A stretch of DNA of 64,000 nt from Candidatus Gastranaerophilales bacterium (GTDB taxonomy: Bacteria > Cyanobacteriota > Vampirovibrionia > Gastranaerophilales > Gastranaerophilaceae): positions 1-64,000 of the forward strand of contig CALVEN010000003.1 in NCBI GenBank assembly GCA_944326585.1. Direction: 5' to 3'. Below are positions 1 to 64,000 of the stretch, one piece after another. Within the stretch, counting starts at the first letter, position 1, and every line of letters begins with the position of its first letter. Below the pieces are notes generated by a model. That model did no database searches and was not told the origin of the DNA. It was given only the letters and a program-made list of their open reading frames with translations. A program made the translations under genes and the position numbers.

Positions 1-180
1 ACTAAGAAGTTTTTAGAGTGAGTGAAGTGAGTGGAGTGAGTAAAGTGAGGTTTTTGTCATCCTGAACTGCCAAAGGCAGGACAACACACTGAACATTGGT
101 GGGATTAACCATGTCATCCTGAACTTGTTTCAGGATCTCTGCAGCGTCATTCTGAGCGCTAGCGAAGAATCTCAGATAAA
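1..180. repeat. Modular dispersed repeat, upstream of ilvC
   Basis: No credible gene lies in 1-427. This part holds short tandem runs of the GTGAGTGA/AGTGAGTG type (about 17-57), then hairpin-forming units of the type TCATCCTGAACTTGTTTCAG (about 57-170). The opening bases, from ACTAAGAAGTTTTTAGAG onward, recur at about 209, so two partial copies lie in direct tandem. Similar modules recur at about 3.7, 10, 12.4, 19, 28, 50.5 and 57.7 kb. Confidence 0.8.
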
Positions 181-408
181 GTTACTAAGATACTAAGGCA
201 GTAAGGCACTAAGAAGTTTTTAGAGTGAGTGAAGTGAGTGGCGCGTGAGGCATTATGACATCCTGAGGCTTCAAAGAATCTCTATGCCCCCCCCTCTCCC
301 GTTGGGAGAGGGGAGAATTTCGACACGGGCATTTGCGAGTGGCAGAAATTCTGGTGAGGGTTTCTTACTTTCAAATCCACCTTTGAAAAATTTATTCTTT
401 GTGCTAAG
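181..408 (+). repeat. Inverted repeat pair I, left copy
   Basis: This 228-bp copy is a near match, in reverse complement, to 3699-3924. Positions 314-408 match 3699-3793 with one difference in 95 bp by eye. The rest (ACTAAG-type module, GTGAGTGA module, and a CTCTCCC/GGGAGAG hairpin with an 8-C run at 287-294) matches with small insertions and substitutions. The two copies bracket ilvC and the three genes behind it. The copy ends about 20 bp before the ilvC start, so any ilvC promoter must lie inside or upstream of the repeat. Confidence 0.85.
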
Positions 409-427
409 ATAAATTGACGAGGTGGAT

Positions 428-1444
428 ATGGTAAAAATTTACTTGGACAAGGATATTGACAAAAATTTAATCAAAACAAAAAAAATCGCTGTAATCGGGT
501 TCGGCTCACAAGGCTACGGACAATCCCTGAACCTTAAAGATTCAGGCTGCGACGTAATTCTGGGCTTAAGACAAGGGGGCAAATCCGACAAAAAGGCAAA
601 AGAATACGGGCTTTTGACAATGAGTATCGAAGATGCCGTAAAACAGGCTGATATCGTACAAATTCTTATACCGGACGAAATTCAGGCAGAGGTTTATGAA
701 CGGCAAATCAAGCCCCATATGAAAAAAGGTCAGTACCTGATGTTTTCGCACGGGTTTAATATACATTTCAAAAGAATTGTGCCGCCTGAGGATGTGAACG
801 TTATTATGGTAGCGCCAAAAGGTCCGGGGCATACGGTCAGAAGCGAATACATAGAGGGCAAAGGTGTTCCGTCATTGATTGCGGTTTATCAGGATCCTTC
901 AGGCGATTCAAAAGAAGTTGCGCTCTCTTATGCCTCTGCAATAGGCGCGGGACGTGCCGGAATTCTTGAAACCACCTTCCGCGAAGAAACCGAAACCGAC
1001 CTTTTTGGCGAGCAGGCTGTAATTTGCGGCGGAATTTCCGCGCTTATTAAAGCAGGATTCGACACTCTGGTTGAAGCCGGATATTCGCCTTATATGGCCT
1101 ATTTTGAAACCCTGCACGAGATGAAATTGATTGTTGATTTAATCTGTCAGGGCGGACTCGGGGATATGAGATATTCAATTTCCAATACGGCTGAATACGG
1201 CGATATGACCCGCGGTCCAAAGGTTATAGGGAATGAATCAAAACAGGCGATGAAAGAAATTCTGAAAAATATTCAATCAGGCAAATTCGCGGATGAATTT
1301 TTAGCAGAAATGAAATCCGGCTGCAAAAAATTCAATGAGCTGAGAAAAGAAAATTCCGGTGCTCAAATCGAAAAAATCGGCGAAGAAATCCGCTCATCAT
1401 TTGTCTGGGGTAAAGAAAAATTAATTAACAGGGAAAAGAATTAG
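428..1444 (+). CDS. ilvC: Ketol-acid reductoisomerase (class I)
   Basis: Catalyses the NADPH- and Mg-dependent isomerisation and reduction of 2-acetolactate or 2-aceto-2-hydroxybutyrate, the second common step of valine, leucine and isoleucine synthesis, in the cytoplasm. The N-terminal Rossmann motif [17 protein letters not shown] is at about residues 25-41. The knotted helical C-terminal domain carries the metal-binding acidic residues ([10 protein letters not shown] near 190, [13 protein letters not shown] near 230). The length of 338 residues is normal for class I. I chose ATG 428 because GAGGTG at 419-424 is the ribosome-binding site and overlaps the in-frame GTG at 422. No acetolactate synthase or dehydratase gene is nearby. 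It heads a four-gene plus-strand cluster; the next gene starts 2 bp after the stop. Confidence 0.97.
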
Positions 1445-1446
1445 AT

Positions 1447-2298
1447 ATGTTTGATACGGAAACAATTTACGAAGTAGTAACATTTGCAATAGGCGACACA
1501 AAAGCCGGCACCAAAATGGGCAAGCTTCAGCTTAAAGACACCAAAAATAACGCAATTTTAAACTGCGTTTTGTGGGAAGAAACCTTGAACAGGCTTGACA
1601 ATAAGCTATTCAGAACAGGCAATCTGGTCAGGATTGTGACGGCGAGTTTTAACGAAAAGTTCAACAACTGCCTTGTTACGTCACTGGAGCTTATAAAAGA
1701 GGCAAAAACCGGTCTGGATGAGGCTGAACGCGAAGAAACCTACAAAAAGCTTACGGGCTATTTTGATACAATAAAAGATGAAAAACTGCGCGGATTTCTC
1801 AGTGCATATTTTGATGAACATAAAGAAAAAATCAAAATTATGCCTGCGGCAAAAGTTATGCACCACAACTATATCGGTGGGCTTATGGTTCACACGATTG
1901 AGTGCGTGCAGTTTGCGGAAAAAAATCTTGAAATGTTTACGCTTAAAATCAGCCGCGATATTGCAATTGCAGCGTGTATTCTGCACGACATAGGCAAGAT
2001 TTTTGAATACACTGTTGATTTGGAAACAGGGCTGATAGATTATGACGAAAATTTCCGCTCGGAATGGTTAAGTCACTCGCAGTACGGATTTTCGCTATGT
2101 ATGATGAACGGCTTCAAACGTATTGCAAAAATGATTGCGGCACACCACGGACGCGATGAGTGGGGCGCAATTATTGATCTGGACGAAAAAGACCTCGAGC
2201 CGGAACTTTATTTCCTGCACTTTATGGATAATTTGTCCGCAAAATTCGGCAGAATTAACGTTGCAATGATAGAAAGAGGATTAAATTGGCAAAATTAA
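1447..2298 (+). CDS. YhaM-like 3'-5' exoribonuclease (OB fold + HD domain)
   Basis: A 283-residue protein resembling the YhaM/Cbf1 family of 3'-5' exonucleases. The N-terminal 80 residues look like an OB-fold nucleic-acid-binding domain. The HD phosphohydrolase domain follows: conserved His around HHNYIGGLMVHT (about 138-150), the HD signature in CILHDIGKIFEY (about 178-190), and further metal-ligand candidates in LSHSQYGF and AAHHGRDEWG. The 283-residue size is slightly below the usual 310-330. It begins 2 bp after ilvC and its last 13 bp overlap the next gene, so it is probably co-transcribed. The substrate (RNA or DNA ends) is inferred from the family, not seen. Confidence 0.85.
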   Translation: MFDTETIYEVVTFAIGDTKAGTKMGKLQLKDTKNNAILNCVLWEETLNRLDNKLFRTGNLVRIVTASFNEKFNNCLVTSLELIKEAKTGLDEAEREETYKKLTGYFDTIKDEKLRGFLSAYFDEHKEKIKIMPAAKVMHHNYIGGLMVHTIECVQFAEKNLEMFTLKISRDIAIAACILHDIGKIFEYTVDLETGLIDYDENFRSEWLSHSQYGFSLCMMNGFKRIAKMIAAHHGRDEWGAIIDLDEKDLEPELYFLHFMDNLSAKFGRINVAMIERGLNWQN

Positions 2299-2960
2299 CC
2301 GAAAAACACAATTATGAAGGCACGCTCGTCTGCGTTGAAGGGATTGACGGGTCAGGCAAGTCTACCCAGCTTGCGCTTTTGAGAGATTGGCTCAAAGCAA
2401 GCGGCAAAGACGTTATTTATACCGAATGGAATTCTTCCCCCTTGATCAGCCAGACAACAAAGCTTGCCAAGAAAAAAAATATGCTGTCGCCGAGGACTTT
2501 CAGTCTTTTGCATGCGGTTGATTTTGCAGACAGGCTCAAACAGGTTATTGCACCTGCTTTGAAAGCAGGTTTTATCGTACTTGCCGACAGATACGCCTTT
2601 ACGGCATTTGCCCGCGACGTTGCAAGAGGGGTTGACCCCAAATGGGTGCGGCAGGTTTATGATTTTGCAATCCGCCCTGATTTGACAATTTATTTTGATA
2701 TTGACCCCAAAACCTCTATGGAGCGGATTTGTTTCAACAGAACTCCAAAATTCTACGAGGCAGGGATGGATTTGAAATTAAGCAATGACCCTTTTGAAAG
2801 CTATTTGATTTTTCAAACCCGCGTCATCAACGAATACAAAAAAATGCTCAAAGAGTTTGATATCGTGAAGCTCGACGCCAATGACACAATCCACAAAAAA
2901 CAGGTCGAAATCAGAAAAATGCTCACAGAGATTCTTGAGGCTAAGGGGGTTGAACTCTAA
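2286..2960 (+). CDS. Thymidylate kinase family protein, first of tandem pair
   Basis: A P-loop nucleoside monophosphate kinase of the dTMP kinase family, 224 residues. The Walker A motif GIDGSGKSTQ is near residue 18 and a DRY-type motif (ADRYAFTAFARDVARG) is near 100. A candidate lid region with arginines (RICFNRTPKFYE) is near 145. The start is a TTG at 2286, supported by AGAGGA at 2275-2280; no ATG fits. It overlaps the nuclease gene by 13 bp and the next paralogue by one base. The phosphate acceptor is unproven: the sequence between the Walker A and DRY motifs differs from textbook Tmk, so it may be dTMP or another nucleotide. Confidence 0.85.
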   Translation: MAKLTEKHNYEGTLVCVEGIDGSGKSTQLALLRDWLKASGKDVIYTEWNSSPLISQTTKLAKKKNMLSPRTFSLLHAVDFADRLKQVIAPALKAGFIVLADRYAFTAFARDVARGVDPKWVRQVYDFAIRPDLTIYFDIDPKTSMERICFNRTPKFYEAGMDLKLSNDPFESYLIFQTRVINEYKKMLKEFDIVKLDANDTIHKKQVEIRKMLTEILEAKGVEL

Positions 2961-3631
2961 TGACAAAATTCAGAACAAAACACGGATATGAAGGATTATT
3001 AATAGTAATCGAAGGTACTGACGGGTCAGGCAAGTCTACCCAGCTTGAACTTTTGAAAAAATACCTGCAGGACCAATCCTACGGGGTTATGGTGTCCGAG
3101 TGGAAAACCTCAAGACTTATTGCGGATGTTATTGATGATGCAAAAGACAGAAACCTGCTTAACGCAACAACATACAGCCTTTTGTATGCCGCAGATTTTG
3201 CCGACAGATTGGAAAACCAGATTATACCCGCCTTAAAATCCGGATTTGTTGTGCTTTTGGATAGATACTACTACACCGCGCTCGCCCGCGACGTTGTTAG
3301 AGGTCAGAATATTGAATGGGTTAAAAACCTCTATGAATACGCGCCGGAGCCTGATCTGGTGTTTTATCTGGATATGCCCGTCGATGTTTTGTTGAAAAGA
3401 ATTATAGGTACAACAGGGCTTGATTTCTATGAAAGCGGCAGAGATGTCGGATTTTCAACGGATTTTTACAACAGCTTTGAAATTTATCAGAACAAGTGCC
3501 TTGAACAGTACGAAAAAATGAAAAATGCCTACGGATTTATCAGTATTGACGGAACAAAAACCATTCCCGAAATCCATAAAATTATGAAATCCGAAGTCCA
3601 AAAAATCCTTGACACAGGCGTGCTGGATTAA
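2960..3631 (+). CDS. Thymidylate kinase family protein, second of tandem pair
   Basis: A 223-residue paralogue of the preceding gene, with the same layout: Walker A GTDGSGKSTQ near residue 18, LDRYYYTALARDVVRG near 100, and an acidic or aromatic acceptor region (GLDFYESGRDVGF) near 150. Start and stop codons overlap (TAATG), which points to translational coupling. Sequence identity to its neighbour is moderate, so the duplication is old. The two may work as a heterodimer, since dTMP kinases are dimers, or have different substrates; neither can be told from sequence. The stop codon runs directly into a repeat module. Confidence 0.85.
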   Translation: MTKFRTKHGYEGLLIVIEGTDGSGKSTQLELLKKYLQDQSYGVMVSEWKTSRLIADVIDDAKDRNLLNATTYSLLYAADFADRLENQIIPALKSGFVVLLDRYYYTALARDVVRGQNIEWVKNLYEYAPEPDLVFYLDMPVDVLLKRIIGTTGLDFYESGRDVGFSTDFYNSFEIYQNKCLEQYEKMKNAYGFISIDGTKTIPEIHKIMKSEVQKILDTGVLD

Positions 3632-3924
3632 AGTTACTAAGATACTAAGGCAGTAAGGCACTAAGATAAAACTGTCGGATAAGCCGACCTGCTTCTCACT
3701 TAGCACAAAGAATAAATTTTTCAAAGGTGGATTTGAAAGTAAGAAACCCTCACCAGAATTTCTGCCACTCGCAAATGCTCGTGTCGAAATTCTACCCTCT
3801 CCCGGCGGGAGAGGGTTAGGGAGAGGGGGCATAGAGATTCTTCGAAGCCTCAGGATGACATAAAGCCTCACGTCACTCACTCTAAAAACTTCTTAGTATC
3901 TTACTGCCTTAGTATCTTAGTAAC
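3632..3924 (-). repeat. Inverted repeat pair I, right copy, and adjoining modules
   Basis: Starts with an ACTAAG-type module directly after the upstream stop codon, then a GTCGG/CCGAC hairpin (about 3674-3689). The inverted copy of 181-408 lies at 3699-3924. The part nearest the operon (3699-3793) is the best conserved, with one difference in 95 bp. An apparent 141-residue minus-strand frame across this block is repeat translation, not a gene. Confidence 0.85.
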
Positions 3925-4059
3925 CTCTCTTTATAAAGAAATATAACAAATGTAAAATATTCAACATAAAAATTTACGTTATGAAACATTTTGCACAATT
4001 CGGGCATGGTTTGTGCTAATTTAAATATTGTGAAAGAGATTATTTAAGGAGATTAATGA

Positions 4060-4635
4060 ATGTCTGAATATTTGAGCAAAGAAGAGATTAAGCAATGGAG
4101 AAGCTCATTAGAAAAGATTACATTAGAAGAATACGCTGCCAGATTGGGGAAAAAATTAGAAGAAGATAAACACACAAACGATATCGTTGATATAGTTTTA
4201 AAAGGCAGGCCCGTAATCTCCAATGAAACTGATGAATGGGCGCAAACCCGTACGGAAAGATTAAGCACAATCGCCGATAGAGCTTATGCCCGCGAACGCG
4301 AAATTGCTCCGTCACCTTTTATTAAACACCACGAGCCGGCAGCCCAAAAACCTGTCAAAAAAGCTGCTCCTAAACCTGCTAAAACAGAAAAACCGGCTAA
4401 AGATTTGAGAGAAGAAGTCAGAATTGTATTCAAAAAGAATCTTACAGACAGAGAACAAAAAGTTTTTGATTATTTTGCTCAAAATACAAACAAAATAGTT
4501 TACGCAAAAGATTTGGCAGAACTTCTTGATTTGCCGAGAGATTATGTTTATAAATACATCAAAAACTTACGCGCAAAAATTGAAGGCGACAATCTTAAAA
4601 ATGCCGATAAAGGCGGTTTTATTCTGTCTTTATAA
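4060..4635 (+). CDS. Lineage protein with C-terminal winged-helix-like domain
   Basis: Not recognised as a named family. It has 191 residues. The N-terminal part (1-85) is helical and charged. A Lys/Ala/Pro-rich linker follows (about 88-122). The C-terminal part (about 128-191) starts LTDREQKVFDYFAQN, continues through KDLAELLDLPRDYVYKYIKNLR, and ends with KGGFILSL. This resembles the recognition helix and wing of OmpR/PhoB-type effector domains, but there is no receiver domain. A DNA-binding or regulatory role is inference. The start has an AAGGAG site (4046-4051) 8 bp upstream. The gene stands alone, with a strong terminator behind it. Confidence 0.75.
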   Translation: MSEYLSKEEIKQWRSSLEKITLEEYAARLGKKLEEDKHTNDIVDIVLKGRPVISNETDEWAQTRTERLSTIADRAYAREREIAPSPFIKHHEPAAQKPVKKAAPKPAKTEKPAKDLREEVRIVFKKNLTDREQKVFDYFAQNTNKIVYAKDLAELLDLPRDYVYKYIKNLRAKIEGDNLKNADKGGFILSL

Positions 4636-4652
4636 AAAACCGAATCTTTATA

Positions 4653-4681
4653 AAAAAAGCCTCCTAAAGAGGCTTTTTTTA
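4653..4681. terminator. Intrinsic terminator between convergent genes
   Basis: The stem AAAGCCTC / GAGGCTTT with loop CTAAA is flanked by A and T runs on both sides. It can end transcription from both the winged-helix gene and the convergent transporter gene. Confidence 0.9.
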
Positions 4682-4690
4682 TATGTTTTG

Positions 4691-6064
4691 CTAATCTTCT
4701 TTAACGGTTCTGGTGACAAATGCCGCAAGAAGCAGACACACCGCACCGATTAAAAATGCGTATTCCCAGTGATAATTTACAAGACCTTCTCCTGCATCAA
4801 ACACACATTTTGAAATAAACCACGCCACAAGCGTACATACAAATACCTGCGGACCGGCTATAAATATATTGAATATACCCATAACAGAGCCTTCGGTACC
4901 TTTTTTTATGTATTTTGAAAGCATTGCAAAAGGCAGCGCACAAATGCTTGCCCAGCCTATACCCGCAAAACCCATTAAAAATGCCACATAAACCGTGTTT
5001 GCAGTCATTGCCATACCCAAATACGCAAGAACCATTGACAATAACGCAATTATATGAACCCTCTTATTGCCGAATTTCTGAGCCAGAGCGCCAATCGGGA
5101 TTGCAACAAGAAAACAAACAAGGTTAAATATCGCAAAACAAATTGACGAAAAATTAGTTCCGTTTACAACAGCGTCCTCGAACGCATGCCTCGCGGTTTC
5201 GCTGGCGGTTGTCAAATCCGGAACGCCGAAAAGCGTATGAATTGAATACTGTGTGAAAAATATAAGCATACACATCGTACTCATCCACGTAAAAAATTGC
5301 ATTATACAAATTTTTGAAACCTCAGGCGACATCAAAAAGAAATTTTTCAAAGAATCCATAAAATTATCTTCCTTAATATCAGCCTCGGCAGCATCTTTAA
5401 CAATTTCTTTATGAGTTTGATGTTCTTTAATGGTAATACAAGTCCAGAGCATCCCGAGAGAAAATGCCAGAGCAGCCATAATAAACTGTGCCGGAACAGA
5501 CATCTGGAAATTAAAAAAGTATTTCAAAAAAGGTGCCGCACCCGCCGCAACAACAGAGCCAAGACCAATTGCAAGGCTGATATAAGAATTCGCCATTGCA
5601 TGCTGTTCCTGAGGAACAACATCGGGAATTAACGCTCTATAAGGACCTTGAGCAACATTTATACACGCATCAATAACCCAAATCATAATTGCCGCAATCA
5701 AAAGCGCCGTCCAAATCGGAAGGTCAAATCCGACCGCGCTTTCCAGCTGGATTGCAACATTTTGAGAATTCGGAAAAATCCACAATGCCAAACTTGCAAT
5801 CAAAGCCCCGCCCAACAAATACGGACGTCTTCTGCCAAATCTTGATACTGTTTTGTCACTCAATGCACCGACTAAAGGCTGAACAACCATGCCGGTAAAA
5901 GGCCCGGCAAGCCAGATTAAACCGTACAAAAACGGCGACGCGCCCAAATTCTCGGTAACAGGTCCCGACAGAATAATTCTCATCTGCCACGCAAACTGCA
6001 GCCCGAAAAAACCGAGTGCAAAATTCAAAAATTGAAGAGTACCAAACTTCTTTAAATCTGACAT
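4691..6064 (-). CDS. MFS transporter, SLC45/GPH-like (sugar:cation symporter type)
   Basis: An integral membrane protein of 457 residues with about 12 hydrophobic segments. The loop between helices 2 and 3 carries the MFS-type motif GALSDKTVSRFGRRRPY (about 65-81), as in the sucrose/SLC45 and glycoside-pentoside-hexuronide symporters. A cytoplasmic loop near 215-235 (EHQTHKEIVKDAAEADIKED) separates the two halves. The length is normal for the family. A sugar substrate, probably a disaccharide or glucoside taken up with protons, is inferred from the family only. The gene starts 12 bp after the pyrG stop, with GGAGAAGTAATG at the start, so it is likely the last gene of gatC-pyrG-MFS. Confidence 0.85.
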   Translation of the reverse strand: MSDLKKFGTLQFLNFALGFFGLQFAWQMRIILSGPVTENLGASPFLYGLIWLAGPFTGMVVQPLVGALSDKTVSRFGRRRPYLLGGALIASLALWIFPNSQNVAIQLESAVGFDLPIWTALLIAAIMIWVIDACINVAQGPYRALIPDVVPQEQHAMANSYISLAIGLGSVVAAGAAPFLKYFFNFQMSVPAQFIMAALAFSLGMLWTCITIKEHQTHKEIVKDAAEADIKEDNFMDSLKNFFLMSPEVSKICIMQFFTWMSTMCMLIFFTQYSIHTLFGVPDLTTASETARHAFEDAVVNGTNFSSICFAIFNLVCFLVAIPIGALAQKFGNKRVHIIALLSMVLAYLGMAMTANTVYVAFLMGFAGIGWASICALPFAMLSKYIKKGTEGSVMGIFNIFIAGPQVFVCTLVAWFISKCVFDAGEGLVNYHWEYAFLIGAVCLLLAAFVTRTVKED

Positions 6065-6076
6065 TACTTCTCCATA

Positions 6077-7678
6077 CTACACTCTTTTAACAGCCGCGTC
6101 AATCAATCCCTTAAACAACGGATGCGGCTTATCGGGACGTGACTTAAATTCAGGATGGAATTGAGATGCAACAAACCAGTCATTTTGCGGTAATTCAACG
6201 ACTTCCGCGAGCATTCCGTCAGGCGACATGCCGGAAAATACCAGACCGGCATCGGCGATTTGTTTCAAATATTCATTATTAACTTCATATCTGTGTCTGT
6301 GGCGTTCTGAGATTTTTTCTTTGCCGTAAGCTTTAGCCGCAACGGAACCCTTTTTCAAAACACAGTCATAAGCGCCCAATCGCATTGTGCCGCCGTAGCC
6401 TTTAACGTTTTTCTGCTCCATCATCAAATCAATTACGGGGTATTGCGCATTTTCATCAAATTCAGCGGAATTTGCGCCTTTGAGTCCCGCAACATTACGG
6501 GCATATTCAATGACCGCGCACTGCATGCCGAGGCACAATCCCAAAAACGGAAGATTATTTTCTCTTGCGTATTTTATAACGTTTAATTTACCTTCAATTC
6601 CGCGTACTCCGAAACCTCCGGGAACAACTACCGCCTGAACCTCTTTCAAAAGTTCCTTGCAGCGTTTTTCGTCAATACATTCTTCCGAATTTATCCACTT
6701 AACCTCAATTGCCGCATCGTTTGCATAACCTGCGTGTTTTAAAGCTTCAACAACAGATATATAAGCGTCGGAAAGCTTTGTATATTTGCCGGCGATTGCG
6801 ACTTTTACGGTCTTTTTCGGGTTTTTAATCTTTTCAACAAGCTTTTCCCAGCCTTTCAAATCGGGTTGTTTTGATTTAACCCCGAGCATCTGAAGAATTA
6901 CATCCGCCATTTTTTGTTCTTCGAGCGCAAGCGGAACTTCATAGATACTTTTCATATCACGGCACTCAATAACAGCGTCTTTCGGGACAGAACAGAAAAG
7001 CGCGAGTTTTTCTTTCTCTGTTTTCGGAATAGCACGGGTTGTGCGGCAGACAAGAATTTCCGGCTGGATGCCGTAGCTTCTCAAAACGCTTACACTGTGC
7101 TGTGACGGTTTTGTTTTTAATTCGCCCGATGTCGGCAAATACGGCAATAGCGTACAATGAACGGATATTGCATTGCCTATTCCGACCTCCGATTTGAATT
7201 GGCGGATAGATTCAATAAACGGCAAACTTTCAATGTCGCCGATGGTTCCGCCGATTTCAATCAGCTGAAAATCAGGTTTGAATTGTTTTGTGGCACCTGC
7301 AATTCTTGATTTGATCTCGTTTGTGATATGCGGAATAACCTGAACGGTTGCACCGAGATAATCGCCTTTTCTTTCTTTTTCAATAACTCTCTGGTAAACG
7401 CTTCCTGAGGTTACGTTATTGAATTTGCCGAGGTTTGTATCGGTAAATCTTTCATAGTGTCCCAAATCCAAATCGGTTTCGGCGCCGTCATCGGTTACGA
7501 AAACTTCGCCGTGCTGAAAAGGACTCATTGTCCCGGGATCCACATTTATATACGGATCAAATTTCTGGTTAATAACCGAAAATCCGCGCGCTCTCAATAA
7601 TTTTCCCAAAGATGCCGCGATAATCCCTTTGCCTAATGAACTTACAACACCGCCTGTAATAAAAATGTATTTTGTCAT
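6077..7678 (-). CDS. pyrG: CTP synthase
   Basis: Makes CTP from UTP using ATP and glutamine. The N-terminal synthase domain begins [18 protein letters not shown] with its P-loop. The C-terminal class I glutamine amidotransferase has the nucleophile in [10 protein letters not shown] (about residue 385) and the His/Glu pair in FHPEFKSRP (about 510). The length of 533 residues is normal. I chose the ATG at 7678 rather than an upstream in-frame TTG at 7702, because family members begin MTKYIF and a GGGGT site lies 5-9 bp upstream. It follows gatC by 50 bp. Confidence 0.97.
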
Positions 7679-7728
7679 ATCTACCCCGATTTTTACTGTC
7701 AAACCTCACCCGATGCGCCGCAGACGCA

Positions 7729-8010
7729 TTAATTGATTTTCGGAACCTTGAAAAATCCGTTTTCTTCTTCCGGAGCATTTGCCATTAATTCTTCTTTTGT
7801 CTGCTCGTAAACTACTTTGTCCTCTCTCATTACGTTTACAAAATCAATGGCATGTGACATCGGCTTAACGTTTGTTGTGTCAACTTCATTCATCTGGTCA
7901 ACGTATTTCAAAACATCACCCAGTTGTTTTGTATAAAGCTCTTTTTCCTCTTCCGTTAATTCCAATCTTGCAAGCTTTGCAACATGCTCTACATCTTTTA
8001 TTGTTATCAT
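7729..8010 (-). CDS. gatC: Asp-tRNA(Asn)/Glu-tRNA(Gln) amidotransferase subunit C
   Basis: The small subunit that stabilises GatA-GatB in the indirect route to Gln-tRNA and Asn-tRNA. It has 93 residues and starts MITIKDVEHVAKLARLELT, the family N-terminus. It continues with YVDQMNEVDTTNVKPMSH and ends NGFFKVPKIN, the conserved tail that wraps around GatA. Start ATG 8010 has AGGAG 7 bp upstream; an upstream in-frame start at 8040 lacks this. gatA and gatB are not in the window, so the complex is encoded at separate loci. Confidence 0.95.
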   Translation of the reverse strand: MITIKDVEHVAKLARLELTEEEKELYTKQLGDVLKYVDQMNEVDTTNVKPMSHAIDFVNVMREDKVVYEQTKEELMANAPEEENGFFKVPKIN

Positions 8011-8103
8011 CTTTTTGCTCCTATGGATTAATTGTAGCATAAAAAATAAGCATGTTTAAAAAATTATTACGTAAAATTAAAAATTAGATAAAACCTGAAA
8101 ATA

Positions 8104-8112
8104 TGCTATAAT
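8104..8112 (+). promoter_or_regulatory. Extended -10 promoter of sigma factor gene
   Basis: TGCTATAAT, 19 bp before the sigma-factor ATG, is an extended -10 element. I see no good -35 at 17 bp. Confidence 0.6.
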
Positions 8113-8131
8113 AAATTTGAGAGAGTAACAC

Positions 8132-8896
8132 ATGACAAAAACTTTTGAAAAACTTGACGAATTGATAGCATCCTTCAAAGAGTGCAAAGACGAAAAGAAA
8201 AAACGTATGCTTCACTTAAAAATAGTTGAGGATGCAATGGTTCTTGTCAAAAAAATTGCAAACACAATCTCAATGCAATCCGGAGTAAATAATGAAGATC
8301 TGGTGCAGGTGGGTTCTCTCGGACTTATCAAAGCAATTGACGCGTATAAACTCAATATGAACACGCGTTTCAGAACATATGCGACGTATTTTATCAAAGG
8401 CGAAATAAAGCATTACCTGAGGGACAAAGCCGCCATAATAAAAGCTCCGCGCGAACTTCAGGAGCTTGTTTTCAAAATTTCCTCCACCGCCAAAAGGCTT
8501 ACGGAGGAGGGAATTGAGGATCCGTCAGCCGAAGATATCGCAAATATTTTAGGGATATCAGCCGATAAAGTCGAAGAGGTTATGAATATTGATAAATACA
8601 AAAACGCTCTCTCGCTTGATCAATATTCAAAAGGTGAAGATGAAGATTTGGCGCTTGTTGACAGAATTCCGTCGGGAGATTACAAGGAGTTTATGAACTC
8701 TTATGAGGACAAAATTATGCTGTCCACAGCAATTGATAAATTGCCGCCGGAATTAAAACAAATAATAGAATTAAGCTATTATGAGGATCTCAATCAGCGT
8801 GAAATCGCCGAAAGAGTACATATTTCACAAATGCAGGTTTCACGAAGACTGAAAAAAGCGCTTAACAAAATGTACGAACTTATAAGGAATAAATAA
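8132..8896 (+). CDS. Alternative sigma-70 factor (SigB/SigF/FliA-like, group 3)
   Basis: A 254-residue RNA polymerase sigma factor lacking region 1.1. Region 2 includes EDLVQVGSLGLIKAIDAY (core-binding and -10 recognition, about 56-73) and FRTYATYFIKGEIKHYLRD (about 80-98). Region 3 has SAEDIANILGISADKVEEV. Region 4 has the helix-turn-helix LNQREIAERVHISQMQVSRRLKKAL (about 222-246). This resembles the sporulation/stress SigB-SigF-SigG branch, found in cyanobacteria as SigF, where it has been tied to pili and stress. It sits 12 bp before the prepilin peptidase gene, so a role in pilus or secretion gene control is a reasonable inference. No anti-sigma factor gene is next to it. Confidence 0.9.
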   Translation: MTKTFEKLDELIASFKECKDEKKKRMLHLKIVEDAMVLVKKIANTISMQSGVNNEDLVQVGSLGLIKAIDAYKLNMNTRFRTYATYFIKGEIKHYLRDKAAIIKAPRELQELVFKISSTAKRLTEEGIEDPSAEDIANILGISADKVEEVMNIDKYKNALSLDQYSKGEDEDLALVDRIPSGDYKEFMNSYEDKIMLSTAIDKLPPELKQIIELSYYEDLNQREIAERVHISQMQVSRRLKKALNKMYELIRNK

Positions 8897-8908
8897 AAGG
8901 AGTAAATT

Positions 8909-9892
8909 ATGCTTATAGCGGCAATATTGTTATTAATTTTTATTATCGGACTCTGCGTCGGAAGTTTTTTGAACGTGGTCATCTTGAGAGCATTAAGCAA
9001 TGAATCAATTGTATTTCCGGCATCAAAATGTCCCAAATGCGGGCATAAACTTTTATGGTGGCACAATATTCCGATTTTGTCTTATATAATATTAAGAGGC
9101 AAATGCGGATTTTGCGGGGAAAAAATCAGCATTCAATACCCGATTGTGGAATTTTTAACAGGGGTTGTATTTGTTCTGACATTTTTAAAATTCGGAATAA
9201 GCTGGGACACTTTATTTGCGCTTGTAATCGGCAGTTTATTCATAGTAATTGCAGGAACGGACTGGAGGGAAAAAGTTGTATTTGACATGCACACCTATTC
9301 TCTTATCGGCGTAGGAATTCTTTACGCAATTCTTGTAACGGCGGTCGATTTATACAAATATCACCAATTGACCGGCGGATTAAGTCTTACAACGGAATGG
9401 ATAATCGGAAACCCGATATCAAGCACACTTCTCGGTATAATTATCGGTTTTGTTGTAATGGAAATTATTTCAAGAATAGGATATCTGATTGCAGGTTCGC
9501 GCGCGTTCGGAGAAGGTGATTCCTTTATCGCTGCGGGTCTGGGGGCTGTTTTCGGCTGGAGAATGCTGCTTGTAATCCTTATTTTAAGCGTAATTATTCA
9601 GGTTGTTATAACTCTTCCCGTTTACATAAAAAAAGAAATTGACAACAAAAACTGGATGGTAGTTTTGTCGCTCGGAGCGTTTTTCATCTATACACTTGCT
9701 TTTTTGATGGCAATGAAATTCGGATGGCTTGAAAACACTGTTGCCTACGTATTAAGCGCAATAGTTCTTGCCGTAATCGGTATTTTTGCATGCAGAGAGA
9801 TTTTAAGAGGAATACGAGTTCCGGAAAACAGAACTTATCTGCCTTTCGGACCGGCATTAATTCTTGCGGGATTTATTGTGCTGCTGGTGTAG
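8909..9892 (+). CDS. pilD: Prepilin peptidase / N-methyltransferase (A24 family)
   Basis: A membrane aspartic peptidase that removes the leader of type IV prepilins and pseudopilins and methylates the new N-terminus. It has 327 residues. The N-terminal methyltransferase part includes GSFLNVVILR and two cysteine pairs (CPKC near 37 and CGFC near 62). The catalytic aspartates lie in GTDWREKVVFD (about 115-125) and FGEGDSFIAAGLGAVFGW (about 205). The C-terminus is about 70 residues longer than usual, with extra hydrophobic segments. AAAGGAG is 6-7 bp before the ATG. It is the only processing enzyme in the window for the four pilin-like genes at 12.6, 27.3, 34.6 and 49.7 kb. Confidence 0.95.
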   Translation: MLIAAILLLIFIIGLCVGSFLNVVILRALSNESIVFPASKCPKCGHKLLWWHNIPILSYIILRGKCGFCGEKISIQYPIVEFLTGVVFVLTFLKFGISWDTLFALVIGSLFIVIAGTDWREKVVFDMHTYSLIGVGILYAILVTAVDLYKYHQLTGGLSLTTEWIIGNPISSTLLGIIIGFVVMEIISRIGYLIAGSRAFGEGDSFIAAGLGAVFGWRMLLVILILSVIIQVVITLPVYIKKEIDNKNWMVVLSLGAFFIYTLAFLMAMKFGWLENTVAYVLSAIVLAVIGIFACREILRGIRVPENRTYLPFGPALILAGFIVLLV

Positions 9893-10218
9893 ACGGGAAT
9901 AGGGGAATAAGTTGTTTCTAAAATCTATCTGTGATAGATGGTCATCCTGAGGCTTTTGCCGAAGGATTTCTATTGCTCCCTCTCCCTAACCCTCTCCCGC
10001 TGGGAGAGGGAAGAATTTCGGCACGAGCATTTGCGAGTGGTAGAAATTCGGGTGAGGGTAGGTTAGACCTTCAGTATGACAAATTATAGGTCGGATTATC
10101 AGACTGTTAAGTCTTCTGTCGGATAAGCCGACCTACTTCTCACAATGCTCACACCACTCACTTCACTCACTCTAAAAACTTCTTAGTATCTTACTGCCTT
10201 AGTATCTTAGTATCTTAA
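9893..10218 (+). repeat. Modular repeat block with inverted repeat pair II, left copy
   Basis: No gene. Holds a TCATCCTGAGG hairpin module, then a block at 9977-10136 that recurs inverted at 19230-19390. In the core, 10012-10136 matches 19230-19354 with two differences in 125 bp by eye. GTGAGTG-type and ACTAAG-type tandem modules follow and run up to the ruvA stop codon. Confidence 0.85.
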
Positions 10219-10839
10219 TTATTCCGAAAGGATTTTGAGTGTTTCTTTAAGGATATCCTCGGCGGAGGCATTCTCCTGAACAAGGGTAACCGCCTTTGAC
10301 ATAGCGGATTTTATCTCATCTTTTTCATAACCGAGAGACACAAGAACCGTCTGAGCATCATCAACCGCCTGAGAATTAAGAGCGGTCGGAGCTGAGATTA
10401 CAATCGGCTCAGACTCTTTATAATTCATCAATTTATCTTTCAATTCAAGGATAATTTTCTGTGCAAGCTTTGGTCCGACACCTTTTGCGCGGGTTAATTC
10501 TTTAAAATTCCCCTCAATAACAAACCCGATAAGCTCCGATGACGGGAATTCATCCAGCAAAGTCAAAGCCATTTTGCTGCCAACACCTGAAACCGATGTC
10601 AAAATATTGAATATATCCCTATCTTCACGCTTCAAAAAACCGCAAAGACTCATTTTGTCTTCTCTATGGATTAAAACTGTATAAAGCTTGACTTTTTCTT
10701 CCAATAAAGGCAAATCGCCGTAGTCGGTTGAGGTTATTTCCATCAAATACCCGACTCCGCCGCCTGTTTCGACGGTTGCCGTGAAGCCTTTGGTCCCGCC
10801 TGATTTGTTTGTCAAAACTCCTTTTATGTAATCGTACAT
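10219..10839 (-). CDS. ruvA: Holliday junction DNA helicase subunit RuvA
   Basis: Binds four-way junctions and loads the RuvB motor during recombinational repair. It has 206 residues: an N-terminal OB fold (MYDYIKGVLTNK, VKLYTVLIHREDKMSLCGF), a double helix-hairpin-helix middle (ILTSVSGVGSKMALTLLDEF near 85 and FKELTRAKGVGPKLAQKIILEL near 115), and domain III after an acidic linker (DDAQTVLVSLGYEKDEIKSA). It starts 4 bp after dnaA with AAAGGA upstream, so it is co-transcribed with dnaA. ruvB is not in the window. Confidence 0.97.
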   Translation of the reverse strand: MYDYIKGVLTNKSGGTKGFTATVETGGGVGYLMEITSTDYGDLPLLEEKVKLYTVLIHREDKMSLCGFLKREDRDIFNILTSVSGVGSKMALTLLDEFPSSELIGFVIEGNFKELTRAKGVGPKLAQKIILELKDKLMNYKESEPIVISAPTALNSQAVDDAQTVLVSLGYEKDEIKSAMSKAVTLVQENASAEDILKETLKILSE

Positions 10840-10843
10840 GGTT

Positions 10844-12232
10844 TTAATCCTTTAATTTATTTTTAATCTCCGAAATTGCTCTGTCAAGGTCTTTATTTGT
10901 TTTCAAATCCTCTTTAATTTTTTCGTAGGAATAAAGCATTGTGGTGTGTTTTTTGTTAAAATATTCCGCAATACTTTCAAAGCTTTTGCCGGTAATTTCG
11001 CGGGCGAGATAAACCGCAACGTGGCGCGCGCTTGAAACTTTCTGATTGCGTGAGGAGCTTTTGAAATCCTGCAAAGTAACGTTGTAGTATTCCGCCGCGG
11101 TTTTGGCAACTTTGTCAATGGTGATTGCTTTTTTCATAGCCTCGCAATTAAGAACTTTTTTTGCGTAAGCAAGGGTAACATCGACTTTTTCAATATCCGC
11201 GTAGGCACTGACCTTATTAAACGCCCCCTCAAGCTCTCTGACGTTGTTTACAAAATTATTTGCAATGTATTCAAAAACCTCAAATTCAATATTCATGGAA
11301 ATTTGTTCGGCAAGGTTTTTCAAAATTGCAACGCGGGTTTCAAAATCCGGCGGCGTAATATCGACAACAAGCCCCATCTCAAAACGTGTTCGCAGCCTGT
11401 CGGGAAGCGTCGGGATATCTTTGGGCAGACGGTCGGAGGTTATGACAATCTGCTTATTATTATTATGAAGCGTGTCAAACGTGTGGAAAATTTCTTCCAT
11501 TGTGTAAGTTTTGGATTCCAGAAACTGAATGTCATCGATTAATAAAACATCGATATTTCTGTATTTCTGGCGGAATTTTTCCATACGGGCATTGCGCTCG
11601 CCGCCGTGCTGAAGATTTTTTATAAGCTCGTTTACATACTCTTCGGTTTTAATATAGCGAACCTTGAGTTTTGGCTTATTAAAAACTATATAATGCCCGA
11701 TTGCCTGCATCAGGTGGGTTTTTCCAAGACCTGAGGCGCCGTATATAAACAGAGGATTATATTTTTTCGCGGGATTTTGCGCAACGGCAAAGGCAGCGGC
11801 ATGTGCAAATCTGCTGTTTTCTCCCACAACAAAATTATCAAACCTGTATTTCAAATTCAAATTGGAAAACGACTGCATTTGAGCAAGGTTTTCCATGGTT
11901 TTGGAAATTTTTTCGTCGTCGTCTTTTTTAATTTTTAACCGTTCTTTTTGCTTTTCTTTTTTGTATTTTTCCGCCAGATCAGCATCATAATTGAGCGAAA
12001 ATTCGACGCTTTGCCCCAGAACCTTTTCGAGAGCGGATTTTATCTGGGCATAATGATTTTTGCGGATAATCTCAACCGCCATCTGGTGAACTGTTAAAAG
12101 CGCAAAAATATTGTTGTCAAAGCCGACAGCCTCCAATGGCTTAATCCACGTGTCAAAAACATGCTCCGGCAGAGTTTTTTTCAACTCTGACTTAACATCT
12201 TCCCAAACATGTTTTACTTCCGAAACTTCCAT
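10844..12232 (-). CDS. dnaA: Chromosomal replication initiator DnaA
   Basis: Opens the replication origin by binding DnaA boxes and forming an ATP-dependent filament. It has 462 residues. Domain I is HVWEDVKSELKKTLPEHVFDTWIKPL; the lysine-rich linker at about 105-125 is domain II. The AAA+ domain has Walker A GASGLGKTHLMQAIG (about 167), Walker B VLLIDDIQFLE (about 232) and a sensor region (PTLPDRLRTRFEMGL). Domain IV has the box-recognition signature SSARHVAVYLAREITGKS near 405 and NKKHTTMLYSYEKI near 430. Neither dnaN nor rpmH is adjacent, and I see no cluster of TTATCCACA boxes upstream, so the origin is probably elsewhere. Confidence 0.97.
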   Translation of the reverse strand: MEVSEVKHVWEDVKSELKKTLPEHVFDTWIKPLEAVGFDNNIFALLTVHQMAVEIIRKNHYAQIKSALEKVLGQSVEFSLNYDADLAEKYKKEKQKERLKIKKDDDEKISKTMENLAQMQSFSNLNLKYRFDNFVVGENSRFAHAAAFAVAQNPAKKYNPLFIYGASGLGKTHLMQAIGHYIVFNKPKLKVRYIKTEEYVNELIKNLQHGGERNARMEKFRQKYRNIDVLLIDDIQFLESKTYTMEEIFHTFDTLHNNNKQIVITSDRLPKDIPTLPDRLRTRFEMGLVVDITPPDFETRVAILKNLAEQISMNIEFEVFEYIANNFVNNVRELEGAFNKVSAYADIEKVDVTLAYAKKVLNCEAMKKAITIDKVAKTAAEYYNVTLQDFKSSSRNQKVSSARHVAVYLAREITGKSFESIAEYFNKKHTTMLYSYEKIKEDLKTNKDLDRAISEIKNKLKD

Positions 12233-12299
12233 AACAAAATTTTAGCATAAAAAGCGATATTCATGGATAAAATTTTAATGAATTTTATAAAATCACACC

Positions 12300-12556
12300 A
12301 AATCTGTAGGTTGGGCTTTCAGCCCCTCTAAAGGGAATAAGGGAATAAGAGAATAGGGGAATAAGTTGTTTCATTGATTAGTCTGAGCGGGATTTCTCCA
12401 AGCTTGCTTTTTATATAACACTTATTAACTTATTTACTTATTCCCTTATTTACTTCTTACTGTCTTAGTATCTTAGTAACTTTATCAGAGATTCTTCGCT
12501 GGCGCTCAGAATGACGCTGCAGTGCTCCTGAAACACCTAACGGTGACGGATGCAGG
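12300..12556. repeat. Modular repeat block between dnaA and pseudopilin
   Basis: The dnaA upstream gap (12233-12558) has no gene. It holds two runs of the GGGAATAAG type (about 12337-12370 and, inverted, 12428-12450), an ACTAAG-type module in reverse (about 12451-12482) and an ATTCTTCGCTGGCGCTCAG hairpin module. The last lies next to the pseudopilin stop codon. Confidence 0.7.
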
Positions 12557-12558
12557 CT

Positions 12559-13299
12559 CTAATAATAAGTTATTTTATACCCTTCCTCAATAATTCTTGC
12601 CGCACAGCCCCAGCCGCTCGCATCATCCGAAACCTGAATTTTTTCACCGGGATTCCCGCATAAAGCAGCGGAATCTTTCCACACTTCCAATCCCGGAATA
12701 CCAGCGGCAGAAGTTCCGTAAGGGAAGATTACAGGTATATTCTTAATTTTTTCATCACTCATGTCCATAACAAACACAAAAGCATCATAGCCTAATTTGT
12801 TTGGTTTTTGAGCTCCGTTAGTATCAAGAACAACCAGCATTACTCCGGCAACACCGTTAGCAACGGTAAATGCAGAACCGTCCGCAAACATTACACCATA
12901 AGGATTTGTGACACCGATACTGAGTTCGCTGCCGTTAAATCCTTCATAAGTCTTTGATACGCAATTTTCAATTTCATTTTCACCTTTGCAAATTTTACTG
13001 CCCTTAAATGCTGTATCAAACACATCGTCAATATTATCGTATTTCGCATTATTCACAGCTTCCACCAAATAATCGGAAATCTTTGAACATTCATTTGTAG
13101 AACAATATGATGCCGCCAAATAATTTCTGAAGCCGTTTAATACCATGGCATAACTCTTCTTAAACCGATTCAAATACATATTCTTCTGATAATTTGTAAC
13201 AAGCGTCGGTATTGTCATGGCTGCCACAACACCGATAATCCCGAGAGTTATCAATACCTCGGCAAGAGTAAAACCTTTTTGATTTCTATTTCCGTTCAT
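12559..13299 (-). CDS. Type IV pilin-like / type II secretion pseudopilin
   Basis: A 246-residue prepilin. The leader is short (MNGNRNQKG) and cut before F in KG|FTLAEVLITLGIIGVV. The hydrophobic helix ends at IPTLV near residue 31, followed by YQKNMYLNRFKKSY. The globular part has six or more cysteines, with a CGN...GWGC pattern near the C-terminus (about 213-231). It has DTNGAQKPNKLGYDAFVF, an acidic Ca-binding-like turn shared by pseudopilins of this type. AGAAGGAG precedes the ATG. It should be processed by the peptidase at 8909-9892. Whether it is a structural pilin, a minor pilin or a secretion pseudopilin cannot be told. Confidence 0.85.
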   Translation of the reverse strand: MNGNRNQKGFTLAEVLITLGIIGVVAAMTIPTLVTNYQKNMYLNRFKKSYAMVLNGFRNYLAASYCSTNECSKISDYLVEAVNNAKYDNIDDVFDTAFKGSKICKGENEIENCVSKTYEGFNGSELSIGVTNPYGVMFADGSAFTVANGVAGVMLVVLDTNGAQKPNKLGYDAFVFVMDMSDEKIKNIPVIFPYGTSAAGIPGLEVWKDSAALCGNPGEKIQVSDDASGWGCAARIIEEGYKITYY

Positions 13300-13333
13300 T
13301 TAAAATCTCCTTCTTCTAATCCTTATAATACCA

Positions 13334-13363
13334 CAAAAAAAAGACCTTGTTATATTCAAGGCC
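13334..13363 (-). terminator. Terminator of secreted thioredoxin gene
   Basis: On the minus strand, the stem GGCCTTG / CAAGGTC with loop AATATAA is followed by eight Ts. It lies about 100 bp downstream of the thioredoxin-like stop codon and upstream of the pseudopilin gene, so it separates the two. Confidence 0.85.
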
Positions 13364-13463
13364 TATCCGTTTAAATAAGAAGAGAGAGCTTTATACTATT
13401 ATAAAGTCCCATATCTTCTAAAAATTGCTACTTTTTTCCCGTAAATTTTACAATATTTAACAA

Positions 13464-13934
13464 TTATTTTACGGGAACTTGATCCAAAAGTCCTCTAATC
13501 CGCAAATAGCGGTCAAGTTCAACCCTCAACTTTTTCAAATCCATGTAAATTGCATTGTTCAATAAAACCCTGTTGTCATATTTCGGATCAATAATATATA
13601 AGGTCGGAAAACCGCTCAACGCTACATCTTTTACCAATTCTTCATTTGCCGGATCTTCAGCGTTAAGCATTACAATATTAAATTTGTCTTTATAAATATT
13701 GCTTACGGTCTTGTATTTTGGCATAAATCTCAAACAATATCCGCACCAGTCAACATACATCAGGGCAAGCATGGGTTTATCGGACTGCAAGGCTTCCGAA
13801 TACTTTATCCCGATTTTGTAATCCGAGGGTTTATGCTTTTGCTCACTTGCAGGATTTGTCAAGGCATATGTAATCGCTGACGTCAAAATAACAATCCCTG
13901 TAATTATTAATGTAATTAAAACTTTCTTTTTCAT
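13464..13934 (-). CDS. Membrane-anchored or secreted thioredoxin-like protein
   Basis: A 156-residue protein with an N-terminal membrane segment (KKKVLITLIITGIVILTSAI) and an extracytoplasmic thioredoxin fold. The redox motif WCGYC is at about 64-68 and the cis-proline loop GFPTLYII near 110. The CxxC spacing is normal, with Gly-Tyr between the cysteines. It probably reduces or forms disulfides in exported proteins, such as the cysteine-rich pseudopilins; that link is inferred. It is divergent from the sigma factor gene at 14145, and the shared upstream region holds two palindromes. Confidence 0.85.
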   Translation of the reverse strand: MKKKVLITLIITGIVILTSAITYALTNPASEQKHKPSDYKIGIKYSEALQSDKPMLALMYVDWCGYCLRFMPKYKTVSNIYKDKFNIVMLNAEDPANEELVKDVALSGFPTLYIIDPKYDNRVLLNNAIYMDLKKLRVELDRYLRIRGLLDQVPVK

Positions 13935-14025
13935 ATCCTGCTCCCTTATAATAAAATTCTACAACAAAAAATACTGATATTAAAGATTTTTTCAACTTTT
14001 CTCTGCCCGTCAACTTTACATAACT

Positions 14026-14039
14026 TAACATACATGTTA
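14026..14039. promoter_or_regulatory. Palindrome TAACAT-AC-ATGTTA
   Basis: A perfect 6+2+6 inverted repeat in the divergent gap between the thioredoxin-like gene (minus) and the sigma factor (plus). It is a plausible operator half of a paired site with 14045-14066. The protein that binds is unknown. Confidence 0.5.
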
Positions 14040-14044
14040 GAGAA

Positions 14045-14066
14045 AGTATATACTGTGGTATATACT
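14045..14066. promoter_or_regulatory. Palindrome AGTATATAC-TGTG-GTATATACT
   Basis: A perfect 9+4+9 inverted repeat; a further partial half-site (AAGTATATAT) follows at 14067-14076. It lies about 80 bp before the sigma factor ATG. The position and symmetry suggest a repressor or activator site that could control both divergent genes. Confidence 0.6.
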
Positions 14067-14144
14067 AAGTATATATTCGTATCTCGTAACGCCGTGCATA
14101 GAAACGGCAAAATTATCGCGTGTAAAGAAGAAGAGGAGTTTAAG

Positions 14145-15047
14145 ATGAAAAAAAATTCGCCGATCAAGTTGAAAAAAACGACAAAATTTTCAAATCCGGC
14201 AAAGAATGAAGTATTACAGGCCGACAGTGTATTATCGAATTACGTAAGAGAGATTTCAGAGTATCCCGCACTGAGTGCAAAGGAAGAAAAAGAGCTTGCA
14301 AAGCGTGCCAAAGAAGGCGACACTGATGCAAAAAGACAGTTAATCCAATCGAATTTAAAACTGGTAATAACAATTGCGAAAAAAGCAATCCACACATCAA
14401 ACCTGCCCCTGACGGATTTAATACAGGAAGGGAATCTGGGCTTAATGATTGCGGCGGAAAAATTCAACTACAAACTCGGATACAAATTTGCGACCTATGC
14501 AAGCTGGTGGATAAAGCAATCAATGTTCAAGGCGATTTCCGAGCAGTCACACTGCATGAAAATCCCCGTATATATTCAGGAAACCCTTTCCAAATTTTCC
14601 AAAATCAAATCCGAGATGGAACAAACCGCAACGGAGCAGGTAAAAACCGAAGACGTGGCCAAAAGAATGAATATTCCGGCAGATAAAATCGACACATTTT
14701 TATCTGCCTATACAAAGACAATTTCAATCGAAAGCGGGCTTGAAAAAGCCGACGGCAAAGAGCTGAATGTTGCGGATATTCTTGCGGACGAAAAGACCTC
14801 CGTAAGCGAAAACGTTGAATTTGAGAATTTAAAAACCGATATAGAAATGGTTGTATCGACATTAAAAGACAGAGAGCGGGATGTTGTGAGAATGCGCTAC
14901 GGACTCGGGGACACAACAAGAAGAACTCTGGAAGAAATCGGCAACATTTACGGAGTAACAAAAGAATGCATCCGCCAGACGGAATTGAGAGCTTTAAAGA
15001 AAATGAAACTGACGGGCGAAGCAGTCCTTTCAGGCTATATTTCGTAA
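14145..15047 (+). CDS. RpoD-like sigma-70 factor (group 1/2 type)
   Basis: A 300-residue sigma factor. Region 1.2 has DSVLSNYVREISEYPALSA; region 2 has LIQEGNLGLMIAAEKFNY and GYKFATYASWWIKQSM, the -10 recognition helix with the paired Trp (about 125-137). Region 3 has SEQSHCMKIPVYI. Region 4 has VVRMRYGLGD and the helix-turn-helix RTLEEIGNIYGVTKECIRQTELRALKKM (about 262-289). Start ATG 14145 has GAGGAG 6 bp upstream; a longer frame from 14034 would read through the palindromes and is unlikely. The lack of a long region 1.1 suits a group 2 factor or a reduced housekeeping factor. A hairpin terminator follows. Confidence 0.9.
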   Translation: MKKNSPIKLKKTTKFSNPAKNEVLQADSVLSNYVREISEYPALSAKEEKELAKRAKEGDTDAKRQLIQSNLKLVITIAKKAIHTSNLPLTDLIQEGNLGLMIAAEKFNYKLGYKFATYASWWIKQSMFKAISEQSHCMKIPVYIQETLSKFSKIKSEMEQTATEQVKTEDVAKRMNIPADKIDTFLSAYTKTISIESGLEKADGKELNVADILADEKTSVSENVEFENLKTDIEMVVSTLKDRERDVVRMRYGLGDTTRRTLEEIGNIYGVTKECIRQTELRALKKMKLTGEAVLSGYIS

Positions 15048-15065
15048 TTTCCTTGTATTCATCAG

Positions 15066-15089
15066 AATCGCCTTCAGGGCGATTTTTTA
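15066..15089 (+). terminator. Terminator of sigma factor gene
   Basis: Stem AATCGCC / GGCGATT with loop TTCAG, followed by TTTTTATT, 18 bp after the stop codon. Confidence 0.9.
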
Positions 15090-15142
15090 TTATCCTGCAA
15101 ATGATTGGTTTACTTATTTAAAAAAAACATTATTATAAATAT

Positions 15143-15676
15143 ATGAGAAAAATACTTACAGCACTTTTTGCGATAATATTTTTTGCGGGAAACGCGAGCT
15201 TTGCCGAAGGCGAAATCTGGGACTACTTCGGGGATCAAAATGTTTACGGGCAAAAACCTGTGTCGGATAAGGAATTTGAGCAGGCGCTTGAAAGCAAAAA
15301 GAAAAAGAAAAAACGCGACAAAAATATTCCCAAAGGCGAAGAATTTCATCAAAGCAACGAAACCCAATTTATCAAACAAGCAGGAGAGGAGCTGCCCGTA
15401 CTTTGCGTGCCGGTCAGCATAAAACTTTCCGAAAACGAAATTCTCCCTGTCGGACACTATCAGGTAGCAGGCGAAAAGAAAAACGGCAAACCTTATCTGA
15501 AATTCTACCAGTCGCACTACCTTATGGCGGAAATTCCGGCAGTAGAGACGCCCGATGACTTTAATCAGGAAACCGTACATTTTGTAGACATACTGAATAA
15601 CGGCGAAAAACAAATAAAAATAATTTTCGGCTCAATTGATTTTAATGCATACAGCTTGGTTGATATTGCGGAATAA
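15143..15676 (+). CDS. Secreted protein of unknown function
   Basis: Not recognised. It has 177 residues with a clear signal peptide (MRKILTALFAIIFFAGNASFA, cut near 21). A lysine-rich stretch (about 52-60, SKKKKKKRDK) follows a WDYF region. The rest has beta-type periodicity: LPVLCVPVSIKLSEN, LPVGHYQVAGEKK and KPYLKFYQSHYLMAEIPA. The start has no strong ribosome-binding site. The deoB promoter lies across the end of the gene. Location is predicted outside the cytoplasmic membrane. Confidence 0.7.
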   Translation: MRKILTALFAIIFFAGNASFAEGEIWDYFGDQNVYGQKPVSDKEFEQALESKKKKKKRDKNIPKGEEFHQSNETQFIKQAGEELPVLCVPVSIKLSENEILPVGHYQVAGEKKNGKPYLKFYQSHYLMAEIPAVETPDDFNQETVHFVDILNNGEKQIKIIFGSIDFNAYSLVDIAE

Positions 15677-15695
15677 CTGTCTTTTGTGCTATAAT
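15666..15695 (+). promoter_or_regulatory. Promoter of deoB
   Basis: TTGCGG (15666-15671), an 18-bp spacer, then TATAAT (15690-15695) with an extended TGC. It overlaps the end of the upstream gene and lies 21 bp before the deoB ATG. Confidence 0.65.
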
Positions 15696-15716
15696 AAGCT
15701 CAAAAGGGGTCAGATT

Positions 15717-16886
15717 ATGAAAAGAGCAATAATTATTGTAATAGATTCAATGGGGATAGGCGCAATGCCTGATTGCAGGGACTTTAACGATATTCCGGAA
15801 TGCAATACCCTGAAAAACGTGTGCAAATTCAATCACGGGCTGAAATTACCCAACATGGCGAAAATGGGGCTGGGGAATATTCAGGACTTTGAAGGCTTAG
15901 AGCGAACCGAAACGCCGACCGCAAAATACGGCACAATGTTTGAAAAATCAAAAGGCAAAGATACAACAACCGGACACTGGGAAATCGCCGGACTGATTTC
16001 CGAAAAGCCTTTTGCAACTTTTCCTCAAGGATTTCCCGATGAATTAATCGAAAAATTTATAAAAGAAACAAACTGCGGCGGGGTTCTGGCAAACATTCCG
16101 GCAAGCGGAACAGCGATTATTGCGGAATTGAATGACGAACACCAAAAGACAAAATTTCCGATAGTTTATACATCTGCAGACAGCGTTTTCCAGATTGCGG
16201 TTGATACAGATCTTATCCCGCTTGAAACACTGTACGACTGGTGCCATATTGCGCGCAGACTGCTTGATGAAGGGAATTACAACGTATCAAGAGTAATTGC
16301 ACGGCCGTATAAAGTTATTGACGGCAAGCCGACAAGGATTTCCAAAGACAGACGCGACTACTCAATGGCGCCGAAACACACGCTTCTTGACGACATCAAA
16401 AATAAAGGCGGAAAAGTTATCGCAATCGGCAAAATCGAAGATATTTTCGCAAAAAAAGGAATAACCCACGCTATCCATACAGGTTCCAACAAAGAAGGGC
16501 TTGAATTAACGATAAAAGCGGTTAAAAATGAGCTTGAACTTGATAAAATAGCTTACGAGGATAAAAATTACGGCGAGCCGACATTGATTTTCACAAACCT
16601 TGTAGACACAGACATGCTCTTCGGCCACAGAAATGACGCACCAGGCTATGGTAAGGCGCTGGAAGAAATCGACCGCTATCTTGAGATAATATTAAAAGAA
16701 GTGACGGACGAGGATTTGCTGATAATTACGGCAGACCACGGCTGCGACCCCACGGTTGAAGGCACCGACCATACCCGCGAAACCGTGCCCGTACTTGTTT
16801 TCAACAAAAAAACTCAAGGCGGAAATTTAGGTAAATTACAGGGCTTTGATAATGTTGCAAAATTTATAAAAGACTGGATATTTTAA
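15717..16886 (+). CDS. deoB: Phosphopentomutase
   Basis: Interconverts ribose-1-phosphate or deoxyribose-1-phosphate with the 5-phosphates in nucleoside salvage. An alkaline-phosphatase superfamily enzyme of 389 residues (family about 390). Metal ligands and the phosphorylated threonine are in IIIVIDSMGIGAMPD (about 4-18) and KGKDTTTGHWEIAG (about 80-93). The second metal site is in NLVDTDMLFGHRND (about 285-298) and ITADHGCDPTVEGTDHTRE (about 336-354). Start ATG 15717 has AAAGGGG upstream; a longer frame from 15636 would run back through the promoter. It works in the same pathway as the MTA phosphorylase at 60.7 kb only in a broad sense. Confidence 0.97.
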   Translation: MKRAIIIVIDSMGIGAMPDCRDFNDIPECNTLKNVCKFNHGLKLPNMAKMGLGNIQDFEGLERTETPTAKYGTMFEKSKGKDTTTGHWEIAGLISEKPFATFPQGFPDELIEKFIKETNCGGVLANIPASGTAIIAELNDEHQKTKFPIVYTSADSVFQIAVDTDLIPLETLYDWCHIARRLLDEGNYNVSRVIARPYKVIDGKPTRISKDRRDYSMAPKHTLLDDIKNKGGKVIAIGKIEDIFAKKGITHAIHTGSNKEGLELTIKAVKNELELDKIAYEDKNYGEPTLIFTNLVDTDMLFGHRNDAPGYGKALEEIDRYLEIILKEVTDEDLLIITADHGCDPTVEGTDHTRETVPVLVFNKKTQGGNLGKLQGFDNVAKFIKDWIF

Positions 16887-16903
16887 ATTTTTTGTTTTAT
16901 AAT
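16875..16903 (+). promoter_or_regulatory. Promoter of ferredoxin gene
   Basis: TGGATA (16875-16880), a 17-bp spacer, then TATAAT (16898-16903), 51 bp before the ATG. The -35 overlaps the end of deoB. Confidence 0.6.
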
Positions 16904-16953
16904 GTGACTGCGGGAAAAATTCCGCGTGTAAATATAAATAAGGAGAAAACGAA

Positions 16954-17130
16954 ATGACAGTAAAAATTAATGACGGATGCATCGGATGCGGCGCTTGCGA
17001 ATCAATTTGCGATGCAGTATTTTCAGTAGACGGAACAGCAATGGTTAACGAAGCAGCAGTTGCTGACAACATGGATGCAGTAAAAGAAGCTGCTGATTCT
17101 TGCCCTGTTGGCGTTATTGAAATCGAATAG
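16954..17130 (+). CDS. Single-cluster [4Fe-4S] ferredoxin (58 aa)
   Basis: A small electron carrier. Its translation begins MTVKINDGCIGCGACESIC, continues DAVFSVDGTAMVNEA, and ends DSCPVGVIEIE. Three cluster cysteines lie in CIGCGAC and the fourth in SCP near residue 50; the extra Cys of ESIC matches the spare cysteine of Thermotoga-type single-cluster ferredoxins. The protein is acidic, as expected. AAGGAG at 16940-16945 precedes ATG 16954. It has its own promoter and terminator, so it is likely strongly expressed. Partners may include the flavoprotein at 54.9 kb; that is inference. Confidence 0.93.
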   Translation: MTVKINDGCIGCGACESICDAVFSVDGTAMVNEAAVADNMDAVKEAADSCPVGVIEIE

Positions 17131-17156
17131 TTTCAAAAAATAATAACAAAAAAAGG

Positions 17157-17182
17157 AGCCGCCCGAAAGGACGGCTTTTTTG
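17157..17182 (+). terminator. Terminator of ferredoxin gene
   Basis: Stem AGCCG / CGGCT with an inner CC/GG pairing around GAAA, followed by six Ts. Confidence 0.85.
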
Positions 17183-17186
17183 TATA

Positions 17187-17216
17187 AAAAAAAACGGGTT
17201 TTTAAACCCGTTTTTT
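17187..17216. terminator. Bidirectional terminator, pckA side
   Basis: Perfect palindrome ACGGGTTT-TT-AAACCCGT, flanked by A and T runs. It reaches the pckA stop codon and can end transcription from both strands. Confidence 0.9.
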
Positions 17217-18876
17217 ACACTCTTGCAAGTGAAGTTGCCTCTTTAACAACAGCTTCGAGAGCCTGCAGGGCATCAGCCGGAAGCTTGTCGATACCTGCTT
17301 TTTCAGTTTCTCTTGATTTAACAAACTCAATTCTGTCGTTCATACGGGCAACAAACTGAGCTGCATATTCTTTGTTGGAGAATGATGCGTCAAATCCGTC
17401 GATATCCATAATTTCTATATCTGAGAAGTTTTCCCATTTATGGAATTTAGCAGTGCCTTCAACAATAGCCTCAATAATTCCGAGAGTATGTTTCGGCTGA
17501 ACTTTAGTTCCCATAAATTCGCCCGTATTCAGGATATAGCAGTCAACGCCGTCAGCGATTAACTGTTTAAATCTTGTATAGTCAACCTCTAACGGGTAAA
17601 CTCTGAACGGGTTAGCATAAGGTTCAACAACGAGCGCGTTCGGGTCAACGCCTGCCGCAAGTCTTTCAGCGGAAGAACGTTTTGTAGCGAGTGTTGCACC
17701 CATGGCAGAACCGAGTGAAGCGCCTGACAATTTCAATACAGGAGGAATTGTCGGGTCTTTCATAAGCCAGAAAATAGCGTTAATCGGCTGATCAATTCTG
17801 TCGACTCTGTTCGGTGACCAGAGTTTTGATTTAACAGCGCGGCCGTTGCCGTTTCTGATATCTTCGGTAACAGAAACCACTTTCCCGTCAGCAAGCTGGA
17901 TTGCGCCTGCGTTTTGCTGGGTTAAGATATATTTATTATCGTCGCAGCCGATAGGATAGTCAGCGGTTTTGTCAAAATAAGCCGGCTCAAGCGCGATTGT
18001 GTATTTGTCGTGAACGTTAATAATAAACGCATCATCGTGAAGAACGGTGATATTGTATTTATTATTATGTTTTGCGTGGGTAATGGTTGATTTTCCCGAA
18101 CCTGAAAGTCCGAATACGGCAACCTGGAAGGATTTACCGTTATCGAGGTTGTAGCGTTTCATACCGCCGTGGCATGAAGCATAACCGTTACGGGCAGCGC
18201 AGCCCCATGCAAGTGTCAGGGTGCCTTTTTTGTGCTCACCGAAATATCTCATACCTAAGATAGCCGCGCAGTTGTGTTCCGGATCAAAGAAAGTCAAACC
18301 GTACGGGAAGTCGGGGTGAGTCCAGTCAGGGTCTGAAAATACGTAGATATCGCCGTCCGGCAATGCACGGGAGTCGGAATACATATCAGCGTATTTTTCA
18401 TTAATATACTGGAAGTTCAGCATCCAGGAATACATAATATTTTCAAAGCCTTCCGGAATCATCAGGTGAGCTTTTACCATAAAATCTTCTTCCAAACCGA
18501 CAACAACTTCGGTTTTATACATTAATTTATCACGTGTTTGGTATATAGCTTCACGAATAATCGGCAATAAATATTTCAAATCGCAATTGGGTTCGCCGAC
18601 GATTTTTCTTGCTGCAGCGCATCTGCCGACGACAGTACCGTCGTTAAACAGCAGTTGGTTTGCGCCTTGAGGTAAACCGATTTTTTCCGGTTTGTAAACA
18701 GGCATGCCTGTAAGTTCAATAGTTCCGGGGCTTGATTTTGCCAGCTTGTAAGCTTCGGAAACGGACTTGACTTCCTCAACATTGTTTCCGAAAAACGGCG
18801 CAGTGATAGTCGCACGCGCTGCTGACATAATCTTTTTCAATTCTTCCGAATCAGTAAAGAATTCTTTTGTTGTCAT
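17215..18876 (-). CDS. pckA: Phosphoenolpyruvate carboxykinase (ATP)
   Basis: Interconverts oxaloacetate + ATP with PEP + CO2 + ADP. In fermentative bacteria it often runs towards oxaloacetate, and in others towards gluconeogenesis. It has 553 residues. The kinase P-loop GLSGSGKST is near residue 255 and the metal-binding region VLHDDAFIINVHDKYTIALE near 275. The later arginine-rich loop is NGNGRAVKSKLWSPNR near 340. ATP-type enzymes are near 530-540, so it is slightly long. I chose ATG 18876, with AAGGAG upstream; an upstream in-frame start at 18939 adds 21 residues with no homology value. No terminator lies between it and the repeat block upstream. Confidence 0.93.
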   Translation of the reverse strand: MTTKEFFTDSEELKKIMSAARATITAPFFGNNVEEVKSVSEAYKLAKSSPGTIELTGMPVYKPEKIGLPQGANQLLFNDGTVVGRCAAARKIVGEPNCDLKYLLPIIREAIYQTRDKLMYKTEVVVGLEEDFMVKAHLMIPEGFENIMYSWMLNFQYINEKYADMYSDSRALPDGDIYVFSDPDWTHPDFPYGLTFFDPEHNCAAILGMRYFGEHKKGTLTLAWGCAARNGYASCHGGMKRYNLDNGKSFQVAVFGLSGSGKSTITHAKHNNKYNITVLHDDAFIINVHDKYTIALEPAYFDKTADYPIGCDDNKYILTQQNAGAIQLADGKVVSVTEDIRNGNGRAVKSKLWSPNRVDRIDQPINAIFWLMKDPTIPPVLKLSGASLGSAMGATLATKRSSAERLAAGVDPNALVVEPYANPFRVYPLEVDYTRFKQLIADGVDCYILNTGEFMGTKVQPKHTLGIIEAIVEGTAKFHKWENFSDIEIMDIDGFDASFSNKEYAAQFVARMNDRIEFVKSRETEKAGIDKLPADALQALEAVVKEATSLARV

Positions 18877-18954
18877 AAAATTTCTCCTTTTTACAGCTAA
18901 TTTAATTTCAGCCACACACAACGAGCGTACCACAAACAAAAATTTGGAACAAGG

Positions 18955-19462
18955 GGTTAAAGTGAGTGAAGTGAGTAATGTGAGTGGTGTGAGGTTTTAT
19001 GTCATCCTGAGGCTTTATCAGGTTAAAGATACTAAGTTACTATGATACTAAGGCTCTAAGGATTTATTGTCTGGCAGGTTTGTTCAACCTGCAATCCTGA
19101 TAAAAAAATTCTTCCCTCTCCCCCCCGGGGGAGAGGGTGTCCAAAGGACGGGAGAGGGGCTTCTCATTGATTTTGAAATTCTATGGGAAAACGGACATTT
19201 TTCACAAAATCCCGGATTTTTTAAAAGCAGTAGGTCGGCTTATCCGACAGAAGACTTAACAGTCTGATAATCCAACCTATAATTTGTCATACTGAAGGTC
19301 TAACCTACCCTCACCCGAATTTCTACCACTCGCAAATGCTCGTGTCGAAATTCTCTCCTCTCCCAGCGGGAGAGGGTTAGGGAGAGGGGGCAAAGAGATA
19401 CTTCGAAGCCTGAGGATGACATAACACCTCACACCACTCACTCTATTCACTTTACTCACTTA
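18955..19462 (-). repeat. Large repeat block with inverted repeat pair II, right copy
   Basis: The 654-bp gap from pckA to the next gene holds no gene. 18958-19065 has GTGAGTGAAG-type and ACTAAG-type modules. 19105-19160 has a G/C-rich hairpin with CTCTCCCCCC/GGGGGAGAG. 19230-19390 is the inverted partner of 9977-10136. 19425-19462 is another ACTCACT-type tandem module in reverse. Short frames here (for example a PLPNPLPLGEE peptide) are repeat translation. Confidence 0.85.
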
Positions 19463-19530
19463 TTTATTTTCCCGGCTAGTTACCAAAAAATAATTATTGT
19501 GATAGAATATAATTAAAGGGGATATAAATT

Positions 19531-20043
19531 ATGAAAAACATGTTAAAAGTATTAATAATAACAGCCGCATTAGCGGTGAACACGGCAGTAATCGCGGCAC
19601 CGCAGACAACACCGGCACAACAGACGCCTGCTGTGCAGACACAGCAACAGACATATACAACTGTCAATGCACTGGATGTAGTTGCCTCACCGTCAAAATA
19701 TTTGAATAAATTCATAACGGTTAAAGGTAAATTCGACAAATTTTCGACTCTCGGACTTGATTACGAGCCTGCGATGAGAAGTTCCGAGGATTATATCACG
19801 TTTTTAATCCAGCGTCCTGATGTGGTTGACCACAACATACCTTTATCGGAGATGAAAATATTTTTGAAACGTACGGAAGCAGAAAAACACATTGATCTGG
19901 ATGCCGGCGACGAGATTGAATTCAGCGGAAAAGTGTTTTCAAACGCATTAGGAGATGTGTGGATGGATGCGGAAAAATTTACGGTTCTGACCCAAAAAGC
20001 CAAAGAAGAAACCTCATCTGAAAAAGCACCTGCAGCAAAATAA
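19531..20043 (+). CDS. Secreted protein with OB-fold-like domain, unknown function
   Basis: Not a named family. It has 170 residues: a signal peptide (MKNMLKVLIITAALAVNTAV, cut after AAPA-like residues near 22), a Gln/Thr/Pro-rich spacer (about 23-42), then a compact beta-rich domain. That domain begins VNALDVVASPSKYLNKFITVKGKFD and includes DAGDEIEFSGKV near 130; the 'keep fixed, gives new function' pattern of VKGKFD...FSGKVF recalls OB-type folds. The tail is Lys/Ala/Glu-rich. AAAGGGGAT precedes the ATG. It lies 22 bp before the GH57 gene and is probably co-transcribed. Confidence 0.75.
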   Translation: MKNMLKVLIITAALAVNTAVIAAPQTTPAQQTPAVQTQQQTYTTVNALDVVASPSKYLNKFITVKGKFDKFSTLGLDYEPAMRSSEDYITFLIQRPDVVDHNIPLSEMKIFLKRTEAEKHIDLDAGDEIEFSGKVFSNALGDVWMDAEKFTVLTQKAKEETSSEKAPAAK

Positions 20044-20065
20044 GCAACAATAAACGGAGTTAAGT

Positions 20066-22564
20066 ATGGCAGAAAAAGAAAAGTTTTTAACAATACACGG
20101 TCACTTTTACCAGCCGCCGAGAGAGAACCCGTGGCTTGAGGCAATAGAGCTTCAAGACAGCGCGCTGCCTTTCCACGACTGGAATGAAAGGATTACAAAA
20201 GAATGCTACAACCCGAATTCCGTATCAAAAATCGTTGATAACCGGAACAGAATTCTTGACGTTGTTAATAACTATTCTTTGATGAGCTTCAACTTTGGCC
20301 CGACGCTTTTGTCGTGGATGGAACAGTATGCGCCTTTGACTTATGAAAGGATTATAAAAGCGGATATTGAAAGCATAGACCTGAATGACGGGCACGGAAA
20401 CGCCATGGCGCAGGTGTATAACCACATGATTATGCCGCTTGCAAACGAACAGGATAAACAAACTCAAGTTAAGTGGGGCATAAGAGATTTTGAATACCGT
20501 TTCGGCAGAAAACCGGAAGGCATGTGGCTTGCGGAAACCGCCGTTGATGACGACACTTTAAGGGTTCTGGAAGAAAACGGGATAAAATTCACCGTGCTTT
20601 CACCTTATCAGGCGCTGAAAATCAAAGGTCCGAAAGATAAAGAATGGACTGATGTAAGCTGGGGAAATATCGACCCCGCGCGCTCTTATAACTATAATAT
20701 TAAATCAGCTCCCGGAAAATCAATTGCATTATTTTTCTATGACGGAGCAATTTCGCGCTCTGTTGCATTTGACGAGCTTTTAAAAGACGGCAATAAGTTT
20801 ATAAAACGCTTAAAAGAAGGAGTTTCCGACACAAGAAATTACCCGCAGATTGTAAATATCGCAACCGACGGCGAAAGCTACGGACACCATACAAAATTCG
20901 GCGATATGGCGCTTTCTTATGTTCTGAAAATCAGAGCGGAGGACGAAGGATTTAAAATAATCAATTACGCTGCATATCTGGACAAATACAGAAGCGATTA
21001 CGAAGTTGATATAAAACAGGCATCATCATGGAGCTGTTTCCACGGAGTCGGCAGATGGTGCGAAGATTGCGGCTGTTCAACAGGCGGGCACCCCGGCTGG
21101 AACCAGAAATGGAGAAAGCCTTTGCGTGATGCGCTTGACTATTTGAGAGATGAACTTATAAAAGTATACGAAAAGGAAGGTCCGAAATACTTTAACACAG
21201 ACGTGTGGGAAGTCCGCAACAACTACATTGACGTAATTTTGTCCAGAACGGAAGCTAATATTAAAAAATTCCAGAGCAAATACTTTTTGCCGGACTTAAA
21301 TGATGAAGATAAAGTCCGCGGTATGAAATTGTTGGAAATCCAGCGTCAGGCACTTTTGATGTACACGAGCTGCGGCTGGTTTTTCTCGGAAATTTCAGGC
21401 ATTGAAACCGTCCAGATTATGAAATACGCCGCCCGCGCAATGCAATTGGCAGTATATTTCACAAAACAGAATTTTGAAAAGAAATTTTTGGAAATTCTGA
21501 GTGAGGCAAAAAGCAACATTCAAGAATACGGCACGGGAAAAGACATCTACGAAAGGTTTGTAAAACCGTCTGTCGTAACCCCGAAACAGGTTGCAAGCCT
21601 CTGGGCAATTTCATCTTTGTATGAAGATTTTGACGATGAAGAAAACGTATATTGCTATAAAATTAAAAGCTATGATTATCAAAAAGTTCAAAAAGGCACG
21701 TCAACGTTTGTTGTCGGGCATATAGAGATGCAGTCGAGAATAACCCTTGAGAGCGTAAACCAGATTTTTGCGCTTGTACAATTTTCAGGCGGCGACTTCC
21801 ACTGCGCGATTAAGGAATTTTCGGACGAAGGGGCTTACAATACAATCAAAACCGATTTGATAAAGACATTTATGCTGAATCCTTTGACGGAAATTATCCG
21901 CGCACTGGACGAAAACTTCGGTAAAGAATACTTTACGCTTAAAGACATATTTATTGAAGAAAGACGCAAAATTCTTCAAATTATGCTCAAAGGCAAACTG
22001 GAAAAATTTGCGCAAACCTATAAAGACATGTACGATGAGGGCAAAGGCTCAATTTATCATATGCAAAATCTCGGTCTTGCGATTCCGGATGAATTCAAAA
22101 TTGCCGCAACATACACCCTCAGCCGCAAATTTAATGACCTTGTGGCACACTCCGGAGGTTTTGTGGATCCGGCGATTTTGCAGCAGGCTTTTGACATAAA
22201 TTATGAAGCGAAAAAAATGGGCATAAAATTAGACAGAACACCTTCCAACAACATCTTTGCGAAGAAAATTCTGCAAAATACAATCAGACTTGCCCAGAGT
22301 TTCGAAAGCCAGCAGGCGGAAGTTCTGTTGGAAATCTTTGATAATGTCGAAAAACTTGATCTTGAAATTGATATTGCGGAAGCTCAGAATATCTACTTCA
22401 ACAGAATTTACCACAAAATCGGCGACATTATTGATAATTACACGCAAACCGGAAGGTCAAAAGACAAAGAATTTATCAATATGCTCCTTGATATCGGTAC
22501 AAAATTGAACATAAATACTGATTTTTACAAAAATAAACTTCTGAACACAAAAACAAAAGTTTAA
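20066..22564 (+). CDS. Glycoside hydrolase family 57 protein with DUF3536-type C-terminus
   Basis: A large cytoplasmic GH57-type protein of 832 residues, related to alpha-amylase / glucan-branching enzymes that act on alpha-glucans. The N-terminal (beta/alpha) barrel starts TIHGHFYQPPRENPW (about 8-22), the conserved HGH motif. A candidate nucleophile is the Glu of MWLAETAVDDDTL (about 152-164); ATDGESYGHHTKFGD near 268-282 holds the acid/base region. Residues from about 400 on form the long helical C-terminal domain seen in GH57/DUF3536 proteins. It is probably used in glycogen-like polymer metabolism, although no other glucan gene is in the window. There is no signal peptide. Confidence 0.9.
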   Translation: MAEKEKFLTIHGHFYQPPRENPWLEAIELQDSALPFHDWNERITKECYNPNSVSKIVDNRNRILDVVNNYSLMSFNFGPTLLSWMEQYAPLTYERIIKADIESIDLNDGHGNAMAQVYNHMIMPLANEQDKQTQVKWGIRDFEYRFGRKPEGMWLAETAVDDDTLRVLEENGIKFTVLSPYQALKIKGPKDKEWTDVSWGNIDPARSYNYNIKSAPGKSIALFFYDGAISRSVAFDELLKDGNKFIKRLKEGVSDTRNYPQIVNIATDGESYGHHTKFGDMALSYVLKIRAEDEGFKIINYAAYLDKYRSDYEVDIKQASSWSCFHGVGRWCEDCGCSTGGHPGWNQKWRKPLRDALDYLRDELIKVYEKEGPKYFNTDVWEVRNNYIDVILSRTEANIKKFQSKYFLPDLNDEDKVRGMKLLEIQRQALLMYTSCGWFFSEISGIETVQIMKYAARAMQLAVYFTKQNFEKKFLEILSEAKSNIQEYGTGKDIYERFVKPSVVTPKQVASLWAISSLYEDFDDEENVYCYKIKSYDYQKVQKGTSTFVVGHIEMQSRITLESVNQIFALVQFSGGDFHCAIKEFSDEGAYNTIKTDLIKTFMLNPLTEIIRALDENFGKEYFTLKDIFIEERRKILQIMLKGKLEKFAQTYKDMYDEGKGSIYHMQNLGLAIPDEFKIAATYTLSRKFNDLVAHSGGFVDPAILQQAFDINYEAKKMGIKLDRTPSNNIFAKKILQNTIRLAQSFESQQAEVLLEIFDNVEKLDLEIDIAEAQNIYFNRIYHKIGDIIDNYTQTGRSKDKEFINMLLDIGTKLNINTDFYKNKLLNTKTKV

Positions 22565-22566
22565 AT

Positions 22567-23145
22567 TTACCAGTTTTCGGAACCGTGTTTTTTGTAAAGC
22601 TCAATATTAGCGAGCATTTTTTTCTCAACGGATGCAATTTTGAGCTGAATATCGGGAGAAACGGCTTTGTTTTTCAAAAGCTGCAATTCCAAAAGTTCCT
22701 CTTTAATCTTGCGGATTTTTTGTTTGGTTTCTTCGCGCTTCATAAAAAGCCACCCCTCATAGCCGCACCCGGGAGGAACTATTGCCCACGGAGAGGCGGG
22801 GAAATGCTTGCAAAGCGCAAGTCTTGTGTCATATCTTGTGCATAAATTATTATCATCAAGGTATTTGCACTTATAAAACGTCATATCTTCTTCTTTGTAA
22901 TTTCCGTCCTCTTTCAGACAGTTAATAATATTATCAACCGTAGGCGCGGAAACCTGACGCGCAGCCTCAATGGATTCATACGGTTCAAATACGCTCAAAA
23001 AATCAATCGCGCCCTCATCACCTGCTTCTTTCATTTCAAGCAGTTTTTTATACGGGGTTGTCGTTGTCGCAACCCTGCAGCAAAGACCGCATCTTACACA
23101 CATTTCAGGACGCTTTGATAAATAATTCTTTTCGTAATTATCCAT
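22567..23145 (-). CDS. YkgJ-type cysteine-cluster protein
   Basis: A 192-residue protein with the CxxCxxCC signature (CVRCGLCC, about 15-22) plus later cysteines (FYKCKYLDDNNLCTRYD near 100, ALCKHFP near 115, PPGCGYEGW near 130). Such proteins bind zinc or iron-sulfur clusters; the function of the family is not settled. A charged helix (about 145-190) ends the protein. It is a paralogue of the protein at 29387-30061; both have FLSVF.PY.S...AR between the clusters. Convergent with the GH57 gene, whose stop is 2 bp away. I chose ATG 23145; a GTG two codons upstream is possible. Confidence 0.85.
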   Translation of the reverse strand: MDNYEKNYLSKRPEMCVRCGLCCRVATTTTPYKKLLEMKEAGDEGAIDFLSVFEPYESIEAARQVSAPTVDNIINCLKEDGNYKEEDMTFYKCKYLDDNNLCTRYDTRLALCKHFPASPWAIVPPGCGYEGWLFMKREETKQKIRKIKEELLELQLLKNKAVSPDIQLKIASVEKKMLANIELYKKHGSENW

Positions 23146-23270
23146 AATCACATTATATCCCCTTTAATAAATTAAATAAAATCACGTAATATTTCTTAAA
23201 ATATTCTAAAAAATAGCAATAATTTAAAAGTTTTATACTTTATTTATTTAAGTAGTGAAAAGGTAGTATT

Positions 23271-24119
23271 ATGCAAAATACAGTAGGTCAACAGCAATAT
23301 CAACAGTGTAACTGTCCGCAATATGCGACAGCACCTGCTATTCAACAGTCTCAAGCGCAAACTCAAGCAGCAGGACAGGCTTATACGGCACCTCAGCCCG
23401 CATACTATCCGGCGCCGCAGATAAGTTCTCAGGGGCAAACAGTTTCCGTCCCGAATTATTCAGGCGTAAATATTCAAATCTTTAACCCGTCGGTAGGAGT
23501 TCCGGGTGGGGCACCTGTTTATAATGTTAATGCTCCTCAATACCAAAACCCCGGATGCTACCCTTCAGGATATTATACAAATAACTGGGGCAGCGGCGCA
23601 GGAAGCAATGCAAACGGCAATAATGCCAACAGTGCAAATTCTTCCGGCACTACAACCAATACGACAAATACGACAAATACAACAACCACAAAAACAGAAG
23701 AAAAAAAGAAAACCGAAAAGCGAAATATAGTTTTGCTGACGGACGATTACATAAGAAATCTTGAGAATTACCTGAACAGTCAGGATAAAGAAATAAGATT
23801 AATGGGCGCAAAAGAAGTTGCGGCAAGGCTTCAGGAGGACGACTCCAGAAAAGACGACAAAGCATTAACCGCATTGATTAACAAAATGCTTCAGGATCCT
23901 TATCAGCCCGTAAGATTTTTAGCACTCGGTATGCTTGACACAAGAGCCGTAACAGGTGATGATCTTACAAAACAAATTCTTCAGCAAATGCAGCAATCAG
24001 ATTCCGGATACGGTCAGGACGCACTTCAGGCAAGCCAAATCCTGCTTAAGATGTCAGGACAAACAGTCCAAAAAGAATTTGAAGTAAAAGACAAACCTAA
24101 AAAGGAAGATAAAAAATAA
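23271..24119 (+). CDS. Gln/Asn/Thr-rich protein with HEAT-repeat C-terminus
   Basis: Not recognised by name. It has 282 residues. The N-terminal half (1-145) is low complexity, rich in Gln, Pro, Tyr, Asn and Thr (QQQYQQCNCPQ, TNTTNTTNTTTTK), with no signal peptide. The C-terminal half (about 150-265) looks like two to three HEAT-type helical repeats, including IRLMGAKEVAARL and PVRFLALGMLDTRAV. A Lys/Glu-rich tail ends it. Such a layout suits a scaffold that binds another protein and tends to phase-separate or coat a surface, but this is inference. It overlaps the next gene by one base (TAATG) and so is coupled to a small membrane protein. Confidence 0.75.
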   Translation: MQNTVGQQQYQQCNCPQYATAPAIQQSQAQTQAAGQAYTAPQPAYYPAPQISSQGQTVSVPNYSGVNIQIFNPSVGVPGGAPVYNVNAPQYQNPGCYPSGYYTNNWGSGAGSNANGNNANSANSSGTTTNTTNTTNTTTTKTEEKKKTEKRNIVLLTDDYIRNLENYLNSQDKEIRLMGAKEVAARLQEDDSRKDDKALTALINKMLQDPYQPVRFLALGMLDTRAVTGDDLTKQILQQMQQSDSGYGQDALQASQILLKMSGQTVQKEFEVKDKPKKEDKK

Positions 24120-24613
24120 TGAGCGTAATAACAGCAATAAAATCAAATTACGGTAAATATTTAGCAAGGGGCGCAGGCGCTGCGGCACTGTATTTTATAG
24201 CGCGCGACGCCCACAACTTCGGCAAAATAAAATCCGATATTGAAGTTAAAAGTAAAGACGCAAAAGCCGCTCAATATTATCTGGAAAACACAATGACTCT
24301 TGACAGCCCTTCAAGAATTTCTTCGGATATTGCAAACGGAGTCTATAAACTTGAATTGAATGAACGCCTCAGAGGTTTTGTAAACTCGATTATCGGCTAC
24401 TTCAAAGGTATCGGGACAACGCTTGTACATGACGTTGTGCCGCTTGGTCTGGGGTTAACCGCACTGTTTGCGAAAAAACGCGCTCTGCCGCTTGCAAAAG
24501 GTTCCGCAATAGGGCTTGGAATTTACGGCATATATACAATTTTGAAAGACGGTTTCGGAATAGGGAAACACAATAACCTGACTAATGCATCAGGTCAGGA
24601 CGTCGCTCTTTAG
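24119..24613 (+). CDS. Small membrane protein, unknown function
   Basis: A 164-residue protein with an N-terminal hydrophobic helix (RGAGAAALYFIARDA, about 17-31) and two closely spaced helices near the C-terminus (VVPLGLGLTALFA about 105 and GLGIYGIYTILKDGF about 130). The middle is soluble and charged (about 40-85). No family recognised. Coupled by a one-base overlap to the HEAT-repeat gene. Its last 32 bp overlap the convergent trmD gene. Confidence 0.7.
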   Translation: MSVITAIKSNYGKYLARGAGAAALYFIARDAHNFGKIKSDIEVKSKDAKAAQYYLENTMTLDSPSRISSDIANGVYKLELNERLRGFVNSIIGYFKGIGTTLVHDVVPLGLGLTALFAKKRALPLAKGSAIGLGIYGIYTILKDGFGIGKHNNLTNASGQDVAL

Positions 24614-25253
24614 TACGTTTAAGCCTTTGAGACTGCCTGAATTCTTCTATTTCTTTGTGGTTTCCGTTCAACAAAACCTCCGGAACTTTTAGACCTCTGT
24701 ATTCTCTGGGTTTTGTATACTGAGGATATTCAAGCATACCGTCCGAAAAACTGTCATCATTTGCCGATTCGATTTTGCCCAAAGTACCTTCAAGCTTCCG
24801 GCTTACAGCGTCAATAACACAAAGCGCGGGAAGCTCGCCCCCCGTCAAAACAAAATCCCCCAAGGAAATTTCTCTGGGCTTTATAATATCTCGTATTCTC
24901 TCGTCAAATCCCTCATAATGCCCGCAAAGCAAAATAATTTGATCGAATTTTGCAAACTCTTTCACCAAATTTTCTTTTAAAGGCTCCCCTTGAGGCGAAA
25001 GCATTACCGTCAGAGAATTTTCGCACCTGTCTATACTTTCATACGCGTCAACATAAGGCTGAGGCATCAAAACCATACCCGCACCGCCGCCATAGGGTGT
25101 GTCGTCGACTTTTTTGTGTTTATTAAGCGTGAAATCGCGCGGGTTGATTGTATTCACGCTGATAACCCCCGCTTCCGCAGCACGTTTTATGATACTCTGG
25201 CTGCAGTAGTCCGTAATCATCTCCGGAAAAAGCGTCAGGACATCAAACCTCAT
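24582..25253 (-). CDS. trmD: tRNA (guanine-N1)-methyltransferase
   Basis: Methylates G37 of tRNAs with CNN anticodons, which prevents +1 frameshifts. A SPOUT (knotted) dimer of 223 residues. Start MRFDVLTLFPEM; the SAM-binding knot is in LSPQGEPL (about 88), ILLCGHYEGFDERI (about 110) and ISLGDFVLTGGELPALCVIDAV (about 133). The C-terminal domain (YPQYTKPREYRGLKVPEVLLNGNH) is complete. It overlaps the rimM stop by 4 bp (ATGA), which is classic coupling. Confidence 0.97.
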   Translation of the reverse strand: MRFDVLTLFPEMITDYCSQSIIKRAAEAGVISVNTINPRDFTLNKHKKVDDTPYGGGAGMVLMPQPYVDAYESIDRCENSLTVMLSPQGEPLKENLVKEFAKFDQIILLCGHYEGFDERIRDIIKPREISLGDFVLTGGELPALCVIDAVSRKLEGTLGKIESANDDSFSDGMLEYPQYTKPREYRGLKVPEVLLNGNHKEIEEFRQSQRLKRTKERRPDLMH

Positions 25254-25762
25254 TCCAAAAGCCCCTCCAGATTGTTAATCGTAACCTTTTTTCCTTTCAA
25301 ATCCACATCCGTCACAATAGCTTTCACAAACGGGACAAGCGAAATCTTTTTGGATTTGGTTTTAACGGACAACAAATCCGTTGCGCCGTTGTTGGAAACC
25401 CCGACTATAAACCCGAGATTTTTCCCTTCCAAATCCACAACTTCAAGCCCGACAAGCTCGTCAATCAAAAATTCGTCCTCCTCCAAATTCTCGCGGATTG
25501 TATTCTCATCCACAAACAAAAGCGTTCCCTTCAAGGGCAGCAGGTCATTTATGGAATTTATTCCGTCAAACTTTACCACCGCAAAATTTTTGTTAAGCCT
25601 TGAACGCGTAATTTTTAACGGCTTGTAATCATTTTGGATTTTTGCAAAAACCTCGTTCAAAGACAGGAAAAAATCCGCCTGATTTTTGGAAAACCCGACT
25701 TTAGCTTCCCCTTGAATTCCGTGGAAATTCAAAATTTTGCCGACAGATATAAACTTACTCAT
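25250..25762 (-). CDS. rimM: Ribosome maturation factor RimM
   Basis: Assists assembly of the 30S head around S19. It has 170 residues: the N-terminal beta-barrel begins ISVGKILNFHGIQGEAKVGF, and the C-terminal PRC-barrel has DLLPLKGTLLFVDE and EFLIDELVGLEVVDLEGKNLGFIVGV. Length is normal. It has ATGA overlaps at both ends, with trmD after it and the zinc-ribbon/Asn-Arg-rich gene before it. Confidence 0.95.
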   Translation of the reverse strand: MSKFISVGKILNFHGIQGEAKVGFSKNQADFFLSLNEVFAKIQNDYKPLKITRSRLNKNFAVVKFDGINSINDLLPLKGTLLFVDENTIRENLEEDEFLIDELVGLEVVDLEGKNLGFIVGVSNNGATDLLSVKTKSKKISLVPFVKAIVTDVDLKGKKVTINNLEGLLE

Positions 25763-26652
25763 GAGCTTTTAGATTTTCTTCCGCGTTTGGGTTTTTCTTC
25801 CTGAGCAGTTTCTGATGTTTTTTCTTCAGATTTAGGTTTTTTGAATTCTTCGGGAGCGTCATCTCTATCGGGATTCCAGCGTTCCAGACCCATTTGTGAA
25901 CGAATTAAGCCGATACCTACGTGGACTCTCCACTCATCCATTTTTAATTGAGCCGCGATAATTTTGTGGCATCCGATAGGCGGAAGCGGCAACAGCGGTT
26001 CATAAAGATTTTTAATCGCAAACAACTGATCCGGAGAAATTGCAAGTTTGCGTTTCGGGAACGGAAGTTTCGGGAGCATAAGCTTTTGTCTTACAAGGTT
26101 TATGCCGAAGAAAACTTTTCTCGGTTCAAGACCGATTTTTTCGCCGATAACTTCATGGGCATCCGGATTCGGAAGCGGAAGCATAGGCTTATAGAGCATT
26201 TCAATTTGTTCGAGCTGCTCCTTGCTTACAAGTAACTGTTTCGGGCCTTTAGCCTTGTTCATCGGACGGCGATTGTTAAACCCGGGGCGTTGATTTCTGT
26301 TAAAACCGGGCTTATTAAATCCGCCGGGACGCTGATTGCGGTTGTAGCCGCCCTGCTGTGGTCTTTGATTGTTATAACGCGGACGGTTATTATTACGGTT
26401 ATAGCCGCTCTGTCTGTTTCTGTTGTAATTATTAGGACGCTGCTGCGGTCTTGCTTCGCGGCCTTCGCCGGCGCTGTAGCTGCTGTAAAATTTTGGCTGT
26501 TCCTCCTGCTGTACCGGTTTTGCTTCCTCAACAGGCGTATCGGATGATATTATCATCTTTTTATCAGGATACAAACAATCAGGACAGATAACTCTTTTGG
26601 GGTTTTTCGTCTCAAACTCGCGACCGCATTTAATGCACTTGTTCACATACAT
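25759..26652 (-). CDS. Zinc-ribbon protein with Asn/Arg/Gly-rich linker and duplicated C-terminal domain
   Basis: Not recognised by name. It has 297 residues. The N-terminus is a zinc ribbon of the CxxC...CxxC type (CIKC near 6 and CPDC near 23). A disordered stretch (about 60-132) is rich in Arg, Asn, Gly and Gln, with RNRQSGYNRNNNRPRYNNQR-like repeats, similar to RGG-type RNA-binding regions. Two tandem copies of a helical unit of about 57 residues follow: LLVSKEQLEQIEMLYKPMLP (about 138) and LAISPDQLFAIKNLYEPLLP (about 204); both contain a PLP turn followed by VFFGINLVRQ / VHVGIGLIRS. A basic tail ends it. As first gene of a coupled rimM-trmD operon, an RNA- or ribosome-linked role is likely by context. 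Confidence 0.8.
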   Translation of the reverse strand: MYVNKCIKCGREFETKNPKRVICPDCLYPDKKMIISSDTPVEEAKPVQQEEQPKFYSSYSAGEGREARPQQRPNNYNRNRQSGYNRNNNRPRYNNQRPQQGGYNRNQRPGGFNKPGFNRNQRPGFNNRRPMNKAKGPKQLLVSKEQLEQIEMLYKPMLPLPNPDAHEVIGEKIGLEPRKVFFGINLVRQKLMLPKLPFPKRKLAISPDQLFAIKNLYEPLLPLPPIGCHKIIAAQLKMDEWRVHVGIGLIRSQMGLERWNPDRDDAPEEFKKPKSEEKTSETAQEEKPKRGRKSKSS

Positions 26653-26801
26653 AATTCTAAAAGCCTCTTAATTGAATAATAAAATAATCTAAAATAACAC
26701 TCCTCGAATAAAATCGATTTCATAAAAATAATACAAATTTGCATGAACATTTTAACATAAAAAATAAATCTTGACAAGGGGGGAGATAATACGACAAAAC
26801 G

Positions 26802-27239
26802 TTATTTTTCGAGCCAGAAAGTGACAGGCCCGTCATTAACCAGCTCAACATCCATCATTGCGCGGAATTTACCGGTTTCGGTTTTAAGATTTGATTCTTT
26901 AATCTTTTTAACGAAATATTCATATAAGTCAACTGCTTTGTCCGGAGGTGCGGACTTATCAAAACTCGGACGGGTGCCTTTTTTGCAATCACCGCATAAG
27001 GTAAACTGTGATACGACAAGGATTTCGCCTTTAACATCTTTTAAGGACAAATTCATTTTGCCGTCATTATCCTCAAAAATTCTGAGGTTAACGATTTTGT
27101 CGGCTAATTTTTCCGCATTAAGCCGTTCATCCGTCTTTTCCACCCCGACAAAGACCAGAATTCCATGCCCGATTCGGGAATAAAGTTCCCCGTCAATCGT
27201 CACTGATGCTCTTTTCACTCTCTGGATTAATGCTTTCAT
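26802..27239 (-). CDS. dtd: D-aminoacyl-tRNA deacylase
   Basis: Hydrolyses D-amino acids and glycine mischarged onto tRNA. It has 145 residues; start [18 protein letters not shown]. The cross-subunit active-site motifs are [17 protein letters not shown] (about 79-95) and the Gly-Pro motif in [11 protein letters not shown] near the end. Length normal. Single gene; the pilin-like gene ends 12 bp upstream of its start. Confidence 0.96.
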
Positions 27240-27251
27240 AAATTAATTATA

Positions 27252-28313
27252 TCACAGCCACGGATAACTATCATCAATCTGCCAGTCATTAAGAAATATA
27301 TAAAACCCGCAAAATTGTGCATCATTTTTACAATTTTGAAGCGCAATAGCCTTATTTCTTGCATTGCCCATCATGGAGAATTTTTTTGTTTCAACGTCAA
27401 ACTGCATATAAAACAAATCTTTTCCGACAGTATTAGGCTGGCTGAAACCGTTCATATCCGTTAAAAACACAATATTATTCACACTGCGCTTAATACATGT
27501 ATCGCCGTCATACTCAATACACCGGCCGCTGAAAGAAACATTCACATAAACATTGTTTGAAAGCAAAAACATATAACCGGAATTTACGTATTTTAAGCCT
27601 GTTGTCGGCGCAGTACGCTCCCCGTACCCTATAAGACGCGAATCATTATAGCCGAAATTTCTTGTTACTTTTACATACGGAATAAGATATTTTTGAGAAA
27701 AAGCCGTAATCAACTCCTCTTTTGGAAAATCAGGGTCAAGACTGTCAGCACCTCTTATACCGGACAAATCCCACGTTGTCGGATCCCCGTGTTCCGCCTG
27801 CGCCATTGAAAGAGCCTGCGACAAAATTGAATACGTCTGCTTCAAACGTGTAACCGTCTGTTTTTTATTATAATTACTAATCAAAGTCGGTATTGTCATT
27901 GCAGCAACTATGCCGATAATACCGAGAGTTATTAAAACCTCTGCCAAAGTGAAGGCGGCTTTTTGTGAAGATACTAAGTTACTAAGGCAGTAAGGCACTA
28001 AGTGTTTACTGTGAGCTTCACTCCCTGATCTGTCATGCTGAACTCGTTTCAGGGTCTCTGATTTATAATTCATCATATTAGAATTATAATTTGTTTCTGG
28101 TGTTGTGTCAATTCGTTTTATATCTTGTAGGTCGGGTTTACTAACCCGACGGTAAACTTTTCTGTCGGCATAGTAATGCCGACCTACATTTCTGTTGCCT
28201 CTTAGTGCCTTAGTGCCATAGTATCTTAGTATCTTTTTCCAACGTAGACCGCCAAAACCCTTGTCCTGTCTACTTAGGAGAGTCGCCCCCCCCCCGTTAT
28301 TCAAACTGGTCAT
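27252..28313 (-). CDS. Pilin-like protein with poly-G tract and repeat-derived leader (in frame)
   Basis: A predicted 353-residue prepilin. Start ATG 28313 follows a strong promoter (28343-28371) and a GGAG site about 11 bp upstream. The first residues are MTSLNNGGGATLLSRQDKGF; GGGG is encoded by a 10-G run (28286-28295). About 95 residues then come from dispersed repeat modules read in frame. The prepilin signal follows near 128, in QKAA|FTLAEVLITLGIIGIV, with Ala rather than Gly at -1. The mature part has TWDLSGIRGADSLD, FSGRCIEYDGDTC and a tail ending DSYPWL. It is a paralogue of the gene at 49688. A shorter start within the repeats (for example ATG near 28077) lacks a ribosome site. The long leader would be removed by prepilin peptidase. 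Confidence 0.75.
   Translation of the reverse strand: MTSLNNGGGATLLSRQDKGFGGLRWKKILRYYGTKALRGNRNVGRHYYADRKVYRRVSKPDLQDIKRIDTTPETNYNSNMMNYKSETLKRVQHDRSGSEAHSKHLVPYCLSNLVSSQKAAFTLAEVLITLGIIGIVAAMTIPTLISNYNKKQTVTRLKQTYSILSQALSMAQAEHGDPTTWDLSGIRGADSLDPDFPKEELITAFSQKYLIPYVKVTRNFGYNDSRLIGYGERTAPTTGLKYVNSGYMFLLSNNVYVNVSFSGRCIEYDGDTCIKRSVNNIVFLTDMNGFSQPNTVGKDLFYMQFDVETKKFSMMGNARNKAIALQNCKNDAQFCGFYIFLNDWQIDDSYPWL
27965..28235. repeat. Dispersed repeat modules inside the leader of a pilin-like gene
   Basis: An ACTAAG-type module (about 27968-28005), a CTGAACTCGTTTCAGG hairpin module (about 28038-28060), a GTCGG/CCGAC-type hairpin (about 28128-28165) and a second ACTAAG-type module in the opposite sense (about 28195-28235) all lie between the start codon and the prepilin signal. 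The reading frame stays open through all of them. Confidence 0.8.
28286..28295 (-). repeat. Poly-G tract, 10 Gs (sense strand), in frame
   Basis: Ten consecutive Gs on the coding strand, six codons after the ATG. The paralogue at 50992-51000 has nine. Ten Gs join the start codon to the prepilin frame; loss or gain of one would shift it. Homopolymer runs this long are prone to slipped-strand change. Confidence 0.85.
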
Positions 28314-28342
28314 ATCGCTCGTTTCTCCTATATTCACGATTT

Positions 28343-28371
28343 ATTATAGCAATTTTTACAGGATTAGTCAA
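28343..28371 (-). promoter_or_regulatory. Promoter of the 27.3-kb pilin-like gene
   Basis: On the minus strand, TTGACT, a 17-bp spacer, then TATAAT with an extended TGC. A transcription start near 28336 would give a leader of about 20 bases before ATG 28313. It overlaps the end of rlmN. Confidence 0.8.
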
Positions 28372-29383
28372 CTTTTCCGCGCAATTGTCCGCAGGCGGCA
28401 TCGATATCCGCACCGCGTTCAAGTCTTACGGTAACTTTTTTCCCTGAATGTTCCAACAAACACTTGAATTTCATTATTGCATTGTTTGACGGACGTTTGT
28501 AATCGTTGTCGCCTGTCGGATTGTAGGGGATTAAATTCACGTTGCATTTGATATCGTGAAGATATTCCGCCAATTGTTTTGCGCATTCCGTTGTGTCGTT
28601 CAAATCCTTTATCAGCAAGTATTCAATCGTAATTCTTCTGCCGGTTTTTTCAACGTAATTTTTCAAAGCAATTTTCAAATCCCGAAGGTTATATTTTTCT
28701 TCAATCTGCATTAATTTTTTACGCAATTCATGACCCGGCGCATGCAGCGAAAGTGCAAGTGTCGACTGCATATCAAGTTCCGCCAGCCTGTTAATCCCCG
28801 GGATTATACCGCTTGTGGAAACAGTCAGACGTCTTTGCCCGATTTGTAAGCTTTCGTTAAAAATTTCCATTGCCTTCAAAACGTTATCAAGATTCAAAAG
28901 CGGCTCGCCCTGCCCCATAAAAACAACGTTTGTAACCTTAAGCCCCGTATCTCTTTGAATAGTCAAGACCTGCTCGATTATTTCTTTATAAGTCAAATTC
29001 CTTATAAACCCGCGTTTTCCGGTTGCGCAAAACGAACAATTAACGGCGCATCCGACCTGAGAACTCACACATGCCGTCAAATTTGCTCTGTTATCAAAAC
29101 GCATTAAAACGGTTTCCACACACTCGCCGTCAGGATATTCAAGCAAATATTTCAAAGTCCCGTCAGAGCTTTCCTGCTTAATTTTAATTTTAACGTCCGA
29201 AACTTTTGCGATTTTTTTCAAATCTTCGCGGAAATCTTTTGACAAATCCGTCATATCGTCAATAGATTTGGCAGATTTCAAGTAAATCCAGTTATGAATC
29301 TGACGCGCACGAAACTTTGACTGATGAAGCTCATCAGTTATTTTTTCTATTTCTTTCTGACTTAAACCGGTTAGAATTTGCAT
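28364..29383 (-). CDS. rlmN: Dual-specificity RNA methyltransferase RlmN
   Basis: A radical-SAM enzyme that methylates C2 of A2503 in 23S rRNA and A37 of some tRNAs. It has 339 residues. The radical-SAM cluster motif CxxxCxxC is in CAVNCSFCATGKRGF (about 113-127). Other family motifs are VFMGQGEPLLN (about 154) and STSGIIPGI (about 190). The mechanistic cysteine is in DAACGQLRGK near the C-terminus. AGGAG precedes the ATG. It is the last of a four-gene minus-strand run (activase, hypothetical, cysteine cluster, rlmN). Confidence 0.96.
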   Translation of the reverse strand: MQILTGLSQKEIEKITDELHQSKFRARQIHNWIYLKSAKSIDDMTDLSKDFREDLKKIAKVSDVKIKIKQESSDGTLKYLLEYPDGECVETVLMRFDNRANLTACVSSQVGCAVNCSFCATGKRGFIRNLTYKEIIEQVLTIQRDTGLKVTNVVFMGQGEPLLNLDNVLKAMEIFNESLQIGQRRLTVSTSGIIPGINRLAELDMQSTLALSLHAPGHELRKKLMQIEEKYNLRDLKIALKNYVEKTGRRITIEYLLIKDLNDTTECAKQLAEYLHDIKCNVNLIPYNPTGDNDYKRPSNNAIMKFKCLLEHSGKKVTVRLERGADIDAACGQLRGKVD

Positions 29384-29386
29384 AAT

Positions 29387-30061
29387 TTAGCTCCTCAAAG
29401 GTATATGCGCCTTATAATATTCAACAATTTCGAGCATGGAATGAAGCATCAAAGCCACCGGCTCGACCTCATTCTTCCACGCGTTAAACCCGCAGGATTT
29501 CGGCAAAAGGGCAAGCGGATTATCGGGAAAATCGCGGCAGATTTGCGGACGGTTTTCGTAATCCGTACATCTGCTGCACTCATTGAGTTTCGGACAATGA
29601 TAAAAATATACATCATCTTCTTTATTATTTTCAAGCATTTTGATATATTCCGGATAAATCTCTCGCGCCTCTGCTTTTGATTTATACGGCACAAAAACGC
29701 TCAAAAACTGCGCCGCGAAATTATCGCCGTGTTCCGCTTTCATTTTTAATTCTTGAGGCGAAAACTCGCTGCATGCCAGACGGCAGCAGGTTCCGCAGCC
29801 CGTGCAGGAAAATTCTCTGCGGTAGGCAAGAATTTCCGACCACTTTCTGTAAATTTCACGGCAAATATCTTCGTCAAACATCTTGAGAACTGACGTTTGC
29901 CAGAGCGCACCTGCGGATTTGGACGAATATCGATCAAAAATATCTCCGGCTCCTTCGGGTTTCAATTCCTCCACGCGTTTTTCAATTTCTTTTGCGGAGG
30001 TTTTGAAAATTTCCCTGTATTTTGCACGCAAATTGTTTACGGATTCCGTTAAATCTTCCAT
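29387..30061 (-). CDS. YkgJ-type cysteine-cluster protein (second copy)
   Basis: A 224-residue protein with CTGCGTCCRLACSEF (about 91-105), a CPKLNECSRC cluster (about 155) and ICRDFPDNP with PKSCGFNAW (about 175-195). These match the zinc/iron-binding YkgJ-like family and the paralogue at 22567. The N-terminal 80 residues, helical and charged, are extra relative to the paralogue. It begins 21 bp after the next upstream gene and ends 3 bp before rlmN. Function unknown. Confidence 0.82.
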   Translation of the reverse strand: MEDLTESVNNLRAKYREIFKTSAKEIEKRVEELKPEGAGDIFDRYSSKSAGALWQTSVLKMFDEDICREIYRKWSEILAYRREFSCTGCGTCCRLACSEFSPQELKMKAEHGDNFAAQFLSVFVPYKSKAEAREIYPEYIKMLENNKEDDVYFYHCPKLNECSRCTDYENRPQICRDFPDNPLALLPKSCGFNAWKNEVEPVALMLHSMLEIVEYYKAHIPLRS

Positions 30062-30082
30062 AAAAACAGTTTAGCACAAAAA

Positions 30083-30715
30083 TTAGCCGAATAAATTTTT
30101 ATATGCCTGACGGAGTTTGAAGGAAATCATATTATCACTGTCCTCTTTTAATTCCCTGTAAGCTATCGCATAATCCATCGGGGTAATTTTGCCGTTCAGA
30201 ATAAAGCCTTTGAAATTATTGTTTTCATCCCGCTCGCTTTTCATATCCAGTGCATATATAAACGCCGCAAAATCCTTGTTATCAATCAAATTGTCGCCTG
30301 TTTCTTCGCCGTGGTTTGCGATTTTTTTAAACTGGATTTCGATTTTTTTGTTGTAATTCTCAATTTCAGCTTTATCATTAGGGATTGCAAATTTATCCAC
30401 ATTTGTGGAAACAAGGAAATTTTTATAATCATCAAGGGTAAATTTATAAGTTTTGTTATTAGTTTTGGCACCCATATAAACCATACAGGAATCCGCAAGA
30501 TCCCGAATTTCCATCCTGTAATCATCGTCGATTTTTTTAATTTCATCCGGCGATTTGTCCTTTTTGTCCGCAAGTTTGCGCCAATTAGGCGAAACTATTT
30601 CAAAATCACCTATGCGCGAAAACGGAATGCCGTCACGAACTACCATTTTATTGATAATTTCAAAAAATGCTTCACCCAGCTCGTAATTAGCATACGCGGA
30701 TAAATTTTCACTCAT
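30083..30715 (-). CDS. Lineage protein with EF-hand-like segment, unknown function
   Basis: Not recognised. It has 210 residues, no signal peptide or membrane helix, and is acidic. From about 145 on, DLIDNKDFAAFIYALDM and DENNNFKGFILNGKITPMDYAIAYREL resemble a degenerate helix-loop-helix (EF-hand) pair, with Asp/Asn-rich loops; calcium binding is only a suggestion. AGGAG precedes the ATG. It is 9 bp after the activase stop and belongs to the same operon. Confidence 0.7.
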   Translation of the reverse strand: MSENLSAYANYELGEAFFEIINKMVVRDGIPFSRIGDFEIVSPNWRKLADKKDKSPDEIKKIDDDYRMEIRDLADSCMVYMGAKTNNKTYKFTLDDYKNFLVSTNVDKFAIPNDKAEIENYNKKIEIQFKKIANHGEETGDNLIDNKDFAAFIYALDMKSERDENNNFKGFILNGKITPMDYAIAYRELKEDSDNMISFKLRQAYKNLFG

Positions 30716-30724
30716 AAAAAACTC

Positions 30725-31729
30725 CTATGCAATATCCCAGCGTCCGCAGGTTCCGCCCCAGCGCGCGATTATATTGCCTTTTATATCTTTAATTTTTTCA
30801 ACATGCTGAATTTCGTCAACACCCTCTACAATCGTAATAACTTCACAATTGTTGGAGCAGCCGTTGCAATCGCACGTTATTGATGAAAAATGCATATCAC
30901 CCACCTGCCAGCCTTTGAATTTGGTCGGAGTTTCGGTGTATTGATGATTTTCCATTGCAAGAAGCGCAGCACCGATTGCACCCATTGTTTGATGGTTTTC
31001 GGGTACAATAACTTTATGCCCCAGAGCTTCTTCAAAAGCTTTTACCATGCCTGAATTAGTTGCAACCCCGCCCTGAAATGAAAATACAGGCAAAAGCTCT
31101 TTACCAAGTGCCAGATTGGAAAGATAATTTCTGACTAAAGCCTGACAAAGTCCGTATAACAAGTCCTCGACAGGATATCCCAATTGCTGTTTGTGGATTA
31201 AATCACTTTCCGCAAAAACTCCGCAGCGGCCTGCAATTCTTGCGGGATTTTCGGATTTCAAAGCGGTTTCGCCAAACTTTTCAATCGGAACATTAAGTCT
31301 GTTTGCCTGCTGATCCAGGAAACTGCCGGTACCTGCAGCGCAAACAGTATTCATCGCAAAATCCGTTACAATGCCGTCTCTCAGCAGAATTATTTTGCTG
31401 TCCTGACCGCCGATTTCAAGAATTGTCTGAACCCCGGGAACATTTGTACTTGCGGCAACAGCGTGCGCCGTAATTTCATTCTTTATAATATCAGCACCCA
31501 CCAGAGCGCCTGCAAGATTTCTGCCCGAACCTGTTGTTCCGACCCCCATAACCTCATAATCCGTCAGCTTTTTCGCATAAAGTTCTTTCAAACCCTTTTG
31601 AACCGCCATAACGGGTTTGCCGGCTGTTCTCAACATATAACTGTCTATGTATTTCCCTTTTTCGTCCACAAGCGCAAGCTTTGTGGTTACTGATCCTACG
31701 TCTATCCCTAAATATACTGTCAAACTCAT
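30725..31729 (-). CDS. Acyl-CoA dehydratase activase (BadF/BcrD/HgdC family)
   Basis: An ATPase of the ASKHA fold that drives one-electron transfer to 2-hydroxyacyl-CoA dehydratases or benzoyl-CoA reductases. It has 334 residues. Phosphate 1 motif YLGIDVGSVTTKLALVD (about 5-21); adenosine motif VFSFQGGVATNSGMVKA (about 216). The bridging [4Fe-4S] cysteines are in NTVCAAGTGSFLDQQ (about 128-142) and RIAGRCGVFAESD (about 163-175). The C-terminus (about 288-334) adds CDCNGCSNNCEV and GTCGRW, a second cysteine cluster, as in the longer activase-related proteins. No dehydratase subunit is next to it, so its partner is unknown. Confidence 0.88.
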   Translation of the reverse strand: MSLTVYLGIDVGSVTTKLALVDEKGKYIDSYMLRTAGKPVMAVQKGLKELYAKKLTDYEVMGVGTTGSGRNLAGALVGADIIKNEITAHAVAASTNVPGVQTILEIGGQDSKIILLRDGIVTDFAMNTVCAAGTGSFLDQQANRLNVPIEKFGETALKSENPARIAGRCGVFAESDLIHKQQLGYPVEDLLYGLCQALVRNYLSNLALGKELLPVFSFQGGVATNSGMVKAFEEALGHKVIVPENHQTMGAIGAALLAMENHQYTETPTKFKGWQVGDMHFSSITCDCNGCSNNCEVITIVEGVDEIQHVEKIKDIKGNIIARWGGTCGRWDIA

Positions 31730-31761
31730 GTTATACTTCCTTTTCTTTTATAATTATAACA

Positions 31762-31795
31762 CAAAAAAAGAAACCGCACTTTTTAGTGCGGTTTT
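31762..31795 (-). terminator. Terminator of the 31.8-kb small gene
   Basis: On the minus strand, the stem AAACCGCACT / AGTGCGGTTT with loop AAAA-type bases is followed by TCTTTTTTT. It lies just after the 31818-32006 stop codon, which supports that small gene. Confidence 0.88.
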
Positions 31796-31817
31796 CAAAT
31801 CTTTTTCACGCCGACGT

Positions 31818-32006
31818 TTAACCTCTCAAATCGAGCCTTTGAAGTTCACCGTGAAGATCAACGAACCCGTCATCAGAGCTGTGTTTTGAAAAATATTCAC
31901 GAAACATGTCGTCAATATTTTCTTTTCGCGGAAACATTGACTCAAATCCGAAGTGTTTTGATTTTACGTCAGGTCGTGTCGCATGTCCAACAGTAAAATC
32001 GCCCAT
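31818..32006 (-). CDS. Small protein (62 aa or longer), unknown function
   Basis: Not recognised. It has 62 residues from ATG 32006: MGDFTVGHATRPDVKSKHF, a central FPRKENIDDMFREYFSKH helix, and a VDLHGELQRLDLRG end. Codon use and a terminator directly behind it argue that it is real. The frame stays open a further 18 codons upstream (to a stop at 32061-32063), with protein-like sequence NNKYGVQAAGFA and AGAGG ahead of an ATT; a rare ATT start is possible. Function and location cannot be told. Confidence 0.55.
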   Translation of the reverse strand: MGDFTVGHATRPDVKSKHFGFESMFPRKENIDDMFREYFSKHSSDDGFVDLHGELQRLDLRG

Positions 32007-32131
32007 AGCAAACCCCGCAGCTTGTACCCCATATTTATTATTCCCAAAAATTTTAATCCTCTATCCGACTATGACTTTTTATTAAAAACAAAGACTGCTT
32101 CTCAGTTTTGATAAGTTATCAGATTTTGCAT

Positions 32132-32165
32132 AAAAAAATTATCCCCGCAGAATTTTGGGGGATAA
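32132..32165 (-). terminator. Terminator of the 32.2-kb gene
   Basis: On the minus strand, the stem TTATCCCC / GGGGATAA is followed by seven Ts. Confidence 0.85.
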
Positions 32166-32209
32166 ATAATAATTTTATCAAATTATTTCCAGACACCGCC
32201 AAATAAACA

Positions 32210-32623
32210 TTAAGGTACATCTTTTTGGTTTAATGTGCTATCTGTTTGTTCTACTTTATCTTGAGCGAGAGATAATTCAATAATCTTCTTTTGTTCATTA
32301 GGTTGATTTTGAAGCTTTACTTCTTCTTTAGACTCATTGATCTGTTTTTGCAGCTCATTATTAGCATCCAACTTTTTCAATTCATCAATTTTAGCTTTTG
32401 GAATATTCTGAGAATTTTTCAAGATATAATCAACCTTTGCATCAAACCTCAGCTGCTCAAGAGTTTCTTTATGCTCCTTAGATTTTTCGAAATACTCTTG
32501 AATCTGTCCTGCCGTCTTGCTTTTCTCCATTTTTGATTTTTCTTCAGCAGATTTTTTGCTATTTGGTTTCACTTCACCAACTGGCTTGCTAGAAGCGCCT
32601 TCTACTTTCACTTTTTCAAACAT
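32210..32623 (-). CDS. Charged coiled-coil-like protein, unknown function
   Basis: A 137-residue, Lys/Glu/Gln-rich, largely helical protein with no signal peptide. It opens MFEKVKVEGASSKPVGEVKP and has a run of KSKEHKETLEQLRFDAKVDYI (about 48) and KLDANNELQKQINESKEEVK (about 84). Strong AAGGAG before the ATG, and its own terminator. No family recognised; it could be a small cytoplasmic chaperone or binding protein, but nothing proves it. Confidence 0.65.
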   Translation of the reverse strand: MFEKVKVEGASSKPVGEVKPNSKKSAEEKSKMEKSKTAGQIQEYFEKSKEHKETLEQLRFDAKVDYILKNSQNIPKAKIDELKKLDANNELQKQINESKEEVKLQNQPNEQKKIIELSLAQDKVEQTDSTLNQKDVP

Positions 32624-32709
32624 AAAATTTTCTCCTTAAAATAGCTGTACCAATTTTGTATACGGTCAAATAAACAAAAACTTTAATTATATGAAATAAA
32701 AGTTTACAC

Positions 32710-33606
32710 TTATCTTTGGATCGGAATTCCGGCAAGCATACTCAAAATATACGGCTTAACCGTATAATTATGCGGAAAATTCACACGAAGTGCCACGTAT
32801 GTGATAACTTTTTCAAGATGTGTTTTAAAATCTTCAAATTCTTTTCGGGTTAAGGGCTGAGATTTTACATATTTTGCAAGAATAGAATACAGATAAGTTT
32901 TGTCGCAGTCAAAATCTTTTATCATATTATCCAAAAGCACAACCTTAACCATTTTATCCTGCCACTTTTGGTTTGTTTTAGAAACGCCGTCCTCGTGGCT
33001 TCTTATAAATGTCAAAACTTCCGGAATAACCGCCAGATCGCAATAATATGTCAAATCCGCCCAGAGCTTGAAATCCTCTGCGTGCAGACAGTTTTTATCG
33101 TATTCAAGATTATTGTCAACAAGAACAGAACGTCTTATCATGCCTGAAGGATTTGAAATACAGCCCCTGACATATCTGGAAAGCAGACGGATATCTCCGA
33201 TATCAGTCGGAAGCTCAATTTCTTCGCCAGTATGCAGACGCTTAAAAAAAGTTCCCAAACCGCCCACATTCGGGTGTTTTTCCATATATTCAACCTGACG
33301 TTCAAGACGATTTGGAGCGCTGTAATCATCCGCATCAAGCCGTGCGATATATTTCCCTCTGCATAACTTGAGCCCTTTATTTAAGCTTGCGATAATCTTT
33401 AAATTCTTTTCGTTTTTAACATACCGGATTCTCTTGTCGTTGTAAGACAAAATAACATCTTCCGTGTCATTTGTTGAGCCGTCATTGATAATTATAAATT
33501 CAAAATCAGGAAATGTCTGATTTAAAATACTCTCAATTGACTGACGAAGTTCGTCAACTCTGGCATTATAAACAGACATTAATACTGATACTAAGGGTTC
33601 ATCCAT
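32710..33606 (-). CDS. Glycosyltransferase family 2 (second of tandem pair)
   Basis: A GT-A-fold transferase of 298 residues that uses a nucleotide sugar. N-terminal VSVLMSVYNARVDELRQSI, the substrate-binding INDGSTNDTEDVI (about 38-50), and the metal-binding DxD in ARLDADDYS (about 90-98). It overlaps its paralogue's end by 16 bp. The C-terminal tail is shorter than in polymerising GT2s and has no membrane helices. It probably adds a sugar to a surface polysaccharide or glycoprotein; acceptor unknown. Confidence 0.9.
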   Translation of the reverse strand: MDEPLVSVLMSVYNARVDELRQSIESILNQTFPDFEFIIINDGSTNDTEDVILSYNDKRIRYVKNEKNLKIIASLNKGLKLCRGKYIARLDADDYSAPNRLERQVEYMEKHPNVGGLGTFFKRLHTGEEIELPTDIGDIRLLSRYVRGCISNPSGMIRRSVLVDNNLEYDKNCLHAEDFKLWADLTYYCDLAVIPEVLTFIRSHEDGVSKTNQKWQDKMVKVVLLDNMIKDFDCDKTYLYSILAKYVKSQPLTRKEFEDFKTHLEKVITYVALRVNFPHNYTVKPYILSMLAGIPIQR

Positions 33607-34499
33607 ATAGTTTTGACCTCTTTTATTATCTTGAAATGTTGAATAATAGATTCCAAATACTGAATAATTCTTGCGTTATACGGTTCTGAAAGCTTGGGTA
33701 CAAGAGAATTTATAACGGATTTAAACAATTCCTTTGTCATCTTAAATTCATTTTCCGTCAGAGGAATTGATTTTGTAAATTTCACAAGAATAGGGTACAT
33801 TTTTTCTCTATCACACTCAAAATCTTTTATTATATTATCAAATGCAATCACCATCAGCATTTTGTTCTGGAATTTTTTATTTTGTGCACAAATACCGGTC
33901 TCAGTCTGCCTGTAATATGTTAAAACCTCCGGCAAAACTGCCACATTTGCTACTCTGCTGATGTCCGACCACATTTTAAAATCTTCGGCATGCAAACAGT
34001 CTGAATTATAATAAAGCTTATTGTCCGTCAAAACGGATTTTCTCATCATAGCTGACGAATGCAAAAGGCAGCCCGGTATATATCTTATACAAAGCGGTAT
34101 ATCCTCAATATTCACAATCTCTCTTCCGCCATCCGGAACAAATTCAAATAAAGTACCCAAAACACCTGTTTCAGGATGAGTGTCCATATATTCAACCTGT
34201 TTTTCAAGTCTTTGCGACGAACAATAATCATCCGAATCAAGACGTGCAATGTATTTTCCGCTACACAAATCCAACCCTTTATTCAAGGTTGCAATAAGCT
34301 TCAAATTCCGTTCATTTTTATAATACTTAATCCTGTTGTCTTTATAAGAAAGGATTACATCCTCAGCGTTATCAGTTGAGGCATCATTAATTATTATCAG
34401 CTCAAAATCTTCATACGTCTGGCTTAAAATACTTTCTATTGCCTGACGCAAAAAATCGTACTTTGTGTTATATACCGGCATCAAAACAGAAACTGACAA
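33591..34499 (-). CDS. Glycosyltransferase family 2 (first of tandem pair)
   Basis: A paralogue of the downstream gene with the same motifs: VSVLMPVYNTKYDFLRQAI, INDASTDNAEDVIL, and the DxD motif ARLDSDDYC. I place the start at TTG 34499, with AAGGAG 6 bp upstream (302 residues); a further-upstream frame start at 34547 adds MNGEIFLLFY-type sequence and lacks a ribosome site. The tandem pair suggests two successive sugar additions. It lies 60 bp after the pseudopilin stop, so pilin glycosylation is one possible use; that is speculation. Confidence 0.88.
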   Translation of the reverse strand: MSVSVLMPVYNTKYDFLRQAIESILSQTYEDFELIIINDASTDNAEDVILSYKDNRIKYYKNERNLKLIATLNKGLDLCSGKYIARLDSDDYCSSQRLEKQVEYMDTHPETGVLGTLFEFVPDGGREIVNIEDIPLCIRYIPGCLLHSSAMMRKSVLTDNKLYYNSDCLHAEDFKMWSDISRVANVAVLPEVLTYYRQTETGICAQNKKFQNKMLMVIAFDNIIKDFECDREKMYPILVKFTKSIPLTENEFKMTKELFKSVINSLVPKLSEPYNARIIQYLESIIQHFKIIKEVKTIWMNP

Positions 34500-34559
34500 A
34501 TTTGTCTCCTTCTTCTTATAGAATAGCAAAAAAATTTCCCCGTTCAACGCAAGATATAA

Positions 34560-35384
34560 CTACTTACAATATCGCGAGAATAAATAATCCGCACTTTTTG
34601 TACATGTTCCGGTTGCACTGTCAAAGTAAAATCCATAGGCGAGGCAAGTACCGTGTTCCGGATCAGCATCTTCATAAAAACCACCTAAAGCCTCACAACC
34701 TTCTTCTGTCTTGCAGGTTGAAATTGTTTCAGGAGTACATTCCGGCGGATCCGGCAATAACGTAGCTGTCATATCAGCCAATACAGCATTTCCGCTCAAT
34801 GAAAACAAAAAGAAATCTTCATTTACGATATTTGGTTTATTGTCACCGTTTAAATCAGTATAAAAGAACAAAGATTCCGTATCCGGCAACAGCAAATAAG
34901 ACATACCGTCAGTAGTCTGAAAAGTTGGCATGCCCATTGATAATATATTATTTAAATCAAAATTCTCTTTTGAATTCGGTACAGTATATTCTTCTGCAAA
35001 TGCAGTTGACATATCAGAACTTGCGCTGTCTTTCAACATTTTAAAAACACTTTTATGCGACGCAAAAACACAATCCATATCTCTGCATTCCGTAAACATA
35101 GACAAATTTTTCACATCAAAAACCTGTTCTTTTGCCATCATTAATTTGTAGCCGTTGATTAATATATTTTTTGCCTTTTTGTATCTGGTTTCCAAAACTT
35201 TATCCTGATAATTGCTTATCAGATTCGGTATTGTCATTGCGGCGACAACACCAATTATCCCGAGGGTTATCAATACTTCGGCAAGCGTGAAACCGTATGC
35301 CGGAATTTCATAATACCGCTCAACCCCTTGAGGAGTGTTGTTTTTAACAGCTCCTTCCCTCGGCAAATCAGCACTATACTTCAT
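34560..35384 (-). CDS. Type IV pilin-like protein with 31-residue leader
   Basis: A 274-residue prepilin: leader MKYSADLPREGAVKNNTPQG..., cut before F in YG|FTLAEVLITLGIIGVV at residue 31-32. The mature part has FYTDLNGDNKPNIVNEDFF (a Ca-binding-like acidic turn, about 190-208) and a cysteine-rich tail (about 225-274, with five to six cysteines: PPECTPETISTCKTEEGC). AAGGAGG precedes the ATG. It differs from the 27.3/49.7-kb pair in leader and tail. Function within a pilus or secretion system cannot be assigned. Confidence 0.85.
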   Translation of the reverse strand: MKYSADLPREGAVKNNTPQGVERYYEIPAYGFTLAEVLITLGIIGVVAAMTIPNLISNYQDKVLETRYKKAKNILINGYKLMMAKEQVFDVKNLSMFTECRDMDCVFASHKSVFKMLKDSASSDMSTAFAEEYTVPNSKENFDLNNILSMGMPTFQTTDGMSYLLLPDTESLFFYTDLNGDNKPNIVNEDFFLFSLSGNAVLADMTATLLPDPPECTPETISTCKTEEGCEALGGFYEDADPEHGTCLAYGFYFDSATGTCTKSADYLFSRYCK

Positions 35385-35513
35385 TATACAACCTCCTTGT
35401 AATTTATTAATAATATTAACATGCTTTTTTTAATTTGACAAGACGTGACACATTTTTACATAAAAATGTAGGTCGGATTTACTAATCCGACATTAAATCA
35501 GATCCCGCAACAA

Positions 35514-35680
35514 GTGCGGGAGGACGTATAAGGATTGTTCAATGTTAAGTGTGTTTGCCTGCCTTTGGCAGTGCGGGATGACGTATAAAGATTGTTCAAT
35601 GTTAAGTATGTTGTCCTGCCTTTGGCAGTGCGGGAGGACGTATAAGGATTGTCCAATGTTAAGTGTGTTTGCCTCTCTTG
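35514..35680. repeat. 57-bp tandem repeat, about three copies
   Basis: Units begin at 35514, 35571 and 35628 (period 57 bp), each starting GTGCGGGA(G/T)GACGTATAA and continuing GATTGTTCAATGTTAAGT. Copies differ at a few positions; the last breaks off at about 35675. The wider gap 35385-35773 holds a GTCGG/CCGAC hairpin (35474-35491), this array, and then the left copy of pair III; no other gene is visible in it. Confidence 0.85.
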
Positions 35681-35745
35681 TTCGCTCGCATTAAACGGCG
35701 TTACGGCGGCGGAGTTCTTCGCCGACCTTCAGCCTCTGCTCGCTC
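35681..35745 (-). repeat. Inverted repeat pair III, left copy
   Basis: A 65-bp, GC-rich module (includes GGCGGCGGAGTTCTTCGCCG). It matches 46811-46875 in reverse complement at about 61 of 65 positions by eye. The two copies flank the DUF3137-rpoC2-rpoC1-rpoB block. Confidence 0.8.
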
Positions 35746-35773
35746 ACGCTTTGGCACTGGTCTTTATGTAATT

Positions 35774-35935
35774 TTAATCCTCCGGAATGTAAAAATCCGC
35801 TTTTTCCAAAAGTTCCCGTGTATGTTCATAGCAGCAGCTGTGGTGACAAATTTGCTGGTATTCCCTGACTATATTCAATACATCGTCCACGCTCATTTTG
35901 ATTATTCGTCTTTTGCCTTCAATTATTCTTGCCAT
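35774..35935 (-). CDS. Small protein (53 aa), unknown function
   Basis: A 53-residue protein: MARIIEGKRRIIKMSVDDVL, then NIVREYQQICHHSCCYEHTR and a LEKADFYIPED end. Two adjacent cysteines plus Cys-His pairs (CHHSCCYEH) could bind a metal, but no family is known to me. I chose ATG 35935, which has AAAGGA 6-8 bp upstream; a longer start 24 bp upstream has none. The low-complexity surroundings are repeats, so this frame stands out as real by its ribosome site and balanced composition. Confidence 0.6.
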   Translation of the reverse strand: MARIIEGKRRIIKMSVDDVLNIVREYQQICHHSCCYEHTRELLEKADFYIPED

Positions 35936-36030
35936 AAATGTTCCTTTCTTTAAAATCATTTACGGCAAAATGTTTCTGAAACCTTTGCAAAATCAGCTGT
36001 TTTGTTTAGAAATTCTCTTTCAAATCGGAA

Positions 36031-37107
36031 TTATAATTTTATATTTTCATCCAGTTTGAAATAATCCACCAGTGTCAAAATTGATGCAACTTCGTTGAAA
36101 AATTCGGTTATTCTGTTCGGATTGTCAAGTCTTGTGAATAAATTTCCTATCTCAAACAGATTTTTGTAGGTGGTAATTGCAAACATTATATTCTCATCAA
36201 AAAATGAACATTTAGCCATCCTTGCGCCAAATGCCGTGTTCAAATTGTTAAACCGTTCCATAAATGCGGTTGTAATTAAGTATCGGGATTCAACCTCGTC
36301 TGAGGAGTAAACATTAAAGTTTTTTTCGAATACAGGGTCCTCAAGGTTGACTTTTTCAAGCTTTTCCTGCTTTGGATTTCGTCCGAATATTGCAATCAGC
36401 GCCACTACAAAAAGAGTTATAATTATCGGAATTATCACGCTTTTTTCGGGAACCAGATAAATATATGTTAATACCGGTATAAGCGAAATAAATGCCAGCC
36501 ACTTGCTTGTCCTGGATGTATTCATATCCCATTTTGTTGTGATAATTGTTTTGTTTTTTATGGTTTTGTTGAATTTAAAAGAGATTACAACACCTTTAAA
36601 AACAGTTGCGCGGCGTTTGTTTTTGCCGGAACCCGTCTGGTTTATAAGATGCGTTTCCGAAATTACAAAATTAACGTCATTATAGCAGCCGCGGAATTCA
36701 TCGTCAGTAGCACGCCTGTTAAAAGGCCCGAATAATTCGCTTTTTTGCAAGTCTGAACTGAGTATCATATCCTCGCCCTGTTTCCATATAACCTCCCCGA
36801 ATACTCTGGTCAGGCTCCGCATGCAGCCGTCCTTTAGCATTTTTACAAAATTTTTGTTCATAAAATAAGGGATGAGGATAAGCGCCAGAACCAGAAGTCC
36901 GCACGCAATTTCATAATACAGTCCCCGTATGTAGCCCGATGACATCAATAATACCGTTAACACCGACGCAACAGTTATTTCATAAAATAATAATTGCCCG
37001 AATTTTGTTTTTCTCGTCCTTTCAAAAACTTCAAGCTTCGGAAGAATTTCTCTGTGATAAACCTGATAAAATTCACGTCTGTAATCGTCTATGGTTTTTT
37101 CTTTCAT
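36031..37107 (-). CDS. DUF3137 (Galanin-like) domain membrane protein
   Basis: A 358-residue protein of the DUF3137 type: a soluble N-terminal 40 residues, paired membrane helices (FYEITVASVLTVLLM and GLLVLALILIPYFM, about 42-83), a central domain with ATVFKGVVISFKFN (about 165), a second pair of hydrophobic helices (about 205-240), and a soluble tail with MAKCSFFDENIMFAITTY (about 299). Family function unknown. TATAAT at 37115-37120 lies only 8 bp before the ATG and no ribosome site is seen, so a leaderless mRNA is possible. Confidence 0.8.
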   Translation of the reverse strand: MKEKTIDDYRREFYQVYHREILPKLEVFERTRKTKFGQLLFYEITVASVLTVLLMSSGYIRGLYYEIACGLLVLALILIPYFMNKNFVKMLKDGCMRSLTRVFGEVIWKQGEDMILSSDLQKSELFGPFNRRATDDEFRGCYNDVNFVISETHLINQTGSGKNKRRATVFKGVVISFKFNKTIKNKTIITTKWDMNTSRTSKWLAFISLIPVLTYIYLVPEKSVIIPIIITLFVVALIAIFGRNPKQEKLEKVNLEDPVFEKNFNVYSSDEVESRYLITTAFMERFNNLNTAFGARMAKCSFFDENIMFAITTYKNLFEIGNLFTRLDNPNRITEFFNEVASILTLVDYFKLDENIKL

Positions 37108-37158
37108 AAATTATATTATATAGGATTTTTATTTTTTTGCATATAATATAAATAAATG

Positions 37159-37187
37159 AAAAAGCCTCCGTATACGGAGGCTTTTTT
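37159..37187. terminator. Terminator of the rpoBC operon
   Basis: Perfect palindrome AAAAAGCCTCCG-TATA-CGGAGGCTTTTT with A and T runs on both sides, 18 bp after the rpoC2 stop codon. Confidence 0.92.
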
Positions 37188-37204
37188 ATTATTTTGAAGT
37201 ATGA

Positions 37205-40200
37205 TTATTCATCTTCATTATCGTCTAAATTGAAATCGGGAGCGCCGAACATGCCTTCAATTTCTTCAAGAATAGCAGACGGTTTTCTTGCCTGATTTCT
37301 TTGAGCGACTGCACGTTTTCTTTCTTCGCGTTCCTTTTCTTCGTTGGCGTTTGAAAGATGGTGGAAGCCTGTACCTGCAGGTATTAAACGTCCGATAATT
37401 ACGTTTTCTTTCAAGCCTCTGAGCATATCTTTCTTACCGTCAACTGCAGCTTCTGTCAGGATTCTTGTTGTTTCCTGGAAGGATGCTGCTGATATGAAGC
37501 TTTCGGTATTCAAAGAAGCTTTTGTAATACCTAACAGCATGTATTCGCAAGTTGCAGGTACTTTGCCTTCTTCTTCGGCTTTTTTGTTAGCTTCTTCAAA
37601 TGTTTGAAGTTCAATAAGTTCACCCGGTAAAAGGTTTGTATCGCCTGCATCAATAATACGTACTTTCTTGGTCATTTGACGTACGATAATTTCGATGTGT
37701 TTGTCGGCGATTTCTACACCTTGTGAGCGGTAAACGCGTTGTACTTCGTCAACCAGATACTGCTGCGCTGCCTCAACTCCGCAAAGTCTGATAACGTCGT
37801 GCGGGTTCAAAGGACCGCTGGTCAACGGCTGACCTTTTGTGATTTTTTGTTTATCGTGAACGATGATATTTGCGTCGATTGCGTATTTGATTTCTACTCT
37901 GCCGTTTTCATTCACCAGATACAATCTCGGCAAATCTTCGTCGGTTTCGATTTCAGCAACGCCGTCTTCTTCTGCTAATATAGCGCAGTCTTTCGGTTTG
38001 CGGCCTTCAAGAAGTTCTTCAACCCTCGGCAAACCTTGTACGATGTCGCCTGTTTTTTGTCTTTCAAATACTAAGGTTGCAATCATATCACCACGGAGTA
38101 CCAGTGCACCTGATTCTACCTGAAGCATTGTACCCGGGCTGATCAAGTACGGTCTGCCTGTTCTGATTGTGATTTCGCCTTTGTTTACGGCAACTACAAG
38201 ACCTGATACAGGAGATGTTTCGCCGCTTGATGAAATTATTGAGTCGGTTTTAACAAAATCACCTTTCTTAACGCTTGCAGCAGATTTGATTTTGATAACT
38301 TCTTCGTAATTGCTGCTTGTCAAAAGAAGTCGTCTGTTATCAGTTCTGTTTTCGTTAATTGATGCCACACCGTCATTGATTGCAAGTACCTGTGTTTTTG
38401 CAATCGGTGTTTTCGGCTCAATTGTCTGGCCGTCTTTTACCAGTAATTCTGTTTGAAGAGCTGATAAAAGTTTTGAATTGCCTTCAAATTCACGGCGTAC
38501 GATTAAGTTTTCAAGTACAACTATTCTCAAGTTGCCTTTGTCATCCAATTCAACCATACCTTTCAGGTGTGAAAGGTATCCTTGCATTTGAAGAACAAGG
38601 CTTGTTCTTGTGATTGTTGAACCGTCAAGATTTCTTACTCTTGCGCCATCTTTGTATTGTAATTGAGTTACAGGAACAATATCAATCAATTCGTCTGTTG
38701 TGTTGAATTTGATGGATACGTCTTTTTGCTGAACATCCAGTACCTGAACCGGTCTTACCAGAATTTGGATAGGCTGGTTGGAGATATTGTCTTCGTCCAG
38801 TGAAAGACTTGCATCAAGTTCTTCATCCAGATCGTCAATTTCAATTTCATCCAGTGATGAATCCATAATTGTTACGATGGATGTTTCTTTTGCTTTGATA
38901 CCGTCTGCAATTACAGTGCCTTTTTTAACCACTTCGCCTTCGTCAACTTTTAATTCGGAAACGCTTGACAATGTGTGGATTTCTCCAGGGCGTACGGTAA
39001 TTTCGTGGATGATGTCGTTGTATTCTTTGAATTCAACGATACCGTCTATGTGGCAGTAAACGTCTTTCACGACTTCGGTACCTGCTGTTACGTATGTTCC
39101 GTTTTCAACCATTTTTAATGTGCTGTCTTTTGAAATCTGGTGGATTTCTTCCGGAATAAATACAACAGTACCGGGTTTTGTAATGATTTGATTTTCATCA
39201 ACTTCAACGTCTACGTATCTGATTTCGCCGGAGCTTGTGACAGCGCATTCTTCGTCAAGAAGTTCCGCGATAATCATGCCGTTTTCAACAGTTGTATCAA
39301 CAGGTGCTTTTACAATGTATTTTTCGCCTGTCTTTTTAACTGTCCAGATTTGTTCTTTTTTAGTTTGTTCAAATGTTGCGTTTTCAGGCATCAAAGATGC
39401 GATTACAATGGTAATTTCTTTACCCTGTACGATTTTCTTAATTTTTTTGCCTTCAAAGTTTACATCTTCTATAACAAGATCTTCGCCGAAACGAACTTCG
39501 CCGCCGTGTTCTGAAATCGTCAAGGTTTCAGCTAATTTTTCACCGGCTTTGATTTTTTGACCGTCTTTTACGATTACTTTTGAGCCGCCGGGTAAGTTGT
39601 AGACATCGCCTCCGAGAACCCAGATAACGCCTTGTTTATTTGTCGTTCTTGAAATGTTACCCTGTCTGTCTTTCTTTTCATCGGCTACAAAGTCTTCGTA
39701 TATAACTTCACCGCTTAAATCAGCATTAATATCTTTGGTTGCTTTTTCGGTCAAACGTGAACCGTCACCCTGTGATGCGGGTTCATATGCAGCTAAAGTG
39801 AAGCCTTTTTCTACCTTCATTCCGTTTGTAAAGAATACTGTTGAACCTGCCGGAATGTGGTATTTTTCGGTTCTTTTAGCACCTTTAACTTCAATATCAG
39901 CTTCGTAGTTTGCAACGTTTACGATATCACCGTGACGTGTTCTCAATTCTCTTGTTTTAACGTTAGAGATAACTTCACCGGCTGATTTTGCGTCGATGTG
40001 TTTCATAGCACCGGAACCTTTGAATACACCGCCTGTGTGGAATGTTCTCATTGTAAGCTGTGTACCGGGCTCACCGATTGATTGTGCTGCGATAATACCG
40101 ATAGCTTCACCTACATCTACCAATTTTTGGGTTGTCATTGCCCAGCCGTAGCATTTCTGGCAGATACCGTATTCAAGTCCGCAGGTCAAGCCAGAACGTA

Positions 40201-41065
40201 CTTTTAAGTGCTGTAAATTCAAATGTGCAACTTTTTTGATATCTTCACGGTTCATTGTTGTGCCTGATTTAACAAGAACTGTGCCGTCCGTATCGACAAT
40301 GTCTTCTGCAACAGTTCTGCCGAGTAATCTGTCAATCAACGGTACAATGACCGTATCGCCGTCTACAATCGGTTTCATGTTAATTGATTTTGTTGTATGA
40401 CAGTCATCAGCGCGGATGATTACGTCTTGTGCTACGTCGACCAGACGTCTTGTCAAATACCCTGAGTCAGCTGTTTTTAACGCGGTATCTACAAGACCTT
40501 TACGGGCGCCGTATGAGGAAATGATGTATTCGGTAACGGATAAGCCCTCTTTAAAGTTTGATTTAATCGGCAAGTCGATGATTTGACCCTGTGCGTCTGC
40601 CATCAATCCGCGCATACCGACTAATTGGGATACCTGTGATAAGTTACCTCTCGCACCTGAGAATGCCATCATATATACAGGGTTTAATTTGTCAAAGTTT
40701 TCTACAACCTGTTCGGTTAATTTTGCCGTTGTTTCAGACCAGGTGTCGATAACTTTTGTATATCTTTCTACCTCTGTAATTTCACCTTTTAAGTATCTGT
40801 TTGTTGATTGTTCAATTTCTTTTTCAGCTTCCTGCAAAAGTTCTTTTTTGGCAGGAGGTACCTGAAGGTCAGCAATTGAAATTGTTGTACCTGATTTGGT
40901 TGCATATTTGTAACCGAGGTTTTTCAAGGCGTTTGCAAGTTCTGCTGTCTTTGCTCCGCCGTATTCCAAATACATCTGGGCTAAAAGGTTGTTAAGTCCT
41001 TTTTTGTCCATTTGTTTGTTAATGTATTCGGGTGTCTTTTTTTCATGAATGTATGTTGTTTCCAT
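37205..41065 (-). CDS. rpoC2: RNA polymerase beta'' subunit (rpoC2), with large insertion
   Basis: The C-terminal part of beta' as a separate gene, as in cyanobacteria and plastids. It has 1286 residues. Zinc cysteines are in ADDCHTT and [13 protein letters not shown] (about 220 and 300-312). The trigger-loop N-half is [18 protein letters not shown] (about 325-342) and the C-half is [18 protein letters not shown] (about 1005). Some 650 residues rich in barrel-like units (GEVI..., [19 protein letters not shown]) lie between them, which matches the SI3 insertion of cyanobacterial beta'. The C-terminus ends with acidic residues. Start ATG 41065 has AAGGGA upstream; a longer frame to 41158 overlaps rpoC1. 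It lies 22 bp after rpoC1. Confidence 0.95.
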
Positions 41066-41087
41066 TATATATTCCCTTTTCTTACAA

Positions 41088-42800
41088 TTAATCAGCCAGA
41101 GCATTTTTAACGGTTTCGTTAAAAATAATTCTTCCGACAGTAGTTTCCATTCTTTCACCTTTTTCGTTTCTTACAACGATTTTATCGTGCAAGTCGATTA
41201 CGCCGACTTCCAGCGCGGATATTGCATCCTGGAAGTTGTAGAAATAACCTTTTGGTTCCTGTTCGGGATTTTTAAGGATTGTGAGGTAATACATACCCAA
41301 AACCATATCCTGTGAAGGTGTAATAATCGGTTTGCCGTTTGCAGGTGCCAGAATGTTATTTGTTGCAAGCATTAACATCCTTGCTTCCGTTTGAGCTTCA
41401 ATTGACAACGGTACGTGAACAGCCATCTGGTCACCGTCGAAGTCGGCGTTGAATGCTGTACATACAAGCGGGTGCAATTGAATTGCGCGGCCTTCTACAA
41501 GCTTCGGTTCAAATGCCTGAATACCTAATCTGTGAAGGGTCGGGGCGCGGTTCAATAATACCGGATGTCCGTCAATTACTTCTTCCAATATATCCCAAAC
41601 TATTGCTTCGGAGCGTTCAATTTTCTTTTTAGCTGATTTGATGTTCTGAACGTATCCTCTTTCGATAAGTTTGTTAACTACAAACGGTTTAAACAATTCA
41701 ATTGCCATTTCTTTCGGCAAGCCGCACTGATTCAAGCTTAACTGCGGACCTACAACGATAACTGAACGGCCTGAGTAGTCAACACGTTTACCCAGCAAGT
41801 TCTGTCTGAAACGACCTTGTTTACCTTCAATGATGTTTGATAATGATTTAAGAGCGCGGTTATTCGGGCCTACTACCGTTCTTCCGCGTCTGCCGTTATC
41901 AATAAGTGCGTCAACAGCTTCCTGAAGCATACGTTTTTCGTTTCTTACGATGATTTCAGGTGCGCCCATTTCCAAAAGTCTTTGCAAACGGTTGTTTCTG
42001 TTGATTACGCGTCTGTATAAATCGTTTAAGTCAGATGTTGCAAAACGTCCGCCGTCCAATTGTACCATAGGTCTTAAATCCGGCGGTGTTACAGGAAGTA
42101 CATCCATTATCATCCAGGAAGGATCAGTTTCGGATGAGATTAATGCATCAAGTAATCTTAAACGTTTGATAAGTTTGCTTTTTCTTTGAACTGAGGTTAC
42201 GTTACCCGCAAGCTCACTTCTTATTTCTTCAGCCAGCTCTTTTATATTAATTTCTGACAAAAGTTCTTTTATTGCTTCTGCGCCGATACCTACTTTTAAA
42301 GTAGTTTCTTCGTTTTCAGCAATATAATCTTCGTATTCTTCTTCGCCTAACAATTGTAATTTTTTGAACGGGCTTTCTCCCGGATCAATTACTACATAAT
42401 TGTTAAAGTAAATTACCTGTTCCAAATCTTTCAAAGTCATATCCAGCAGCAATCCCAAATATGACGGGATACCTTTTAAAAACCAGATATGTGAAACAGG
42501 GGCAGCGAGTTTGATGTGTCCCATTCTGTGACGGCGGACTTTTGAGTCTGTAACCTCAACACCGCAGCGTTCGCAGATGATACCTTTGTGTCTTACTCTT
42601 TTATATTTACCGCAATAGCATTCCCAGTCCTTTGTCGGTCCGAAAATTCTTTCGCAGAAAAGACCGTCGCGTTCCGGTTTTAAGGTACGGTAATTTATTG
42701 TTTCCGGTTTTGTGACTTCGCCGTAGGACCATTTCAATATCCTTTCCGGTGAAGCTATACTTATTCGTATATAGTCAAAGTAATCTATGCTTGTTGACAT
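41088..42800 (-). CDS. rpoC1: RNA polymerase beta' N-terminal subunit (gamma, rpoC1)
   Basis: A 570-residue protein with the N-terminal zinc site ([20 protein letters not shown], about 61-80) and the catalytic magnesium loop [12 protein letters not shown] (about 458-469). Clamp and bridge motifs are also present ([18 protein letters not shown] near 334; [10 protein letters not shown] near 430). It ends after [15 protein letters not shown], where the rest of beta' continues in rpoC2. Slightly shorter than the 620-640 residues usual in photosynthetic cyanobacteria. A 7-bp-stem hairpin lies in the gap to rpoB. Confidence 0.97.
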
Positions 42801-42825
42801 TTTTGTTATTTCTCCTTTTATTTGG

Positions 42826-42845
42826 GCGGGGATTTTATTCCCCGC
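42826..42845 (-). other. Intercistronic hairpin between rpoB and rpoC1
   Basis: On the minus strand, the stem GCGGGGA / TCCCCGC with a 6-base loop, without a T run. It is not a classic terminator; it may be an mRNA processing site or set the rpoC1 translation rate. Confidence 0.5.
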
Positions 42846-42857
42846 TTAAATTAATTT

Positions 42858-45800
42858 CTACAGATCGCCGAAAGTTGTCGGTGTTTCAAAGAAGTTGATG
42901 TTCAACAACTCTGAATCTATGTCGGATAATGTGCGTTTCGGAGCTGATTTTCTTAAATCGTCCATATCGCTCATCAAGTCGACTTCTTCACCGTCTTTTT
43001 TGGCTACTGTTATATCCAAACCGATACTTTGCAATTCTCTTACAAGTACCTTGAATGATTCCGGAATACCCGGTCTCGGAATGTTGTCGCCTTTAACTAT
43101 TGCTTCGTAGGCTCTGTTTCTGCCGTTTACATCATCGGATTTGATTGTTAACATTTCCTGCAATGTATAAGCTGCACCATATGCTTCCAAAGCCCAAACT
43201 TCCATTTCACCGAATCTTTGTCCGCCGAATTGTGCCTTACCGCCTAAAGGTTGTTGTGTTACAAGTGAGTAAGGACCTGTTGAACGTGCGTGAATTTTGT
43301 CGTCAACAAGGTGGACAAGTTTAAGGATATATGAAAGACCGACTGCTACGGGTTCATCAAACGGTTCGCCCGTTCTGCCGTCGATTAGTCTTACTTTACC
43401 GTCTTCGGTTACCCAATCGCATCCGCTTTCTTTAATACCTTTTACAAGTTCGTATTTTGTTGCGATTTCTGATTGAGCTTCTCCGTACATTTCGTCAAAA
43501 GACGGTGCTTCGTAGTAGTTTCCTGTCAAATATGCAGCCAAACCTAACAATAATTCATAAGTTTGACCAACGTTCATACGTGAAGGTACACCCAGCGGGT
43601 TCAACACGATATCAACAGGGGTTCCGTCAGGCATAAACGGCATATCTTCTTTCGGTAATATTCTTGATACAATACCTTTATTACCGTGACGTCCGGAAAG
43701 TTTATCACCGACTGAAACTTTGCGTTTTTGCGCGATGTAAACTCTGATTACCGTATTTGCTCCCGGCGGCAATTCGTCGCCTTTTTCTCTGTCAAATACC
43801 TTAACGTCGATTACGCGTCCGCCTTCGCCGTGAGGAACTCTTAATGAATTGTCTTTTACATCTCTTGCTTTTTCCGCAAAGATTGCTCTTAAGAGTTTTT
43901 CTTCCGGCGGATGTTCGGATTCGCCTTTCGGAGTTACTTTACCTACCAATATATCGTCTGCATAAACTCTTGCACCGATACGAACAATACCGCGTTCATC
44001 CAGATGTCTCAGAGCATCTTCCGATACGTTCGGAATTTCACGGGTAATTTCTTCCGGTCCGAGTTTTGTTTGTCTTGCATCTATTTCTAATTTTTCAATG
44101 TGAATTGATGTGAAGATGTCATCGTGTACGCATCTTTCGGATAACAGGATAGCATCTTCGAAGTTGTAGCCTTCCCACGGCATATATGCAACGATTACGT
44201 TTTTACCGAGAGAAAGTTCGCCGCCGCAGGTTGACGCACCGTCTGCGATTACGTCGCCCGCTTTAACCTTGTCGCCTTCGTTTACGATAGGACGCTGGTT
44301 AATGCAGGTATCCTGGTTGCTTCTTACGTATTTCATTAATTGATATACGTGAGGATTGTTTTGTTTGTCGCGGATTACGATTTCTTCACCAACAACTCTT
44401 TCAACAACACCGTCCACATCGGATACGATTACCATACCTGAATCTTTTGCGGCTCTTGCTTCCAAACCTGTACCTACTACCGGTCTCTGGGTAATAAATA
44501 AAGGTACTGCCTGACGCTGCATGTTTGAACCCATCAATGCACGGTTTGCGTCGTCGTGTTCAATGAACGGAATCATTGAAGTCGCAACCGAGATAATCTG
44601 AATCGGGCAAACACCTACGTAGTCTACTTTTTTGGAATCTCCCATTGTGAATTCGGAATGATAACGTACAGGTACGTATTCATCTTTGAAGCTTCTGTCT
44701 TTGTTCAATTGAACGTCAGCAGGAGCGCAGCGGAAGTTTTCGTCTTCATCTGCTGTCAGATAGTGAACTTCATCTGTTACAACGCCGTCTTTTACAACAA
44801 AGAACGGGGATTCAATGAATCCGTAGTCGTTAACTTTTGCGTGTGTTGCAAGTGAACCTATCAAACCTGCGTTCGGACCTTCCGGAGTTTCAACCGGACA
44901 AATACGTCCGTAGTGTGACGGGTGAATGTCACGAACAGCAAATCCTGCACGTTCTCTCATTAAACCGCCGGGTCCTAATGCTGAAATACGTCTTTTGTGA
45001 GTTAATTCAGCAAGCGGGTTTGTCTGATCCATAAACTGTGATAACTGTGAACTTCCGAAGAATTCCTTCAATGAAGCAACCAGCGGTTTTGTGTTCAACA
45101 GGTTCAACGGGGTTAATGTTTCTGAATCCTGTAATGTCATTCTTTCTTTTACGATTCTTTCAATTCTTGAAAGACCTACTCTGAACTGGTTTTGTAAAAG
45201 TTCACCGACTGAACGGATTCTTCTGTTTCCTAAGTGGTCGATATCGTCTAATGTTCCTTCATCATATGTTAAGTTGATTAAGTATTCGATTGACGCAACG
45301 ATATCCTGAACCGTCAATGTTCTCTGGTTCTTAGGAATGTTTAAGTTTAATTTTTTGTTTAATTTGTAACGACCGACTCTGCCAATGTCGTATTTTTTCT
45401 CGTCAAAGAAACGTGCTTCCAAAATTGAACGGCCGCCTTGAGGAGATGCCGGATCGCCGGGTCGTAATTTTTTATATACTTCTATTAAAGCGTCATCCGT
45501 GGTTTCTGTTGTGTCTTTATCCAGTGTCTTTTTCAAAAATTCAAAGTGTGTGAATAAAGTTTCCATTTCTGAAACAGTGATGCCCATTGCTTTTAATAAT
45601 GTTGTAGCAAGGATTTTTCTGTTTTTGTCTATTTTAACGTAGATTAAATCATTGCTGTCTGTTTCGATTTTTAACCATGCACCGCGGTTCGGAATCATTG
45701 TTGCGTTGTATAAACGTTTTCCTGCAGGGGATACTTCGCGTTTGAAATATACACCCGGCGATCTTACGATTTGAGAAACGATTACACGTTCCGCACCGTT

Positions 45801-46175
45801 TACGATAAATGTACCTTTGTCGGTCATTGTCGGAATGTCGCCTATGTAGACTTCCTGTTCTTTGATTTCACCGCTGTCACGGTTTACAAGTCTTATCATT
45901 ACGCGTAATTGTTTTGCGTATGTCGCGTCATGAATTCTTGCTTCTTCTACTGTATACTTTGCGTTGTCGAAAGTATAATTCGGTAAGAAATGCAATTCCA
46001 ATCTTCCTGTGTAGTCTTTAATCGGGCTGAAAGAAAGTAATTCTTCCTTCAAACCTTCTTTTAAAAACCATTCAAAAGATTTTTTCTGCACTTCAATAAG
46101 GTCCGGTAAATCATCCAATCGAGTATGGGGAATACCCATCGGAGTTACTCTTTCTGCGTATTTTGTCTTAGACAT
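42858..46175 (-). CDS. rpoB: RNA polymerase beta subunit
   Basis: The catalytic beta subunit, 1105 residues. It has the rifampicin-pocket region ([29 protein letters not shown], about 375-404; split here for length: the key residues are [22 protein letters not shown]). The active-site region is [17 protein letters not shown] (about 830-846) and the flap/clamp end [23 protein letters not shown] begins near 1010 (motif QRFGEMEVW). It is shorter than proteobacterial RpoB and about the cyanobacterial size. It is first in its operon; no rplJ/rplL gene precedes it in the window. Confidence 0.97.
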
Positions 46176-46330
46176 TAAATTACCTCATTCTTATAAATGG
46201 TGTACGTACTAAAAATTTTTCTAACTTGAGGCTGTTAACCTTTTGCCTGAAACCGGCAAATAAATATATTTTTCAGGGTTTTTTGTGTTTAGGCACAAAT
46301 CGCCCCCACTTTACTTTTTCATGTTACTTC

Positions 46331-46358
46331 ATCATATTACATCAATATATTTAGTCAA
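46331..46358 (-). promoter_or_regulatory. Candidate rpoB operon promoter
   Basis: On the minus strand, TTGACT (46353-46358), a 16-bp spacer, then TATGAT (46331-46336). It would give a leader of about 150 bases before rpoB. Confidence 0.6.
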
Positions 46359-46545
46359 GAAATTTTAAGCTCTTTTTTTTGAATTTGTTAAATTTTTGTT
46401 ACAATATTTTTTAAAGAGCTGAAAGCTTGAATATATCAGGGTTTGCCTGTCAAGGCATAAGATGTATATATCGCACGGTGCGGGTTTTAGGCTATGGCGC
46501 AAAACCCGCGCCAAATCAAATAAACAGGCAAAAGTGAAAATATAT

Positions 46546-47120
46546 ACATAAAAACTATTATCAGTACCTGTTACTTTCTTGTACCGACAAGAAAGTAACC
46601 AAAGAAGCTCTCGACCGGAACTGCACTCGCTAATCATTACTATAACTCGCCCTGAGCTCGCAAACTCGCTAAACGTCATCCCGCACTTGTTGCGGGATCC
46701 AAAAGACTTGCCGCTCAGACAACGCTCGCTTTGTAGCTGTCTCGTTATGTAATGATTGCTCGTTCCGTTAAGGTCGAATATTTGTTTAAGCCGCGCCGTG
46801 ATTATAGCGGGAGCGAGCAGAGGCTGAAGGTCGGCGGAGAACTCCGCCGCCGTAATGCCGTTTATTGCGAGCGAGTAAGAAGGCGCGGTAAAAGATTGCA
46901 GGATTTTAGCCCCTCTCCCGTCACTACGTGACACCCTCTACCCCAAGGGGGCGAGGGATAAAATACTGCAACGGCACGGATGTGCGCCCGTCAGGGCTTG
47001 AGCAATCCGTAGGATTGCAATTTATTTAGCGTGTTTTTCTTTCTCGGTTCACTCTTTCTTTTTACATCGCAATAAAAAGAAAGAGTGAACATAATAAGAT
47101 ACCCATAATAGTTTTTATGT
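46546..47120. mobile_element. 575-bp MITE-like element with 16-bp terminal inverted repeats
   Basis: The ends are the perfect 16-bp inverted repeats ACATAAAAACTATTAT (46546-46561) and ATAATAGTTTTTATGT (47105-47120). Near each end lies a perfect long hairpin: GTTACTTTCTTG / CAAGAAAGTAAC with loop TACCGA (46570-46599), and an 18-bp stem GTTCACTCTTTCTTTTTA with its partner (47047-47090). The middle carries GC-rich dispersed modules, among them the right copy of pair III and a CTCTCCC-type hairpin. No transposase gene is inside, so it would be non-autonomous. I do not see a clear target-site duplication. The whole gap 46176-47189 has no convincing gene. Confidence 0.65.
46811..46875 (+). repeat. 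Inverted repeat pair III, right copy
   Basis: GC-rich 65-bp module matching 35681-35745 in reverse complement (about 61 of 65 positions). It lies inside the 575-bp element, whereas the left copy does not have the element's terminal repeats. Confidence 0.8.
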
Positions 47121-47141
47121 AAAGTGTCGTGCCTTTGGCAC

Positions 47142-47172
47142 AAAAAAGCGCCCCCTTTCGGGAGCGCTTTTT
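47142..47172 (-). terminator. Terminator of hppA
   Basis: Stem AAAAAGCGC / GCGCTTTTT around CCCC/GGGA and TTTC, 18 bp after the hppA stop. Confidence 0.88.
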
Positions 47173-47189
47173 GAATTTTGGACTATCAA

Positions 47190-49607
47190 TTATTGTTTTG
47201 TAGTCGGAATTCTCATTCCGTAGAATGAACGAATTACGAAAATCAAAGCAATTACCAACAAAATCCAGCCTGCAACAGGTGCAATAGCTTTGAAAGATTC
47301 GCTGATAGCGATTTCCATAGCCAAAAGACCAAACAATGTAGTAAATTTGATAATCGGGTTCATTGCGACTGAAGAAGTATCCTTGAACGGGTCACCTACA
47401 GTGTCGCCGACAACCGTTGCTTCGTGAAGCGGGGTGCCTTTTTCTTTCATATCAACTTCAACAATTTTCTTTGCGTTATCCCAGCATCCGCCGGCATTTG
47501 CCATAAATACTGCCTGGAACAAACCGAATACGGCAATTGCAATCAGGTAGCTTACGAAAAATGCTACAGGGTGTGAGTTTTCACCTGCAGGTGCTGATAA
47601 ACATGCAAGTGCTAACGCAAATGCAAACAATGAAATGAATATATTTACCATACCTTTTTGAGCATATTGCGTACAAATTTTTACAACTTCTTTAGAGTTT
47701 TGAACATTTGCACTCTTGCAATTTGCGTCATCAAGCTTGATATTGTCTTTGATGTATTCGGTTGCACGGTAAGCACCGGTTGTAACAGCCTGCATAGAAG
47801 CGCCGCTGAACCAGTAAATTACCGCACCGCCTGTCAAAAGACCAAGCAATGTGTACGGATTCAACATATTCAGAATCATTTCGGGCTGGATGCCGAGTGT
47901 ATTTTGGATTACCAGAATCAATGAGAATATCATTGTAGTGGCACCAACTACAGCTGTACCGATCAAAACAGGTTTTGAAGTTGCTTTGAAGGTATTTCCT
48001 GCGCCGTCATTTTCTTCCAAATATTGTTTTGCGTTTTCAAAATCGGGTTTGAAGCCGTAATCACGTTCGATTTCATCGGCTACGCCTTCTCTTTCTTCAA
48101 TCAAAGACAATTCGTAAACAGATTGAGCGTTGTCGGTTACAGGACCGTAGCTGTCAACAGCGATTGTAACAGGTCCCATACCCAAAAAGCCGAAGGCAAC
48201 CAAACCAAAAGCAAATACTGATGAATAAACCATAATATCTGCCGGTATAAATGTGCTTGCAAAATATGCAAGACCCATTAAAAGTACGATTACCATACCT
48301 ATCCAGAAAGCGGAGAAGTTACCTGATACAATACCTGAAAGGATTGTAAGAGATGCACCGCCTTCTTTTGAAGCTGTAACAACTTCTTCAGTGTGTTTTG
48401 CTTTAGGAGAAGTAAAGATTTTTGTAAATTCAGGAATTAAAGCAGCACCCAAAGTTCCGCAAGAAATAATGCCTGAAAGTACAAGCCATAAGCTTCCGCC
48501 TAAAGGAGCCAATAACCAGTGGCTTACGCCGAAAGTCATTGCGATTGATAAAATAGATGTCAGCCATACAAGATTTGTCAAAGGCTGTTCAAAATCGAAT
48601 TTTGAAGTTTTAGCAGCGTAAAATCTGTCAACAATATTGTTAATCCAATAAGCAACAACAGAAGTTACGATCATCAAAAATCTCATTGTGAATATCCAGG
48701 TCAAAAGCTGAACCTGATACTCGGGCATAACACCCAGAAGAATGAATGAAACAAGCGCAACACCCGTTACACCGTATGTTTCAAAACCGTCAGCAGTCGG
48801 TCCGATTGAATCGCCTGCGTTGTCACCGGTACAGTCAGCGATAACACCGGGGTTTCTCGGGTCATCTTCTTTAATACCGAATTGAATTTTCATCAAGTCT
48901 GAACCGATATCGGCGATTTTTGTAAAGATACCGCCTGCTACACGAAGTGCAGATGCGCCTAATGATTCACCGATTGCAAAACCGATAAAGCAAGCGCCTG
49001 CAAGGTGTCCCGGAACAAATAATAAAATTGTAAGCATCAGGATTAACTCAACTGATACCAATAATACACCGATACTCATACCGGCTCTTAAAGGAATGTT
49101 CAAAATGTTTAACGGGTTTCCTTTAAGTGATGCAAATGCTGTTCTTGCGTTTGCTAAAGTGTTCATTCTGATACCGAACCATGCAACGCCGTAAGAACCT
49201 AAAATACCGATTACTGACCAAGCTAAAATTGTCAATACGCCGGACAACCCCATTTGCTGCAAGTAACCGAAGTAAAACGCTATACACAAACCGATTAAAA
49301 CTTCCAACACAAGCAGGAATTTACCCTGTTGAATAAGGTAAGTTTTGCAGGTTTCGAAAATAGTGTTTCCGATTTCTGCCATAGCAGTGTGTACTTGCAA
49401 TTTTTTAATTCTCATAAATTCGATAAAACCGAAAATACATCCGATTAAAGAAATCACCATACCGATTAACAACAAGTTAAAACTGTCAGGTGATAACTGG
49501 TGGATATTCGGAACTACCAAATCAGCTTCTCCCGCAAGTGTAGGAGCGGCGCTCAACAACAATGCGCCAAACAATGCCATCATTGGACTGAATAACTTTT
49601 TAATCAT
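47190..49607 (-). CDS. hppA: Membrane-bound proton/sodium-translocating pyrophosphatase
   Basis: An ion pump powered by pyrophosphate hydrolysis, 805 residues with about 16 membrane segments. The pyrophosphate/Mg-binding loops have the consensus acids: KEDDPRNPGVIADCTGDNAG (about 250-269) and MANAGGCWDNAKKIVE (near 705) with DTVGDPFKDTSS (near 735). It belongs to a divergent branch: the usual 'GNTTxA' signature reads GNTFKAT (about 543), and Lys at that place is the hallmark of potassium-independent enzymes, which pump protons. An N-terminal hydrophobic segment ending APTLA may be a signal peptide. Start ATG 49607 has GGAGG 5-6 bp upstream. Confidence 0.93.
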   Translation of the reverse strand: MIKKLFSPMMALFGALLLSAAPTLAGEADLVVPNIHQLSPDSFNLLLIGMVISLIGCIFGFIEFMRIKKLQVHTAMAEIGNTIFETCKTYLIQQGKFLLVLEVLIGLCIAFYFGYLQQMGLSGVLTILAWSVIGILGSYGVAWFGIRMNTLANARTAFASLKGNPLNILNIPLRAGMSIGVLLVSVELILMLTILLFVPGHLAGACFIGFAIGESLGASALRVAGGIFTKIADIGSDLMKIQFGIKEDDPRNPGVIADCTGDNAGDSIGPTADGFETYGVTGVALVSFILLGVMPEYQVQLLTWIFTMRFLMIVTSVVAYWINNIVDRFYAAKTSKFDFEQPLTNLVWLTSILSIAMTFGVSHWLLAPLGGSLWLVLSGIISCGTLGAALIPEFTKIFTSPKAKHTEEVVTASKEGGASLTILSGIVSGNFSAFWIGMVIVLLMGLAYFASTFIPADIMVYSSVFAFGLVAFGFLGMGPVTIAVDSYGPVTDNAQSVYELSLIEEREGVADEIERDYGFKPDFENAKQYLEENDGAGNTFKATSKPVLIGTAVVGATTMIFSLILVIQNTLGIQPEMILNMLNPYTLLGLLTGGAVIYWFSGASMQAVTTGAYRATEYIKDNIKLDDANCKSANVQNSKEVVKICTQYAQKGMVNIFISLFAFALALACLSAPAGENSHPVAFFVSYLIAIAVFGLFQAVFMANAGGCWDNAKKIVEVDMKEKGTPLHEATVVGDTVGDPFKDTSSVAMNPIIKFTTLFGLLAMEIAISESFKAIAPVAGWILLVIALIFVIRSFYGMRIPTTKQ

Positions 49608-49642
49608 AATATCCTCCACTAAAAGTTACAATTTCCAGCCTA

Positions 49643-49670
49643 ATTATAATCCAAATATTTTATTTGACAA
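49643..49670 (-). promoter_or_regulatory. Promoter of hppA
   Basis: On the minus strand, TTGTCA, a 16-bp spacer, then TATAAT (49643-49648), about 36 bp before the ATG. Confidence 0.7.
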
Positions 49671-49687
49671 GTTTGTTACAAAAATTT

Positions 49688-50806
49688 CTAAAACCACGGA
49701 TAATCGTCTTTGATTTCCCATCCGTCAAGAAATATCAAATACCCGCAAATTTGTGTAGCTCCATCGCTTTTGCAACTGTCTAAATAACGCTGTCTTGTCA
49801 TTATGCCGTAATTATGAAATCCGAAAACTTTTTTGCGTAAATCAAACGTCATATAAAATACATCTTTACCTAGAGTATTCGGTTTTTCAAAACCGTTTAT
49901 ATCAACTTCAAAAATAATATTTCTATATTCAATAGACACACAACTTCCATCAGGATTTGTACCGCCAATACAGCCAGATGTACCAATACCTACACTTATT
50001 AAAATATTATTTGACAATAAAATTCTGTATTTAAAACTTCCCCTCGTAAGAGCATAATTATTCGTTACAGGATTGTATGGACCGTCATAATTTACAGTTT
50101 GTTCTTTCTTATAACCAAAATCTTCAGATACCTTCAAATACGGAATAAAATATTTTGCAGCAAATTTTGTTAATGCATCTTTATGATTAAAATTAGCATC
50201 ATCTGTAGGCGTACCGTAAATTCCTGCGACCTCCCACGTTGTGGTGTCGCCATGCTCTGCCTGCGCCATTGTTAATGCCTGCGATATTATTGAATAAGCT
50301 TGTTTTAATTTTGATGCAGTCTGTTTTTTCTGATAATTCGTTATAAGAGTCGGAATAGTCAAAGCTGCCACAATGCCGATTATGGCGAGGGTTATCAGGA
50401 CTTCCGCCAAAGTGAAAGCGGCTTTCTTTTTAAAGCCGTTAAGACGATAAGACGTTAGGACGTTAAGTTCTTTACTGTGAGTTTCGCTCACTACTCTGTC
50501 ATCCTGAACTCGTTTCAGGATCTCATCATAAGCTGATAGCCCCCTCTCCCTTAATCCCTCTCCCGTAGGGCGAGGGAAGGTATTTATGTCATTCTGAGCC
50601 ATATTCTCTTGTAGGTGGTAAACTTTTCTGTCTGCATAGTAATGCCGACCTACTAATTTTTCCCTCCCGCCCTTGAGGAACAAAGGGAGCCAACGAGGCA
50701 CGAGTTGTGCGACCCTGTTTCCGAAACGTAGTGTAGGTGGGAGGGTTAGGGTGGGGGGATTTTTCTTGAGAGCCTGAATCAAGTTCAGGATGACATGGTA
50801 AGTCAC
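49688..50806 (-). CDS. Pilin-like protein; 5' end out of frame with its ATG (poly-G switch OFF)
   Basis: Mature pilin part present: FKKKAA|FTLAEVLITLAIIGIV, then TTWEVAGIYGTPTDD and a tail ending DDYPWF. It is a close paralogue of the 27.3-kb gene. The listed frame opens at a GTG (50806) inside repeats without a ribosome site, so the true start is probably ATG 51018, preceded by AAGGAG and a strong promoter (51046-51074). Between them lies a 9-G run (50992-51000). With 9 Gs the ATG frame gives MTTLNNGGGRLSQIDRTRV... and stops after 24 codons at 50944-50946. With 10 Gs, 51018 to 49688 would be one open frame of 443 codons. The long leader is repeat-derived, including LKRVQDDRVVSETHSK. Confidence 0.75.
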   Translation of the reverse strand: MTYHVILNLIQALKKNPPTLTLPPTLRFGNRVAQLVPRWLPLFLKGGREKLVGRHYYADRKVYHLQENMAQNDINTFPRPTGEGLRERGLSAYDEILKRVQDDRVVSETHSKELNVLTSYRLNGFKKKAAFTLAEVLITLAIIGIVAALTIPTLITNYQKKQTASKLKQAYSIISQALTMAQAEHGDTTTWEVAGIYGTPTDDANFNHKDALTKFAAKYFIPYLKVSEDFGYKKEQTVNYDGPYNPVTNNYALTRGSFKYRILLSNNILISVGIGTSGCIGGTNPDGSCVSIEYRNIIFEVDINGFEKPNTLGKDVFYMTFDLRKKVFGFHNYGIMTRQRYLDSCKSDGATQICGYLIFLDGWEIKDDYPWF

Positions 50807-50945
50807 GCCAATGCCCGATGTGTTGTCCTGCCTCAGGCAGTGCGGGATGACAGATGTCCTGCTAACACAACTATATTGATCCGCCTTACAATGACGAATG
50901 TTACTTCTTAGTGCCTTTGTGCCATAGTATCTTAGTAACTTTACT
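50456..50945. repeat. Dispersed repeat modules inside the leader of a pilin-like gene
   Basis: A CTGAACTCGTTTCAGG hairpin module (about 50504-50522), a CTCTCCC hairpin module (about 50541-50575), a GTCGG-like hairpin relic (about 50630-50655), a CTGCCTCAGGCAG hairpin (50829-50841) and an ACTAAG-type module (about 50905-50945) all lie between the start region and the prepilin signal. They keep one reading frame open once the G-tract frame is restored. Confidence 0.8.
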
Positions 50946-50991
50946 AAACCAGTACCGCCAAAACCCTTGTCCTGTCTATCTGGGAGAGTCG

Positions 50992-51000
50992 CCCCCCCCC
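50992..51000 (-). repeat. Poly-G tract, 9 Gs (sense strand), out of frame
   Basis: Nine Gs six codons after ATG 51018. The distance from ATG 51018 to the downstream frame is 212 bp, one short of a multiple of three. The paralogous gene has ten Gs and is in frame. Confidence 0.85.
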
Positions 51001-51045
51001 GTTATTCAAAGTAGTCATATCTATCACTCTCCTTTTTCTGTGTTT

Positions 51046-51074
51046 ATTATATCAAAAAATTTAATTTTTGACAA
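51046..51074 (-). promoter_or_regulatory. Promoter of the 49.7-kb pilin-like gene
   Basis: On the minus strand, TTGTCA, a 17-bp spacer, then TATAAT (51046-51051), with AAGGAG and ATG 51018 about 20 bp beyond the expected transcription start. The layout matches the promoter of the 27.3-kb paralogue. 51075-51236 otherwise has no gene. Confidence 0.8.
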
Positions 51075-51236
51075 GTCAATAGGAGGTCATTGCCGACAGC
51101 TTGCAGTTCGGGCATAACTGCCCGGGAGAATAAGTGTTATTTTAGAAATAACTTATTGCCTTATTCACCTTTAAAAATGTAGGTTGGAGCATACCCGCAG
51201 TATCTTCTTAGGGCTTTACTGTTATCTTTTACCCCT

Positions 51237-52400
51237 CTACCCGTTATATGCTCTGAAAAACGCTTCGAGAAGTCTTTGCCCTTGAATCATTGTTTTGTAA
51301 TCCACGTATTCTTTGTCTGAGTGCATATTACAAACCGTTGCAAGCCCTGCAAGATACGGTACAAATTTTTCACCGGAAGCATTTTTGCGGTTTGCATAAA
51401 TATGGGTTTCGGCACCCGCGTGAAAAGAAGAAATTTCAGGGGTTATGCCCTCTTTTTTAGCCACCGCTTCAAACAAAAGCGGGATGTAGTTATCTTCAAC
51501 TTTTTCAAATGCGGGCATGTGTTCTTCAAAAGTTATGTCTGCTTTCGCAACGCCGGAATATTCTTTATTAAATTCGTCAACTATAAATTTCATCAGATTT
51601 TTCAGTTCTTCTTCTTTTTCAACGCTGGAACTTCTGATGGAATAAGTTGCTTCTCCGTGTGTATTAATAATATTTGTAACATTCAAATCACCTGCGGAAA
51701 TTCCGCCGAGATTGCAGGAGGTAATAACCTGACCGTTTTCTGAATGGAATACACCCTGCGGCAGGTCTGAAATTAAATCAGCAAGTAATTTTGCGGCATT
51801 TTCTCTCGTTTCATCACCAATGTCAATTCCTGAGTGTCCGCCTTTGAAAGTATTTAATTCGAGATTAACATTTATATAGCTTGCACCGGAGGTTAAGAGC
51901 TGACCGAGTGAATCGCTGTCCAGTACAAGTACGTATTTGGATTTGATTTTAGAAAAGTCAACGTGACGGATTCCGGTCATGCCTGATTCTTCGTCGCGGG
52001 TGAATATCATCTCAAGCCCGCCGTGCTTGTATTCTTTGTCATTTGCGAGTTTTTTTGCAAAATAAAGTGCATTGGCAACTCCTGCTTTGTCGTCAGCTCC
52101 GAGGGTTCTGCCGTCAGCTTTTATCAAATCGCCGTCGAGTATAAGTTTTACGGCGGAATCATCCCCGATAACGTCCATATGAGCTGAAAGCAAAATCGGT
52201 ATTTTTTTCTCTGCCGTCGGCGCGATATTTATATGAATATTTTTGTAATCATCCAATTCACAGGGGATATTGTTTTCTTTGCAATAATCAACGATTCTGT
52301 TGATTACGTTTTCTTCACCCAGTGACGGCGAAGGAATTTGCGCTAAATCGCAAAATAAGTCAATTAATTCGTTTTCTTTTCTTAAAGTAGATAAATCCAT
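51237..52400 (-). CDS. PepT-like M20 metallopeptidase
   Basis: A cytoplasmic zinc aminopeptidase of 387 residues, related to tripeptidase T and its paralogues. Zinc ligands are in LSAHMDVIGDD (about 68-78), GADDKAGVANAL (about 100-111) and FTRDEESGMTGI (about 132-143). Dimerisation-domain motif GGHSGIDIGDETRENAAKL is near 188 (part KGGHSGIDIG). The last ligand is in FHAGAETHIYAN (about 338-349). AAAGGGGG precedes the ATG. Substrate is inferred from the family: N-terminal residues of small peptides. Confidence 0.9.
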   Translation of the reverse strand: MDLSTLRKENELIDLFCDLAQIPSPSLGEENVINRIVDYCKENNIPCELDDYKNIHINIAPTAEKKIPILLSAHMDVIGDDSAVKLILDGDLIKADGRTLGADDKAGVANALYFAKKLANDKEYKHGGLEMIFTRDEESGMTGIRHVDFSKIKSKYVLVLDSDSLGQLLTSGASYINVNLELNTFKGGHSGIDIGDETRENAAKLLADLISDLPQGVFHSENGQVITSCNLGGISAGDLNVTNIINTHGEATYSIRSSSVEKEEELKNLMKFIVDEFNKEYSGVAKADITFEEHMPAFEKVEDNYIPLLFEAVAKKEGITPEISSFHAGAETHIYANRKNASGEKFVPYLAGLATVCNMHSDKEYVDYKTMIQGQRLLEAFFRAYNG

Positions 52401-52456
52401 AATGTCCCCCTTTATTCATTTTAATATTACCATAAAAATTTATTATTGTAAATCTG

Positions 52457-54823
52457 CTAATTGATATCAACGATACTGACGCCGTCTCCGCCTTCTGTGT
52501 CCTCTCCGGGCCGGAATTTTGCAACGTAGGGAGAAGTTGATAAAAAGTCGCGAACGGCTGATTTAAGGGCGCCTGTGCCATGCCCGTGAATAATTGTAAC
52601 CGGTGAAAGGTTTGCAAGGCTTGCCTTATCAAGGTAAAACTCAAGGCTGTCAAGCGCATCTTCCGTTCTGTAACCTCTTAAATCAAGCGTGTTTGAGAGA
52701 TTTAAACGTTTTAATTCAAATTTTTCAAAGCTGCTCGGTGTATAAATTTTGACCGGCTCTTTGTAGTTTTGGTCAAGCACTGCAAGCTTTTCTGTTCTAA
52801 TCTTGGTTTTTATGTTGCCCATTTGAACAAAAACATTACCGTGTTTGTCGGGTTTGGAGAGGATTGTAACCGGCTGATGAAGTTCTTTGAGCATGACTTT
52901 GTCATCGGGCTGAACTTTATCCCAATCAATTTCCAAATATTTTTGTTTTTCGTCATGGTCAGAAATTTTGCCTCTGAAATCCTGTTCGAGTTTTGCAAGA
53001 CGTGCATATGAGCGGCGGGCGATTTTTTCGGATTTTTCGCGGCGAAGTTCGTCTAAAATATCCTTGATCTCCGCTTTTACGGTTAAAAGCTCGCGGTCAA
53101 ACTTGTCTTTTATGTTTTTGATTGTTTTTTTCTTGTCTTTTTTAAGCGCGGAGAGGTTTTCTTCGTATTCCTGTTTAACGGAAAGGGAAGATTCTTTTAA
53201 TTCTTCGGCTTGTTCAAGATTTTTGGACAACTGCATTTGAGTTTCCTGAAGTTTTTCAACAACAAGGATAGAGGGGTCTTTTTGAGATATGAGAATATTT
53301 TTGGCTCTTTCAACAATTTCTTTATCAAGCCCGAGGTTTGACGAAATTGCGATGGCGTTACTCAGACCCGGAATTCCAAGAAGAAGTTTGTAGGTGGGTT
53401 TTAGAGATTCCGTATCAAATTCGACAGAGGCATTTTTAAAATACGGGTTAACGTATTCGAGCGATTTAAGCTCTCCATAGTGGGTTGTGACGGTTGAGAA
53501 TACATTTTTGCCTGCGAGGTTTTCAAGAATAACCTGAGCCAGTACGGCGCCTTCCAAAGGATCAGTTCCCGCGCAGATTTCATCAAGCAGGATAAAAGTT
53601 TCGTCGTCGGATTTGTTAACTATTTCAATAATATTTGTCATGTGAGCGGAAAAAGTTGAAAGGCTTTGCTGGATACTCTGGGCATCACCGATGTCCGCAA
53701 AAATATTTTTGAAGGGATAGAGTTTGGCATTTGCTGCAGGCAGAAACATGCCGGCTTTTGCCATAATGAGGAAAAGCCCGATTGTCTTTAGCGTAACTGT
53801 TTTTCCGCCTGTATTGGAACCTGTTATGATAACGGATTTGTAATCGCGTCCGATTTCAAAGTCGTTTGCAACAACGTTTTCGACCGTTCCTATTAAAAGC
53901 GGATGCCGCATGTTTTCAAAAATTACCTCTTTTTCGGAAAGAATTTCCGGCTCTGTTGCCTGAATTTTTACGGCATAACGGGCTTTTGCAAAGTGAAAAT
54001 CAATCTGTGCAAGCAGATTTTCGGATAATTTGAGTTCATTAATCCGCATTTTTACAAGATTTGTAAGCTCAACGAGAATTTTTATCAATTCAGAATGGAT
54101 TTTTGATTTAATTTCCCGGATTTTGTTATTAATCGGGACAATTTGTTCGGGTTCTATATAAAAAGTTTTGCTTGTTGCGGAAACGTCGTGGACAATCCCC
54201 GGAACTTTGCTTTTTGAAGATGCCATAACCTGAAAAACAATTCTGTCGTCGCGGGTTGTGTAGATATTTTCCTGCAGGTGCTTGGAAAAATCAGCAGACG
54301 TCATAAGCTCATTAACTTTTGTTTTGAGATTTTTTTCGGTTTCGTTCAAAGATGCAAAAAGCCCTTTAAGCTCCGGTGTTGCATCGTGTTTTATGTTCAA
54401 TGTGTCGTCAAAGGTTGAAAAAATCTTTTCTTCAAGCTCTTTATCAACAACTAAATCCCTTGAAATTTTGTAAAGACAGGTGTCTGAGAGGGTGTTTTCC
54501 GTAAGAAATTTCTTAACAAGCCTTGACGTCCTGAAAGTTTTTGCAATGTCGTTGAGTTCTTCTTCATTCAGATAACTTGAAAATGAATTTTTTTCGATTC
54601 TTTCAATATTCGCAATAAATTCGACCGGAATATCAAGCGCCGTGTCCAGAATTCTTTTAGCCTCTTTTGTAAATTCCAGCTGAGATTTAATCTTCTCAGC
54701 CGTATCAAAAATTTTTGCATTCAGACAAAGCTCCTTGCTTTGCGGAGTTTTTGCAAAATTTGACAATTTTTCAAGCACTTTGTCAAATTCCAATGCTTTA
54801 AGACTTTTTGATACAATATCCAT
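52457..54823 (-). CDS. mutS2: MutS2 / RqcU-type endonuclease
   Basis: A MutS-like ATPase of 788 residues with a C-terminal Smr nuclease domain. It works on recombination intermediates and, in some bacteria, splits collided ribosomes. Walker A TGSNTGGKTVTLKTIG (about 340), Walker B ILLDEICAGTDPLEGA (about 421). A long coiled section (about 520-620) leads to the Smr domain: NTLDLRGYRTEDALDSLE (about 705) and IIHGHGTGALKSAV (about 745). I chose ATG 54823; the TTG at 54841 is also possible and neither has a clear ribosome site. Length normal for MutS2. Confidence 0.95.
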   Translation of the reverse strand: MDIVSKSLKALEFDKVLEKLSNFAKTPQSKELCLNAKIFDTAEKIKSQLEFTKEAKRILDTALDIPVEFIANIERIEKNSFSSYLNEEELNDIAKTFRTSRLVKKFLTENTLSDTCLYKISRDLVVDKELEEKIFSTFDDTLNIKHDATPELKGLFASLNETEKNLKTKVNELMTSADFSKHLQENIYTTRDDRIVFQVMASSKSKVPGIVHDVSATSKTFYIEPEQIVPINNKIREIKSKIHSELIKILVELTNLVKMRINELKLSENLLAQIDFHFAKARYAVKIQATEPEILSEKEVIFENMRHPLLIGTVENVVANDFEIGRDYKSVIITGSNTGGKTVTLKTIGLFLIMAKAGMFLPAANAKLYPFKNIFADIGDAQSIQQSLSTFSAHMTNIIEIVNKSDDETFILLDEICAGTDPLEGAVLAQVILENLAGKNVFSTVTTHYGELKSLEYVNPYFKNASVEFDTESLKPTYKLLLGIPGLSNAIAISSNLGLDKEIVERAKNILISQKDPSILVVEKLQETQMQLSKNLEQAEELKESSLSVKQEYEENLSALKKDKKKTIKNIKDKFDRELLTVKAEIKDILDELRREKSEKIARRSYARLAKLEQDFRGKISDHDEKQKYLEIDWDKVQPDDKVMLKELHQPVTILSKPDKHGNVFVQMGNIKTKIRTEKLAVLDQNYKEPVKIYTPSSFEKFELKRLNLSNTLDLRGYRTEDALDSLEFYLDKASLANLSPVTIIHGHGTGALKSAVRDFLSTSPYVAKFRPGEDTEGGDGVSIVDIN

Positions 54824-54852
54824 AATATTATTTAAAAACAAGCATAAAATAT

Positions 54853-54881
54853 TTGCAATTGTTAATTTTTACTGCTAAAAT
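54853..54881 (+). promoter_or_regulatory. Promoter of the GltA/NfnB-like gene
   Basis: TTGCAA (54853-54858), a 17-bp spacer with extended TGC, then TAAAAT (54876-54881); GGGGGAG before the ATG. Confidence 0.75.
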
Positions 54882-54905
54882 AAATACATATAAGGGGGAG
54901 AAAAA

Positions 54906-56276
54906 ATGGCAGCTGAAAGACAAAGAGTTAAAGAACAGGATAAAATTCAAAGAAGACATAATTTTGACCCTGTGGAGAGCAACCTGACCGAAGAACAGGT
55001 AAAGCTTGAAGCGTCAAGATGTTTGAATTGCAAAAACCCCAGATGCGTTCAGGGGTGTCCCGTCAATATTCAAATACCTGAATTTATTCACGCGATTAAG
55101 GAGGGGAATTTGGACAAAGCGGGTGAAATTATCCGTGAAACGAGCATGCTGCCGTCAGTGTGCGGAAGAGTTTGCCCGCAGGAAAGACAATGCGAAGGCA
55201 ACTGTATTCTCGGGATTAAGGGTGAAGCTGTTTCAATCGGTGCGCTTGAACGTTATGTAGGCGATAATACAAAAGCCGAAACCCCCGAAATCAAACCCTC
55301 AGGCAAAAAAGTCGCGATTGTAGGTTCCGGCTGTGCGGGGATTACGGCGGCTGCGGATTTGAGAAAAGCCGGGCATGAAGTTGTTGTTTTTGAAGCACTT
55401 CACGCACTCGGGGGCGTATTAAGATACGGAATTCCGCCTTTCAGACTTCCGCGAACGGTTCTTGACAGAGAAATTACAAACCTTAAAAACATGGGCGTTG
55501 AATTCAAAACAAATGTTGTTGTCGGAAAATCAATTACCTTGAAACAATTGAAAGAGGACGGATTTGACGCAATATTTATCTGTTCCGGCGCGGGTTTGCC
55601 AAAAATGCTCCGCGTTCCGGGCGAAAACCTTAACGGAGTATTTTCCGCAAACGAATTTTTGACACGCGTAAACTTGATGCATGCAGGACAACCAGACAGC
55701 CCCACGCCTTTAAAAGTCGGCAAAAAAGCTGCCGTGTTCGGCGGCGGAAATGTTGCGATGGATGCCGCAAGAACAGCCGTCAGAGTCGGATTTGAAGAAG
55801 TTTATATAATCTACCGCAGAACCGAAAAGGAACTTCCGGCACGTCTTGAAGAAATCAGGCATGCCAAAGAAGAAGGCATAATTTTCAAATTCCTTTACGC
55901 ACCCAAGGAAATTTTAGGTGAAGAAGGTTACGTAAAAGGCGTTGAGCTTGAGGTTATGGAGCTTGGCGAACCCGATGAAAGCGGGCGCAGACGTCCTGTT
56001 TCAACAGGCAAAACAGAGGTTATGGAGCTTGATACCGTAATCGTCGCGCTCGGCACCGGCCCGAATCCGATTATCCAAAAGTCTGCCGAGGCGGAGGGGC
56101 TGGAAATTATTACCGACAAAAAAGGCTATATTACGGTCGACGGTGAAACAAGAGCAACAAACATTCCGACGGTTTACGCCGGAGGCGACGTGGCTCCTGT
56201 CGGTGAATCTAACGCTATTAATGCTATGGGTGCAGGTAAAAAAGCTGCAAAAGCTATTAATGAAATGTTAAAGTAG
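54906..56276 (+). CDS. gltA: Glutamate synthase small-subunit-like flavoprotein (GltA/NfnB family)
   Basis: A 456-residue NAD(P)H:FAD oxidoreductase with two [4Fe-4S] clusters at the N-terminus (CLNCKNPRCVQGCP about 38-51; CGRVCPQERQCEGNC about 82-96). The FAD fold has GSGCAGITAAADLRKAGH (about 139). The NADPH fold has FGGGNVAMDAARTAVRVG (about 277). Its length fits the single-subunit NADPH-dependent glutamate synthase GltA and NfnB, which pairs with NfnA in electron bifurcation. No nfnA or glutamate synthase large subunit lies nearby, so ammonia assimilation versus ferredoxin:NADP chemistry is undecided. Confidence 0.88.
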   Translation: MAAERQRVKEQDKIQRRHNFDPVESNLTEEQVKLEASRCLNCKNPRCVQGCPVNIQIPEFIHAIKEGNLDKAGEIIRETSMLPSVCGRVCPQERQCEGNCILGIKGEAVSIGALERYVGDNTKAETPEIKPSGKKVAIVGSGCAGITAAADLRKAGHEVVVFEALHALGGVLRYGIPPFRLPRTVLDREITNLKNMGVEFKTNVVVGKSITLKQLKEDGFDAIFICSGAGLPKMLRVPGENLNGVFSANEFLTRVNLMHAGQPDSPTPLKVGKKAAVFGGGNVAMDAARTAVRVGFEEVYIIYRRTEKELPARLEEIRHAKEEGIIFKFLYAPKEILGEEGYVKGVELEVMELGEPDESGRRRPVSTGKTEVMELDTVIVALGTGPNPIIQKSAEAEGLEIITDKKGYITVDGETRATNIPTVYAGGDVAPVGESNAINAMGAGKKAAKAINEMLK

Positions 56277-56284
56277 GTATTTTT

Positions 56285-56848
56285 ATGGATACAAATGCGG
56301 AAATTAAAGAGTTTAGGGTGTGTTATACCAAAAAAACTTTATTTATTATATTTTTTGGTATTCTCCTCTTTACATTGGCAGGTTTGGTTTTTATTCTGAA
56401 AGCAGATATGTTTGCAGCGGATGCTAATTTCAGTTCAGAATCTAATTGGTTTGCAGATGTACTTTTCTATAAAATTCTAGGCTGGGTCGATTTGTGTTTT
56501 TTTACAATATTGGGTTCGGTTGCTTATTTTAAATTCTCAAAATCCCCATGGCTGTTTACTGTAAACGAAAAAGGCATTATCTTACCCGAAGGATTTGTTG
56601 AATGGGAATCTGTCGCTAGAGTTTATTTGTATGAGATGAAAGGAACGGTACTTTTAAGAATCAATGTAAAGTCAAATGCTGCAGAATACTTAAAAAGAAA
56701 CTACAGTAGATTTCAAAAATTCTTAGCTTTGGTGCAAGAAAAAAATACTTTTTCTTATCCTGTTTCGGGAACAAATGTTGATATTCACGAATTGTATGAA
56801 TTTATGAGGTCGCATCTAAAAAAATGTTCAAAAAAAACGTCGGTATAA
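56285..56848 (+). CDS. Membrane protein, STM3941-like
   Basis: A 187-residue protein with two hydrophobic helices (LFIIFFGILLFTLAGLVFI about 19-37, and a second near 62-80) followed by a soluble PH-like domain: WLFTVNEKGIILPEGFVEWE (about 92), TVLLRINVKSNAAEYL (about 123). This layout recalls the STM3941/DUF family of small membrane proteins. It starts 8 bp after the preceding stop and its last 25 bp overlap the next gene. Function unknown. Confidence 0.7.
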   Translation: MDTNAEIKEFRVCYTKKTLFIIFFGILLFTLAGLVFILKADMFAADANFSSESNWFADVLFYKILGWVDLCFFTILGSVAYFKFSKSPWLFTVNEKGIILPEGFVEWESVARVYLYEMKGTVLLRINVKSNAAEYLKRNYSRFQKFLALVQEKNTFSYPVSGTNVDIHELYEFMRSHLKKCSKKTSV

Positions 56849-57693
56849 TATTCATAGTTTTTCTGTTGTTTATGGCTCCGGCATTTTCGCTGGAACTGGA
56901 TACTTCTGTGGATGAAGAGATTAGGAAAAATTATAACCCGTCAAAGCTGGAATTGGAATCACTTCCGCCATTGCCCGAGGTTAAGCCGACCTCTCAACCC
57001 GCTCAAAAACCGCCTCTTGAGGTGGTTGATATACCGGAGGCAAAGCCAATCGGCAGCCTTCCTCCGCTTACTCCCGCGGACAAAAAGCCGGTGATTTCCA
57101 AAATCGACAAATCTACGGCAATCAGGATTAAAAAAGGCACAAAATTTACCGTCAAATCACAGCAGGCAGTGTCTGATGCCACCCGCGCCGGCGCAAGACT
57201 TTCTTTTGTTTCCCAAAAAGCTGTTACCCAAAGATACGTTACTATTCCGCAGGGAACTGTTTTTAAAGGCGAAGTATACGATTCTCACCTGCCTCAGTTG
57301 TCCGGAAACGGCGGGCTGATTGTAATCGGGATTGACAGCATGGTCTTTAAAGGTTCAACCGTCGGTATTCAGGCTAAAATTACAAAAGCTAACCATAAAA
57401 AAATATTTTTTAATAATATAAAAGGTAAAAGAACATACTGGAAAAGTACAGCAAATTCCCTAAAACCGGGTACTAAATTCTACAAAAAAATGATGCGCGC
57501 AACCTCAAAACTCGCAGACGGCACAATTACGGTTATTCTGACTCCGTTTACGGTTGTTGCGGGAGTTGCCGTGTATGCGGTTAACTTTGTCGGCTCGCCT
57601 TTGTTCGGACTTTTCGGCAAAGGCGGCAGAATTTCCGTCCCCGCAGGCAGTGAATTTGAAATTAAGCTCCTTGAAGATGTTTATTTGTTGTAA
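56824..57693 (+). CDS. Secreted protein with Pro-rich region and beta-rich core
   Basis: Not recognised. It has 289 residues: a signal peptide (MFKKNVGIIFIVFLLFMAPA, cut near 22), a Pro-rich section (about 45-92, PPLPEVKPTSQPAQKPPLE), then a core with IRIKKGTKFTVKSQQAVSD (about 102), IPQGTVFKGEVYDSHLP (about 140) and SVPAGSEFEIKLLEDVYLL at the end (about 271). The repeated 'threshold-gated' pattern of GTKFTV / GTVFKGEV / GSEFEIKL resembles conjugation- or secretion-linked envelope proteins with beta-rich, TraB/TrbI-like cores, but this is a loose resemblance. A hydrophobic stretch (about 240-262) may sit in the membrane. The stop is followed at once by a repeat module. Confidence 0.65.
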   Translation: MFKKNVGIIFIVFLLFMAPAFSLELDTSVDEEIRKNYNPSKLELESLPPLPEVKPTSQPAQKPPLEVVDIPEAKPIGSLPPLTPADKKPVISKIDKSTAIRIKKGTKFTVKSQQAVSDATRAGARLSFVSQKAVTQRYVTIPQGTVFKGEVYDSHLPQLSGNGGLIVIGIDSMVFKGSTVGIQAKITKANHKKIFFNNIKGKRTYWKSTANSLKPGTKFYKKMMRATSKLADGTITVILTPFTVVAGVAVYAVNFVGSPLFGLFGKGGRISVPAGSEFEIKLLEDVYLL

Positions 57694-57790
57694 AAGTTAC
57701 TAAGATACTAAGGCTCTAAGGCACTAAGAAGATACTACTTATTCACTTTAGCAGGTCGGATTATCCGACAGTAAATTTTTACCGGTATCT
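57694..57790. repeat. Short modular repeat between convergent genes
   Basis: ACTAAG-type module directly after the stop codon, then a GTCGG/CCGAC hairpin (about 57753-57769). It fills the gap between convergent genes. Confidence 0.75.
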
Positions 57791-57795
57791 TTTTA

Positions 57796-59583
57796 TTATG
57801 AAAATGCCTTGAATGAACGTTCAGTATTCTTTTCAATTACGCTCTTAACGGATTCGTATTCAGTTTGGAGCGCATTGTGTTCTGTATCAAGTTTTTTCAG
57901 ATCGTTATCAAATTTTTTATCTTTAGATTCAATATCTCTTAATTTTTGATTGTATTCTGTTTCAGCTCTTGCGATAGCGACTGCATCTTCGGTTGAAGAC
58001 ATATCGGTACAAGATGACCAGTTGGTAGCCGTCCAGAAAATACCTTCGCTTGTTAATTCACCGGCTTTGCCGTTATCTTCGGTAGGATCATAATATTGTG
58101 CTTTGACAAGTGTTACGATACCCTGTTCCAATGCAAATTGAATCCAGTCCGGACTTGTCATCAAGTTATCTTCCAGAACTTTATAATTGCCTTTGTTGGA
58201 TTTACTTTCGGCAGCAACAATAAATACACCGTCAAGTTCAGTTGTACTGTCATTTTTAACGAGGTTTGCACTGTCAGAACCGTTCATCATATACCAGAGG
58301 TTAACATACCATTGAGCTTTTTCCTTGTCATCAAGTTCAACAGAATAATTCGGCTTAACAGGCTCTTCAGGTTCTTTCTGGGTAAATACCGGCTCTGTAG
58401 GTGCATTTCCCGGAGGTTCAGGTTCCTTACCCAGATTTCTCATATCGCCGTCGGTAAAGTTGATTAATGTTTCTTTCATTTCTTCGGTTGTTAAATTAAA
58501 TTCATCCTGATTATTCAGCAAGTATAAAATATCAATAGCCTTTTGTTTGAGTGTTTTGACCCCTGTAACACTATTTGTATCAGGATCATACAGATAGTCA
58601 CTCATCAAAATATCTTTTTTGGTAGGCACTCCGCCTGCATCTATAATTGCTTGAAGAGAGTTGTCTTTGGCTTCATCGTCAACTCCATTATAATTGTCAT
58701 CTTCATCGCATTTACGTGATTCATCATTTATGGCATCTACAATTTCAAGCCATTTAGGATCATTCATAACATATGAAGTCATACCTCCGGAGGTCATTAA
58801 AAGTTTTGTTGTATCTTTTTTACCGGTCGCAGGGTCAATATAACTTGTTTCGTATGTGTCTTTACTAAAATTAGACGCTCCGCTGTAGTCTAACAAATGA
58901 GCCAATAAGTGTTTATAGCAAGCTACATTGCCCTTCAGCGCCCGATCATAACAATAACCTGCCTGACTATTCGGATTGTCGCTTGTGCCTACAAAACCGG
59001 CGAACTGATCATATAAGTTTGGTTTATCTTTTATTTCATTCCATTCTTTTAAATCTTCAAGATATTTATTATACTCAATTACCCATGCATCATGTTTTAC
59101 TTGCCACTCATCGTGTGCTTTGTCAAATTCTAATTTTTCCTGATCATATTTATCTTTATCTTTGTTATAGTCTTCCAATTTATCATTGTAATCCTTTACA
59201 GCTTCCTGATATTTTTTGTCGGAGAAAAGATCATAGCACGCCAAAAACTCCATCAAACTGTTAGTATTTTCATAATTTTGAGCATCAACGGCACTTACAT
59301 AGAAAGCACCGCTTGCATCCTGAAGCGCATACTGATTTTTTAACGGGGTATATGTATACAAAAGTGACGGCGTTAATGTTGTCTGAGATACATTACCCTC
59401 TGCATCATAGGTTGAAAACATCAACTTAGAAGAATTCAAAGCCTGAATATACTCCTGGCTTGCCTCTTGAGTTCTGTCCGCAAGACGCACTTTGGAGTTT
59501 GAGATCTGCTGTGAATGCAGCTCATTATCAGATAACCTTGCGGTTATACTCAATAATCTCGCTTGTGATGCTGCTAAACCCAT
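57796..59583 (-). CDS. Long coiled protein with hook/flagellin-like terminal helices
   Basis: Not recognised as a named family. It has 595 residues. The N-terminus MGLAASQARLLSITARLSDN continues as a helix without signal peptide (ELHSQQISNSKVRLADRTQE), a pattern that recalls flagellar axial proteins. A charged coil (about 125-190, DYNDKLEDYNKDKDKYDQEK) and a Pro/Glu-rich spacer (about 388-415) flank a central domain. The C-terminus is a long coil (KDKKFDNDLKKLDTEHNALQ... about 548-590) ending VIEKNTERSFKAFS. Paired terminal helices around a variable middle suit an exported filament or rod subunit. AAAGGA precedes the ATG. It lies next to a lytic transglycosylase gene. Confidence 0.7.
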   Translation of the reverse strand: MGLAASQARLLSITARLSDNELHSQQISNSKVRLADRTQEASQEYIQALNSSKLMFSTYDAEGNVSQTTLTPSLLYTYTPLKNQYALQDASGAFYVSAVDAQNYENTNSLMEFLACYDLFSDKKYQEAVKDYNDKLEDYNKDKDKYDQEKLEFDKAHDEWQVKHDAWVIEYNKYLEDLKEWNEIKDKPNLYDQFAGFVGTSDNPNSQAGYCYDRALKGNVACYKHLLAHLLDYSGASNFSKDTYETSYIDPATGKKDTTKLLMTSGGMTSYVMNDPKWLEIVDAINDESRKCDEDDNYNGVDDEAKDNSLQAIIDAGGVPTKKDILMSDYLYDPDTNSVTGVKTLKQKAIDILYLLNNQDEFNLTTEEMKETLINFTDGDMRNLGKEPEPPGNAPTEPVFTQKEPEEPVKPNYSVELDDKEKAQWYVNLWYMMNGSDSANLVKNDSTTELDGVFIVAAESKSNKGNYKVLEDNLMTSPDWIQFALEQGIVTLVKAQYYDPTEDNGKAGELTSEGIFWTATNWSSCTDMSSTEDAVAIARAETEYNQKLRDIESKDKKFDNDLKKLDTEHNALQTEYESVKSVIEKNTERSFKAFS

Positions 59584-59753
59584 AATTTCCTTTCAACTTG
59601 TATACACATGTGTTTACGGTGTTTTTAGGGTTTAGCTTTAATATTATCGGATATGTTTGTTACAAAAGTTAACAAATTATCGGCAACGAAATTACGTAAC
59701 AGTTAAATTCTTAATACCATACCGGTAACTTTTACAAAAAATCTCTCAGCAGC

Positions 59754-60371
59754 TTAGATTGAAAAATATTCAGGATTCAATTCCAATTCTATAGGATCGT
59801 CTTCCACGACTTCCAATTTTAAGTTTTCCTCAACTTTTGAAACTACAGGTGCCGGAGCCGTTTTTGCGGCAGGAGGAGCCGCCTGAGGTTTTGCCGCGTT
59901 AATCATGGCAGGATCGGGATTTGCTTTTAATCTGTTGTAATCCGTCATGATTTTGGCGATAAATCTTTTTGTTTCAGCATACGGCGGAACGGTATTATTG
60001 TATCTTTTTACGTTACCCGGACCCGCATTATATGCAGCAAGTGCCAATTCCATTGAGCCGAACATTTTGTACATATTCTTGTAATACATAATACCGCCTT
60101 TGATATTATCGTTCAATGAATATGCATTAAGCCCCATTCTTTTTGCTGTTGAAGGCATTAATTGAAACACTCCGACAGCACCGTGAGAGCTTCTGGCTTC
60201 GTGTCTGAAACCTGATTCCGCTCTTGCAATACTTAAAGCGATTGCCGGATCAACTCCCATTTCAATTGAATGTTTTACAATTGTCGCTTTGATTGTGTTT
60301 ACATCTGATGCGAAGCTTTGTGTGCAGGACATAAACACTATTGCAATAGTGAACAGTAATAATCTTTTCAA
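59754..60371 (-). CDS. Lytic transglycosylase (SLT/GH23-like)
   Basis: Cuts peptidoglycan with formation of 1,6-anhydro-muramic ends. The start is TTG 60371 with AGAGGA 7 bp upstream, which gives 205 residues and a signal peptide MKRLLLFTIAIVFMSCTQSFA (a lipobox-like C at 15 is possible). The GH23 domain has the catalytic Glu in ALSIARAESGFRHEA (about 49-63), GAVGVFQLMPSTAKRMG (about 68-84) and LALAAYNAGPGNV (about 112-124). The Ala/Pro-rich C-terminus is extra. It may open the wall for an envelope machine such as the neighbouring coiled protein's export system; that is context-based inference. Confidence 0.9.
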   Translation of the reverse strand: MKRLLLFTIAIVFMSCTQSFASDVNTIKATIVKHSIEMGVDPAIALSIARAESGFRHEARSSHGAVGVFQLMPSTAKRMGLNAYSLNDNIKGGIMYYKNMYKMFGSMELALAAYNAGPGNVKRYNNTVPPYAETKRFIAKIMTDYNRLKANPDPAMINAAKPQAAPPAAKTAPAPVVSKVEENLKLEVVEDDPIELELNPEYFSI

Positions 60372-60597
60372 AATGTAATCCTCTGGTTGTAAATTGAAAT
60401 CCTCCAAGCCTCATTTAAACGGTTATGTTTTAAATTATAACTTTTTGGAATATAGTTTATATCATTATGGTAATACAAAAATTTAAAATTTCAAGTCCGC
60501 ATAAAAAATTACCCTGCGCCGTTTATTACAAAACCCGCTTGCTGCAAGGCTTTCAACTGCTTAACATTTAGTGTATTTTATACGATAAATTCACAAA

Positions 60598-60627
60598 TTT
60601 ACACTAATTTTGAGTTTGTGGTAAAAT
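60598..60627 (+). promoter_or_regulatory. Promoter of the MTA phosphorylase gene
   Basis: TTTACA (60598-60603), an 18-bp spacer, then TAAAAT (60622-60627), about 35 bp before the ATG. Confidence 0.7.
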
Positions 60628-60661
60628 GAGATTTGTAAAAAATAATATATGAGGGATAAAA

Positions 60662-61465
60662 ATGGAACAGAAAAAATTAGCAACAATCGGCGTATTTGGC
60701 GGATCAGGGTTTTACAAATTTTTGGAGGACATTGAAGAAATCAAAGTTGAGACGCCGTACGGGATGCCGAGCGACAACATATTTTTAGGACAAATCGGCA
60801 GACATAAAGTTGCATTTATGCCGCGTCACGGCAGAAATCACACCATATTGCCTCATTTAATAAACTACAGAGCAAACGTATGGGCAATGAAATCAATCGG
60901 ATGCGAAAGAGTAATTTCACCCTGCGCTGCCGGAAGTTTGCAAAAAGAAGTTAAGCCCGGAGATTTTGTAATATGCGATCAGTTTGTGGATTGGACTGAC
61001 GGCAGAAAATCAACGTTTTTCGAAGGTCCGATTGTAACGCATCCGTCCGCTGCGGATCCTTATTGTCCGGAACTTAGAAAACTGGCTATTGAAGAAGGGA
61101 AAAAATTAGGTATTAATATTCATGAAACAGGAACTGTTGTTGTAATCAACGGCCCGAGATTTTCCACAAAAGCAGAATCAAAATTCTTTACAAATCAGGG
61201 CTGGCAGGTAATCAACATGTCAGCGTTTCCTGAAGCATACCTTGTCAAAGAACTCGATATGTGTCCTTTGAATATTTCACTGATAACAGATTATGATGCA
61301 GGGCTTGTCGGAGATGTACCGCCGGTTTCACACCATGCCGTAATTGAAGTTTTCAACAATAACGTTCAAAATCTTAAAACACTTTTATTCAATATGATTG
61401 AAAATATTCCAACGGAACGCAAAAATTGCGAATGCGCATTAACAAAACAACATTCACAATTATAG
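60662..61465 (+). CDS. mtnP: S-methyl-5'-thioadenosine phosphorylase
   Basis: Splits methylthioadenosine with phosphate into adenine and methylthioribose-1-phosphate, in methionine salvage. A class II nucleoside phosphorylase of 267 residues. Phosphate-binding GVFGGSGFYKFL (about 10-21) and MPRHGRNHTILPH (about 54-66); the base/ribose pocket VINMSAFPEAYLVKEL (about 184-199) and TDYDAGLVGD (about 207-216). Asp in the base site favours adenine. Length is normal. GAGGG lies about 8 bp before the ATG. YggT follows 12 bp on. Confidence 0.9.
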   Translation: MEQKKLATIGVFGGSGFYKFLEDIEEIKVETPYGMPSDNIFLGQIGRHKVAFMPRHGRNHTILPHLINYRANVWAMKSIGCERVISPCAAGSLQKEVKPGDFVICDQFVDWTDGRKSTFFEGPIVTHPSAADPYCPELRKLAIEEGKKLGINIHETGTVVVINGPRFSTKAESKFFTNQGWQVINMSAFPEAYLVKELDMCPLNISLITDYDAGLVGDVPPVSHHAVIEVFNNNVQNLKTLLFNMIENIPTERKNCECALTKQHSQL

Positions 61466-61477
61466 GAAAGGGGAAAT

Positions 61478-61747
61478 ATGCTTGGCATAGCACACGGTAT
61501 AAACAACATATTCAACTTATATTTTTTCCTGATAATATTGAGGATATTTTTAAGCTGGATACCGAGCATACGCTGGGAACTTCAGCCGTGGCAGACACTG
61601 AGGCAGGTAACGGATATTTATCTTAACCTTTTCAGACGGTGGATTCCGCCTCTTGCAGGGCTGGATTTTTCGCCGATTGTCGCGTTGATTGTGTTACAAA
61701 TTGTACAGAATATAATTATTTATGCTTTATTAAATATATTAAGGTAG
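61478..61747 (+). CDS. YggT family membrane protein
   Basis: An 89-residue protein with two membrane helices around the conserved core: NLYFFLIILRIFLSWIPS (about 13-30) and PIVALIVLQIVQNIIIYAL (about 66-84); the middle carries QVTDIYLNLFRRWIPPLAGLDFSP. In cyanobacteria and plastids such proteins (YlmG/CCB3) help distribute nucleoids and assemble cytochromes; here the job is unknown. AGGGG precedes the ATG. Part of mtnP-yggT-trkA-trkH. Confidence 0.9.
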   Translation: MLGIAHGINNIFNLYFFLIILRIFLSWIPSIRWELQPWQTLRQVTDIYLNLFRRWIPPLAGLDFSPIVALIVLQIVQNIIIYALLNILR

Positions 61748-61753
61748 TATGAA

Positions 61754-63082
61754 ATGAAAATTATAATTTTTGGAGCAACGGAAGTCGGATGCCTTCTTGC
61801 AACGGAATTTTTTGAAGACCACGACATAACAATAATAGATAAAGAAGAAAACAGAACGGATGAATTTGACAAGCTTGATATAAGCTTTGTTCAGGGGAAT
61901 GCAACCGATACAAATGTTTTGAAGCAGGCTGACATAAGAAATGCCGATGTTTTTATAGCCTGCACAGGCATAGATGAAGCAAATATAGTAGCCTGTCTTG
62001 CGGCAAAAAAAGTCGGAGGAGTGAGGACAATTTGTTTCGTAAGCAAAGGCGAATACAAAAATACCCTCAATACAAGCGACTATTGCGACTTTTTCATAGA
62101 TTACATAATCTGGCCGGAAGAATTGTTAACTCAGGATATTTTCAGAATTGTCACGGTAGCACACGCGCTGGATGTCGAAAACTTTGCGGACGGCAAGGCA
62201 AGGCTTCTGGAGTACAAAGTTCAGCCGGGGCTTTCTATAATCAACCAAAAATTGAAAGATATCGGATTTACAAAAGATACGATTATCGTAGGGCTTACGC
62301 GCGACAGCAAACTCTTTATCCCTAACGGCGACACGGAAATTCTGGAAGGCGACAAGCTTATTTTTATGGGTACACCGCACTCTCTGGATATTCTTGCGGG
62401 AACTTTTTTCCACGAAAAAGATCAGGTGAAAACCGCTGCCATTATCGGCGGAGGGAACGTCGGGGCAATGCTTGCAAAAAGTCTTGACGATTTAAAAATC
62501 AAAACGAAAATAATCGAAAAAGATTACGAAAGATGCCAATTTTTGGCGCAAACGCTTGAGAGAACCCTCGTAATCCACGGCGACGGTACAAATTTAAAAA
62601 TCCTTGACGAAGAGGATATCGGCTCAAGCGACATTGTGATAAGCGTTACAAATAATGACGAAAGAAACCTTTTATGCTCGCTTTTGTGCAAGCAGCTCGG
62701 CGTAAAACGTGTAATTGCGCGTGTCGCAAAGGTTTTGAATATACCTTTATTTGAAAAAGTCGGAATTGATATCGCGATTTCTCCGAAAAATTCAGCTATA
62801 AACGAAGTTAAAAACGATTTGGAAGAAAACGACGTTGACATTCTGGCAACAGTAGAGCAGGGGCAGGGCGAGGTGCTGGAAATATGCGTCAGAGAAGAAT
62901 TTAACGACAAAATGATTATGGAATTAAAACTTCCGGCAAGAGCCATAATAGGCGCTATTCACAGAAAAAATTTCGTAATAATTCCGAAAGGCGATACAAA
63001 AATACGAACCGGCGATGTTTTGATTACGTTTACGATGGCGGAAAATGCCGATACGATTAAAGAATTCTTCAAGGTGGGATAA
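61754..63082 (+). CDS. trkA: Trk potassium transport regulator TrkA
   Basis: The cytoplasmic gating subunit of the Trk potassium channel, 442 residues with two RCK (RossmanN + TrkA_C) units. NAD/ATP-binding GATEVGCLLATEFF (about 6) with FVQGNATDTNVLKQADI (about 39); second GGGNVGAMLAKSLDD (about 236) with VIHGDGTNLKILDEEDIG (about 274). Both halves end with a TrkA_C domain (about 140-220 and 370-440). Stop and the trkH start overlap by one base (TAATG). Confidence 0.96.
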   Translation: MKIIIFGATEVGCLLATEFFEDHDITIIDKEENRTDEFDKLDISFVQGNATDTNVLKQADIRNADVFIACTGIDEANIVACLAAKKVGGVRTICFVSKGEYKNTLNTSDYCDFFIDYIIWPEELLTQDIFRIVTVAHALDVENFADGKARLLEYKVQPGLSIINQKLKDIGFTKDTIIVGLTRDSKLFIPNGDTEILEGDKLIFMGTPHSLDILAGTFFHEKDQVKTAAIIGGGNVGAMLAKSLDDLKIKTKIIEKDYERCQFLAQTLERTLVIHGDGTNLKILDEEDIGSSDIVISVTNNDERNLLCSLLCKQLGVKRVIARVAKVLNIPLFEKVGIDIAISPKNSAINEVKNDLEENDVDILATVEQGQGEVLEICVREEFNDKMIMELKLPARAIIGAIHRKNFVIIPKGDTKIRTGDVLITFTMAENADTIKEFFKVG

Positions 63083-64000
63083 TGCGCTTAAACTATTTAT
63101 TTTATGCAATAGGGCTGGTTATAAAATACGTCGGGATAACACTTTTAATCCCCGTTCTTGTGGCACTTTATTATAAAGACTTTTATTCCGTCCTGCCATT
63201 TTTAAGCTCAGGCATTATTTCAATAATCATCGGGAGTCTGTTTAAACGATTAGGCAATGCAAACGGTCGAATTGAAAACTTAAACGACATAAAAAAATCC
63301 GAAGCATTGTTTGTAGTTGCCGTATCGTGGATAATTTTCGGGATACAGGCAGCTTTGCCGTTTTTATTTTACGGAATAAATTTTGTTGACGGATTATTTG
63401 AATCCGTATCAGGGATAACTACAACAGGCGCAACGATATTAACGCACTTTAATTATCCGAAAGCCTTCTTTTTCTGGCGGTCATTTACACAATGGCTTGG
63501 CGGTATGGGGATTATAGTGTTGTTCGTTGCGGTACTTCCGCAGTTCGCGGTTGCCGGACGCCAGATGTTTTTTGCGGAAGCTCCAGGGCCTGTAGAGGAA
63601 AAGTTATCTCCGAGGATACGAAATACGGCGTCAGCGCTGTGGGGGATTTATGCGGGGCTGACAATTCTTGCGGCGGTGCTGTTATCGTTTGCGGGAATGC
63701 CGAAATTCGATGCCGTGTGTAACGCAATGTCAACCCTTGCGGCAGGCGGATTTTCACCCAATGCGCAGAGCACTATGGGGTATCATTCAAATTTAATCAC
63801 ATGGATTTTGACGTTTTTCATGTTTTTGGCGGGAGCAAGTTTTATTCTGCAATTAAGAGCAATAAAGCAGAAAAATCCGTTTGTGATGTTCAAAAGCGAA
63901 GAATTCAGGGTTTATACGTATATAATCGTGATTTTATCGGGCTTAATTGCGGCGGCACTGTATTTTAACGACCATTACAATGTATTTGACGCAATAACCG
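63082..64000 (+). CDS. trkH: Trk potassium uptake protein TrkH (partial, cut by window end)
   Basis: The pore subunit of the potassium transporter; the first 306 residues are visible, then the window ends. The translation begins MRLNYLFYAIGLVIKYVG. The first selectivity filter is in ESVSGITTTGATILTHF (about 116-132), preceded by GIQAALPFLFYGINFVDGL. The second pore loop is in NAMSTLAAGGFSPNAQST (about 213-230). Membrane helices are as expected. It is translationally coupled to trkA. Confidence 0.93.
   Translation, partial: MRLNYLFYAIGLVIKYVGITLLIPVLVALYYKDFYSVLPFLSSGIISIIIGSLFKRLGNANGRIENLNDIKKSEALFVVAVSWIIFGIQAALPFLFYGINFVDGLFESVSGITTTGATILTHFNYPKAFFFWRSFTQWLGGMGIIVLFVAVLPQFAVAGRQMFFAEAPGPVEEKLSPRIRNTASALWGIYAGLTILAAVLLSFAGMPKFDAVCNAMSTLAAGGFSPNAQSTMGYHSNLITWILTFFMFLAGASFILQLRAIKQKNPFVMFKSEEFRVYTYIIVILSGLIAAALYFNDHYNVFDAIT

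Follow-up and report, generated by a model that had tools for sequence, protein, structure and literature searches.

A pilin-like gene behind nine Gs as one member of a large, mostly OFF and putatively phase-variable pilin repertoire in Gastranaerophilales

Near the coding start of a pilin-like gene on the minus strand of the window, the stretch of 64,000 nucleotides from a Candidatus Gastranaerophilales bacterium that was analysed here, a homopolymer of nine Gs stands between the ATG and the pilin frame and sets the frame that is read, which raises the question of whether this tract acts as a slipped-strand switch. Read from ATG 51018 with nine Gs, the frame yields MTTLNNGGGRLSQIDRTRVLAVLV and then TAG; with ten Gs it stays open through KKAAFTLAEVLIT to the pilin stop, and the leader that precedes the pilin is open only when the frame shifts at the tract. 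When the sequence was re-examined, every coordinate that the earlier note had given for the promoter, the AAGGAG, the ATG and the tract was right (Table 1), and translation reproduced its stop after 24 codons, the pilin frame one base out and the 443 codons without a stop that a tenth G opens.

Table 1. Features of the pilin-like locus, its second copy in the window and the prepilin peptidase match.
Feature	Position	Strand	Basis
Sigma-70-type promoter TTGTCA-17-TATAAT	51046..51074	-	11/12 consensus, TG ahead of -10
Shine-Dalgarno AAGGAG	51029..51034	-	sequence
OFF-product frame, ATG 51018, nine Gs: 24 codons, then TAG	50944..51018	-	translation
G9 tract	50992..51000	-	sequence; 123/149 sibling tracts likewise exactly G9
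Leader in pilin frame, ATLPDRQDKGF... to KKAA, with dispersed repeats	50417..50992	-	translation
Mature type IV pilin-like protein, FTLAEVLIT...DDYPWF and stop	49688..50416	-	PF07963, TIGR02532, structure model
Second copy of the leader, G10 tract, in frame (ON)	28286..28295	-	sequence and translation
In-frame pilin gene behind the G10 tract, ATG 28313, 353 codons	27252..28313	-	translation
Peptidase_A24 domain, sole prepilin peptidase match in the genome	9221..9613	+	domain match

The prepilin N-terminal motif of the window gene scores above threshold in two models (PF07963, 26.8 bits against a cut-off of 21.2; TIGR02532, 22.8 against 16.3), and the Glu5-bearing FTLAE is invariant in 50 aligned relatives. 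At position -1 of the cleavage site the window gene has Ala (KKAA^FTLAE) in place of the Gly that many siblings carry (RKG^FTLAE). A structure model (pLDDT 93.5) comprises a long N-terminal helix and a beta domain, and the best pilin matches in a fold search were weak, with Z about 4.2, and tied with unrelated folds. Besides the prepilin peptidase match, the genome contains four matches to T2SSE-type ATPases, and we infer that the putative pilins may be displayed on a pilus.

The view of a single locus had to be abandoned, as the leader, ATG...AAC-G9-CGACTCYYC, was found 28 times in the genome from which the window derives. About 2 runs of at least nine Gs or Cs would be expected in this 1.70-Mb genome from the composition of the window; 43 were counted, of which 27 sit in the pilin leader (21 G9 and 6 G10), the 28th copy of the leader being GGGGGGGGAG. 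One of these copies is the other long poly-G tract in the window (28295-28286; ten Gs), overlooked in the earlier note, which stands in frame with a pilin gene whose motif lies at 27953. Across nine genomes of the genus the leader was found 149 times, a figure that undercounts diverged copies because the search pattern demanded CGACTC after the tract, with 35, 37 and 31 copies in the relatives G010, G014 and G015, respectively, and fewer in the others. The leader with a long G run was absent from every other genus among the 288 genomes searched. The 149 tracts were distributed as 123 G9, 13 G10, 3 G7, 2 G8, 1 G6, 1 G11 and 6 carrying an A, and the segments ahead of the sibling tracts are enriched in promoter-like sites.

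Start assignment is uncertain in some copies and 4 of the 149 have no detectable start; in 139 of 145 copies the SD-adjacent start codon is in frame with the first G. The pilin frame needs one more base in 122 of these 145 copies, is in frame (ON) in 18 and needs one base fewer in 5, and hence ON and OFF versions coexist within the leader family (18 vs. 127). Downstream of the tract, 130 of 138 leaders can be read in the pilin frame as far as the prepilin signal without a stop, against 2 and 0 for the other two frames and about 5% for shuffled leaders, and over 11,713 leader codons the pilin frame contains 20 stops vs. 1,014 and 1,133 in the others. These frame statistics reject a non-coding leader. 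The pilin bodies yield dN/dS values of 0.06-0.40, including pairs in which both tracts are G9, the OFF length; judged from these ratios, the bodies are under purifying selection, and on the same grounds a pseudogene reading was rejected. A pilin-frame start codon upstream of the tract is missing from 102 G9 copies, and the shortest leaders (L032, L173, L220, L234, L236 and L155), in which the tract stands 10-13 codons before FTLAE (for example, MLSSLKFGGG/ATPLGRQDKG^FTLAEV in L220, with the slash at the tract), have no downstream start either, so that any expression of those pilins must cross the tract.

Most leaders are much longer than this (median 88 codons) because dispersed repeats lie within them, in frame. 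Three such repeats, GRHYYADRKVYRRVSKPDLQ, VILNLIQALKK and LVPYCLSNLVSSKKAAFTLAE, occur in the window leader and in other leaders, and the dispersed leader repeats match 96 places in the genome. Rickettsia palindromic elements, too, are dispersed repeats that interrupt coding sequence without breaking the frame, a resemblance by description; unlike them, the repeats found here cluster in prepilin leaders, which would be removed on processing. Since the leader upstream of FTLAE is presumably cut off by the prepilin peptidase, insertions that keep the frame would be tolerated there.

Comparison between species revealed that the tract can change where little else does. The G9 locus L236 of G010 and the G10A locus L155 of G014 share 98.7% identity across 2,261 nt and differ by 27 substitutions, and the sole indel between them falls at the tract; the tract differs between L282 and L258 too. 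The odd variant G10A, with GA inserted, recurs at L155 and L258, loci that belong to different species. Tract length is the same in many other orthologous pairs, several being both nine or both ten after several per cent divergence, and 33 of the 35 tracts in G010 are G9. Nine Gs fixed in all related strains, which the earlier note had held to speak against a switch, is therefore nearly what is seen, with most copies at G9 across species, but not fully, in that the orthologous sites L236/L155 and L282/L258 differ in length.

The same note had proposed comparing tract length and frame in other isolates or metagenome bins; comparison across related genomes brought to light both ON and OFF genes and tracts of G8-G15 and C9. 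In the sister species G013, 57 pilin genes lie behind G8-G15 or C9 tracts, mostly within other leader sequences, with 12 of them in frame (ON) and 45 OFF. The OFF genes mostly need one base more, one subfamily (L391, L373, L359, L410, L412 and L406) needs one base fewer, and ten of the G013 pilin genes use C9. Of the 107 genomes and 41 genera of the family, 92 and 37, respectively, have runs of at least nine Gs or Cs; as many as 128 long G tracts occur in a single genome, and lengths range from 9 to 17, the maximum being 15 in G013 and 17 in the family. In other genera, L315, L322, L324, L328, L329, L337 and L338 carry long G tracts in surface-type genes, which by eye from the sequence resemble a glycosyltransferase, O-acetyltransferases, flagellin and signal-peptide adhesins.

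The tract also marks a boundary at which pilin bodies have changed places. Where sites in different species are syntenic, they have the 1.5 kb upstream in common (85-96%) until about 15-44 bases past the tract start, beyond which the sequences diverge, and several pairs regain homology from the C-terminal DGWEIKDDYPW codons onwards into the downstream flank. In all, eighteen pairs have such a boundary at the tract (among the exchange pairs with tract breakpoints are L230/L095, L280/L245, L142/L155 and L014/L268). The converse is found as well: one and the same gene, at 93-97% across 1.6 kb, can follow unrelated promoters, with identity starting at the tract. Homologous recombination between the common leader and the common C-terminus would be the simplest account of this body exchange, and the leader alone can be exchanged too, as L230 and L095 have the same flank and the same body with a different leader.

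Cumulatively, we hold with moderate confidence that these observations reflect slipped-strand phase variation of a large, mostly OFF pilin repertoire, in which the window gene is one of about 28. Each gene has its own promoter, Shine-Dalgarno sequence and ATG and runs 6-9 codons into the G tract, the pilin being reached only at the right length: at the common length of nine, translation would end within about 12-28 codons, and ten Gs would bring the prepilin into frame. Rare ON cells would arise when DNA polymerase slips at the tract, and the ON state would be short-lived because longer tracts contract more readily, so that each cell would show few pilins from a large silent set. Recombination from the common tract and leader to the common C-terminal end would swap the bodies between species, and tract base and direction would be free to vary, as they do in G013 (poly-G and poly-C, +1 and -1), as DNA slippage allows. 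Switching within the population, ON/OFF expression and a selective benefit are presumed in this account. The uniformity of G9 counts against free switching, which would be expected to scatter the lengths more; keeping in mind that the assemblies are metagenomic consensuses, with one genome per species, it is possible that the recovery of the majority allele, together with a contraction bias, reconciles the two. The proposal of the earlier note, a contingency locus for a secreted or pilus subunit, thus retains its core, in that control of a pilin gene by slippage is still the explanation that fits best, but its scale was too small, since many loci are involved, and it is tempered by the predominance of G9 across species and by the internal promoters, described below, in nearly half of the siblings.

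The persistence of a uniform G9 between species keeps alive an alternative in which the tract is fixed and read by recoding, either through a -1 ribosomal frameshift on G GGG GGG or through base-adding slippage of RNA polymerase, the constant tract length setting a low level of expression. We consider this unlikely, yet a serious contender. Genes are known in which ORFs are joined across a slippery homopolymer by programmed frameshifting or transcriptional realignment, with a conserved offset (PMC3711429); here, unlike in those genes, the direction of the offset and the base (G or C) differ among subfamilies. Consistent with recoding, the one-base-short state holds in 122 of the 145 copies in four well-sampled species and behind segments upstream of the tract that are very diverse (median pairwise identity 52% in the commonest, 27-nt class), one-unit departures of pure tracts are lopsided (13 G10 vs. 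2 G8), and purifying selection extends to G9/G9 pairs. Compared with shuffled versions, the leader in the window has a somewhat better predicted fold (z -2.2). However, six or seven Gs would suffice for a ribosomal slip, whereas the tracts preserve nine with hardly an interruption; lengths of up to 15 occur in G013 and of up to 17 across the family; and the SD and anti-SD-like variants do not co-vary, the same lack of co-variation across copies having led us to discard an SD-sequestering hairpin of GGAGAG with the post-tract CTCTCC. A downstream ORF always in the -1 frame is not what was found, as this arrangement occurs in 122 of 145 copies of the leader family and not in the related G013 pilins. 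Moreover, one G013 subfamily is OFF in the opposite direction and ten genes have C9, and a single -1 ribosomal mechanism cannot serve poly-G and poly-C in both directions; a universal programmed -1 frameshift was rejected on this basis, and it stays a rival for this leader. A genome-wide version, in which about 30 out-of-frame pilins would be made at a low shared level through slippage and the tract and leader would serve as the junction for body exchange, appears rather unlikely.

A further possibility is that the tract is bypassed, the pilin being made from an internal promoter and an ATG close to the prepilin signal, with the tract ORF as a leader peptide or relic. An internal TTGACA-17-TATAAT promoter with at most 2 mismatches is present in 61 of 132 leaders, is perfect (12/12) in 31 of them as compared with none in 1,320 shuffled leaders, and is followed by an ATG exactly six bases past the -10 in 50 cases. 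This suggests a second start, from which the message would be leaderless and the prepilin would have a short leader of canonical type, so that some pilins could be made whatever the tract, and genes with the internal promoter may have tract-independent basal expression. The internal promoter is present in the leader of the 28313-27252 gene of the window and in many G015 loci. Among the same 132 leaders, however, it is absent from the 51018 copy and from 70 others, and 130 of 138 leaders preserve an open frame from tract to pilin, for which a bypass has no use, the part upstream of the internal promoter likewise being kept open; the six short leaders without a downstream start also weigh against a bypass, which as a general account we regard as improbable. 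Transcription from a start downstream of the tract, the other finding that the earlier note had considered adverse to a switch, is thus conceivable for nearly half of the siblings, and the 51018 gene has no such promoter. Finally, it is very improbable that the real tract has ten Gs and that assemblers dropped one, error-prone as homopolymers generally are, since the same genomes contain the same leader assembled with G10 and independent bins from different assemblers yield G9.

Phase variation of a pilin repertoire would have parallels in several known systems. In Neisseria, silent promoterless pilS copies feed the single expression locus pilE. The repertoire described here resembles this arrangement in that pilins appear to be recombined between conserved ends, and differs from it in that every copy has its own promoter, start and tract and in that exchange is seen between species. 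Switching of surface genes by poly-G tracts in other bacteria, which the earlier note had mentioned, has a close precedent in the sortase-dependent pili of the gut commensal Bifidobacterium breve UCC2003, where an intragenic G tract of about ten lies near the pilin start, with about 93% of chromosomes at the annotated OFF length and about 6.5% one base shorter (PMC9187656). As in B. breve, most tracts are at the OFF length and the tract splits the secretion signal from the pilin body; in B. breve, however, two loci encoding LPXTG pili are concerned, whereas here tens of prepilin-type genes per genome share a common leader, the tract precedes the prepilin signal and bodies are exchanged at the tract. 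The AT-rich Campylobacter genomes contain many intragenic hypermutable poly-G/C contingency tracts in surface genes (PMC8355987), mostly genes for glycans, flagella and restriction, whereas here one pilin family dominates, mostly in the same tract state. In the one literature library searched, a flagellin survey was all that we found on phase variation in Melainabacteria, pilin variation in Gastranaerophilales was not covered, and no report described such a scale (28-57 tract pilins per genome) for this group.

If phase variation is the right explanation, the putative contingency genes of an uncultured, non-photosynthetic cyanobacterial relative living in animal guts would form one of the larger sets of their kind, several species carrying 28 to 57 switchable pilins in each genome, and this would explain how surface fibres could vary against hosts or phages. 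Gene callers will split or truncate such genes, reading the G9 copies as a fragment of 12-28 codons or as a pilin with a false start.

Three further features of the window deserve mention. A C8 run at 287-294 lies inside a dispersed inverted-repeat sequence and was rejected as a switch candidate for want of a pilin frame. Two prepilin genes without a tract, at 13272 and 35291 on the minus strand, are usable as tract-free controls. A gene that appears MutS2-like by eye from its translation lies near the pilin gene (52457-54841, minus strand).
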